Assembly: GCA_023653075.1 (NCBI GenBank) | Contig: JAMNXQ010000020.1 | Coordinates: forward strand, 1-39,372 | Source of the DNA: Algoriphagus sp. | GTDB lineage: Bacteria; Bacteroidota; Bacteroidia; Cytophagales; Cyclobacteriaceae | Reading direction: 5' to 3' | DNA: 39,372 nucleotides | In this document: positions 1-39,372 of the stretch, one piece after another | Numbering within the stretch: the stretch's first letter is position 1 | How the letters are laid out: each line of letters opens with the position of its first letter | The notes under the pieces: model-generated | What the model saw: the letters and a program-made list of their open reading frames with translations, nothing else | The model's database searches: none | What the model was told of the DNA's origin: nothing | Position numbers and translations under genes: made by a program

Positions 1-60
1 ACCAACAACATCGTAAATCAGTTTCTAATCCTAACTGAATAATAATAATGACCAAGGGTC

Positions 61-99
61 AAAAAAATAGAGGCCGAAAATCAAAAATCGGCCTCTATT
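61..99 (-). terminator. intrinsic terminator of typA
   Basis: A 10-bp perfect inverted repeat (arms 68-77 and 88-97, TAGAGGCCGA type) lies 75 bases past the typA stop. Read on the minus strand, the hairpin is followed by a T-run (the A-run at 61-67), as expected for Rho-independent termination. Confidence 0.8.
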
Positions 100-173
100 G
101 AGTAAAATCGACTGTCTCTAACTTGAAAAACTATTTATGAGACAGCCTCATTTTATAAGTTGAGTCGGAAGGA

Positions 174-1979
174 TTAATCTTCCTTCTTCGCCATTCTTGT
201 TCTTTCGTTTTCATCCAAGTAGATTTTTCGCATACGGATGGACTTTGGTGTAATTTCCAAGTACTCATCTTTTTGGATGTATTCCATGGATTCTTCCAAA
301 GAAAAACGCTTAGGAGGAGCAATTCGTACATTGTCATCCGAACCAGAGGCACGCATGTTGGTCAATTTCTTGCCTTTTTGTACGTTGACCACAATGTCGT
401 TGTCACGGGAATGTTCGCCGATAACTTGACCGGTATATAAGTCATCACCCGGTTCGATAAAGAAGACCCCGCGATCCTGAAGTTTGTCAATGGCATAAGC
501 AGTACACTGTCCGCCTTCCATGGAGATGAGGGAACCGTTGATTCTTCCTGGAATAGGCCCTTTAAAAGGTTCGTAGGCTTCAAAACGGTGATTCATGATC
601 GCTTCACCTTGGGTAGCAGTCAGGACGTTGTTTCGCAATCCGATCAAGCCTCTGGAAGGGATTTTAAATTCCAAGTGCTGCAAGTCGCCTTTCGGTTCCA
701 TAATCAGCAATTCGCCTTTCCGTTGGGTAGCCAATTCAATTACCTTACCGGCAGTTTCCTGAGGCACATCCACCACAAGGGTTTCGATAGGCTCGCACTT
801 CATGCCATCGATTTCCTTGAAGATTACCTGAGGTTGACCTACTTGAAGTTCGTAGCCTTCTCTTCGCATGGTCTCAATCAATACAGACAAGTGAAGGATG
901 CCTCGGCCATACACCAAGAATCGATCTTCTGAATCCGTGGATTCTACACGAAGGGCCAAGTTCTTTTCAGTTTCCTTCATCAAACGATCTCTTAAGTGGC
1001 GGGAAGTCACAAATTTACCTTCTTTTCCAAAGAATGGAGAGTTGTTGATGGTGAAGAGCATATTCATCGTAGGCTCATCAATGGAGATACGCTTGAGTGG
1101 CTCTGGATTGTCTACATCCGCAATGGTATCTCCAATTTCAAAATCTTCGATACCGGTTACGGCGCAAATATCACCTGCTGATACCGTCTGAACTTTATTT
1201 TTTCCAAGACCTTCGAAGGTGTGCAATTCTTTGACACGCATTTTCTTAATGGAGCCATCCGCCTTGCAAAGAGCAATTTGCTGGTTTTCAGAGATAGTTC
1301 CTCGAGCGATACGCCCGATGGCAATACGGCCCACAAAATTGGAATAGTCCAAAGAAGTGATTTGCATTTGCAAGGTTCCTTCTTCAATTTTTGGTTCAGG
1401 AATGTGGTCGATGATCGCATCCAACAAAGGAAGAATAGAGTCAGTTGGGTTTTTCCAGTCAGGCCCCATCCAGTTTTGCTTGGCAGAGCCGTAAAGCGTC
1501 TGGAAGTCAAGTTGCTCCTCTGTGGCATCGAGGTTAAACATCAGTTCAAATACCGATTCGTGTACCTCATCAGGTCTACAATTTTCTTTGTCGACCTTGT
1601 TGACTACTACGATAGGAGTAAGCCCAAGGGCCAAGGCTTTGCCCAATACAAAGCGGGTTTGAGGCATGGGTCCTTCAAAGGCATCGACAAGGAGAATGAC
1701 CCCGTCGGCCATTTTCAATACGCGTTCAACTTCCCCGCCAAAGTCGGCGTGACCGGGGGTGTCAATGATGTTGATCTTATGGTCCTTGTAGCGAACGGAT
1801 ACGTTTTTGGAAAGGATGGTGATCCCTCGCTCACGCTCAAGATCGTTGTTGTCCAGGATGAGGTCTTCAAATTGTTGGTTTTCTCTGAAGATTTTGGAAA
1901 CGTGGATGATTTTATCCACAAGAGTTGTTTTACCGTGGTCAACGTGTGCGATGATCGCGATATTCCGAATTTGCTGCAT
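174..1979 (-). CDS. typA: translational GTPase TypA/BipA
   Basis: Ribosome-associated translational GTPase of the EF-G-like superfamily, linked in other bacteria to 50S assembly and stress or cold growth. Seen in the 601-residue product: P-loop AHVDHGKT at 11-18, switch I RERGITI at 49-55, DTPGH at 73-77 and NKVD near 127-130. EF-G-like domains II, III and V and the TypA-specific C-terminal part follow (RFLVYGRGILHLSVLIE, then GELLIMEPKGD and IPSRGLIGLRNN). The length is normal for TypA. An in-frame upstream start at 2036 would add 19 residues before MQQIRNIAII; the ATG at 1979 gives the normal family N-terminus and is chosen. It is monocistronic, with a terminator downstream and a TACTTTTG -7-like element just upstream at 2007-2000. 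Confidence 0.97.
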   Translation of the reverse strand: MQQIRNIAIIAHVDHGKTTLVDKIIHVSKIFRENQQFEDLILDNNDLERERGITILSKNVSVRYKDHKINIIDTPGHADFGGEVERVLKMADGVILLVDAFEGPMPQTRFVLGKALALGLTPIVVVNKVDKENCRPDEVHESVFELMFNLDATEEQLDFQTLYGSAKQNWMGPDWKNPTDSILPLLDAIIDHIPEPKIEEGTLQMQITSLDYSNFVGRIAIGRIARGTISENQQIALCKADGSIKKMRVKELHTFEGLGKNKVQTVSAGDICAVTGIEDFEIGDTIADVDNPEPLKRISIDEPTMNMLFTINNSPFFGKEGKFVTSRHLRDRLMKETEKNLALRVESTDSEDRFLVYGRGILHLSVLIETMRREGYELQVGQPQVIFKEIDGMKCEPIETLVVDVPQETAGKVIELATQRKGELLIMEPKGDLQHLEFKIPSRGLIGLRNNVLTATQGEAIMNHRFEAYEPFKGPIPGRINGSLISMEGGQCTAYAIDKLQDRGVFFIEPGDDLYTGQVIGEHSRDNDIVVNVQKGKKLTNMRASGSDDNVRIAPPKRFSLEESMEYIQKDEYLEITPKSIRMRKIYLDENERTRMAKKED

Positions 1980-1999
1980 GATTTGCCTTATTGAAGGCG

Positions 2000-2007
2000 C
2001 AAAAGTA
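2000..2007 (-). promoter_or_regulatory. putative -7 element for typA
   Basis: On the minus strand this reads TACTTTTG, an exact match to the Bacteroidota -7 consensus TAnnTTTG, 20 bases upstream of the typA ATG. No TTG sits at 17-23 bases upstream (the nearest is 26 away), so the -33 box is weak or absent. Confidence 0.45.
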
Positions 2008-2171
2008 TGAATAAAAGTTGGGATTAAGGTTACCAAACTGCGAAGTTTCTGGCCTTATACTTACGGTCACTTTTCCTACAAGTCTTGATTTAGACTGTTT
2101 TAAAGAAGCCTTTTGGAATTATTCTTGGGGTTGGTTTTCCTTTTTACCCTTCCACTTGCCCGGAACTTGAC

Positions 2172-2825
2172 TTATTTGGTAAAAAACGGAGTAAACAACT
2201 GGTTCCAAACTAGGTAGCCTTTGGCGTTCAAGTGCAACTGGTCCTGGAGGTAGAGTTCGGGTCTAGGATTGCCTTGCTCGTCAGTCAAAGCCCTCCAGGT
2301 ATCGAGGTATGTCACCTGTTCTGCTTGGTCGCAATAGACGCGTAGGAGCTGGTTGAAGGTCTGGTAAGACTCTTTTTTCTCCCATCGGGATGGGCTTGGC
2401 TTTGCTCCAATGAGGACAATCTCTGTTCCCGGATCCACCAAATGGATGCGGGTCACAATTTGCTTAAGACTATTCAGAATGTCTTCCGAAGGGACGCCTG
2501 CCCAAAGGTCGTTGTCTCCTTCGTAAATAAAGACACGCTCGGGGTCAAACTTCAACACGAGGGGAAAAAGGTATCGCTCCAAATCCAAAGCCTTAGATCC
2601 TCCGAACCCCGTGTTGAGTACTTCCGTACCCACGCTGACCTCGGGAAGACTATGCCACATTCGGATCGTAGAACTTCCAGTAAAAACAGTTGCTCCAGGA
2701 TTCCATCCGATACTGTCCAATCGCGCACTTAGCCTTCGTACCTCTTCTTCAAAGGGATGTTGTTGGGCAATGCTCGCACTCCAGCTGCTTAGAAAAACCA
2801 AAACTAGAAAAATGGATTTTTTCAT
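2172..2825 (-). CDS. secreted SGNH/GDSL-family hydrolase
   Basis: Probable esterase or lipase-like hydrolase exported to the periplasm; the substrate cannot be told. The 217-residue protein starts with a signal peptide (MKKSIFLVLVFLSSWSASIAQ). It then shows the SGNH blocks: nucleophile Ser in FTGSSTIRMW, Gly in NTGFGGSKALD, Asn in YEGDNDLW, and the C-terminal Asp/His in DQLHLNAKGY. The four-block layout and size fit the GDSL-like family PF13472. It is a single gene between typA (same strand) and a divergent DUF4407 gene. A TAGGTTTG element at 2837-2830 may be its -7 box, and an inverted repeat lies just upstream of that. Confidence 0.88.
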   Translation of the reverse strand: MKKSIFLVLVFLSSWSASIAQQHPFEEEVRRLSARLDSIGWNPGATVFTGSSTIRMWHSLPEVSVGTEVLNTGFGGSKALDLERYLFPLVLKFDPERVFIYEGDNDLWAGVPSEDILNSLKQIVTRIHLVDPGTEIVLIGAKPSPSRWEKKESYQTFNQLLRVYCDQAEQVTYLDTWRALTDEQGNPRPELYLQDQLHLNAKGYLVWNQLFTPFFTK

Positions 2826-2829
2826 CCCT

Positions 2830-2856
2830 CAAACCTACTCAAAATTAGTGAGTCAA
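2830..2856 (-). promoter_or_regulatory. putative promoter of the SGNH hydrolase gene
   Basis: Minus-strand TAGGTTTG (2837-2830) matches TAnnTTTG. A TTG lies at 2856-2854, giving a 16-base gap that is slightly short for this promoter class. The element would start transcription almost at the ATG, so a leaderless or very short leader is implied; this lowers confidence. Confidence 0.4.
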
Positions 2857-2857
2857 A

Positions 2858-2879
2858 ATCGATCATTTTTTTGATCGAT
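2858..2879. repeat. 8-bp perfect inverted repeat in a divergent intergenic region
   Basis: ATCGATCA (2858-2865) and TGATCGAT (2872-2879) are separated by six T. The repeat sits between the divergent SGNH hydrolase and DUF4407 genes, beside the putative hydrolase promoter. An operator or a DNA-level cruciform are both possible; no T-run follows that would make it a terminator. Confidence 0.6.
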
Positions 2880-3051
2880 AGTGAACATTTTTCAAGCTTG
2901 TATTCTTTTCCTGTTGGAGGGTTCAAAACTAGTTTTCTGCGATATTTCTTGTTTTTGGGATTTTTGCAAAATAAATGACCCTAAATATCTTTCCTTCAAC
3001 TTATTGGTTGAGTTTTCGCTTCATCTAAAAAGAATTCTAACAACCTTCGAC

Positions 3052-4170
3052 ATGCAGGTACTTACCCGTTTCTTCTGGTTTTGCAGCGGCGCAAATTTCT
3101 CCATCCTCCAGAAAGCACCTACCGAATCCAATAAATACCTTGGAATCGGTGCCACAGTGTTTTTTACAGGGTTTTTTGCTGCTTTAGCTGGATTTTATGC
3201 CCTCTATACCGTTTTTCAATCCTGGTGGATAGCACTGGTTTTTGCCTTGCTTTGGGGAGCGATGATCTTCAATTTGGATCGGTTTATCGTATCCAGCATG
3301 CGAAAAAAAGAACAAGGCTGGTCGGAATGGAGGTTGGCCCTTCCTCGATTGGCCTTGGCCTTGCTTTTGGCTGTCGTGATTTCAAAGCCCTTGGAGTTGA
3401 AACTCTTTGAGCGGGAAATCAATCGAAAGTTGGATGAGCAGAAGATCGCTTTCATCAAGCAATCCAAGGATAGTCTAGCCAAGGGATTCCCAGAAATCCA
3501 GGCCTTGGAAACCGAAAAAGAAGCCCTCAAAAAAGAGGTACACCAAGCGCGTACCTTCCGAGACAAGTTGCAGCAAGAATACGACGCGGAGCGCTTTGGG
3601 GAAAAAACAGCCAGCACAAGTGGGAAAATTGGTTTGGGTACCAATGCCAAGAAAAAGGAGCAACAATTGGATGCAGCTCAGGAGGACTTGAAAGCACTTT
3701 CTGCTCGTAATGACATGAGAATGCAGAAATTGGAGGTTCAAATCGAAGAATTTAGAGCCAAGCGTCAACTGGAGTTTGAGAAGCAGGTGCCCGGCATCGA
3801 TGGTTTCGATGGCTTTGCGGCACGGATGGATGGTTTGGCCAAACTTACCGAGGAAAGTGAGGCCATGGCTACTGCAGAACTGTTTTTGGTGCTGCTTTTT
3901 ATAGCGATAGAAACCGCTCCGATTTTTGTTAAACTAATTTCTACCCGCGGACCTTATGACGAACTTTTGGAGTTGCATGAGGATCAGGTCAAATTGTATA
4001 AAAATGAAAAATGGCAGCGAGCAAGTGGAGAGTCTGAAGCCCGACTCAGTTACTTTAAGGCTACCCACTTTTATGCATCGGAATTGGCTGCTGCTTCCAT
4101 CAATGCGGAAAACGAACAGAAATCCGAATTGAGTAAAAAAAGGGCTATTGGAAAGATGGAGAATCGCTAG
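3052..4170 (+). CDS. DUF4407 family membrane protein with long coiled coil
   Basis: Function unknown; inner-membrane protein. The open frame extends up to 2881, but the family N-terminus (FWFCSGANFSILQKAPTE, then KYLGIGATVFFTG) begins right after the ATG at 3052, so that start is chosen (372 residues). Two transmembrane helices lie near residues 30-75 and one near 98-112. Then comes a highly charged coiled coil of about 150 residues (KEALKKEVHQARTFRDKLQQ) and a fourth helix near 275-295 (LFLVLLFIAIETAPIFVKLI). The C-terminal tail is charged. This architecture is typical of DUF4407. It stands alone, convergent with the VIT1-type gene. Confidence 0.85.
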   Translation: MQVLTRFFWFCSGANFSILQKAPTESNKYLGIGATVFFTGFFAALAGFYALYTVFQSWWIALVFALLWGAMIFNLDRFIVSSMRKKEQGWSEWRLALPRLALALLLAVVISKPLELKLFEREINRKLDEQKIAFIKQSKDSLAKGFPEIQALETEKEALKKEVHQARTFRDKLQQEYDAERFGEKTASTSGKIGLGTNAKKKEQQLDAAQEDLKALSARNDMRMQKLEVQIEEFRAKRQLEFEKQVPGIDGFDGFAARMDGLAKLTEESEAMATAELFLVLLFIAIETAPIFVKLISTRGPYDELLELHEDQVKLYKNEKWQRASGESEARLSYFKATHFYASELAAASINAENEQKSELSKKRAIGKMENR

Positions 4171-4238
4171 TCTGTTAAATTTGATTACGCGCAATTAAAC
4201 CACTTACCAGAGAAAAAAAAGGTTTGAGGTTCAATTAG

Positions 4239-4273
4239 GTGAGCTGTGGACCGTTGACTATGGTCAGTTAGCA
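4239..4273. repeat. degenerate heptad repeat array, copy 1
   Basis: Five consecutive 7-mers in register: gtgagct, gtggacc, gttgact, atggtca, gttagca. Most fit RTNRRCN. It lies between the convergent genes ending at 4170 and 4287. The flank ggtttgaggttcaatta (4221-4237) resembles the sequence just before the third array (25739-25755). Confidence 0.65.
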
Positions 4274-4286
4274 AAAATTTTTTCAA

Positions 4287-5006
4287 TCACTTAAAAAACT
4301 GCTCCAGCACATCTCCTACAAAATAGGCGACCACAGCGGCCAAAAGTCCTAAGAGTACGGTTTCGGAAATTCCTCTCAGCGCAGAAGTTTGGTTGACCGC
4401 ACTTTTGAGCCAGCCTACCAAAAAGAAGGCTAGGCCGGTGAGTAAACTGGTCCAGAAAAAGAGATTGATCGGGCTAGGGAAGAAAAAATTCCAGAGGTAC
4501 ACCGTAAGTGGAATGAGACCTACCAAGAGAAAGGAGGCAAATGTGGCAATGCCAATTTTTAAAGGACTTTTGGAATCGCGCATCATGCCCAATTCGTCTT
4601 TCATCATCTCCTCAACCCAGAGTTTCTTGTCGGCACAGATGTGGTCTACCACTTGTTGCAAGAGTTCCCCTTTAAATCCCTTGGCTGCATAGATCTCTTC
4701 AATCTCGGCCCGTTCGATTTCGGGAAGGTTTTCTATTTCCCAATATTCAATTTTTTCGTGTTTGTCGTAGGTGTCGCGCTCACTTTTAGCAGCCAAAAAG
4801 GCGCCAACAGACATCGAAAATCCATCTGCAAGCAAGTTGGCAAAGCCTAAAATAAGGAGTATTCCCGTATCCAAATTGGCGCCAAATCCTCCAGCAACTA
4901 CCGCAAAAGTGGTCACTGCTCCATCGATTCCTCCATAGACAAACTCCTTGAGGTACTCTTGCAACTTGCCGAAGCCTGAATTTTCAAGGTGTATTTGTGA
5001 TTCCAT
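4287..5006 (-). CDS. VIT1/CCC1 family transporter (putative iron/manganese)
   Basis: Integral membrane protein of the vacuolar iron transporter family, in bacteria thought to export or sequester Fe2+/Mn2+. The family N-terminal signature FVYGGIDGAVTTFAVVAGG is at about residues 23-41. It is followed by LGFANLLADGFSMSVGAFLA, an amphipathic charged middle with glutamates (EKIEYWEIENLPEIERAEIE) that matches the metal-binding region of the family, and three C-terminal helices. 239 residues is the usual size. It is a single gene; the metal substrate is inferred from the family only. Confidence 0.87.
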   Translation of the reverse strand: MESQIHLENSGFGKLQEYLKEFVYGGIDGAVTTFAVVAGGFGANLDTGILLILGFANLLADGFSMSVGAFLAAKSERDTYDKHEKIEYWEIENLPEIERAEIEEIYAAKGFKGELLQQVVDHICADKKLWVEEMMKDELGMMRDSKSPLKIGIATFASFLLVGLIPLTVYLWNFFFPSPINLFFWTSLLTGLAFFLVGWLKSAVNQTSALRGISETVLLGLLAAVVAYFVGDVLEQFFK

Positions 5007-5176
5007 GGGGTGGTTTCTATCTGTAGTAAATCAAAACTAAAGATTAAATCCAAAAGTTTGGGTAATCCAAATTGATTTGCCTTGTTTTTTGGTGCCCTTC
5101 CTAGTAGGAATGCCTGTTTGTTTAAGTGTGGGGCGGGTCATTCTCGGAATTTTTTTTGAAAATTCTTTTCCGAAAT

Positions 5177-5207
5177 TTTGAAAACTACAATCGATTGCAT
5201 AGGTTTA
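5177..5207 (+). promoter_or_regulatory. Bacteroidota-type promoter of a candidate sRNA
   Basis: TTTG at 5177-5180 and TAGGTTTA at 5200-5207 are separated by exactly 19 bases, the preferred spacing of the Bacteroidota sigma-A promoter. The -7 box differs from TAnnTTTG only in the last base. Predicted start is near 5213. No recognised gene follows; a terminator comes about 85 bases later. Confidence 0.6.
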
Positions 5208-5212
5208 AAAAA

Positions 5213-5328
5213 CTTTAATGCAAAGAATAAAAGCTCAACCCAGCCATTTGCAGAAGTTTATATGGTTTTATTCCATTAACAATAACCCCAAATCCGGAGC
5301 CAGTTTTTTAAAACTGGCTCCTTTTTTT
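5213..5328 (+). ncRNA. candidate small RNA of about 115 nt
   Basis: The segment is bounded by a 19-base-spaced promoter and a strong intrinsic terminator, with no gene from the list in between. Internal pairing is possible: tgcaaa (5219-5224) with tttgca (5247-5252), and atgg with ccat near 5262-5276. A 48-codon frame starts at ATG 5218 and runs to about 5364, through the terminator; transcripts ending at the terminator would lack its stop codon, which argues against a plain coding role. I do not recognise the RNA; it does not obviously match 6S, tmRNA or RNase P RNA. Confidence 0.5.
5296..5328 (+). terminator. strong intrinsic terminator
   Basis: The arms of GGAGCCAGTTTT (5296-5307) and AAAACTGGCTCC (5310-5321) pair over 12 bp and are followed by seven T on the plus strand. 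There is no plus-strand gene upstream for about 1.1 kb, so it must end an unannotated transcript. Confidence 0.85.
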
Positions 5329-5410
5329 AGACAAAAACTCTTAAAATATTGTAAATTTTAAAATTAGGGTTTAAAAATGATGGGCTAAGTTCAGAATCTA
5401 TGTAAAATAG

Positions 5411-5450
5411 CTTCAAGTTGGTTTAGGTGTATTTTTTTACCAACCTGAAG
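5411..5450. other. 12-bp imperfect hairpin
   Basis: CTTCAAGTTGGT (5411-5422) pairs with ACCAACCTGAAG (5439-5450) with one A-C mismatch around a 16-base loop. No T-run follows on either strand, so it is not a standard terminator. Confidence 0.6.
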
Positions 5451-5660
5451 GGGATATGAATTTTAGCAATAAATTGTTCCTTTTTCGGTACCCCCTATCT
5501 TTTTTGAAACTCCTGTTTCTCAGACGCTGTGCTTTGTTTTTAAAATACCTAGTACGTTTTTCAGAATACACCTTCCTCTCTTCAAATGTGCGGTCCTCTT
5601 GTTACTAAACAAGGGAAACTAGGAGATGCTATTTTTTAAATTTTTTAGGATAGATACAGA

Positions 5661-5697
5661 TAAAAAAATAAAAAAAATAAAAAAAATAAAAAAAATT
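5661..5697. repeat. 9-bp period A8T simple repeat
   Basis: T followed by 7 A, then three units of T plus 8 A, ending in TT. The phased A-tracts (period 9) lie 130 bases upstream of the lipoprotein start. Such tracts can bend DNA or slip in replication. Confidence 0.85.
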
Positions 5698-5825
5698 CTT
5701 TTATTAATAAAAATAAATTTTTAAGTTTCTCCTGTAATCACCTTCAAATCAGGCAAATTCCAGAGGCTAGCCACCTCCATTCATGACCATTTTTTAAAAA
5801 TTCTTCACTTTTTAACTCAAAACAC

Positions 5826-7244
5826 ATGCAACGAAATCGATCACATTTTTTAAGTATCCTCTTGGCTGGCTCCTTACTTTTCAGCGCCTGCCTTCCCAAA
5901 GAGGAGTTACAACTGACTCAGGCAGATCCGATCTGGACGCAAACGCTTCCACTGGACGAATGGCAGCAGGTAGAAACAGCCAAAGAATTTTCGCAGCTGC
6001 TCGGCGAGGTGATGCAAAACAAAGAAGCACGGGTCACACTTAGTGCACACATTCAGCAGTACGATGACTTCGGGGATGCAGTTTCCCTAGCAACCTTGCT
6101 TGGAGAGAAGCAAACCATGCCGCCTTCGGAACTCGCCACGTTAAGTCGTGCAGGTAATATTAGTTCCTTGCGTGCAGGAGCAAACCCCTTTCGGGAAGCC
6201 CTCATTCAGCATTCTTTGGAGCATTTGGATGCCTATCCTTTTTTAGTAAGGGGGTTGGAAACCTTTCGTGCTCGGCCCGAGCGTGCGCAGCAGCGGGTAT
6301 CTCTTCAGGAGGAGTTGATTTCATTTTTTGCAAGCCAAGGCTTGGTAATTCACTTTCCTTACGAGGAGCGGTTTGATTGGGAGACCTATGCGGAATCAAT
6401 CACGACCACCTACGATCCCCTTATTCGGGAAGACTGGAACGAAGGGTTTTTGTACTCGCTCACTGGTGGAGGGATATCTGGTACCGAAGGCAAGCGACTT
6501 CCTTATGTAGACGATGCGTATTCACTTGATCAAGCCACACTGGTGGTGACTTACCTCGATGAGGATTTTTACGAGATGAATACTACTCCTCCAGTTCCCG
6601 AACTTCCAACACCTGCTGCTGATGCGGTAATTTTGACTTATAATGTCAATCATACCTCCATCTCCCAAGCGGATATTTTATTTACGACGATTCCGGAAGT
6701 GAAACTTACCAAAAGAGATTACATAGGCCTATTTGGTAGGATTGTTAAGGTACGGTTGTATAGAGGTTCCAGTAAGGTCAAGGTCAATTTTGATGGTACA
6801 GTTGCTGCTGGAGTGGATGGCGATACCTACCGTTACGATTTAATAAAGTTTTCGAAAGATGATATCAAATTGGAAAGATGGAAGACGGTCAATATCCAAT
6901 TTGACCCAGACTGGGACATGACCGAAAACAGCCAGCAATTTTTCCTTTTTACGGAGCATAACTTGACTGGAAAGGCCAAAGCAAATGCTGGAGTCAAAGT
7001 GGGGTATGATTTTATAAAAAAGGAAGTCACTGCTGAAGCTACGGCCTCTGTCAACTTAGAAGTGGAATCTGAAAGTTCTCGATTTCGAGTCAATACGGAG
7101 TTGTCTCGAAGATCAGTTTTGGCCTATGTAGTAGGAGCTACTGACCAAGGAGTCCGTACCCGAAATGGCATCGATTACAATGTTAAAAATGTGGGACTCC
7201 TACATTTTTATTTCGAGCACCGATTTACGGACATCCCAGGCTAA
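5826..7244 (+). CDS. hypothetical lipoprotein (gene A of the A-B pair)
   Basis: I do not recognise this 472-residue protein. It has a type II signal peptide with a lipobox (LLFSAC, Cys at about residue 22), so it should be anchored in a membrane. The N-terminal half is rich in charged helix-like sequence, with Trp/Glu-rich stretches. The C-terminal half, from about residue 270, looks beta-rich (KAKANAGVKVGYDF, VTAEATASVNLEVES) and ends FYFEHRFTDIPG. Gene B follows after 41 bases, so the two are probably one transcript. The last 28 residues have a clear homologue in frame at 8008-8094, the remnant of a second copy (A'). The upstream region is AT-rich with simple repeats. It may be a surface or envelope structural protein, but no function is supported. 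Confidence 0.8.
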   Translation: MQRNRSHFLSILLAGSLLFSACLPKEELQLTQADPIWTQTLPLDEWQQVETAKEFSQLLGEVMQNKEARVTLSAHIQQYDDFGDAVSLATLLGEKQTMPPSELATLSRAGNISSLRAGANPFREALIQHSLEHLDAYPFLVRGLETFRARPERAQQRVSLQEELISFFASQGLVIHFPYEERFDWETYAESITTTYDPLIREDWNEGFLYSLTGGGISGTEGKRLPYVDDAYSLDQATLVVTYLDEDFYEMNTTPPVPELPTPAADAVILTYNVNHTSISQADILFTTIPEVKLTKRDYIGLFGRIVKVRLYRGSSKVKVNFDGTVAAGVDGDTYRYDLIKFSKDDIKLERWKTVNIQFDPDWDMTENSQQFFLFTEHNLTGKAKANAGVKVGYDFIKKEVTAEATASVNLEVESESSRFRVNTELSRRSVLAYVVGATDQGVRTRNGIDYNVKNVGLLHFYFEHRFTDIPG

Positions 7245-7285
7245 AACCGCTTGACTTCTTTTTTAAAACTTTAACTCCTAATCCT

Positions 7286-7945
7286 ATGAAAAATGCAACC
7301 TGGTTGGCCTTAATCCTATTTCTTTCCTTTCCTCCGGCGATGGCTCAAAAGCTAGATTCAATTCTATCTAAATCTAGCCTAAGCTTTAGTTATGGCCTAT
7401 CCCATGATTTCTTTGCTTGCTGTGTGGATACAAACGATAAGTTACCAATCGTAAGTTTTAATAATCGAAGCGAGGTAGGAGAGGCGTTTGGTTTTGAATT
7501 CACCTACCGCCCTGAAGGAAAAAATGAGTACGGATTTGGATTTTCCAAGGATGTCAATTACAGGGACTTCACGGTAATTAAACAAACTTCTTTCGCCTTA
7601 ATCAATTTTGATGACTATCGAATTCGTGGGACCAAAAACTTCCATTACCTGCTGTACAAGCGGCATTTTATTGAAGAGAAGTTGATCGGTGCAGCTGGAA
7701 TTTACAACCTAAGGTACCGAGATCCTTATGTAGAAATTATAGGAAACTCAGACCAAACCATAGTCACATTAAGTGATGAAGTTGTAGTAATTGATTTCGG
7801 GATTTTTGCTGGACTTGAATACTACCACTCCCTTCGCGAAAACTTCCAAATTGGCTTACGCACGCGTCTATTCTACACGCAGGGCTACTCTGAGTCCTTC
7901 GAGAGTTTTGAATTGACTCCTGTGCTTCGGTTTAGGTTGAATTAG
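7286..7945 (+). CDS. hypothetical outer-membrane beta-barrel-like protein (gene B)
   Basis: Unrecognised 219-residue protein with a signal peptide (about residues 1-20, ending AMAQ). The rest alternates aromatic and polar residues in short strands (LSFSYGLSH, FGFEFTYRP, YGFGFSKDVNY, FAGLEYYHSL, IGLRTRLFYTQGY) and ends TPVLRFRLN, consistent with a small outer-membrane barrel of about eight strands. It follows lipoprotein gene A by 41 bases and precedes a terminator. A paralogue with a nonsense codon lies at 8136-8780. The two share almost identical 5' and 3' ends and a more divergent middle. Function unknown. Confidence 0.8.
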   Translation: MKNATWLALILFLSFPPAMAQKLDSILSKSSLSFSYGLSHDFFACCVDTNDKLPIVSFNNRSEVGEAFGFEFTYRPEGKNEYGFGFSKDVNYRDFTVIKQTSFALINFDDYRIRGTKNFHYLLYKRHFIEEKLIGAAGIYNLRYRDPYVEIIGNSDQTIVTLSDEVVVIDFGIFAGLEYYHSLRENFQIGLRTRLFYTQGYSESFESFELTPVLRFRLN

Positions 7946-7960
7946 GGATACGTCCTGAAT

Positions 7961-7991
7961 GCAGCGGAGAAGGTGACTCCTCCGCTGTTTT
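7961..7991 (+). terminator. terminator of gene B; sequence duplicated at 9757
   Basis: GCAGCGGAG (7961-7969) pairs with CTCCGCTGT (7980-7988), and a short T-run follows. The left flank and arm (gaatgcagcggagaagg) recur exactly at the terminator near 9753-9769, so the two terminators have a common origin. Confidence 0.75.
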
Positions 7992-8007
7992 GCACAAAGT
8001 AGTTCAT

Positions 8008-8094
8008 ACTCAAAATAGAATCGACGATTATGAAAAAAGTGTGGGTTCATTGCGTTTTTATTTCGATCAACGCTTTACGGACATTCCCGACTAA
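8008..8094 (+). pseudogene. 3' remnant of a second copy of lipoprotein gene A (A')
   Basis: In frame, these 29 codons read ...SVGSLRFYFDQRFTDIPD and stop. This aligns without gaps to the C-terminus of the intact gene (...NVGLLHFYFEHRFTDIPG, stop at 7244). The distance from this stop to the next gene's ATG is 41 bases, the same as between A and B, and the spacer bases are similar (cacttctttttttaaaactt against gacttcttttttaaaacttt). The rest of the gene (about 440 codons) is gone, and the remnant abuts the gene B terminator. Confidence 0.85.
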
Positions 8095-8135
8095 GTCCGT
8101 TTCACTTCTTTTTTTAAAACTTAAATTCTATTCCT

Positions 8136-8780
8136 ATGAAAAATGCAACCTGGTTGGCGCTCCTATTTTTCCTATCCTTTCCCAACGCGATGGCTCAAAA
8201 GCTTGATTCCATTTTGTCTAAATCTAGCTTCAGCTTTAGTTATGGACTTTCGAATGATTATAATTCTTATGATCCCATACCTATCGAAAGATATGTTGAG
8301 ATGAAGGGTAGAGGGGAGGCATTTGGCTTTGAGTACTTGTATAGACCTGCTGGAAAAAATGAGTTTGGGTTTGGGTTTTCGAAGCAGGTGAATTCGGAGG
8401 ATTATTCTTTTGTCGTTCAAACTCCAACAGCAGTAGTTTTCTTTGAAGATTACCGAATTCGAAAGGTAAAAAACTTTCATTAATTGGTATTCAGACGACA
8501 TTTTATCGAAGACAAGTTGATTGGTTCAGCAGGGCTATTTAATCTGCGGTTTAGAAATCCATATATCCAGATAAGTGGGACAGCTTCAGGTCGAACTCAA
8601 GTTTCACTTCATGATGCTCCTATAAATTCAGACTTTGGCGCTTTTGTGGGGCTGGAATACTACCATTCCCTTCGTGAAAATTTCCAAGTGGGCCTTCGTT
8701 CGCGACTTTTTTATACGAGTGGATATTCCCATTCTTTCGAGAGTTTTGAATTGACTCCTGTGCTTCGGTTTAGGTTTTAG
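8136..8780 (+). pseudogene. gene B paralogue interrupted by one stop codon (B')
   Basis: The reading frame is a close paralogue of gene B from signal peptide (MKNATWLAL) to C-terminus (ELTPVLRFRF). It is broken only by TAA at 8481-8483. At the aligned site gene B has KNFHYLLYKRHF (Tyr codon TAC), while here it reads KNFH-stop-LVFRRHF, so one C-to-A change explains the break. Downstream codons remain in frame and well conserved, which suggests a recent lesion, a read-through, or a sequencing error. A terminator follows at 8811. The N-terminal 116-residue piece and a TTG-started 98-residue piece could in principle be made separately. Confidence 0.85.
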
Positions 8781-8810
8781 GTAGGGGTTCCGTACGTTTT
8801 TTAGGTTACC

Positions 8811-8850
8811 AACGGCTATAATGACATAGTATAGCCGTTTTTATTTTTTA
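8811..8850 (+). terminator. intrinsic terminator after B'
   Basis: AACGGCTATA (8811-8820) and TATAGCCGTT (8830-8839) form a 10-bp perfect stem with a 9-base loop, followed by TTTTATTTTTT. Confidence 0.85.
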
Positions 8851-8878
8851 GCTTAAAAAGAAATATGAGTAAAAAAAA

Positions 8879-8908
8879 TTGGAAAAATAAAATTTCAATC
8901 TACCTTTG
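8879..8908 (+). promoter_or_regulatory. promoter of the padR-like operon
   Basis: TTG at 8879-8881 and TACCTTTG at 8901-8908 with exactly 19 bases between: a consensus Bacteroidota promoter. Expected start is near 8914, giving a leader of about 25 bases before the ATG at 8938. Confidence 0.75.
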
Positions 8909-8919
8909 TATTATATCAA

Positions 8920-8932
8920 TAGTATAATACTA
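8920..8932. promoter_or_regulatory. candidate operator palindrome
   Basis: TAGTAT-A-ATACTA is a perfect inverted repeat in the leader, just downstream of the predicted start site and 5 bases before the regulator ATG. A repressor bound here would block its own gene. The site is not the classical ATGT-N8-ACAT PadR operator. Confidence 0.45.
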
Positions 8933-8937
8933 ATAAT

Positions 8938-9288
8938 ATGGTAGAAGAACTGTTATCCATTTGGGAAGAGACCTACAAAAAGGGACAGCTCACGTTTTGG
9001 ATGTTTATTGCCTTAAAGCATGGGGAAAAATATGTGGATGAAATTAGATCCTTCATTCAAGAATTTTCCGAACAAACCATTTCTTATGATGAACAAAGTT
9101 TATACCGCAGCCTAAGAAAATTCCAGCATTTAGACATCGTGGAGTTTGTACTAAAGCCTGGCGCCTCCGGCCCAGAACGCAAATACTATCGCTTGACTAG
9201 TTCAGGAGAGCAGCTTTTGGAGAAATTCATCGAAAGGAATATTCTATTGTTGCACTCTTCTAAAATTTCTAATCTTTTAAAATCCTAA
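8938..9288 (+). CDS. PadR-family-like winged-helix transcriptional regulator
   Basis: Small 116-residue DNA-binding protein. The pattern is that of the PadR N-terminal domain (PF03551): an initial helix with LTFWMFIALKHG, a recognition-helix region (SYDEQSLYRSLRKFQHLDIVE), then the beta-wing with GPERKYYRLTSSGEQLLEKF, the hallmark RKYYRLT-x-G-x-xLL. Long C-terminal PadR helices are absent, so it is a short PadR (subfamily 2 type). It is followed after 3 bases by a membrane protein gene, a common PadR arrangement in which the regulator controls its membrane partner. A consensus promoter and a palindrome precede it. The ligand is unknown. Confidence 0.75.
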   Translation: MVEELLSIWEETYKKGQLTFWMFIALKHGEKYVDEIRSFIQEFSEQTISYDEQSLYRSLRKFQHLDIVEFVLKPGASGPERKYYRLTSSGEQLLEKFIERNILLLHSSKISNLLKS

Positions 9289-9291
9289 ATC

Positions 9292-9711
9292 ATGAAAATT
9301 TTAACAAACCCCATTCTACTTCGATTTATTGGAGTACTTGCCTTGTGGAATATCCTGTTCCGATTTTCCCTTTCCTATGTTCTTGAAAACGAGTATTGGA
9401 TAGGAGCTGTTTTAGCACCAGTCATTTTCTTCCTTGTCATGTATCAAACTGGTCGGTATTTTGGATTAAAGCAATGGAATGACTTACCTGTGAATATGTC
9501 ATTTACCTACCATCTTTCCAACTTCGCTGTGTTTTTCTTGGTGTCCTATGGATTTTATTTTGTAGGTCTTTTGTCAAAATACGAATCAATTAGTAGTGTA
9601 AACTATACCCTTGTTTTCTGGGGGATTGGGCTATTCGTTCATTTTCTTTACTACCGGAAGGAAATGAAAAACTCAATCAAAGGATTGGATCGAGATCAAT
9701 TGTTTGATTGA
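9292..9711 (+). CDS. hypothetical four-helix membrane protein
   Basis: 139 residues with about four hydrophobic segments (LLRFIGVLALWNILF, GAVLAPVIFFLVMY, FAVFFLVSYGFYFVGLL, TLVFWGIGLFVHFLYY). The ends are charged, with a cytoplasmic-type tail KEMKNSIKGLDRDQLFD. I do not recognise the family. It starts 3 bases after the PadR-like gene and must be co-transcribed and probably co-regulated with it. A terminator follows at 9757. Confidence 0.8.
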   Translation: MKILTNPILLRFIGVLALWNILFRFSLSYVLENEYWIGAVLAPVIFFLVMYQTGRYFGLKQWNDLPVNMSFTYHLSNFAVFFLVSYGFYFVGLLSKYESISSVNYTLVFWGIGLFVHFLYYRKEMKNSIKGLDRDQLFD

Positions 9712-9756
9712 ATTTGATTGCCTTTGGCAAGAATGAAAAGTAAAAAACTTTTGAAT

Positions 9757-9790
9757 GCAGCGGAGAAGGAAATTTCTCCGCTGTTTTTTT
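9757..9790 (+). terminator. intrinsic terminator (second copy of the 7961 type)
   Basis: GCAGCGGAGAA (9757-9767) pairs with TTCTCCGCTGT (9774-9784), followed by seven T. It shares the 17-base gaatgcagcggagaagg with the terminator after gene B. Confidence 0.85.
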
Positions 9791-9802
9791 AGGAAGCCAC
9801 CT

Positions 9803-10828
9803 CTATTCCTTCAACGAAAGTACTTGAAGCAGCAACTGCCGGCGATGGGCATAGGTGAAGTAACGCTCGATACGCGCTCGAGGAGAGGTTAGCTGGGTTT
9901 TTCCAGCCATCCAATCCTGAATCAACTGTTGCAAGGTGCTCAGCTCTTTCCGTTTGAGTAACAAGCCCGAATCCCCAATGATCTCTGGAATGGCACCTAC
10001 CGCCGACCCAATGGGCAGACAGCCACAGGCCATGGCCTCACCCAAGGCATTGGGGAAGCCCTCCGAACTGGAAAGCTGCAAATAAAATTCATGGGTATTG
10101 TAGCGCTGCACTAAGGATGCTGGGGTCTCTTTTCCTAGTACCTGAATATTGCTGGATTGGGGTTGGTAGTTGGAATCTCCCACCAAGGTAAAGCTCCACT
10201 TGGGATTATTTGCTGCCAATTTTTCAATCAAGTCGTATCCCTTAACCCGTGCACGGGCAGGAGTGGAGGTACTCGTAGCGACAGAAATAAAGCTGTGCTT
10301 CAACCGCTTCATCCCCAAGTCCTTCCAAAAATCCACATCAAATCCATTTGGAATGACCTGAATGGGGGTCTTCAAACCGGGAATCAGTTGCAGAAGCCCC
10401 TGCTTCGGATTGATCCGGTGGTCATAATTGTAGTGTTGGCTGACCAAGGCTTCGGCTACGGGCAAGATCAAGCTGCAATGGGTAAAGGAGTAGGCAGTAG
10501 CCCAAGCCAAGGGATTCTTTCGAAAGTTGCCATAGCCAATCTCCGGCATGTTGATGCAGTCGGTGCCACCAGCTTGGATGGTGCATTTTTTACCAAAAAC
10601 TCTCCCAAAAATCACCGGCAACAGGGTATGATATCCTCCAAAAAAACAGAGGTATTGACTGGTTTTTGGGAGGTACCAGAGCAATTGAAAAAATTGGAGT
10701 ACCAAGTACAAGGGGAGTTTCCAAGGTGTCTGGGTAAATTCCAGCGGTACAATCTTGGCCACAGGACGGATCATTTCCAAGTCACGTTCAATAAAGGTGG
10801 TTCGTACTGGAAACAAATACAAAATCAT
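9803..10828 (-). CDS. GT4-type glycosyltransferase
   Basis: Retaining glycosyltransferase of the GT-B fold that would transfer a sugar from a nucleotide donor, probably in cell-surface glycan synthesis; acceptor and donor are unknown. The 341-residue protein has a GT4 C-terminal half: VATSTSTPARARVKGYDLIE (a variant of the usual KG..LL block), WSFTLVGDS, and the EX7E signature region EGFPNALGEAMACGCLPIGS followed by AVGAIPEIIGDSGLL. The N-terminal half is less conserved and shorter than usual (GGYHTLLPVIFGRVFGK). It lies downstream of leuS on the same strand but beyond the leuS terminator. Confidence 0.88.
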   Translation of the reverse strand: MILYLFPVRTTFIERDLEMIRPVAKIVPLEFTQTPWKLPLYLVLQFFQLLWYLPKTSQYLCFFGGYHTLLPVIFGRVFGKKCTIQAGGTDCINMPEIGYGNFRKNPLAWATAYSFTHCSLILPVAEALVSQHYNYDHRINPKQGLLQLIPGLKTPIQVIPNGFDVDFWKDLGMKRLKHSFISVATSTSTPARARVKGYDLIEKLAANNPKWSFTLVGDSNYQPQSSNIQVLGKETPASLVQRYNTHEFYLQLSSSEGFPNALGEAMACGCLPIGSAVGAIPEIIGDSGLLLKRKELSTLQQLIQDWMAGKTQLTSPRARIERYFTYAHRRQLLLQVLSLKE

Positions 10829-10857
10829 GGGCTAGCGGACAGTTGATCGAGAAAGTT

Positions 10858-10888
10858 ACAAAAAAAAGAGCGGGATTTCCCCGCTCTT
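10858..10888 (-). terminator. intrinsic terminator of leuS
   Basis: On the minus strand AGAGCGGG and CCCGCTCT pair (10867-10874 with 10880-10887) and lead into a run of nine T (A-run at 10858-10866). It sits 20 bases past the leuS stop. Confidence 0.9.
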
Positions 10889-10906
10889 AAATCAGTTTAC
10901 AGGTGT

Positions 10907-13681
10907 TTAAACGACCAGATTCACAATTTTTCCAGGCACAATAATCACCTTTTTAGGGGCTTTTCCTTCCATCCATTTCTGAACCTGTGAATCCGCGAGG
11001 GCTGCTTTTTCGATCTCGGGAACAGTCAAGGTAAGCGGAAGGTCCAACTTGGCACGCAACTTTCCATTGATCATCACAGGATATTCAAAATTACTTTCGA
11101 CCAAATGTGCCTCCTGAAATGCAGGGAAGCTGGCCTTGGTGATGGATTCCCCATGACCAAGTAGCGCCCAGAGTTCCTCAGCGATATGTGGTGCGTAAGG
11201 GGAAACCAAAATAGCCAAAGGCTCCAATATTTCCCGTTTGTTACAACCCAAGGAAGTCAACTCATTCACACAGATCATGAAGCTGGATACCGAAGTATTG
11301 AAAGAGAAGTTGGCCATGTCCTCTTCCATCTTTTTGATAGCCTTGTGAAGGGCTTTCAGTTCTTCCTTGCTCGCGGGTGCATCACTGATCGCAAAGGGGC
11401 CGTTTTGTGGATGGTAGAGGTTCCACAGTTTTCGCAAGAATTTGTACACCCCATCGATGCCGTTGGTATTCCATGGCTTAAACTGTTCCAAGGGCCCCAA
11501 AAACATTTCGTACAAGCGGAGGGTGTCTGCCCCATAGCGCTCGATGATGTCGTCTGGGTTGACTACATTGTACTTGGACTTAGACATTTTTTCTACTTCT
11601 GCCCCACAATGGTACTTGCCATCCTCCAGGATAAATTCCGCATTGGCCAAATCAGGTCTCCAGGCCTTGAATTTTTCCAGGTTCAACTGGTCGTTGTGCA
11701 CAATATTCACATCCACATGCATCGCAGAGGTGTCGTAGGTATCCTTCAATCCAAGGGACACGAAAGAATTGCTCCCTTTGATTCGGTACACAAAATTAGA
11801 TCGACCCTGTATCATGCCTTGGTTGATCATTTTCTGGAAAGGTTCATCGATGGAGACTGCCCCAATGTCGTAAAGGAACTTGGTCCAGAAACGGGAATAC
11901 AACAGGTGTCCCGTGGCATGTTCCGATCCCCCGATGTAAAGATCCACCGCTCCCCAATAGTCTGTTTTGTCCTTATCCGCAAAAGAGTTGGTGTTACTTG
12001 GATCCATGTAGCGGAAAAAATACCAGCTTGAACCTGCCCAACCCGGCATGGTAGAAAGTTCCAAGGGGTAGGTGCCCGTTTCATTGGTATAAGTCCAATC
12101 TTTGGCTCTTCCTAGTGGAGGCTCGCCATCTTCTGTGGGTAAGTACTTATCAACCTCTGGGAGTACCAGGGGCAGGTCTTTTTCTTCGATCAGGTAGGGA
12201 AGCCCGTCCTTGAAATAGACCGGTAGTGGCTCACCCCAGTAGCGCTGTCTGGTAAAGATGGCATCCCGCATGCGGTACTGTACTTTTCCACGTCCGATCC
12301 CTTGCTTTTCCAAAAAGGCGATGGATTGGGTCATCGCCTCCTTCATCGTCAAGCCATTTAGGTTGCCCGAATTGATGATGATCCCTCCTTTTCCTGGAAA
12401 AGATCCATTTTCCATAGACCCTTCGATCACTTGGCGGATTTCCAATCCAAAATGTCTTGCAAAATTGTAATCCCGCTCGTCGTGTGCAGGAACGGCCATC
12501 ACTGCGCCTGTTCCGTAACCGGCAAGGACATAGTCTGCTATCCAAACTGGAATTTCTTCCCCATTAAATGGGTTGATGGCATAGGAACCCGTAAAGGCAC
12601 CCGAAATGGTTTTTACATCACTCATTCGGTCCCGCTCGGAACGATTTTTTGCCTGCTGAATGTAGGCTTCGGCTGTAGCTCGCTGGGCATCGGTGATCAG
12701 CTCGGCGGCCAAGTCTGACTCTGGAGCCAAGGCCAAGTAGGTTACTCCGTAAATGGTATCTACACGAGTGGTGAACACTTGGATTTTTTGGTTAGATTCT
12801 TTTACGGCAAATACTACCTCTGCGCCGATGGATTTACCAATCCAGTTGCGCTGCATCTCCTTGATGGGTTCAGACCAAGCCAGTTGATCCAGTCCTTTGA
12901 GCAATCGATCGGCATAGGCAGTGATCCGCATAGACCACTGCATCATTTTCTTACGTTCCACGGGATGTCCACCCCGCTCAGAAAATCCATCTTTTACCTC
13001 GTCGTTGGAAAGAACGGTCCCCAAGGCAGCACACCAATTGACCGTGGTCTCCGCCAGGAAGGTCAATCGGTAATGCAAGAGCATTTTTTGCTGCTCATTT
13101 GTTGAAAAGGCTTTCCACTGGGCTGCCGTGAAAGCAGGGGTATCATCGTCACAAACAGCCTTGACCTGTGCATTGCCTTCTTGTTCAAAGCGGGCAACCA
13201 AACTAGCAATCGATACCGCTTTGTCTGCTACCAAATCGTAGTAGCTCGAAAAGAGCTGCATAAAAATCCACTGGGTCCATTTGTAATAGGCTGGATCGGA
13301 AGTACGCACTTCTCGGTCCCAGTCAAAGGCAAAGCCGATATTCTTCAATTGCTCGGTGTAGCGGCTGATGTTTTGTTCGGTGGTGAGGGCAGGGTGTTGT
13401 CCCGTTTGGATGGCGTACTGCTCGGCTGGCAAGCCAAAAGAATCGTAGCCCATGGGATGGAGTACATTGAATCCCTTGAGTAACTTAAAGCGAGAGACAA
13501 TGTCAGAGGCAATGTATCCCAGTGGGTGTCCTACGTGCAGGCCTGCCCCAGAGGGATAGGGAAACATGTCCAAGGAATAGAATTTGGGGCGCTTTGGATC
13601 TACCGCTGCTTTAAAAGTTCCTTTTTCCTTCCAATTCTGCTGCCATTTCTGCTCAATCTCCCGAAAGTTGTGCTCCGCCAT
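10907..13681 (-). CDS. leuS: leucine-tRNA ligase
   Basis: Class I aminoacyl-tRNA synthetase that charges tRNA-Leu. The 924-residue protein has the HIGH-type motif HVGH at 49-52 within [17 protein letters not shown] and the KMSKS loop at about 696-700 ([16 protein letters not shown]). Between them lies the CP1 editing domain ([19 protein letters not shown] with conserved Asp residues, and [19 protein letters not shown]). The C-terminal anticodon-binding region and the tail ([18 protein letters not shown]) complete it. The length is usual for Bacteroidota LeuRS. A TATTTTTG sequence at 13725-13718 may be part of its promoter. A tRNA-Leu gene is also in this window but is not linked to it. Confidence 0.98.
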
Positions 13682-13850
13682 AATTAAAATTTTAATTGCT
13701 TTTTATGGTAATGCCTGCAAAAATAGAAAAATATGAGGGTTTTGCGTAGCAAATTTCTAAAGCTGATGAATCCTTTGGTTTACCATTTGTCAATTATTTT
13801 GGAAAGAAGGCTTCCATTTTTGTAGTTTAATGTTTCAAACTAGGCATCTC

Positions 13851-15440
13851 ATGACACCAAAAATCTTAAGTACACTTGCACTTCTGCTCGGAGTTTCCAT
13901 TGTGACTGTTGCACAAAAGAAATTCACACCCAAACAAATTGAAGCACTCAAAACGGAAGTAGCCCAAGTCGTTGAGGCCAACCACAAGCAAAGCCAGGTG
14001 ATGGTGGACAAGATTTTTAGTTTCGCGGAACTAGGATTTCAGGAAGTAGAATCCTCCAAGTACTTGACTGGCATTTTGGAAAAGCAAGGCTTTACGATCG
14101 AACGGGGAATCTCTGGGATTCCTACGGCCTGGTTTGCGACCTGGTCGAATGGTCCAGGTCCTGTGATTGCCTTAGGTTCTGATGTGGACAATATCCCCAA
14201 AGCCTCTCAGTATCCAGGGGTAGCATTCCACAAGCCCATGGTCGAAGGGGCTCCTGGCCATGGAGAAGGACACAATGCCGGTATTCCTCTCAATATCACC
14301 GCTGCGCTTGCGGTAAAGCAAATCATGGAGCGGGAAAAAATTGGGGGCACGCTCATTCTTTGGCCAGGCATCGCCGAGGAGCTAGTGGCAGCCAAGGCCT
14401 GGTTTGCCCGTGACGGCAAGTTTGACGGGGTAGACTTGTGTATTTTTACCCACGTGGCCAACAACCTTGGTGTGAGTTGGGGACAGGCAACAGGCACAGG
14501 CTTGATTTCAGTAGAATATTCGTTTTCAGGAGATGCAGCGCATTCGGCTGGCGCTCCTTGGAGAGGGAAAAGTGCTGCAGATGCTACGGAACTGATGAAT
14601 ATCGGTTGGAACTATAAACGGGAACATTTACATCCCTTGAAGCGGTCGCATTCTGTGATTACAGATGGAGGAGATCAGCCCAATGTGGTCCCATCCAAGG
14701 CCTCGATTTGGTATTATTTCCGAGACGTAAATTATACGGGCATCATGGAGATGTATGCTCAAGCAAACGATATCGCAAAGGGAGCTGCCTTGATGACGGG
14801 TACGACGATGACTTCTAAAGTATTGGGAACAGCCTGGCCGCGCCACTTCAACAAGGTGATTGCCGAAAAAATGTACCAAAACATCCAAAAGGTGGGTTTG
14901 CCTGCCTGGGATGAGAAAGATCTAACTTTGGCCAAGGCCGTTCAGCGTGAACTTGGTGCTAAAGAAGAGGGGCTAGCCACCTCCTTGGACGAACTGGGTG
15001 TGCCGCTGAAAGAACCGGTATCTGGCGGATCTGACGACATCGGAGATGTATCTTGGGTAGTTCCTACCGTGACCCTGCGCTTTCCTTCCAATATTCCGGG
15101 GCTTCCAGGTCACCACTGGAGCAATGCCATTGCTATGGCCACTCCGATTGCACACAAAGGGGTGACCGCAGGTGCGAAGGCGGAGGCGATGACCATTTTG
15201 GATTTTCTGCTTCAGCCTGAGTTGGTGGACCAAGCTTGGGATTACTTCAAGAATGTGCAAACCAAGGAGGAAACCTACAAGCCCATGATTACCAAGGAGG
15301 ATGCGCCCCCGATTTATTTGAACCGAGACATCATGAATCGTTTCCGTCCTGAATTGGAGAAGTTTTACTACGACGAAACGAGGTACGGATCTTATTTGGA
15401 GCAGTTGGGGGTAACTTACCCGACGATCAAAAAAGACTAA
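13851..15440 (+). CDS. M20-family amidohydrolase, AbgB-like, exported
   Basis: Zinc amidohydrolase of the M20D/AbgB group (p-aminobenzoyl-glutamate hydrolase subunit B and relatives), here with a signal peptide (LALLLGVSIVTVAQ). Metal-binding motifs are visible: GHGEGHNAGIPLN, the catalytic Glu pair in WPGIAEELVAAK, FTHVANN, and near the end LPGHHWSNAIAMATPIAHKG, typical of AbgB. A dimerisation lid domain sits in the middle (VEYSFSGDAAHSAGAPWRGK). An upstream in-frame ATG at 13830 exists. The candidate promoter (TTG 13799-13801, TAGTTTAA from 13823) would start transcription after it, and the signal peptide is better placed from 13851, so that start is preferred (529 residues). The true substrate is unknown. 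Confidence 0.87.
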   Translation: MTPKILSTLALLLGVSIVTVAQKKFTPKQIEALKTEVAQVVEANHKQSQVMVDKIFSFAELGFQEVESSKYLTGILEKQGFTIERGISGIPTAWFATWSNGPGPVIALGSDVDNIPKASQYPGVAFHKPMVEGAPGHGEGHNAGIPLNITAALAVKQIMEREKIGGTLILWPGIAEELVAAKAWFARDGKFDGVDLCIFTHVANNLGVSWGQATGTGLISVEYSFSGDAAHSAGAPWRGKSAADATELMNIGWNYKREHLHPLKRSHSVITDGGDQPNVVPSKASIWYYFRDVNYTGIMEMYAQANDIAKGAALMTGTTMTSKVLGTAWPRHFNKVIAEKMYQNIQKVGLPAWDEKDLTLAKAVQRELGAKEEGLATSLDELGVPLKEPVSGGSDDIGDVSWVVPTVTLRFPSNIPGLPGHHWSNAIAMATPIAHKGVTAGAKAEAMTILDFLLQPELVDQAWDYFKNVQTKEETYKPMITKEDAPPIYLNRDIMNRFRPELEKFYYDETRYGSYLEQLGVTYPTIKKD

Positions 15441-15472
15441 GCCGTTTCCTACAGCGCTTTTTATTTTTTTCC

Positions 15473-15922
15473 ATGGAAACGAATCTCCCTTTTCAGCTCC
15501 GCGAGGCCAGCCTTGCAGAGCTGTTTTGGTTACACGAACGGATAGGGGAGTTCCCCGGAAAAGCCTCGCTTTCTTTCTACGAGGAGCGCTTGCGGCATCG
15601 GGTATCACTAGCCTTGGTAGCTGTCTGGGAAGGGGACTTGGCTGGATTCAAGGTAGGTTACCAAAGCGAGCTACCTGAGACTTTTTATTCCTGGATGGGA
15701 GGGGTGAGGGCTGAGTTTCGGGGAAAAGGAATTGCTACGGCTTTGGCGGAGGAGCAGGAGCGTTGGGCCAAATCCCAGGGGTTTACCTCCGTATTTTTTA
15801 AGACGCGCAACCGCTTTCCTGGGATGATTCAGTTTGGGATCAAGCGCGGATTTAAGATCGTGGATCTTCAACCCAAAGGAGGGGTAGAGGATTACCGAAT
15901 CGTGATGCAGAAATTGCTTTGA
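15473..15922 (+). CDS. GNAT family N-acetyltransferase
   Basis: Acetyl-CoA-dependent acetyltransferase of 149 residues; substrate unknown. The fold is supported by strand SLALVAVWEGDLAGFKVGY, the acetyl-CoA-binding motif A region VRAEFRGKGIATALAEEQERW (R/Q-x-x-G-x-G/A form RGKGIA), and FKTRNRFPGMIQFGIKRGFK, the motif B segment that ends in the usual N-x-x-x-I/M-x-x-x-x-x-x-GF pattern. It follows the AbgB-like gene by 32 bases in the same direction and may be co-transcribed. Confidence 0.87.
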   Translation: METNLPFQLREASLAELFWLHERIGEFPGKASLSFYEERLRHRVSLALVAVWEGDLAGFKVGYQSELPETFYSWMGGVRAEFRGKGIATALAEEQERWAKSQGFTSVFFKTRNRFPGMIQFGIKRGFKIVDLQPKGGVEDYRIVMQKLL

Positions 15923-16037
15923 TTCGTGGGACTGATTTACTTAGGAATTAGGTAGGATCTGATTTTTCGACAAGAAAACATCAGTTTTACGGGGTGGTAT
16001 AGGATATTCTAGTTAACTTCATTAACTTGATTTTTTT

Positions 16038-16071
16038 ATGAAAAAGGAAAACAGATGAAAAAGGAAAACAA
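16038..16071 (+). repeat. 17-bp tandem duplication over a start codon
   Basis: ATGAAAAAGGAAAACAG is followed directly by ATGAAAAAGGAAAACAA. The first ATG opens a six-codon frame (MKKENR) whose TGA overlaps the second ATG (ATGA). The duplicated aaaaggaaaac also puts a purine-rich Shine-Dalgarno-like block just before the second ATG. Confidence 0.85.
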
Positions 16072-16249
16072 ACGTATGCTAGGGCTACTGCTTCTAAGTT
16101 ATTTGGGAGTTTTTATTGGAGGCTATTTTAAAATCCAAGGAAACGAGAATGCAGATTTTATTCTTGCTGGTGCGATTTTGTTTAAGCTTATCGCAGTTTT
16201 TGGGCTTCTACACTTTAACAGAAGAAAAATCCTGTCGATTTTGAGTTGA
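16055..16249 (+). CDS. small two-helix membrane protein
   Basis: 64 residues, Lys-rich N-terminus, then two hydrophobic segments (LLLLSYLGVFIGGYF and ADFILAGAILFKLIAVFGLL) joined by KIQGNEN, and a basic tail (HFNRRKILSILS). The pattern YFKI-x-N-x-NADFIL recalls the membrane helices of GldL-like proteins, but the match is weak and I do not claim it. It is alone between the GNAT gene and queE. Its start lies in a tandem duplication that makes an overlapping mini-ORF. Confidence 0.6.
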   Translation: MKKENKRMLGLLLLSYLGVFIGGYFKIQGNENADFILAGAILFKLIAVFGLLHFNRRKILSILS

Positions 16250-16407
16250 CTGGTTCAAAAATTAGAATCGAAGATATAGGGTTGAAGATATGCTGGGACA
16301 GTTTACCTCGGTCCTTTTTTAGAACTCTGATTTTCGATGCTGTTTTGCAAGTCAGCAACTACTTTTTAATTGTTTGCCTAGAGAAAAAAGCTTGAGGTGC
16401 TTAAGAA

Positions 16408-16485
16408 GTTCGACATTCAAAACTCGGAGTTCAGCGTTCGACATTAGCCTAGATCCCGTACTTCGTACTTGGTACTTAGTACTTC
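16408..16485. repeat. degenerate heptad repeat array, copy 2
   Basis: In register: gttcgac, attcaaa, actcgga, gttcagc, gttcgac, attagcc, tagatcc, one extra base, then gtacttc, gtacttg, gtactta, gtacttc (16458-16485). The last four differ only at position 7. gttcgacatt occurs twice exactly (16408-16417 and 16436-16445). The period of 7 holds for 78 bases with one slip. Confidence 0.8.
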
Positions 16486-16511
16486 TTTCTTATTCTTTCA
16501 ATCTTATCGCT

Positions 16512-16519
16512 TACCTTTG
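16512..16519 (+). promoter_or_regulatory. -7 element of the queE promoter
   Basis: TACCTTTG is a perfect TAnnTTTG match 44 bases upstream of the queE ATG. No TTG is found at the expected -33 position; the region there is pyrimidine-rich. Confidence 0.55.
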
Positions 16520-16563
16520 CCTTCCTACTAGCGGTCGAATCACCCGCTTTACCAAAAATTCAA

Positions 16564-17190
16564 ATGACAACACAACAATTGGTAGCCTCAGGGTTACAGC
16601 TTCCGCTCATGGAGGCCTTTTACACCATTCAAGGAGAAGGACGATTTTCGGGTCATGCAGCCTATTTTATACGGCTAGGGGGCTGTGATGTGGGTTGCGT
16701 TTGGTGTGATGTAAAAGAGAGTTGGGAGGCGGGCAAGTGGCCGATCCTGCCCATCGAGAAAATTGTAGCTGATGCCCTTTCCTTTCCAAGCAGACTCGTA
16801 GTAATTACTGGCGGGGAGCCCCTGCTGTACGATTTAGGGCCATTGACACAGTTGCTGAAGTCCAAAGGGTTCAGTACACATTTGGAAACTTCCGGAGCGC
16901 ATCCCTATTCGGGAGATTTCGATTGGGTGTGTTTTTCTCCCAAAAAATTCAAAAAGCCAGACCCCTCCATTTATTCCGTAGCGAATGAACTAAAAGTAGT
17001 GGTCAATCATCCGAGTGATTTGGACTTTGCTCAGGAGCATGGCAAGCAGGTGGGTTCGGCATGTGAACTTCGCCTTCAGCCCGAGTGGAGCAAGGCTGCA
17101 GCTCGTCTTCCTGAATTAATTGACTTTATAAAAAAAAATCCAAACTGGAAAATTTCGTTACAAACACATAAATTTATGGATATCCCCTAA
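16564..17190 (+). CDS. queE: 7-carboxy-7-deazaguanine synthase
   Basis: Radical SAM enzyme converting 6-carboxytetrahydropterin to 7-carboxy-7-deazaguanine in preQ0/queuosine synthesis. In the 208-residue protein the N-terminus (MEAFYTIQGEGRFSGHAAYFIRLGGC) is typical of QueE. The [4Fe-4S] cluster cysteines are C41, C45 and C48 (CDVGCVWC), the canonical Cx3Cx2C. The SAM-binding GGEPLL follows near residue 86, then LETSGAH, FSPKKFKKP and the C-terminal LRLQPEWSK and ISLQTHKFMDIP. Its pathway partner queD is about 8.7 kb downstream in the same direction. The next gene starts 4 bases after the stop. Confidence 0.95.
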   Translation: MTTQQLVASGLQLPLMEAFYTIQGEGRFSGHAAYFIRLGGCDVGCVWCDVKESWEAGKWPILPIEKIVADALSFPSRLVVITGGEPLLYDLGPLTQLLKSKGFSTHLETSGAHPYSGDFDWVCFSPKKFKKPDPSIYSVANELKVVVNHPSDLDFAQEHGKQVGSACELRLQPEWSKAAARLPELIDFIKKNPNWKISLQTHKFMDIP

Positions 17191-17194
17191 GTTC

Positions 17195-19111
17195 ATGCGT
17201 TCCCAGCTCCTGGTTCTTTTTCTATTTTTTTTGGCTTTTGGAGCCAAGGCGCAGACGTATTCAGTGACGGATGGCAGGGCGATTAAATTTTTTGAAGAGG
17301 GAGAAAATTTTCTAAACCAGAAACGGTATACCGAGGCATTACAAAAATATCAGGCCGCCTGGGAGCGTTCGGAGACTTTTTTTGAATCCTACCAAAAGGG
17401 GGTTCAAGTGCTAATTACGCAAGGAAAGCTAACTGAGGCGGAGGCCCTCATCGGCACAGCCAAATCAGCGGTGCTGCCCGTAAAAAATCAATACGCAGTC
17501 GACTTTGCCTGGATGCTTTCCACTATTTTTTTAAGACAAGGTCGATTTGAGGAGGCTTCCCAAGAATTCCTAGTGGTAGAGCAGGGAGCAACAGAAGAAT
17601 TTAAGAGGGGGAGTTATTTTCTGGAAATGAAGAAGAAGGTGGGTTTTGTGCGCAAGCAACTCCCTTTGAAAATGAACATTGAAAAGGAGATTCTACCCTC
17701 TCCATTGAATGGTTATGCCTTGCAATATTTTCCAGTCTTGACCGCAGATGGAAAGCAGTTGTTCTTTACAAAAAGAGGGGGGACATCTTCCTCCGACAAG
17801 GAGGACATCTACATCTCTCAGGCGGAATCCTCAAATACCTGGACTGCTCCTCAAAGTATTTCTTCCCAAATCAATTCTTCCTACAACGAAGGAACCTGTT
17901 CGGTCACTGCAGATGGTAATTTTCTGATTTTCACCTCCTGCGATGCTCCAGATAGTCAAGGCAGTTGTGACTTGTATAGTGCGGAAAAGGTAGCAGGAGA
18001 ATGGCAGGCACCCAAGAATATGGGGCCCAAAATCAATTCCTCTTTTTGGGATTCCCAACCTTCGCTCTCTGCGGATGGTAGAATCTTATTTTATTCCTCT
18101 GATCGACGAGGTGGCTTGGGAGGGAATGACATTTGGTATGCGCTCCGAAAAGCAGATGGGAGCTGGTCGGAAGCCAAGAATCTAGGCACCCCCATTAATA
18201 CGGCAAAGGATGAAATTTCTCCTTTCCTTTTCTTCAATAACGAAACGCTTTTCTTTGCATCCGATGGGCATTTGGGCTTTGGGGGGATGGATATCTTTCT
18301 TTCACGGGTGTCGGAAGGCTTGTTTCAAAACCCAGAAAACTTGGGTTTACCAATCAATGATCAATTAGATCAAGTGGCGCTTTTTATTACCGCCCAAAAA
18401 GATTATGCCTACTACAGCGAATTGAGTACCTCAAAAAGTGCTGCTGACCGGGCGTATTTGTATCGGTTCAAGTTTCCTGAAGAGATTTCAATAGGGGGAA
18501 ATTTGACCGTGACGGGAGGGACAGTGATTCATGCCAAGACAGGTCTGCCCATTTCTGCACAACTTTCCTTGGTTTCCCTGACCAATGACAGTACTCATTA
18601 TCAGTTTCAGTCCAACAGTGCCGATGGCTCCTTTTTAATGCTGTATCCGGAGCAGAATGGAGCAGGTCTGTATGTGGAAAAAGCAGGTTTTTTACCTAAA
18701 ATTTACAATGTCGACCGAGATTCAATTAAAAATGAAAAAGACTTAAAAGTGGAATTGGTCCCCATTGCCTCCGGGGAGGAATTTGTGTTTGAAAATGTGT
18801 TTTTTGATTTTGATAGCTATGATCTCAAGCAGGAGTCGTTGAGTTCGCTGCGACGCCTCCATCGCTTCTTGCACGATAATCCAAAGATTTCCATTCAAAT
18901 TACTGGACATACGGACAACTTGGGCTCGGATGAGTACAACCTTCGTTTGAGTAGGCAGCGTGCACAAAGTGTCCAACGCTATCTGGAAGTAGAGGGGATA
19001 CTACCCGATCGAATTCAGGTCGTGGGTAAAGGCTATCGGGAACCCATGGTTCCAAATACCAACGCTTCGAATCAAGCACTAAACCGGAGAATTACGGTAG
19101 CTATTCAGTAA
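17195..19111 (+). CDS. OmpA-family outer-membrane protein with TPR and PD40 repeats
   Basis: Envelope protein that probably ties the outer membrane to peptidoglycan. The 638 residues show a signal peptide (to about AKAQ), a TPR-like helical region (about 29-165, FFEEGENFLNQKRYTEALQKYQ), and WD40-like PD40 repeats at about 175-375 (FPVLTADGKQLFFTKR, CSVTADGNFLIFTS, PSLSADGRILFYSSDRRGG). A carboxypeptidase-regulatory-like domain follows at about 430-520. The C-terminal OmpA domain has VFFDFDSYDLKQES, ITGHTDNLGSDEYNLRLSRQRA and VVGKGYREP, the peptidoglycan-binding residues of the family. This architecture is common in Bacteroidota and often found with PorP/SprF genes; one such gene lies at the far end of this window but is not adjacent. 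It begins 4 bases after queE. Confidence 0.92.
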   Translation: MRSQLLVLFLFFLAFGAKAQTYSVTDGRAIKFFEEGENFLNQKRYTEALQKYQAAWERSETFFESYQKGVQVLITQGKLTEAEALIGTAKSAVLPVKNQYAVDFAWMLSTIFLRQGRFEEASQEFLVVEQGATEEFKRGSYFLEMKKKVGFVRKQLPLKMNIEKEILPSPLNGYALQYFPVLTADGKQLFFTKRGGTSSSDKEDIYISQAESSNTWTAPQSISSQINSSYNEGTCSVTADGNFLIFTSCDAPDSQGSCDLYSAEKVAGEWQAPKNMGPKINSSFWDSQPSLSADGRILFYSSDRRGGLGGNDIWYALRKADGSWSEAKNLGTPINTAKDEISPFLFFNNETLFFASDGHLGFGGMDIFLSRVSEGLFQNPENLGLPINDQLDQVALFITAQKDYAYYSELSTSKSAADRAYLYRFKFPEEISIGGNLTVTGGTVIHAKTGLPISAQLSLVSLTNDSTHYQFQSNSADGSFLMLYPEQNGAGLYVEKAGFLPKIYNVDRDSIKNEKDLKVELVPIASGEEFVFENVFFDFDSYDLKQESLSSLRRLHRFLHDNPKISIQITGHTDNLGSDEYNLRLSRQRAQSVQRYLEVEGILPDRIQVVGKGYREPMVPNTNASNQALNRRITVAIQ

Positions 19112-19573
19112 AGCGATGCATATTTTAGTAAAAGGATAAATTTTATATAGTATTTTTATAAAATCGTTACATATAACTCCTGTATTCCTTTAACTATACA
19201 AGGATAGAGAACAAGCTTCAGAGGCCATTTAGCTTGATTTGGGTGGCCAAGGTTGAGCTTGTCTCTTAGGTCGATGAAAAAATCCCCCACCCACTAAAAT
19301 TGTAATTTTTTTATTCACACATCCTTTATTTTTTCCAAATTGTTAAAAAATAATTCTAAAAATTAACTTTTGTTAACACTAACAAAATCCAAATAATGAG
19401 GCGTTTGGATCAGTAAGGGACTCAATAACCGTATTTTATTTGGCATACTTGAAAATTACGAATTTCACGGTCGGTGTCTTTGTTAAACTTTTCCATCTTT
19501 TTTGGTGTAGTTCAGTTGAGTTATTCCAATTTTCGGGATAATATTGAGCCTGTATAACTAAAAATTAACCAAC
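19112..19573. other. long AT-rich leader region before susC
   Basis: 462 bases without a gene. It holds a two-tier hairpin (19207-19265). A TTG at 19449-19451 and TGTCTTTG at 19475-19482 (23-base gap) are a weak promoter candidate for the susC operon. I see no extracytoplasmic sigma/anti-sigma pair next to the locus. Confidence 0.5.
19207..19265. other. two-tier hairpin structure
   Basis: GAGAACAAGCT (19207-19217) pairs with AGCTTGTCTC (19256-19265) with one bulged A, and inside it GGCCA (19223-19227) pairs with TGGCC (19244-19248). It lies 95 bases after the OmpA gene and 310 before susC and is not followed by a T-run, so it could be a weak terminator, an RNA element or a repeat relic. Confidence 0.5.
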
Positions 19574-22500
19574 ATGAGGAAAATTTTACTTCTAGGACTC
19601 ATGCTTTTCTTGGCTAATGCCGTAGCATTTGCACAAGGTCGCGTGGTCACGGGTACGGTTACATCTGTCGAAGACGGCTTGGGCGTACCTGGTGCAACAG
19701 TTCTGGTAAAGGGAACTACCATTGGTACTGCCACGGACATTGATGGCAAGTATTCAATCAATGTCCCTGCCGGAAGCAATGTATTGGTCTTCACGTTTGT
19801 GGGACTAACCTCTCAAGAGGTGAATATCGGGAACCGTTCCACGATCAACGTGGCCTTGGAGTCTGATATCACAGCTTTGAGTGAGGTAATTGTAACAGGA
19901 TATGGCACGCAACCAAAGCGAGAAGTAACCGGCGCGGTTTCTTCCGTGAAAGGTGATGCGATTCAAAACCTTCCTTTACAATCCTTTGACCGTGCCTTAC
20001 AAGGACGTGCGGCGGGGGTACAAGTTAGATCGTCAAACGGTCTTCCGGGTGGTGCGGTAAACATCCGTATCCGTGGGGTAGGTTCGGTTAACGCAGGTAA
20101 CGAACCCCTATTCATCGTGGACGGGGTACAATTGAATAACCAATCCAACGCATCCTTTACTCAATCCAACCCTCTTGCCTTCTTGAACCCGAATGACATC
20201 GAGTCCATGGAGATCTTGAAAGATGCGGCTTCTGCTGCAATCTACGGTTCTCAGGCTGCAAACGGGGTAGTCATCATCACGACCAAAAAGGGTAAGCAAG
20301 GAAAAGCAAAATTTGAATTCAATGCTTTCTCTGGAGAAACTCAGCCGATGAAGTTTTTGGATATCCTTGGAGGTGCAGAGTGGTATGCCATGCGTAGAGA
20401 TGCCTTGATCAATTCGGGCAACACTGCTCCTGAAGCCAACTCCTTGAATACCATGGGTAGATTGCCCGCCAACTGGCAAACCCTTACAAGACCCCAGCTC
20501 GATGCGCTTGGATTAGCTTTGCCTACCTACGATTGGCAGCGTGAAGTAATGGGCGCTGGTAAACTTCAAAACTACGAGATGTCTGTTTCAGGGGGTGATG
20601 AAAAGACCACCTTTTTTCTCTCTGGATCCTACAATTACCAACAGGCTTCTTTCCGTCCGGTAGACTTTGAAAGAGGAACCGTACGAATTGCCTTGACGCA
20701 TCAAGCAACCAAGCGCTTGAGCATCGAGACCAACATGAACTTGTCTACTTTCCAGCAAAATGTGCCTTTTGCAGTAGAAGGGTCTTTCTTAGGTAACCCA
20801 GCCTTCTCGGCCTCTGCAGTATTGCCTCACAATGCAATCTACAATGAGGATGGTACTTACAATACGGCAATTGCGGGTGTATTGGGACAAAACGTCGTAT
20901 TGGTAAACGATTACAACTCGGGTATTCAGCGTACGAATACTGCAGTGGGTAACTTGATTACCAACTACAAAATTGCAAAAAATCTTACTTTCCGTTCGTT
21001 GTTTGGATTGGATTACAGATTGCTTCAAGGAGACAACTACCGTGATCCACGTACTCCAGATGGAGCAGGTGTGGTGGGTAGAAGCTCCGTACAATCTGAC
21101 TGGAGAACTCGTTTCATCACTACGCAAACCTTGAATTGGAACAAAACCTTCAATGGCGTACACAACGTGTCTGGCATCTTGGGTCTGGAATACTTATCTG
21201 AAACTCGAGAGGGGATCTCTGGAGCAGGTATTGGTTTTCCAACCTTCCAATTCAGAACAATCCAATCTGCTGCTACACCTGAATCCGTATCTGGTTTTTG
21301 GACGGGTTACAGAAGAGCGTCAGCTTTTGCTTCTGCAAACTACGATTACAAGAAGAAATACTTGTTGACTGTGACTGCGCGTTACGATGGATCATCTCGA
21401 TTCGGTGCCAATAACCAATACGGTCTCTTCCCATCTGTTCGCGTAGGCTGGAGCTTGGTAGAAGAGGAATTCTTGAAGAACTCTAGCACCGTGTCAGAAA
21501 TGAAGTTTAGAGCTTCTTACGGTTTGACAGGTAACGACCAAATCGGAAATTTTGATGCAAGAGGTCTGTATGGCGGTGGAGGAAACTACTCTGGAAGTGC
21601 AGGTATTGTACCTTCGTCCTTGGCTAACCTGGACTTGGGTTGGGAGACCAATAACACCACGAACTTAGGTTTGGATTTCGGTTTCTTCGAAAATAGAATC
21701 ACAGGTTCCGTGGATGCCTTTGACCGAAGAACGAAGCGCTTGCTACTGAGCCAGCCTATCCTTTGGATCAACGGCTTTGGTGGGATCTCCAACAACGTAG
21801 GTGAGCTTCAAAACAGAGGTCTTGAATTTGAATTGTCTACGGTGAACATTGACAAAGGTGGTTTCCGTTGGAATACCAGCTTCAACATCACCAAAATCGA
21901 CAACCAAATCCTAAGTCTCTACAGTGGATTGAAATTCCTTCCGGCAAACCCAGGAATTGCAGTGGGTCAACCCGTAGGTAGATCTGGTGAAGGAGCAATC
22001 TTCTCGGCTCAATATGCAGGGGTAAACCCTGCCACTGGACGTCCGATGTGGTTGGATATCAATGGAAACATTACTTACCTTCCTCTGGCTGCTGACAGAC
22101 GCTATGTGGGTTCCAGCTTGGCAACTGTATTTGGTGGTTTGAACAACAACTTCTCCTACAAAGGGTTTGAGTTGACTTCTTTCTTCACCTACGAATACGG
22201 AGGACTGGTTTCAGACGGTCAGTACAATTTCTTGAGAGAAAACGGTACTCGCTTGGCCTTGAATGCGCTTCGAGAAGTGAACGATAGGTCTTGGAAAACT
22301 CCAGGTCAAATCACGGATATTCCTAGAAACTTGACTACCAACGCGGGTAACGAAACAAGAGGTGCAAGCAGAAATTCTGGTACTGCAGCCTTGTTGAAGT
22401 CCGATTTCCTTCGTCTTTCTCAGTTGACAGTTGCTTACAGCTTTAAGCCTAGCTTGGTCAGCAGAATTGGTCTCTCTCGTGCACGCATCTATGCACAGGG

Positions 22501-22618
22501 AGTGAACTTGTGGACGTATACAGATTATCCTGGCTACGATCCAGAATTTACAGGAGCGGGTACAGGTCAGGTTCCATTGACCAAGTCCTATACCCTTGGT
22601 GTACAAATCGGATTCTAA
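19574..22618 (+). CDS. SusC/RagA-type TonB-linked outer-membrane protein
   Basis: TonB-dependent outer-membrane transporter that imports oligomers (glycans, peptides or others) with its SusD partner. The 1014 residues comprise a signal peptide (about 1-20, VAFAQ) and a carboxypeptidase-D regulatory-like domain at about 24-105 (VVTGTVTSVEDGLGVPGATVL). Then come the linker and plug (SEVIVTGYGTQPKREVTGAV, with FIVDGVQLNN and IESMEILKDAASAAIYGSQA, SusC hallmarks) and a large barrel that ends YTLGVQIGF. There is no STN domain, so signalling through an anti-sigma factor is not expected. The SusD partner follows after 21 bases. The substrate cannot be told: no glycoside hydrolase or peptidase is in the locus. 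Confidence 0.96.
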   Translation: MRKILLLGLMLFLANAVAFAQGRVVTGTVTSVEDGLGVPGATVLVKGTTIGTATDIDGKYSINVPAGSNVLVFTFVGLTSQEVNIGNRSTINVALESDITALSEVIVTGYGTQPKREVTGAVSSVKGDAIQNLPLQSFDRALQGRAAGVQVRSSNGLPGGAVNIRIRGVGSVNAGNEPLFIVDGVQLNNQSNASFTQSNPLAFLNPNDIESMEILKDAASAAIYGSQAANGVVIITTKKGKQGKAKFEFNAFSGETQPMKFLDILGGAEWYAMRRDALINSGNTAPEANSLNTMGRLPANWQTLTRPQLDALGLALPTYDWQREVMGAGKLQNYEMSVSGGDEKTTFFLSGSYNYQQASFRPVDFERGTVRIALTHQATKRLSIETNMNLSTFQQNVPFAVEGSFLGNPAFSASAVLPHNAIYNEDGTYNTAIAGVLGQNVVLVNDYNSGIQRTNTAVGNLITNYKIAKNLTFRSLFGLDYRLLQGDNYRDPRTPDGAGVVGRSSVQSDWRTRFITTQTLNWNKTFNGVHNVSGILGLEYLSETREGISGAGIGFPTFQFRTIQSAATPESVSGFWTGYRRASAFASANYDYKKKYLLTVTARYDGSSRFGANNQYGLFPSVRVGWSLVEEEFLKNSSTVSEMKFRASYGLTGNDQIGNFDARGLYGGGGNYSGSAGIVPSSLANLDLGWETNNTTNLGLDFGFFENRITGSVDAFDRRTKRLLLSQPILWINGFGGISNNVGELQNRGLEFELSTVNIDKGGFRWNTSFNITKIDNQILSLYSGLKFLPANPGIAVGQPVGRSGEGAIFSAQYAGVNPATGRPMWLDINGNITYLPLAADRRYVGSSLATVFGGLNNNFSYKGFELTSFFTYEYGGLVSDGQYNFLRENGTRLALNALREVNDRSWKTPGQITDIPRNLTTNAGNETRGASRNSGTAALLKSDFLRLSQLTVAYSFKPSLVSRIGLSRARIYAQGVNLWTYTDYPGYDPEFTGAGTGQVPLTKSYTLGVQIGF

Positions 22619-22639
22619 TCACCAAAAGGAAAAAAAACT

Positions 22640-24148
22640 ATGAAATTAATCAATAAAGCTTTCTTATCTCTTGCACTTACAGGCTCTTTGCTGGTGAGTT
22701 CTTGCGATAGCCTGCTTCAGGTAGATCCAAGACAGTCCATTGATGCCAATGGTGCTTTGACAACTCCTGATGCGATGAATGCAGCGCTCAATTCTGTCTA
22801 TGCTAAATTGAGATCTACACGTAATTACGGTCGTGACCTATTTGCTCTCGCTGATGCATTGGCCGATGTGGGACAAACTACCTCTAACTCTGGCCGATTG
22901 ATTGGTGAAAATAACAACCAACCAAACGCACACTTCCAAGCCGGTTTTTGGCAAAACTCCTACTTTGCAATCAACGAAGCCAATCTGATATTGGCTGCTT
23001 TGAGCGGTGTAGAAGGAGCTTCTGCTGCACAGCTTGCCCGTTGGGAAGGGGAAGCCAAGTTCCTAAGAGGGTTGTACTACTTTGACTTGGTGAAGGTGTA
23101 TTCCTACATCCCTACTGCATTGTATCAGCCAGGTATCATCGATCAAGGTGGTATTCCATTGGTTACTGAAGGGATCATCACTTCAGGTCCTGCTTTGAGC
23201 CGTCAGTCTCCAAGAGCCACCATAGATGAGGTATATGCTCAGATTTACAAGGATTTGGAGGATGCCAAACGCTTGTTGGGTGCCGGTAGAGGGGTACAAT
23301 ACGGTTCGGGTGCAGCTGCTTCTGCCTTGCTTTCTCGTGTAGCTCTCTACAGAGGAGACTATGCAAAGGTGGTGACTGAATCCGGACTTGCTTTGGCAAG
23401 TAGCGTAGGTACTGTCCTTTCTGGATCAGCTTATGTGAATGGTTGGAGAGCTCCAGTGAATCCAGAGTCCATGTTTGAGGTACGTTTTGCCTTGGCAGAA
23501 GAGTCTATCGGGGTAAACGAATCCCTACAGTCTACTTACACTGCGTTGTTGAACCTAACCAACAAAAACTCCCAAGGGGGTTGGGGTGATTTCATTCCAA
23601 ATGCTAGCGTTCGCGCATTGTTTGGTCTTGCTGCTTTGCAGATTGGTACTCCAGCTACAGACAACAACAACTGGGATGTGACTCGAAATGCAGATGTAAG
23701 AGCTCAATTATTTACTACCGGCAATACCGTAAGAGGTGCTGGTCGTCAAATTGAGAACACCAAGTTCATGTCTAAGTCTGGCTTTGCCTATGCGGATAAC
23801 GTACCGGTGATTCGTAAGTCAGAGATGCACTTAAATCGTGCGGAAGCAAACTATCATTTGAAGAATGAATCCGCTTCTTTGACCGAACTGAATGCCTTCA
23901 AGGCATTGAGAGGTCTTCCCGCAGTGACTTTGGCTGGTAATGCACTTTTGGAAGAAATTCTTTTGGAAAGATTAAAAGAGTTTATTGGTGAAGGTCAGCG
24001 TTTCTTTGACTTGAAGCGTTACGGTAGAGGTATCGTTAAGACTACTCCTGCAGTTAACCTTTCGTTTGAGGATTTCAAAATCCTACCTCCAATTCCTCAG
24101 CGAGAAGTGGATGGTAATCCAAATCTTAAACAAAACAAAGGCTACTAA
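22640..24148 (+). CDS. SusD/RagB family surface lipoprotein
   Basis: Surface-exposed nutrient-binding lipoprotein that caps the SusC barrel. The 502-residue protein has a lipoprotein signal (LLVSSCDSLLQ, Cys near residue 22). The SusD-like N-terminal region follows (RQSIDANGALTTPDAMNAALN, ELAR-type WEGEAKFLRGLYYFDLVKVY). The RagB/SusD C-terminal region has SEMHLNRAEANYHL, LLERLKEFIGEGQRFFDLKR and ILPPIPQREVDGNPNLKQN, the standard ending. It lies in an operon with susC upstream and a small lipoprotein 11 bases downstream. Confidence 0.96.
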   Translation: MKLINKAFLSLALTGSLLVSSCDSLLQVDPRQSIDANGALTTPDAMNAALNSVYAKLRSTRNYGRDLFALADALADVGQTTSNSGRLIGENNNQPNAHFQAGFWQNSYFAINEANLILAALSGVEGASAAQLARWEGEAKFLRGLYYFDLVKVYSYIPTALYQPGIIDQGGIPLVTEGIITSGPALSRQSPRATIDEVYAQIYKDLEDAKRLLGAGRGVQYGSGAAASALLSRVALYRGDYAKVVTESGLALASSVGTVLSGSAYVNGWRAPVNPESMFEVRFALAEESIGVNESLQSTYTALLNLTNKNSQGGWGDFIPNASVRALFGLAALQIGTPATDNNNWDVTRNADVRAQLFTTGNTVRGAGRQIENTKFMSKSGFAYADNVPVIRKSEMHLNRAEANYHLKNESASLTELNAFKALRGLPAVTLAGNALLEEILLERLKEFIGEGQRFFDLKRYGRGIVKTTPAVNLSFEDFKILPPIPQREVDGNPNLKQNKGY

Positions 24149-24159
24149 AATCAGAAATT

Positions 24160-24618
24160 ATGAAAAAGTTATTTTCTTTAGTGACGCTGGCCTTCGTACT
24201 TGTATTCTCCTCTTGCATTGAGCAGAACTACCCCGTATGGGAAGGTCTCGTAGTTGAATTTCAGGATGCGGTAGACCGTACTCCACTATCGGGTCAAGTT
24301 TATCCTCGAATTACGGTAGCCAATACCGTGGGAACAGTTAATCTACGTGTCAACCTTGTTGGAAAACACAGACCATCTGATGAAATCATTACTTACAATG
24401 TAGTAGCTGATGGTACTACTGCTGTAGCAGGTAGAGATTACGTGGCTCCTGGCACCTTGACTATCCCTGCAGGCTCCAGCTTTGGCACCTTGACTGTAAA
24501 CGTAGTGAATACGGGTAAAATCGGCGGCTCTGTTGACTTGTTACTTCAGTTAGTAGGTAACGATGAGGTAGGCAACAGCGCCAACTACAACAAGGTTCAA
24601 ATTCGAATCACTCGCTAA
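24160..24618 (+). CDS. hypothetical lipoprotein of the Sus operon
   Basis: 152-residue lipoprotein (lipobox VFSSC at about residue 19). The body is a beta-sandwich-like domain: repeated Thr/Val strands (RITVANTVGTVNLRVNLVG) and GRDYVAPGTLTIPAGSSFGT, a wording typical of Calx-beta or DUF4843-like domains in SusD-linked lipoproteins. It begins 11 bases after susD and ends before a strong terminator, so it is the third gene of the operon. A role as an accessory surface-binding protein is an inference from position. Confidence 0.75.
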   Translation: MKKLFSLVTLAFVLVFSSCIEQNYPVWEGLVVEFQDAVDRTPLSGQVYPRITVANTVGTVNLRVNLVGKHRPSDEIITYNVVADGTTAVAGRDYVAPGTLTIPAGSSFGTLTVNVVNTGKIGGSVDLLLQLVGNDEVGNSANYNKVQIRITR

Positions 24619-24650
24619 TCTTCGAATAAGACGATTATTTTCTTTTCTTA

Positions 24651-24679
24651 AAAGGCCGGATTTGTCCGGCCTTTTTTTT
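24651..24679 (+). terminator. terminator of the susC-susD operon
   Basis: AAAGGCCGGA (24651-24660) and TCCGGCCTTT (24665-24674) form a GC-rich stem with a 4-base loop, followed by a run of T. It separates the three-gene Sus unit from the next gene. Confidence 0.92.
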
Positions 24680-24689
24680 AATTTGAATC

Positions 24690-25352
24690 ATGAAAAAATC
24701 AATCTTTTTCCTCTTGCTCTTCGTAGGGCTGCTCCCGATGAGTTCCATCGCTCAGATGACCTTACTTCGTGACAATGGGACAGGCATGCCGATTACAGCC
24801 AATCCTTTTGTTGGCGTCAAAGGCTCCCCCTATTTTGACGAGTTTAAGAAAGGTGTCATTTACCTTGCTTCTGGGCAAAAAGTAGAAGGCTTATCCATTG
24901 CCTTAAATGCCTATAGCAATACCTTGGAGTACAAATTGGAAGGGGGGCTATTTGCCTACACCACTGAAAAGGTAACTGGATTTTCTTATCCTTCAGAAGC
25001 GGGTGGTGGCGAATACACCAGTGCCTACCTGGTACCTACCCTGAAATCGAAGCGATTTTTAAAGTTTGTGGAAAAGGGCACCTATACCTTGCTTTATCAT
25101 GCCTACAAGACCATGACGGATGATCCTTCGGCAACCTATGGAGCGCAGGCTTCCAAAGTTTTTCAAGATCAAGAAGAGTTCTTTGTGGTAGTGAATGAAA
25201 GAGTGATGTTGATGAAAAATAAGGAAAAGGACCTTCAGCAAATCTTTGGAACTGACCTAGCTAAAGCCATGGCCTTTATCAAATCGGAACGGATCGATTT
25301 TAAAAAATCAGGAGACCTACAGGCTTTGATTCGCCACATGAACCAGAACTAA
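24690..25352 (+). CDS. hypothetical secreted protein
   Basis: 220 residues, signal peptide (LLPMSSIAQ), no lipobox. The body reads as mixed alpha/beta (YFDEFKKGVIYLASGQKVEG, LEYKLEGGLFAYTTEKVTGF, LKSKRFLKFVEKGTYTLLYH) and ends with a helical segment rich in Lys (FIKSERIDFKKSGDLQALIRH). I do not recognise a named domain; such proteins are widespread in Bacteroidota near envelope genes. It lies between two terminators, so it has its own transcript or depends on read-through. Confidence 0.78.
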   Translation: MKKSIFFLLLFVGLLPMSSIAQMTLLRDNGTGMPITANPFVGVKGSPYFDEFKKGVIYLASGQKVEGLSIALNAYSNTLEYKLEGGLFAYTTEKVTGFSYPSEAGGGEYTSAYLVPTLKSKRFLKFVEKGTYTLLYHAYKTMTDDPSATYGAQASKVFQDQEEFFVVVNERVMLMKNKEKDLQQIFGTDLAKAMAFIKSERIDFKKSGDLQALIRHMNQN

Positions 25353-25375
25353 TCCCTTCAAGATGCTTTTGTAAG

Positions 25376-25404
25376 TCTCCCAAGGTAATTGGGAGATTTT
25401 TTTT
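25376..25404 (+). terminator. intrinsic terminator after the secreted protein gene
   Basis: TCTCCCA (25376-25382) pairs with TGGGAGA (25390-25396), followed by eight T. Confidence 0.88.
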
Positions 25405-25410
25405 CTCCTG

Positions 25411-25600
25411 GTTGAAACCAGGGGTTATGAATTCGGTCACTCCTACGGAGTTCTGGTGCTGAAATTTATTTAATCAATTAGGTTAGATCCGAAGGCACTA
25501 GTCCCGCAGGATTGCGGGATCGTTGCAATTATACCCCCAGTGCAGCCCGGGGTAGTGGTAATGGATAAGTTGGTGAACTACGAAGTGGTAAAACTATGCT
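25411..25600. repeat. probable decayed dispersed repeat with hairpins
   Basis: A chain of small palindromes: ACTCC/GGAGT (25439-25451), TCCCGCA/TGCGGGA (25502-25519), and a C-run/G-run pair around CAGTGCAGC (25534-25552). The wording (cccgcaggattgcggg ... ttgcaattat ... cccccagtgcagcccgggg) resembles, from memory, a repeat seen across many Bacteroidota genomes. No copy of the same sequence is elsewhere in this window. Confidence 0.5.
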
Positions 25601-25755
25601 TGTAGAGATAGTGTACGAATCAATCTGCGTTATTTTTCCCAATGAATCTGCGGTAAGTTTTTTTTCACGCTGATCCAATAGAGAAAAACACGCTGATTTA
25701 ATAAACTGAACTTTCACATTTGAATCCAAAGAAATAAGGTTTGAAGTCCAGTTAT

Positions 25756-25804
25756 GTTAGCCGTGGACAGTGGACCGTCAGCAGTAGACAATATGCAGTT
25801 AACT
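25756..25804. repeat. degenerate heptad repeat array, copy 3
   Basis: Seven 7-mers in register: gttagcc, gtggaca, gtggacc, gtcagca, gtagaca, atatgca, gttaact. The core RTNRRCN is kept and the third and last positions vary. The left flank (tttgaagtccagtta) resembles that of the first array (tttgaggttcaatta). Confidence 0.75.
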
Positions 25805-25851
25805 GGCATATTCAGCCATGAGTTTAATAGCATATAATCACCTATTTTTTT

Positions 25852-25859
25852 TACTTTTG
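25852..25859 (+). promoter_or_regulatory. -7 element of the queD promoter
   Basis: TACTTTTG matches TAnnTTTG exactly and lies 20 bases before the queD ATG. No TTG is at the expected -33 distance. Confidence 0.5.
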
Positions 25860-25879
25860 TGCCTTAGTCCACTCATGAC

Positions 25880-26299
25880 ATGATTTACGTTTCCCGAAAG
25901 GAACATTTTAACGCTGCACATAAACTTTGGAATCCCAACTGGTCTGAAGAAAAGAACTTTGCTGTTTTCGGTCCTTGTGCCAATGTCAATTGGCATGGCC
26001 ATAATTTCGAATTGATCGTGACCGTAAGGGGCATTCCTGATCCTGAAACTGGCTTTGTTGTAGACCTTAAGTCGCTCAGTGAGGTGGTACGCAAGCAGGT
26101 GATTGACCGCGTGGACCATAAAAATTTGAACTTGGATGTGGACTTTATGTTCGGGAAGTTGGCGAGCTGCGAAGTGCTCGTAATGGAATTCTGGAAGATT
26201 TTGGCGCCTGCTGTACATGAGATTGCTCCTACAGGAGAGCTTTACAAACTAACCTTGTATGAGACACCACGAAATTTTGTGGAGTACATGGGTGACTAA
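25880..26299 (+). CDS. queD: 6-carboxytetrahydropterin synthase (QueD/PTPS family)
   Basis: Converts dihydroneopterin triphosphate to 6-carboxytetrahydropterin, the step before QueE in queuosine precursor synthesis; other PTPS-family activities cannot be excluded. The 139-residue size is right. Zinc ligands His14 (FNAAHKL), His39 and His41 (NWHGHNFEL) are visible, along with Cys33 (GPCANVNWHGH) as in QueD. DLKSLSEVV and VDHKNLNLD follow, and the catalytic Glu region is ELYKLTLYETPRNFVEY. It precedes lpxB and lies downstream of the Sus locus, away from queE. Confidence 0.93.
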   Translation: MIYVSRKEHFNAAHKLWNPNWSEEKNFAVFGPCANVNWHGHNFELIVTVRGIPDPETGFVVDLKSLSEVVRKQVIDRVDHKNLNLDVDFMFGKLASCEVLVMEFWKILAPAVHEIAPTGELYKLTLYETPRNFVEYMGD

Positions 26300-26325
26300 G
26301 GTTATTTGCAGGATAAGTTTTTGGG

Positions 26326-26358
26326 AAGTAGGCCGAATAGCCTACTTTTATTTTTTAG
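26326..26358 (+). terminator. intrinsic terminator immediately before lpxB
   Basis: AAGTAGGC (26326-26333) pairs with GCCTACTT (26340-26347) around CGAATA, then TTTATTTTTT. The T-run ends about 5 bases before the GTG start of lpxB (26363), leaving no room for a promoter in between. Confidence 0.8.
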
Positions 26359-26362
26359 TTAA

Positions 26363-27487
26363 GTGGTACAGGCCTTGAAAAAGATTTACATCATTTCTGG
26401 AGAACGTTCAGGGGACATGCATGCAGGCAATCTGGTAGATTCCTTGAAATCTTTAGATTCCAAACTTCAATTTCGAGGTATGGGTGGATTGTATTCCAAG
26501 AATGCGGGTGTCGACTTGGCTTTGGACTACGCTGCCGTGTCTGTGATGGGTTTTGTAGAGGTGCTTTTGGGATTTCGAAAGGTGCTTCAAGCGCTGGCTT
26601 TGGTCAAAAAAGATGTGCTCGCCTATCAACCAGATGCAGTTATTCTGGTAGATTTTGGAGGGTTCAACATGAAAATAGCGGCATTTGCTACCGAGCAGGG
26701 GATTCCTGTGCATTATTACATTCCTCCAAAGGTTTGGGCTTGGAATCAAAAACGAGCGCTGACTCTAAAAGCAAATACGGATCAAGTTTATTCTATTTTG
26801 CCTTTTGAGCCTCCCTTCTTTGCCAAATTCGGTATGCAAGTGCAGTATGTGGGGAATCCTTTGTTGGATGAAATCAAAAAGTTTGCCCCCTGCGATTTTT
26901 TCTATCAAAAAAATGAGCTCTCCTACCGGCCCATTGTAGCCTTACTGCCAGGTAGTCGAGCCCAAGAGGTAAAGGCTATGTTGGCAAAGATGATTGCTTT
27001 GGTGCCTGATTTTCCTCAGGCGCAGTTTGTGGTGGCAGGTGTCGATAGCCTGCCTGCAGCCACCTATGCACTGGCCCTGTCTAAAGGGATCCAAGTGATT
27101 TACAATCAGACCTACGATTTGCTAGCTCACGCTACTGCTGCGGTGGTTACCTCAGGTACGGCTACCTTGGAGACGGCGCTATTTTATGTGCCACAGTTGG
27201 TGGTTTACAAGACTTCCTGGATTTCGTATCAGATTGGGAAGCGATTGATTCGAGTGCCCTACATTTCCCTACCTAACCTGATTGCAGACAAAAAAGTAGT
27301 TCGAGAATTGATTCAAGATGATTTTTCACTTGATAACCTTCGCCAAGAGCTGGGTCGACTCCTCTCTGATGCTACTTATAGACAGGAGATGAAAGTGGGG
27401 TATGACTTGATTCGTGAACGAATAGGAGAGCAGCAAGCTTCAGAGCGAGTAGCTCACTTGATCCTAGAATCTCTATGCAAGAAATAA
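26363..27487 (+). CDS. lpxB: lipid-A-disaccharide synthase
   Basis: GT19 enzyme that joins UDP-2,3-diacylglucosamine and lipid X to form the lipid A disaccharide, at the inner membrane. 374 residues. Motifs: N-terminal ISGERSGDMHAGNLV, VMGFVEVL, VDFGGFNMKIA, the strongly conserved HYYIPPKVWAWNQKR, VGNPLLDEI, IVALLPGSRAQEVK, VTSGTATLETALFYVPQLVV and YISLPNLIADKKVVRELIQ. The GTG at 26363 gives MVQALKKIY; a TTG at 26375 would give MKKIYIISGE, closer to the family start, and is an alternative. The gene starts directly after a terminator, so it either reads through from queD or uses a promoter inside queD. Confidence 0.95.
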   Translation: MVQALKKIYIISGERSGDMHAGNLVDSLKSLDSKLQFRGMGGLYSKNAGVDLALDYAAVSVMGFVEVLLGFRKVLQALALVKKDVLAYQPDAVILVDFGGFNMKIAAFATEQGIPVHYYIPPKVWAWNQKRALTLKANTDQVYSILPFEPPFFAKFGMQVQYVGNPLLDEIKKFAPCDFFYQKNELSYRPIVALLPGSRAQEVKAMLAKMIALVPDFPQAQFVVAGVDSLPAATYALALSKGIQVIYNQTYDLLAHATAAVVTSGTATLETALFYVPQLVVYKTSWISYQIGKRLIRVPYISLPNLIADKKVVRELIQDDFSLDNLRQELGRLLSDATYRQEMKVGYDLIRERIGEQQASERVAHLILESLCKK

Positions 27488-27508
27488 ACCCCGAAAATCT
27501 CGGGGTTT
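27486..27508. terminator. bidirectional terminator between lpxB and clpX
   Basis: AAACCCCGA and TCGGGGTTT (27486-27494 with 27500-27508) flank AAAAT/C. The stem overlaps the lpxB stop and lies 5 bases from the clpX stop; short T-runs follow on both strands, so it can serve both convergent genes. Confidence 0.75.
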
Positions 27509-27512
27509 TGAA

Positions 27513-28736
27513 TTAGGCTACTTGCAGTTGCTTGAATTTCGAGGTGTCAAATTTGGATCGTGCATAGGCCTCATCGATATGCAAGTCGGTAATGCTCTGG
27601 TCTGAAGGAATTTCGTACATCGCATCGGTTACGATGGCCTCACAGATGGAACGTAGCCCGCGAGCACCGAGATTGTATTCTACTGCTTTATCTACTATAA
27701 AGTCTAGCGCTCCCTCGTCAAAGGTCAGCGTGACACCTTCCATGGCCATTAGCTTCGCATATTGCTTCACCAAAGCATTCTTGGGTTCGGTGAGAATACG
27801 CTTCAAGGTAGATTTGTGGAGTGGATCCAAGTGAGTCAATACGGGAAGTCTTCCAATCAATTCCGGGATCAAGCCAAAAGCTTTTAGGTCTTGGGCTGTC
27901 ACGTATTGCAGGAGATTTTCTCGGTTTGCAGTTGCATGTGTGGAAGCCGAATTGAATCCCATCGGTTGCGTGTTCATTCGTTTACCGATGTGTCTGGCAA
28001 TCCCATCAAAAGCACCTCCGCAGATGAAGAGGATATTTTCGGTGTTGACTGCGATCATTTTTTGATCTGGGTGCTTCCTGCCTCCTTGCGGTGGAACGTT
28101 AACTACAGTACCTTCCAATAGCTTAAGCAAGGCTTGCTGTACTCCTTCACCACTGACATCACGGGTGATGGAGGGGTTGTCGGATTTACGTGCAATTTTA
28201 TCCACCTCATCAATGTAAACAATGCCCCGCTCAGCTTCTTCGACCTTGTAGTCTGCAGCCTGTAAGAGGCGTGTCAAGATACTTTCTACGTCTTCTCCTA
28301 CATAACCCGCTTCGGTCAAGACCGTGGCATCAGCGATGCAAAAAGGTATTTCCAATATTTTGGCTAAGGTTTTGGCAAGGTAGGTTTTTCCTGTTCCCGT
28401 GTCTCCAACTAGGATGATATTGGATTTTTCAATCTTGATTTCGTCTGCTTCTTCCTTTTGCTGCAAGCGCTTGTAGTGGTTGTAAACGGCCACGGTGAGC
28501 ACTTTTTTGGCATCCTCCTGACCAATCACGTACTGATCTAAGTAGTGCGTGAGCTCTTTAGGTTTTTTTAACTTGAATGCGGGAGTGGTGGTAGTCTTCT
28601 TATTTTTCTTGTCTTCACCCACGATTTCATGGGCTTGCTCGATACAGAAGTTGCAGATGTGCGCAGAGATGCCCGACACCATCAAGTCCACGTCTTTTTT
28701 ATTTCTACCACAGAAGGAGCAGGTGATTTGAGCCAT
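27513..28736 (-). CDS. clpX: ATP-dependent Clp protease ATP-binding subunit ClpX
   Basis: AAA+ unfoldase that feeds substrates to ClpP. The 407-residue protein has the N-terminal zinc-binding domain with Cys6, Cys9, Cys28 and Cys31, Walker A GDTGTGKT, pore loop GYVG ([12 protein letters not shown]) and Walker B YIDEVDK. Then come the sensor region SNPSI-type [19 protein letters not shown] and the C-terminal small domain ending [21 protein letters not shown]. The ClpP-docking loop reads MGF (PMGFNSA) where E. coli has IGF, a mild change. It overlaps clpP by one base (TAATG), pointing to translational coupling in a clpP-clpX operon. Confidence 0.98.
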
Positions 28737-29410
28737 TAGGTAGTTTTTTTAACCAGTACTTCATCGATCAAGCCATATTCTTTGGCTTCGGGAGCACGCA
28801 ACCAGTAGTCTCTGTCGGAGTCCTTTTCAATTTCTTCAAAGGATTTGCCGGTATGGTTGGCCAGGATTTGGTACAATTCCTGACGCATAGCTAGGATCAA
28901 TTTCAAGGAGATTTCCATATCCTTGGATTGACCTTGCATGCCTCCTGAAGGTTGGTGGATCATTACGCGTGCATGCTTTAATGCAGAGCGCTTGTCTTTT
29001 GCGCCTCCTGCCAGCAATACAGCTCCCATGGAAGCGGCAATCCCAGTGCAGATAGTGGCTACATCTGGTCCGATGTACTGCATCGTATCGTAAATCCCTA
29101 GACCTGCAGTCACAGATCCTCCTGGGCTGTTGATGTAAAGGAGTACATCTTTTTTGGAATCCACAGATTCCAAGAAGAGGAGCTGGGCTACGATGATATT
29201 GGCAATATGGTCGTCTACTCCAGTTCCCAAAAAGATGATGCGGTCCATGATAAGACGGGAAAACACATCAATCTCTCTGAAATTCTGTGGACGCTCCTCA
29301 ATCACCGAGCGGGTCATGTTTTCAATATGGCTCGTGTATTGGTCAAAAGCCGTACCACTAACGCCTTGGTTGTGAATGGCGTATTTTCTGAATTCTTCCT
29401 TGTTGATCAT
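28736..29410 (-). CDS. clpP: ATP-dependent Clp protease proteolytic subunit ClpP
   Basis: Serine peptidase subunit of the ClpXP complex. From the ATG at 29410 the product is 224 residues with the catalytic triad Ser127 ([10 protein letters not shown]), His152 (MIHQPSGG) and Asp201 ([12 protein letters not shown]), at the standard family spacing. An upstream in-frame TTG at 29434 would add eight residues that look like untranslated leader; the ATG is preferred. It overlaps clpX by one base and follows the tig terminator, so clpPX probably has its own promoter between 29411 and 29440 or depends on read-through. Confidence 0.98.
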
Positions 29411-29439
29411 TTCTTGGGTTTTTCTAGGAGACAAAACTA

Positions 29440-29465
29440 AAAAAGTCCTCTAAAAAAGGACTTTT
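29440..29465 (-). terminator. intrinsic terminator of tig
   Basis: On the minus strand AAAAGTCC (29465-29458) pairs with GGACTTTT (29448-29441), followed by T-rich sequence. It lies 21 bases past the tig stop and about 30 before the clpP start. Confidence 0.78.
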
Positions 29466-29485
29466 CAATATAGTTTATAATTCAA

Positions 29486-30814
29486 TTACTTGTCCAAAAG
29501 TTCCTTGAATTCCTCTATCGTTAGACTTTTCTCAGTCATTTTTATTTTCTCTTGAACCAAGGCCAATACCTTTTCATTTTGTACAGAGGTCATCAAGTTC
29601 ATGTAGTTTTGACCCTCGTTGCCTTTGAGGTAGTTGTCTACAAACAAGTCCATGCTAGACTCCATTTCTGCGCCAAATCCAGAAGAAGCAAACTGCTCAC
29701 GGATCATTTCTTTGGTCTTTTCGATCACATCTGCATGCTCGGCTTGAATTCCATAATCTTTGGCTACTTGGTTGGAGATCAAGGACCAAGATAATTGTTT
29801 GGCATAAATTGGATATTCCTGCTCTACTTCTGCTTCAGTTACTTTGCCTTCGTTTGCCTTGATCAACCATTCCTTTAGGAATGCATCAGGAAGAGAAAGG
29901 TTGGTTTTCTCAACCACCAACTTTTTCAATTCCTCCTCTGTAAATACCTTGGATTCTCTGTTGTAACTGCCTTGAAGTGTTTCTTTTACTTTTTCTTCAA
30001 ACTCCTTCTTGGTCTTCACCTGATCTGGTCCAAAGATTTTATCAAAGAACTCCTGGTTGAGTTCTGCCTTTGCTTTCCGGTTGATATTCTTTACCGTGAA
30101 TGTATAGCCTCCCTTTGCCTGATCTTCCTCTAGGTCGGATAAGCCAAAGCCTGCAGTCCACTCCTCTTTTTTAACTTCCTTGCTTTCAAATTCAACTACC
30201 GCCTCTTTCCTTAGTCCTACAAACTTACCAGCCAACTTTTTAGAAAGCTTGGTAGTGTCAGCAGAAACTGTCTTTGAGATATCTGCAGTGGTGGAGGTCA
30301 AATCCCCATAAATGAAGTCGCCTGCTTCCGATACTTCAGGGTTGGTGCTTTCGCCATACTGAGAAGTCAGGTTTTCGATGGTTTCATCGATTAGCTTTTG
30401 ATCTACTTTGATGCTGTAATTGATTCCTTTGATGGATTGGTCCAACTTTACTTCAATGGATTCTACAAAGCCGATTTTGTATTCGAATTCAAAATCTTTT
30501 TGATTTTTCCAATCGATGGAATCATCCGCTTTTTCTACGGGTAAGGGCTCGCCTAATACCTTAAAAGTCTGTGCCTTGAGGTGGTTGTTAAGGGATTCGC
30601 CTAAAAGTGTATTGATTTCCTCAACTAAAAGTGTTAAGCCATACATATTTTTTACCAAGGAGATCGGTGCTTTTCCAGGGCGAAATCCACGAATCACAGC
30701 CTTTTTGGCGTAGTCTTTTAGTTTAGCGTCTACCTTAGGTTGATAATCTGCCTCAATTAACTTAATTTTAATAGAAGCTTGATTTGCGGTGTGCTTGTCT
30801 ACTGTAATTTCCAA
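29486..30814 (-). CDS. tig: trigger factor
   Basis: Ribosome-bound chaperone and peptidyl-prolyl isomerase that meets nascent chains. The open frame extends to 31000 but its upstream part overlaps tRNA-Leu. The family N-terminus EITVDKHTANQASIKIKL begins at a TTG at 30814, so the gene starts there (442 residues). The ribosome-binding signature is IRGFRPGKAP (standard GFRxGKxP). The FKBP-like domain (about 160-250: EAGDFIYGDLTSTTADISK, AGKFVGLRKEAVVEFE) is degenerate, as in other Bacteroidota. The C-terminal arms are helical and acidic. It is probably co-transcribed with the tRNA upstream. Confidence 0.95.
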   Translation of the reverse strand: MEITVDKHTANQASIKIKLIEADYQPKVDAKLKDYAKKAVIRGFRPGKAPISLVKNMYGLTLLVEEINTLLGESLNNHLKAQTFKVLGEPLPVEKADDSIDWKNQKDFEFEYKIGFVESIEVKLDQSIKGINYSIKVDQKLIDETIENLTSQYGESTNPEVSEAGDFIYGDLTSTTADISKTVSADTTKLSKKLAGKFVGLRKEAVVEFESKEVKKEEWTAGFGLSDLEEDQAKGGYTFTVKNINRKAKAELNQEFFDKIFGPDQVKTKKEFEEKVKETLQGSYNRESKVFTEEELKKLVVEKTNLSLPDAFLKEWLIKANEGKVTEAEVEQEYPIYAKQLSWSLISNQVAKDYGIQAEHADVIEKTKEMIREQFASSGFGAEMESSMDLFVDNYLKGNEGQNYMNLMTSVQNEKVLALVQEKIKMTEKSLTIEEFKELLDK

Positions 30815-30897
30815 AGTATGTTCAATTAACTGGTGTTGAATTAAAAACCCCCAATCTCTTTCCTGCAGGGCAGGGGAGGGATTGAGGGCTTGTGGGG

Positions 30898-30979
30898 TGC
30901 GGATAGAGGGACTCGAACCCCCATGCCTCGCGGCGCTAGATCCTAAGTCTAGTGCGTCTACCAATTTCGCCACATCCGC
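30898..30979 (-). tRNA. tRNA-Leu (anticodon UAG)
   Basis: Minus-strand 82-nt cloverleaf. The acceptor arm GCGGATG pairs with TATCCGC (one G-U) and has discriminator A. The D-arm region is GGCGAAATTGGTAGACGC. The anticodon stem CTAGA/TCTAG encloses CTTAGGA, with TAG at positions 34-36. A long variable arm follows (GCGCCGCGAGGCATG), typical of tRNA-Leu, and the T-arm is GGGGGTTCGAGTCCCTC. The genomic 3' end is ACCC, not ACCA, so CCA is not fully encoded. It lies 83 bases upstream of tig. Confidence 0.95.
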
Positions 30980-31023
30980 AGGTGACCAAGGGGAAAACAA
31001 AACTCCTTTTCCAATTGTGGTTG

Positions 31024-31055
31024 CAAAGGTAAAGACATATTCTAATTTACCACAA
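31024..31055 (-). promoter_or_regulatory. promoter of the tRNA-Leu/tig transcript
   Basis: On the minus strand TTG (31055-31053) and TACCTTTG (31031-31024) are separated by 21 bases; the -7 element is a perfect TAnnTTTG. The start near 31018 precedes the tRNA by about 39 bases. Confidence 0.7.
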
Positions 31056-31133
31056 GACTAAGAAAAAATATTTGTAAAAAAAGTGGAATTCTGTCCCAAT
31101 ACCTTTCAAATTTGAAATTCAAAATCCCCACCA

Positions 31134-33350
31134 ATGATTCAAGTAGATGTAGCGGAAGAGCGAAGTGAAATTCTGAAACGGTACCGGAGATTGCTCCGGC
31201 AAGCCAAGCCCATCTTAAAGCCAGGGGATACCAAGCTCATTAAAAAGGCCTTTACCATTTCCTTGGAGGCGCACAAAGACATGCGTCGCAAGTCAGGGGA
31301 GCCTTACATCTACCATCCCTTGGAAGTAGCCTTAGTTTGTGTAGAAGAAATTGGCCTGGGGACCACTTCCATCATTTCTGCCTTGCTTCACGATGTAGTG
31401 GAAGACACGGATCTGGAGTTGGAGGATATTGAGCGAGATTTTGGCTACAAGGTCATGACCATTATCGATGGGCTTACCAAAATTTCCGGTGTATTTGAAT
31501 ACGGGAGCTCTCAGCAAGCAGAGAACTTTCGAAAAATGCTACTCACGCTTTCTGACGATGTGCGGGTGATTTTGATCAAGTTGGCGGATCGATTAAACAA
31601 CATGCGAACGCTGGGCAGTATGCCCCGAAACAAGCAGTTGAAAATTGCCTCGGAGACCATGTATTTGTATGCCCCGTTGGCGCATCGCTTAGGGCTCTAT
31701 GCGATCAAATCCGAGTTGGAGGATTTGTTTTTGAAATACACCGATACCGAGGCGTATCAGGATATTGTCCACAAAATCAACGAATCCAAAAGTTACCGTA
31801 ATAAATTTATTAAAAATTTTATTCAGCCAGTAGAGGAGGAATTGACTCGGCAAGGTTTTCATTTTACAATCAAAGGACGCCCCAAGTCGGTTTATTCCAT
31901 TTTCAATAAAATGAAGATGCAGGGCATTCCGTTTGAGGAGGTGTTTGACTTGTTTGCGGTACGGATCATTCTGGATAGTGAACTGGAGAATGAGAAAGCC
32001 GACTGTTGGCAGGCTTATTCCATTGTTACTGATTTTTACCGGCCCAATCCAAACCGTTTGCGGGATTGGATTAGTACGCCACGCTCCAACGGATACGAGT
32101 CTCTACATACCACCGTGATGAGTACTACGGGGCAGTGGGTAGAAGTGCAGATCCGAACCAGCAGGATGAATGACATTGCAGAGCGGGGCTACGCGGCGCA
32201 TTGGAAATACAAGGAAAAAGATGCTTCCGGCAAGTCTGGACCAGGTTTGGACGAATGGATCAACCAGGTACGAAGCATGTTGGAAACCAACGATGGGTCT
32301 GCGATCGAATTCATGGATGATTTTCGGGGAAACCTATTTACTGATGAGGTATTTGTATTTACGCCCAAGGGTGATTTGAAAGTGCTACCTACTGGTGCTT
32401 CGGCCTTGGATTTTGCCTTTGAAATCCATACCATGGTGGGCGCCAAATGTATTGGTGCCAAGGTAAACCAGCGCTTAGTCCCCATTAGTTACAAATTGAA
32501 GAACGGGGATCAGGTAGAAATTCTGACTTCAAGCAAGCAAAAACCCACCGAAGATTGGTTGCACCAGGTAGTCACTTCTCGTGCCAAGGCAAAAATAAAA
32601 GATGCCTTGCGGGAGGAGAAAAAGTCTGCTACCCTAGATGGCCGAGAAATTGTGCAGCGCAAACTGAAATCCATGAAAATGGACTTCACATCTGAGGTAA
32701 TTGAGCAATTAAGGGCCTTCTATGATTTGAAGACGGCGAATGAATTTTACTACCGCGTCGGCAGAGGAATTATTGATCCAACCTCCATCAAGTCTTTTAA
32801 GGAATTTAAAGAACAGCAAAAGCACAAATCAAAAACTGCAGAGAAGGTGAAGGATGAATCCTCCTTTACCAAAGAGATTAAGAATTTGAAAGGTCCTGAA
32901 CACGATCAACTGCTGATTGGTGAGGATATGGATATCGTGGATTACAAACTTTCCGTTTGTTGCAATCCTATTCCAGGTGATGAAGTCTTTGGATTTGTGA
33001 CCATCAATGAAGGCATCAAGATCCACCGAACTACCTGCCCCAATGCAGTGGAGCTGCTTTCGAACCATGGCAATCGGGTCATCAAGGCACGTTGGACCAG
33101 TCAAAAGGAAATTGCCTTTCTTGCAGGCTTACGAATTTTGGGAACAGACCGGGTAGGCATGATCAATGATTTGACCAAAGTGATTTCCAATGAATTGAAG
33201 GTGAACATGCGTTCGATTACAGTGGACTCGGATGGTGGGATTTTTGAAGGAACGATCAAGTTGTATGTCAACAACACCGAGCATTTGGATCAGCTCATTA
33301 AAAATTTAGACCAAATTGAAGGTGTACTAAAAGTTTCGCGTTTTGATTGA
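31134..33350 (+). CDS. rel: RelA/SpoT family (p)ppGpp synthetase/hydrolase
   Basis: Bifunctional alarmone enzyme, the stringent-response regulator. 738 residues. The hydrolase domain has the metal HD motif (ALLHDVVEDT) and DRLNNMRTL. The synthetase domain has KGRPKSVYSIFNKM, FDLFAVRIIL and STPRSNGYESLHTTV. A TGS domain follows near 400-460 (VFVFTPKGDLKVLPTGASAL, NGDQVEILTS), then a conserved-cysteine region (DYKLSVCCNPIPGDEVFGF, TTCPNA) and a C-terminal ACT domain (ILGTDRVGMINDLTKVIS). All catalytic motifs are intact, so both activities are expected. It is transcribed away from the tRNA-tig unit, and the Fur gene follows after about 50 bases. Confidence 0.97.
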   Translation: MIQVDVAEERSEILKRYRRLLRQAKPILKPGDTKLIKKAFTISLEAHKDMRRKSGEPYIYHPLEVALVCVEEIGLGTTSIISALLHDVVEDTDLELEDIERDFGYKVMTIIDGLTKISGVFEYGSSQQAENFRKMLLTLSDDVRVILIKLADRLNNMRTLGSMPRNKQLKIASETMYLYAPLAHRLGLYAIKSELEDLFLKYTDTEAYQDIVHKINESKSYRNKFIKNFIQPVEEELTRQGFHFTIKGRPKSVYSIFNKMKMQGIPFEEVFDLFAVRIILDSELENEKADCWQAYSIVTDFYRPNPNRLRDWISTPRSNGYESLHTTVMSTTGQWVEVQIRTSRMNDIAERGYAAHWKYKEKDASGKSGPGLDEWINQVRSMLETNDGSAIEFMDDFRGNLFTDEVFVFTPKGDLKVLPTGASALDFAFEIHTMVGAKCIGAKVNQRLVPISYKLKNGDQVEILTSSKQKPTEDWLHQVVTSRAKAKIKDALREEKKSATLDGREIVQRKLKSMKMDFTSEVIEQLRAFYDLKTANEFYYRVGRGIIDPTSIKSFKEFKEQQKHKSKTAEKVKDESSFTKEIKNLKGPEHDQLLIGEDMDIVDYKLSVCCNPIPGDEVFGFVTINEGIKIHRTTCPNAVELLSNHGNRVIKARWTSQKEIAFLAGLRILGTDRVGMINDLTKVISNELKVNMRSITVDSDGGIFEGTIKLYVNNTEHLDQLIKNLDQIEGVLKVSRFD

Positions 33351-33376
33351 AAGCATCTTTTCAACAAATCATGCGT

Positions 33377-33384
33377 TATATTTG
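33377..33384 (+). promoter_or_regulatory. putative -7 element for the Fur-family gene
   Basis: TATATTTG matches TAnnTTTG and lies 17 bases before the ATG at 33401. No good TTG is at 17-23 bases upstream. Confidence 0.4.
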
Positions 33385-33400
33385 AAAAAAATCAACCCCA

Positions 33401-33865
33401 ATGGCTTTGAATCCGGCTCATTTCGAAGAAGTAAAGAAGATTTTTACTGCGTACCTGGAAACGCAGAAACTGCGTAAAACTCCGGAGCGCTACGCCATTC
33501 TAGAGGAAATTTATAGCCGTGCCGGTCATTTTGATGTAGAAAGCCTCTACATCAGTATGAAAAATAAAAACTACCGAGTGAGTCGTGCCACGGTGTACAA
33601 TACCTTGGATTTGTTGGTGGAATGTGATTTGGTCACCAAACATCAGTTTGGTAAAAACCTAGCCCAATTTGAAAAGTCCTACGGATTTAAACAGCACGAT
33701 CACCTGATTTGCATCGACTGCAACCAAGTTTTGGAGTTTTGTGATCCTCGAATTCAAACCATTCAAACTACCGTTTCCGAAATATTGAATTTCCAGGTGG
33801 TCCATCATTCGTTGATTCTTTATGGAAATTGCAAAAAGGTAAATTGTCAAAATAAAAAGAACTAA
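33401..33865 (+). CDS. Fur-family transcriptional repressor
   Basis: Metal-responsive repressor of the Fur/Zur/PerR family. 154 residues: a winged helix ([27 protein letters not shown], recognition helix [14 protein letters not shown]), then the dimerisation domain. The metal ligands His99-Asp100-His101 ([11 protein letters not shown]) and the structural zinc site with Cys104/Cys107 and Cys144/Cys149 are visible. Which metal or signal it senses cannot be told from sequence alone. The STAS gene starts 2 bases after its stop, an operon. Confidence 0.93.
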
Positions 33866-33866
33866 T

Positions 33867-34208
33867 ATGAAGCTCCAGTACAGTCAAAAAAAAGATACCA
33901 AGGTTCACTACCTGTTTATGGAGGGGGACTTGATTGGAGATGAGGCAGGTCCAAGGATCGCAGAGTTAGTCAGTGATTCGGTGGAGGAAGGAATTAAGGT
34001 CTTTGTAATTGACTTAGAAAAAGTAAGATACATCAGTTCTAGTGGACTTGGGTTGTTGATCACCCTACTCACCAAAATGAAAAATGCGGGTGGGGAGCTC
34101 TTTCTGACGGCACCTTCCGAACATGTGAAAAAGTTATTGATCATCACTAAGCTCAACGGGATATTTAAGGTACTTGATTCTGTGAAGGAGTTGACTACCC
34201 AACTTTAA
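33867..34208 (+). CDS. STAS-domain anti-sigma factor antagonist-like protein
   Basis: 113-residue single STAS domain (SpoIIAA/RsbV-like). The phosphorylation loop reads VRYISSSGLGLLITL; the usual DSSG is SSSG here, with Ser58 in the place of the SpoIIAA phosphoserine. It would switch by phosphorylation, but no partner kinase or anti-sigma factor is in the window. It starts 2 bases after the Fur-family gene, an unexpected pairing that may link metal sensing to partner switching; this is inference. Confidence 0.9.
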   Translation: MKLQYSQKKDTKVHYLFMEGDLIGDEAGPRIAELVSDSVEEGIKVFVIDLEKVRYISSSGLGLLITLLTKMKNAGGELFLTAPSEHVKKLLIITKLNGIFKVLDSVKELTTQL

Positions 34209-34345
34209 AGGAAGTCTCCAAAGGGGCTATTTTTATTCTCAGCGGCATCTTGAAGATTTAATGCTCGCTTTACTTGGTTTTCGTTTGCCTTATCGCAAAT
34301 TTCGACCTTTCAAAAACTTACTGCCACGTATAGATATTACATCAA

Positions 34346-35617
34346 ATGAAGATGGATGTATTGTTAGGCCTCCAATGGGGCGATGAAGGAAAAGGAAAAA
34401 TAGTGGACGTGTTGGCCCCTCAGTACGAGGTAGTGGCTCGTTTTCAGGGAGGTCCTAATGCGGGACATACCTTGGAATTTGACGGACACAAGCACGTGTT
34501 ACATCAAATTCCATCGGGAATTTTCCGTTCCCAAATCCTAAATATCATTGGAAATGGAGTGGTCTTGGATCCCATCATCCTTAAAAAAGAAATAGAAGCC
34601 TTGGGAAAGTTTTCCGTTGACTACCGCAAAAACCTGGTAATTTCTAAAAAGGCGACCCTCATCATTCCTACACACAAACTTTTGGATGCGGCATACGAAC
34701 AAGCAAAAGGGGATAAGAAAATTGGTTCGACGCTGAAAGGAATTGGTCCTACCTATCAAGATAAAATTGGGCGTTCGGCTCTTCGGATTGGAGATGTATT
34801 GAGTTCCGATTTCAGGGAAAAATACACCACTTTACTCGATAAGCATAAGGCCATACTTTCGTTTTACAACTATCCTCTGGACGCCTTGGAAGTAATGGAA
34901 CTTCAATTTTTTGAGGCCATTGAATTCGTCAAGACACTTCCTTTGATTGATAGTGAATATGTAGTCAATGAATCCTTGCAAGCCAAGAAGCGTATCTTAG
35001 CAGAAGGTGCTCAGGGATCGCTCTTGGATATTGACTTTGGGAGTTATCCATTTGTGACGAGCTCCAATACCATGACCGCAGGTGCTTGCACAGGTCTGGG
35101 GGTAGCTCCTTCCAAAATCGGAGAGGTATTTGGTATTTTTAAGGCCTATTGCACCCGGGTCGGATCTGGGCCTTTCCCAACGGAATTAATGGATCCTACA
35201 GGAGAGGCAATGCGAAAAGAGGGCAATGAATTTGGGAGTACGACAGGCCGTCCTAGACGATGTGGATGGCTGGATTTGCCAGCTTTGAAGTATTCCATCA
35301 TGATCAATGGGGTTACACAGCTATTTATGATGAAGGCGGATGTACTCAATATTTTCGAAGAGATTAAGGTGTGTACAGCATATGAATTGCCTTCAGGAGA
35401 ACAGATCGAGAAGTTACCTTTTGAAATCAATGAGCTGGATGCCAAGCCGGTGTACAAGACGATGAAGGGTTGGTATAGTTCTTTGGAAGGTTTGAAAACT
35501 TACGATGAGTTTCCCACACGGTTGAAAGAGTACGTTACTTTTTTGGAACAAGAACTTCAAGTACCAATCAAATTGGTGTCGGTAGGTCCAGATAGGACGC
35601 AGACCATTATGCGGTAA
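34346..35617 (+). CDS. purA: adenylosuccinate synthase
   Basis: Condenses IMP and aspartate with GTP to adenylosuccinate, the first committed step to AMP. The 423-residue length is standard. Motifs: GLQWGDEGKGKIVDVLA at about 6-22 with catalytic Asp and Lys, GGPNAGHTLEFDGHKH with the catalytic His, KGIGPTYQDKIGR, AEGAQGSLLDIDFGSYPFVT, GVFGIFKAYCTRVG-type EVFGIFKAYCTRVGSGPFPT, GSTTGRPRRCGWLD, and SVGPDRTQTI at the end. It is followed by a strong terminator. Confidence 0.98.
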   Translation: MKMDVLLGLQWGDEGKGKIVDVLAPQYEVVARFQGGPNAGHTLEFDGHKHVLHQIPSGIFRSQILNIIGNGVVLDPIILKKEIEALGKFSVDYRKNLVISKKATLIIPTHKLLDAAYEQAKGDKKIGSTLKGIGPTYQDKIGRSALRIGDVLSSDFREKYTTLLDKHKAILSFYNYPLDALEVMELQFFEAIEFVKTLPLIDSEYVVNESLQAKKRILAEGAQGSLLDIDFGSYPFVTSSNTMTAGACTGLGVAPSKIGEVFGIFKAYCTRVGSGPFPTELMDPTGEAMRKEGNEFGSTTGRPRRCGWLDLPALKYSIMINGVTQLFMMKADVLNIFEEIKVCTAYELPSGEQIEKLPFEINELDAKPVYKTMKGWYSSLEGLKTYDEFPTRLKEYVTFLEQELQVPIKLVSVGPDRTQTIMR

Positions 35618-35635
35618 CTAATCCTGTTCAACTTG

Positions 35636-35674
35636 AAAAGCTCTTGGCATTACCTTGCCAAGAGCTTTTTTTTT
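35636..35674 (+). terminator. intrinsic terminator of purA
   Basis: AAAAGCTCTTGGC (35636-35648) pairs with GCCAAGAGCTTTT (35657-35669) over 13 bp, followed by a T-run. Confidence 0.93.
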
Positions 35675-35710
35675 ACAAAATGACTTGCGTTATTTAAGAC
35701 TCCTTAGGAC

Positions 35711-38050
35711 ATGCAGGTGAAGCAACTATTTCGTATTCTTTTGTGGGTTTTGATGCTGCCATTTCAGGTAGTAGCACAGATTGGCTTTCCTTATTGCGAA
35801 AGTTTTCAAACTGCAGGAACACAAGCAAATACCAAATTTGGGGGAAATGCCCAACTGATTCCAGGGGTTTTGCGCCTGACTTCAAATCAGCTCAATCAAC
35901 GTGGGCATGTGTATTTGGATGTCCCCTTCCCATCGACCTATGGTTTGAAGGCAGAATTTGAGTATTTTAGTTATGGAGGTGCTGGCCCGCTTCTTGCCGA
36001 TGGGCTTACTGTATTCTTATTTGATGGAGATACTCCAGTGTTCAATGCGGGAGGATTTGGAGGATCTTTAGGCTATGCACCTCGCAACCAAGAGCCAGGG
36101 TTATCCAATGCCTATTTGGGGATTGGGTTTGATGAATATGGAGGATTTGGAACAAGTCAGGAGGGTAGAACAGGTGGTTTTGCGGTCTTAGATCAATCTG
36201 GAAGAGCTCCAGATGCCATTGTGTTGAGAGGGCCTTCGAGTCAGGGCTATCCTTTTGTAGTTGGAAGAAGAACAAATGAAGTGGGTCCTCTCAAAAATGG
36301 GTTAAATCCAGGGGATCAATTTACAATTAGTTCAGGTGGAGCTGGGACCACTCGAGTTACAGATCGGAACAAGCCGGGTTTTCGGAAAGTTTTTTTGGAA
36401 TTACAGCCTAATTTGAGTGGGCCGGGTTTTTTTCTCAAGCTGACAATGGAGGTGACCACCGAACTTAATAAACCTCGAATGGTCACAATTTTTGATGGAG
36501 CGTATCAGTTTCCCGCCCCTAAGAATTTAAAGATCGGATTTGCTGGATCAACAGGGGGGTCTACCAACTTTCATGAAATCCGGAATTTGATTGTAGAGGT
36601 GGCAGCCGATGAAGCGCTTCAAAATCCGGAAGGAGTAGATTTTACGGATAAAGCCTCTTGCGCAGGTCAGCTTAACCAGTTTTACATCACCGATGAGGAA
36701 GTTCGCCTGCCGAATGACAACAGTTCCATTCGCTGCCTGCAGTTTTATCCCTCCCTTAGCGCTGTCAAAGCTGAAAGTGAAGACTTATGTACGCAGGCGC
36801 GATGTTTGGAGGAAAATCGGGTTCTGATTGTGCCTCAAGGAATTTTTCAAGCGAGTGACCAAGCGGGGGGCTACACCTTTCTTCCCAATGAAGCCTTTAT
36901 AGACCAGGAGGTGACGGTATACTATACCATTACCGATAACTATGGAAAAACTTCTCAGCCAAATTCCATTACGCTATTGATTAAGGAGTCTCCGGATCCC
37001 ATTGCATTAAAGGCAATTGGAGCATCGCAGACTCAAAATGAAGTAGTTGTTTGTGAAGGAGATTCGGTAAAACTGATAGGAGAAGGGAATGAGATCTACT
37101 TCCGATTTGAATGGAAAAAAAATGGGGTTTTGATCCCGGGTGCCACTAGTCAAGAGTTGGTAGTAGATGAGAGAGGTGTCTATGAGGTAATTGGCTACAA
37201 TCGGAAAAATTGTCCTGCAGTAAGTAATAAAATTGAAGTTAAGTGGGTAGCTTATCCGGAGTTGAAGTTAACTAAGCCAATTGTGGAATGTACTCTTGGC
37301 CAGTCCCTTGATATCCGCAGTTTTATTGCAGGCTTTGATTCGCAGCTTTACGATTACCGAATGGTTGGGGAGGGTTTGGATTTAGAAAACGAGGAATTGA
37401 AGGGGGTAAGCACTTCCGGTCAATTTGAGTTACTGGTAAAACCCAAGGGTTTTGCCTGCTATTCAGATCCTTTTCCAGTAGAAGTATACATTCAAGAGAA
37501 GGCGTTAGAAGCAGCTTTTGATTTTGAAGTGTCAGGTACTGAAATCAAAGACGATGCAAGTGGAGGGATATTTCCAGACGACCTGATTCAGTTTTCAAAT
37601 TTATCTGAGGATAGGCTAGTGAAGTGGCAGTGGGATTTTGGGGATGCAACGAGTTCGGCCGAAAAGGACCCAACCCATACCTATGGAAAAAAAGGAGAGT
37701 TTGAAGTCGTTTTGGTGGGGACGGATCGTTATGGTTGTCAGACAAGGTTTTCCAAAAAAGTAAGTATTACCAAGAGCTATCGTTTGATGGTTCCCAATGC
37801 ATTTACTCCCCTTCAGGAAGTGAATAAAACTTTCGTTCCCAAGTTCAAGGGGATTGCAGCCTTGGAGCTTTCCATTTTCAACCAATGGGGGGAATTGATT
37901 TACCGAAGTTCCGATTTGAAAAATGGAGGTTGGGACGGTACGGTCACCGGAATACTCCAGGAGGCTGGAATTTATTTTTACAGTTTGGTAGGACAGGCAA
38001 GCGATGGGGAAAAAGTCGATTCCAGTGGCAAATTCAGATTGATACGATGA
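35711..38050 (+). CDS. T9SS cargo with lectin-like, PKD and gliding-type C-terminal domains
   Basis: Large secreted, probably surface-attached protein of 779 residues. A signal peptide (to VVAQ) is followed by an L-type-lectin-like N-terminal domain (about 30-300: DGLTVFLFDGDTPVFNAGGF, NAYLGIGFDEYGGFG, KNLKIGFAGSTGGSTNFHEI). Next are Ig-like repeats (about 430-510: VCEGDSVKLIGEGNEIYFRF, WKKNGVLIPGATSQELVVD). A PKD domain follows near 610-690 (WQWDFGDATSSAEKDPTHTY). The C-terminus (VPNAFTPLQEVNKTFVPKFK to LIR) is the gliding-motility-associated type B sorting domain (CHU_C/TIGR04131). Type B cargo typically needs a PorP/SprF partner, which is encoded immediately downstream with an ATGA overlap. 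Binding of glycans is inferred from the lectin-like domain. Confidence 0.9.
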   Translation: MQVKQLFRILLWVLMLPFQVVAQIGFPYCESFQTAGTQANTKFGGNAQLIPGVLRLTSNQLNQRGHVYLDVPFPSTYGLKAEFEYFSYGGAGPLLADGLTVFLFDGDTPVFNAGGFGGSLGYAPRNQEPGLSNAYLGIGFDEYGGFGTSQEGRTGGFAVLDQSGRAPDAIVLRGPSSQGYPFVVGRRTNEVGPLKNGLNPGDQFTISSGGAGTTRVTDRNKPGFRKVFLELQPNLSGPGFFLKLTMEVTTELNKPRMVTIFDGAYQFPAPKNLKIGFAGSTGGSTNFHEIRNLIVEVAADEALQNPEGVDFTDKASCAGQLNQFYITDEEVRLPNDNSSIRCLQFYPSLSAVKAESEDLCTQARCLEENRVLIVPQGIFQASDQAGGYTFLPNEAFIDQEVTVYYTITDNYGKTSQPNSITLLIKESPDPIALKAIGASQTQNEVVVCEGDSVKLIGEGNEIYFRFEWKKNGVLIPGATSQELVVDERGVYEVIGYNRKNCPAVSNKIEVKWVAYPELKLTKPIVECTLGQSLDIRSFIAGFDSQLYDYRMVGEGLDLENEELKGVSTSGQFELLVKPKGFACYSDPFPVEVYIQEKALEAAFDFEVSGTEIKDDASGGIFPDDLIQFSNLSEDRLVKWQWDFGDATSSAEKDPTHTYGKKGEFEVVLVGTDRYGCQTRFSKKVSITKSYRLMVPNAFTPLQEVNKTFVPKFKGIAALELSIFNQWGELIYRSSDLKNGGWDGTVTGILQEAGIYFYSLVGQASDGEKVDSSGKFRLIR

Positions 38051-39066
38051 GGGTCTTGCTTGCATGGGTATTTTTTTGCGTGTTGATTCCTGGAATAGCT
38101 TGGGGACAGGATGTCCAATACAGTCAGTATTATGCAAATCCTATTTACTTAAATCCAGCTTTGGTTGGGAGCACTGGCTTGACCAGGGTAGGGGTAAATT
38201 TTAGAAATCAGTGGCCTTCCTTGGACCAGACCTTTGTTGCCTACACTGCTTATGTGGATCATTACGAGGAGCGATGGAATTCTGGATTTGGATTGATTTT
38301 GCAGGGCGCCAACGAATCATTTACAGAGACCAGTTGGAACGAAGTCGGCTTGGCCTACAGTTATCGTCTCCAGCTTTCCGCCAACAGCTTTATTCAGGCA
38401 GGGATGCAGGGAAGTTTTATTATGCGAGACGCCTATTTTGGACAGGTGGTATTGGGATCACAGTTGGATCTTGATCGTGGAAGTATTGATTATACTGGGA
38501 GTGGATTTGAAGGGGAAAGCCAAGTGCGTGATGTGGATGCGCATGCCGGCTTGATGTATTATGGAAAAAGGGCCTGGCTGGGGGTCTCTATGGCTCACTT
38601 TCTTCAACCAGACATCAGTTATGTAGTGGATGGCACAAGCCGATTACCGAGGAAACTAAGTATGCACGGAGGGTATCGATTTAATTTAGCTCCGGGAAAC
38701 ATCAACGACTACTTCAATAATACGGACCAAGAGCGTTCTTTTTCAGTAGGCTTTAATTACAAGCAGCAGGGTCAGTTTTCTCAGTTGGATCTTGGGACGG
38801 AGTTTTATTTTGAGCCATTGGCCTTAGGGCTTTGGTACCGAGGACTGCCTACGAAGTATGATTTGCCTAACCATGAATCCTTGGTAGCCATGATTGGTGT
38901 GGGTTTGCAATCTGGATTGGATGTTGGATATAGTTTTGATTTCCCGATCTCTTCATTTGGATTAGGCCGTTCTGGTGGTTCTCATGAGGTTTCAGTCCGT
39001 TATGTTTTTGCTTCGCAAAATCCAGGGAAGAGGCGTTTCCGTTCTTTACCTTCGTTTAGGTATTGA
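38047..39066 (+). CDS. PorP/SprF family type IX secretion membrane protein
   Basis: Outer-membrane beta-barrel protein of the PorP/SprF family, which acts in secretion and surface attachment of type B T9SS cargo. A signal peptide (ending AWGQ) precedes the hallmark DVQYSQYYANPIYLNPALVG and NFRNQWPS. The C-terminus ends with a barrel strand (SYSF-type DVGYSFDFPISSFGLGRSGG, HEVSVRYVF). The open frame extends to 37885, but the ATG at 38047 overlaps the cargo stop codon (ATGA) and precedes the signal peptide, so it is the start (339 residues). It is translationally coupled to the cargo gene. Confidence 0.94.
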   Translation: MRVLLAWVFFCVLIPGIAWGQDVQYSQYYANPIYLNPALVGSTGLTRVGVNFRNQWPSLDQTFVAYTAYVDHYEERWNSGFGLILQGANESFTETSWNEVGLAYSYRLQLSANSFIQAGMQGSFIMRDAYFGQVVLGSQLDLDRGSIDYTGSGFEGESQVRDVDAHAGLMYYGKRAWLGVSMAHFLQPDISYVVDGTSRLPRKLSMHGGYRFNLAPGNINDYFNNTDQERSFSVGFNYKQQGQFSQLDLGTEFYFEPLALGLWYRGLPTKYDLPNHESLVAMIGVGLQSGLDVGYSFDFPISSFGLGRSGGSHEVSVRYVFASQNPGKRRFRSLPSFRY

Positions 39067-39372
39067 GTTGAAGTTGGGCTCCACAGGGTTTACTTTGAAA
39101 TTTTATAGCTAAACGTATTTTTTTTGCCCAATGGAGTAATTTTTTCCGTATCATTTTCAGCGCTTTAGCTCCATTTGGTGTTTATTTTTTGGTGGTGCGT
39201 TTGTACTCAGGATTAAAAGCGGCATCTTTGCACTCCCAAAAGGCGGGTAAGCTGTCAAGAAGGAGTTGATGAGGGATGTGTTGGAGTAAAGGACAAGTGG
39301 AGATTTATTAAATTTATTTTAACAAATTTCTTGTAGTGGAGTGAAAGGGTGTTACCTTTGCGTCCCTGTTCG
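39067..39372. other. gene-free end of window with downstream promoter
   Basis: No gene is seen in the last 306 bases. The end carries a near-perfect promoter (39331-39360) pointing out of the window. Confidence 0.7.
39331..39360 (+). promoter_or_regulatory. consensus promoter for an out-of-window gene
   Basis: TTG (39331-39333) and TACCTTTG (39353-39360) are separated by exactly 19 bases. The start is expected near 39366. The product lies beyond the window; such strong promoters often serve tRNA, rRNA or translation genes. Confidence 0.8.

Follow-up and report, generated by a model that had tools for sequence, protein, structure and literature searches.

What history left a lipoprotein gene and its 3' neighbour followed by the remains of what looks like a second such pair? 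The locus lies at 5,826 to 8,780 of contig JAMNXQ010000020.1 from Algoriphagus sp. (GCA_023653075.1), a MAG that is 67% complete in 69 contigs. The window is the whole stretch of DNA analysed, 39,372 nt. A preliminary description had proposed tandem duplication of a whole gene pair followed by deletion of one first gene. It located A (472 aa), the first B (219 aa), a second A tail and a second B correctly, and both A-to-B spacers are 41 nt, as it said. The second tail, however, begins at about 7996 and has 32 codons plus a stop, not 28 codons from 8008. Along the locus come A, B1, a hairpin resembling a terminator, the 32-codon second A tail and B2:

5826..7244, + strand: gene A, an ORF encoding a 472-aa predicted lipoprotein
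5826..6680, + strand: N-terminal part of A (about residues 1-285), which tracks species
6708..7145, + strand: variable C-terminal part of A, type 1 (about residues 295-440), which tracks B
7245..7285, + strand: A-B1 spacer, 41 nt
7286..7945, + strand: gene B1, type 1, a 219-aa signal-peptide protein and probable small outer-membrane beta-barrel
7961..7988, + strand: terminator-like hairpin 3' of B1, found by folding; L029 has the same kind of hairpin
about 7990-7995, + strand: putative insertion joint just 3' of the hairpin, the same in L029
7996..8094, + strand: putative displaced tail of a former A, 32 codons and a stop, without a start codon
8095..8135, + strand: putative displaced spacer of B2 type, 41 nt, matching L029, L030 and L031
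8136..8780, + strand: B2 (B' of the preliminary description), putative displaced former partner by tree and dS, a pseudogene in the window
8481..8483, + strand: in-frame TAA breaking B2
8938..9711, + strand: PadR-type regulator and 2TM-like gene, lying 3' of B2 and 5' of the locus-end terminator, context outside the cassette
9757..9784, + strand: locus-end terminator, by consensus terminator scan and folding

Nucleotide alignment of the two units revealed the similarity that a duplication would lead one to expect. Positions 7144-7409 align with 7994-8259 (266 nt at 77%), further blocks span 146 nt (79%) and 83 nt (75%), and the best BLASTN block scored 169 bits, whereas 100 dinucleotide-Markov controls did not exceed 28.8 bits. 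As first described, the second A has lost most of its length and decay is in progress. B2, on the other hand, is not almost whole, since the TAA leaves two frames, of 115 and 98 codons. The joint was said to lie next to a B terminator; it does adjoin a hairpin (stem -18.4 kcal/mol, z -3.3), but this is only terminator-like, with a T run just four long, and is absent from the consensus terminator scan, which listed the related hairpin at 9757-9784. A hairpin like the latter lies directly 3' of B in 8 of 9 single-B loci. Within 8938..9711, the PadR profile matched above its cut-off and the 2TM profile just below.

The two B genes have separate relatives in other species. All genomes compared were MAGs, one per species and several incomplete. 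In the window, B1 and B2 differ by dS 1.79 and dN 0.25, with divergence concentrated in three segments (11, 42 and 45% identity, 64-88% elsewhere). Each B has its own orthologues in sister species, at 92-94% identity for B1 and 73-89% for B2. The window's B1 lies at dS 0.42-0.63 from other B1 genes and its B2 at dS 0.40-0.73 from B2 genes that are single-copy in other species, grouping in the tree with L034 (dS 0.40), L039 and L033. From the B1-B2 distance and these separate orthologues it follows that B2 is not a recent duplicate of B1. By these comparisons, B1 and B2 are old allelic types, and other species carry separate orthologues of each. Recent tandem duplication was accordingly rejected, as the two copies are not each other's nearest relatives by dS or in the B tree. 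The central step of the preliminary description was therefore wrong: no single unit was duplicated to give these two.

Protein A is demonstrably a mosaic. Over residues 20-285, the window protein shares 89% identity with L029, the same with L030, and 71% with L032. Over residues 296-440, identity is 89-99% within type 1 (window, L029, L036 and L032) and 61-66% between type 1 and type 2 (L030, L031, L033, L034 and L039); the C-termini of R009 (G006), L035 and L037 fit neither type neatly. Mantel tests on 9 of the 12 taxa (excluding L039, with only part of A, and R009 and L037, with no full flanking gene in the set) correlated the A N-terminus with the flanking glycosyltransferase (GT; r 0.93) and the A C-terminus with B (r 0.92, p 0.0003). 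Across these sets the correlations were near zero for C-terminus with N-terminus (-0.03), C-terminus with GT (0.04) and B with N-terminus (0.04), and 0.14 for B with GT. A combines a constant N-terminal part with an exchanged C-terminal part, and by the Mantel test the adjacent partner gene changes along with that C-terminus.

Tree tests gave the same division. Both type groups, which were named after the alignments had been seen, are rejected by the A N-terminal data (AU p 7e-53 and 2e-81; tree without L039, no starred branch) and by the GT data (AU p 7e-5 and 4e-8; tree without R009 and L037). The A C-terminal and B data reject neither group (type 1, p 0.31 and 0.45), and type 2 is a clade at 100/100 in the A C-terminus and at 77/90 (not starred) in B. 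Between L029 and L030, dS is 0.21 in VIT1, 0.21 in the A N-terminus and 0.26 in GT, versus dN 0.23 with saturated dS in the A C-terminus and dS 1.22 in B. Since the N-terminal part of A tracks the flanking gene and the C-terminal part tracks B, the A C-terminus and B are very probably exchanged between species as one cassette.

What, then, is the second unit? A displaced orphan module of C-terminus and partner lies 3' of the cassette in the window (7996-8780) and also in L029; of the old C-terminus it retains no more than the final 32 codons. The L029 locus falls on two contigs with an identical 149-nt stretch in common, the module running from L029 10164 and continuing in L043; layout and joint are demonstrably those of the window, and its B2 is unbroken. 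This B2 is nearly identical to the only B of L030 (dS 0.21, dN 0.024), and as the flanks of L029 and L030 are also close, the second copy appears to be a displaced former partner. The window's second spacer matches L029 at 42/42 positions, L030 and L031 at 41/42 and its own first spacer at 32/42. The first 90 nt of its B2 match the single A-B2 locus of L030 at 86/90 versus 73/90 for its own first unit. The 99-nt displaced tail of L029 matches L030 at 86/98 and its own first tail at 74/98; the window's tail matches L030 at 71/98, its own first tail at 70/98 and, as the best single-B locus, L039 at 77/98. By these counts, the tail discriminates origin in L029 and not in the window. In the tree, the body of B2 is of the L034 subtype in the window and of the L030 subtype in L029, which implies further recombination after the shared joint arose. 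Neither displaced B2 shows detectable loss of constraint (2/73 and 3/71 invariant sites changed versus 0-5 in functional B), so the L029 copy may be in use rather than debris.

Very probably, then, the type-1 A C-terminus and B1 are a foreign cassette inserted before a resident tail and B2, and the second copy is the displaced former partner. The order of events, as we infer it, is as follows. The cassette would move by recombination at two points, one beyond B and one inside A, where the left border lies at about codons 255-283, within conserved sequence. A type-1 cassette (A C-terminus, B1 and hairpin) would have been inserted 3' of the A stem and 5' of the resident type-2 end in the lineage shared by the window and L029. 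Of the old A, the final 32 codons would have stayed behind, together with its partner B2. Afterwards B2 would have stayed open in L029 and gained a stop codon in the window.

An unlikely variant is that complete A-B2 and A-B1 loci were joined in tandem by interspecies recombination and most of the second A was deleted later. The junction of hairpin and A tail may mark a deletion just as well as the edge of an insertion, but this history requires one extra step, and no full second A occurs in the 12 loci of the genus with readable A and B. It is very improbable that B1 and B2 already stood side by side in an ancestor and that species lost one or the other without interspecies transfer. L037, an outlying relative, also has two tandem B genes, but these pair together outside both types (100/100). 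Moreover, loss cannot account for the A C-terminus switching type with B, nor for distant L032 having a B1 nearer to the window's (dS 0.42) than its flanking GT is (dS 1.05). Duplication of one A-B unit within this lineage, followed by deletion of one A and divergence of the second B, is scarcely credible. Same gene order, equal spacers, the similarity of the units and a displaced tail equally close to the window's own first tail and to that of L030 all fit it; the dS values and B tree contradict it, the second spacer and the 5' end of B2 are closer to L030, and this layout recurs, with another subtype of B2, in the separate L029 MAG. An assembly artefact, conceivable given the fragmented window genome and the split L029 locus, has a negligible chance, as the same joint occurs in two separate MAGs.

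In place of a simple duplication, these lake bacteria seem to swap a lipoprotein tip and a matching outer-membrane partner gene as one cassette, a switchable surface system. The apparent duplication becomes a before-and-after view of allele replacement, in which L030 is the old state, L029 carries the new cassette with an unbroken old partner, and the window has that partner broken.

The identification of a lipoprotein and a small outer-membrane-like protein from no known family held up in profile and structure-relative searches. The lipobox of A (CLPKEE) has its Cys at residue 22, and this Cys does not vary across 10 aligned A proteins, another order included. Of the surface-export signal (LES), K-E-E is present, but its K is at +4, a position without K in C. 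canimorsus. No Pfam family scored above cut-off for A, B gave no Pfam match, and neither protein hit a SusC- or SusD-type profile. MACPF (PF01823) was not among the matches of 11 A proteins at E<=1; these were sequence profiles only, and the A model is poor. NCBIfam gave weak matches, with cut-offs not shown (NF047490 in 5 of 11 A proteins, best E 0.013; CglE in 3 of 12 B proteins, best E 0.0057). PADLOC found nothing, and the PDB held no relative of A by sequence. Pfam, NCBIfam and PADLOC revealed no toxin, pore-forming, delivery or immunity domain. AlphaFold models of A and B were poor (mean pLDDT 45 and 44), although a helical stretch of A (43-170) reached block means of 50-93. Models this poor prove neither a barrel fold for B nor contact between A and B. 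B probably forms a small barrel in the outer membrane, its variable segments look like surface loops, and we infer that it and the A C-terminus bind each other.

A accompanies B in all 12 genomes of the genus that carry B, and no B-only genome was found in this set of one genome per species, several incomplete. In another genus of the class, A occurs in 5 of 299 genomes with a small barrel-like ORF directly 3' in each, and a sixth distant locus, L077, brings this to 6 of 6 readable loci. By hhalign, the ORF directly 3' of A is B-like in one of these six (L064, 95.5%) and not in L050, L061, L062, L063 or L077; the third ORF of L050 is B-like (97.7%). In L078 (G164) the contig ends at a weak A-like frame, leaving no 3' neighbour to read.

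We suggest that A and B are a surface pair adapted to each other, possibly serving antagonism or kin recognition. The most likely purpose is cell-cell recognition, either antagonism with B as self or immunity partner, a serious possibility, or surface-type switching under phage or grazer pressure, to which we give nearly even chances. Tentatively, this would be an undescribed Bacteroidota recognition or antagonism system, in which a lipoprotein effector C-terminus and a small barrel self or immunity partner are exchanged as a cassette and displaced partners are kept 3' as orphans, perhaps still protective. A limited literature search turned up no account of such a pair, though this counts for little as evidence. 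If true, antagonism or kin recognition would add a barrel-partner type to the known Bacteroidota surface weapons. Just short of an even chance is the reading that, with the same cassette history, A-B is an uptake or adhesion complex, switching is phage or grazer escape and the displaced B2 is mere debris. Variation in loop-like B segments, the broken B2 of the window and the lack of a detected toxin domain speak for it; the same profile searches gave no convincing match to a transporter or adhesin family, and B2 is kept open in L029. The natural matched and mismatched pairs of two family-less proteins make binding and specificity directly testable.

In Sus/Btu-type complexes of Bacteroidota, a lipoprotein gene lies beside an outer-membrane barrel gene. 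The A lipoprotein gene likewise adjoins a probable barrel gene, but B, at 219 aa, is far smaller than a TonB-dependent transporter, and SusC- and SusD-type matches are lacking in Pfam. The CDI cdiA-CT/cdiI and Rhs-CT/rhsI polymorphic toxin/immunity loci have displaced orphan modules (PMC3482391, PMC9086364, PMC3967940). Unlike these loci, the A-B locus has no known toxin, delivery or immunity domain that we could find, its partner is probably a barrel of the outer membrane, the old C-terminus survives in just 32 codons, and the C-terminal types of A are still homologous (61-66%, types 1 versus 2) rather than unrelated domains. It resembles them in the constant 5' part of a surface gene, in the variable 3' part exchanged with the next gene, and in the former 3' end and partner left downstream without a start codon. 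BSAP-1 of Bacteroides is described (PMC4999547, PMC12853789) as a lipoprotein with a variable C-terminal part, its gene lying beside a co-acquired allelic outer-membrane barrel receptor. A differs in not matching the MACPF profile, the defining feature of BSAPs. Strains sensitive to a BSAP carry the target allele and lack the toxin gene; the presence of A in all 12 genomes with B, one per species, speaks against such a pattern here, at the level of species rather than strains. Like BSAP-1, A is a lipoprotein with a variable C-terminus beside a co-acquired allelic B, a putative barrel.

The two A-B units that the preliminary description pointed out in the window are similar at the nucleotide level. 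They have 266 nt in common at 77% nucleotide identity, and the top BLASTN block between them scored 169 bits, against at most 28.8 bits in 100 controls. That description also took the second B to be almost whole, having overlooked an in-frame TAA that splits the gene.

Features of the A-B locus in the window
5826-7244: gene A, predicted lipoprotein, 472 aa
7286-7945: gene B, signal-peptide protein, 219 aa
7961-7988: terminator-like hairpin after B
7996-8094: second A tail, 32 codons
between 8094 and 8136: second spacer, 41 nt
8136-8780: second B
8481-8483: in-frame TAA inside second B

Searches of the window's genome (67% complete) found no further copy of these units. The intergenic stretch upstream of A (5640-5728) is very A-rich with short repeats; it may contain a promoter or be liable to slippage.

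Tandem duplication, proposed earlier as the origin of both units, does not fit the divergence of the B genes. The window's first B is 92-94% identical to B of three loci in relatives (L029, L036, and L032; type 1) but 67% identical to its own second B, which is 73-89% identical to B of L030, L031, L033, L034, and L039 (type 2). Between the window's two copies dS is 1.79, whereas the first B lies 0.42-0.63 from B1 of L029, L036, L032, and R009, and the second B 0.40-0.73 from B of the five species with type 2. In the B tree, the window's second B joins L034, L039, and L033, and the second B of L029 joins L030 and L031 (100/100). The two copies are thus not products of one recent duplication.

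The two parts of A gave different groupings. Over residues 20-285, A of the window is 89% identical to L029 and to L030, and 71% identical to L032 and L034. Over residues 296-440, the window, L029, L036, and L032 are 89-99% identical to one another and 61-66% identical to L030, L031, L033, L034, and L039; here R009 (genome G006) is nearer type 1 (79-81%), L035 lies between the types (68-76%), and L037 falls outside (54-69%). In full blocks of 60 sites, the A nucleotides of L029 and L030 agree at 52-60 positions as far as codon 280 and at 36-46 in codons 281-460. Among distance matrices for nine taxa, the N-terminal part of A (A-NT) correlated with the flanking glycosyltransferase gene (GT) at r = 0.93, the C-terminal part (A-CT) with B at r = 0.92, and the two sets with each other at r = -0.03 to 0.14. 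Trees grouping species by B type were rejected by A-NT data (AU p = 7e-53 and 2e-81) and GT data (7e-5 and 4e-8). The type 1 grouping was not rejected by A-CT and B data (p = 0.31 and 0.45), and type 2 is a clade in A-CT data at 100/100 and in B data at 77/90 (not starred). We treat all these p values as descriptive, since the type groups were named with the alignments already in view and no branch of the A-NT tree is starred. Our reading of these comparisons is that B and the C-terminal part of A move jointly between species.

L029 and L030 are close in the flanking VIT1-type gene (dS 0.21), A-NT (dS 0.21), and GT (dS 0.26), and apart in A-CT (dN 0.23, dS saturated) and between the first B of L029 and B of L030 (dS 1.22). 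Behind its first pair, L029 carries another A tail and a second B, where the contig ends; a second contig of the same genome opens with the same 149 nt, completes the second B unbroken, and continues with a hairpin and GT. This second B is close to the only B of L030 (dS 0.21, dN 0.024). We thus take L030 to show the locus before a type-1 cassette entered, and L029 the locus afterwards, with the old A tail and former B left downstream.

The joint is the same in the window and L029, with the hairpin and a T run followed by A, which resumes at residue 441. The window's second spacer matches L029 at 42 of 42 sites and L030 at 41, compared with 32 for the window's first spacer. Its second A tail is decayed and favours neither origin (71/98 sites to L030, 70/98 to its own first tail, 77/98 to L039), and that of L029 clearly sides with L030 (86/98, versus 74/98 for its own first tail). 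In its body, the second B of the window is of another subtype than that of L029, so later recombination probably touched the window's copy.

Two hairpins in the window (7956-7991 and 9752-9787) are 89% identical and 1.8 kb apart. One probably arrived as part of the B1 cassette. The other resembles the original end of the locus, the terminator normally found right after B; genes for a PadR-type regulator and a 2TM-like protein (8790-9751) now separate it from the second B. In the 72 genus genomes, the 2TM gene was found only in the window, with fragments in G406 and G012; the G406 fragment shares a contig with VIT1, at the place expected for A-B. The site beside GT seems prone to insertions.

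A was matched in 14 of the 72 genus genomes and B in 12, all 12 of which carry A. A family-wide sample gave A in 8 of 390 genomes, seven from this genus (window's own counted). The relatives' records are labelled Cyclobacteriaceae, Algoriphagus, 'Spirosoma fluviale', and Bacteroidetes MAGs. The L030, L032, L033, L038, and L039 MAGs bear the name Spirosoma fluviale, yet genome groups place them in the same genus as the Cyclobacteriaceae and Algoriphagus records, and the label looks wrong.

VIT1 and GT flank the locus wherever the contig reaches far enough. B is directly 3' of A in all 12 genus loci with a readable junction, counting the window and L039, which has only the end of A; the contigs of L038 and L040 stop inside A. 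A second B is present in 3/12 (window, L029, and L037). The outlying L037 (1569-3111) has two intact B in tandem with no recognisable A tail in between. As these two pair up in the tree, tandem B probably has more than one origin. In G409 (L052/L027) the pair is gone, leaving beside GT a piece of A of about 207 nt, which covers residues 131-199 and contains one stop. The B1-type gene of G006 (L051, L009) encodes 177 aa, with about 41 residues lost in frame, including the second variable segment; the gene between B and GT there is presumably PhzF-like.

Among 395 genomes of the phylum, a profile search gave a single distant A homologue besides the window (29% identity over 443 aligned columns, hhalign). 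A is present in 5 of 299 genomes of that homologue's genus. A sixth distant locus, L077, is from the window's family; the class sample gave 2/277 matches, window counted. In all six, A is directly followed by an open frame of 196-247 codons; judged by eye, it begins like a signal-peptide protein and has a pattern resembling that of a barrel. This frame is B-like in L064, with no B likeness recognisable directly behind A in the other five; the third ORF of L050 is a B-like gene. In L050, L061, and L063 the pair adjoins the same three genes, including flippase-like and acetyltransferase-like ones (by eye), while the A N-terminal parts of L063 and L050 are only 26% identical, a pattern again suggestive of replacement at one fixed site. 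Behind the pair of L050, at 5861-7566, are an open frame that lacks a start codon and is unrelated to A, and a lipoprotein-like gene resembling (by eye) one behind the pair of L063; these are perhaps further displaced modules.

Two purposes appear about equally likely. The pair may form a complex of co-adapted surface proteins that changes type in response to pressure from phages or grazers, for which we see slightly less than an even chance; or it may serve antagonism, with B as the protecting partner, which we propose tentatively. A gliding-motility protein model, CglE, weakly matched 3 of 12 B proteins (best E 0.0057), the window's B not among them.

Our literature search, in a collection with few subscription journals, so that absence is weak evidence, found only the comparators below for such a pair. 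Polymorphic toxin loci have a constant 5' part and an exchanged 3' part arriving with its partner, and downstream orphan modules without a start codon that may be displaced ancestral pairs (PMC9086364, PMC3967940, PMC3482391); the A-B locus is alike in this layout, including a start-less orphan downstream. In BSAP-1, a lipoprotein toxin of the cell surface, the C-terminal domain binds an outer-membrane barrel; the toxin gene adjoins an allele of this barrel that is not targeted, 'suggesting coacquisition' (PMC4999547, PMC12853789). A departs from the BSAP definition at the sequence level, with no MACPF match, and we therefore assign A-B to neither class and regard it as resembling polymorphic toxin loci and BSAP-1 in architecture.
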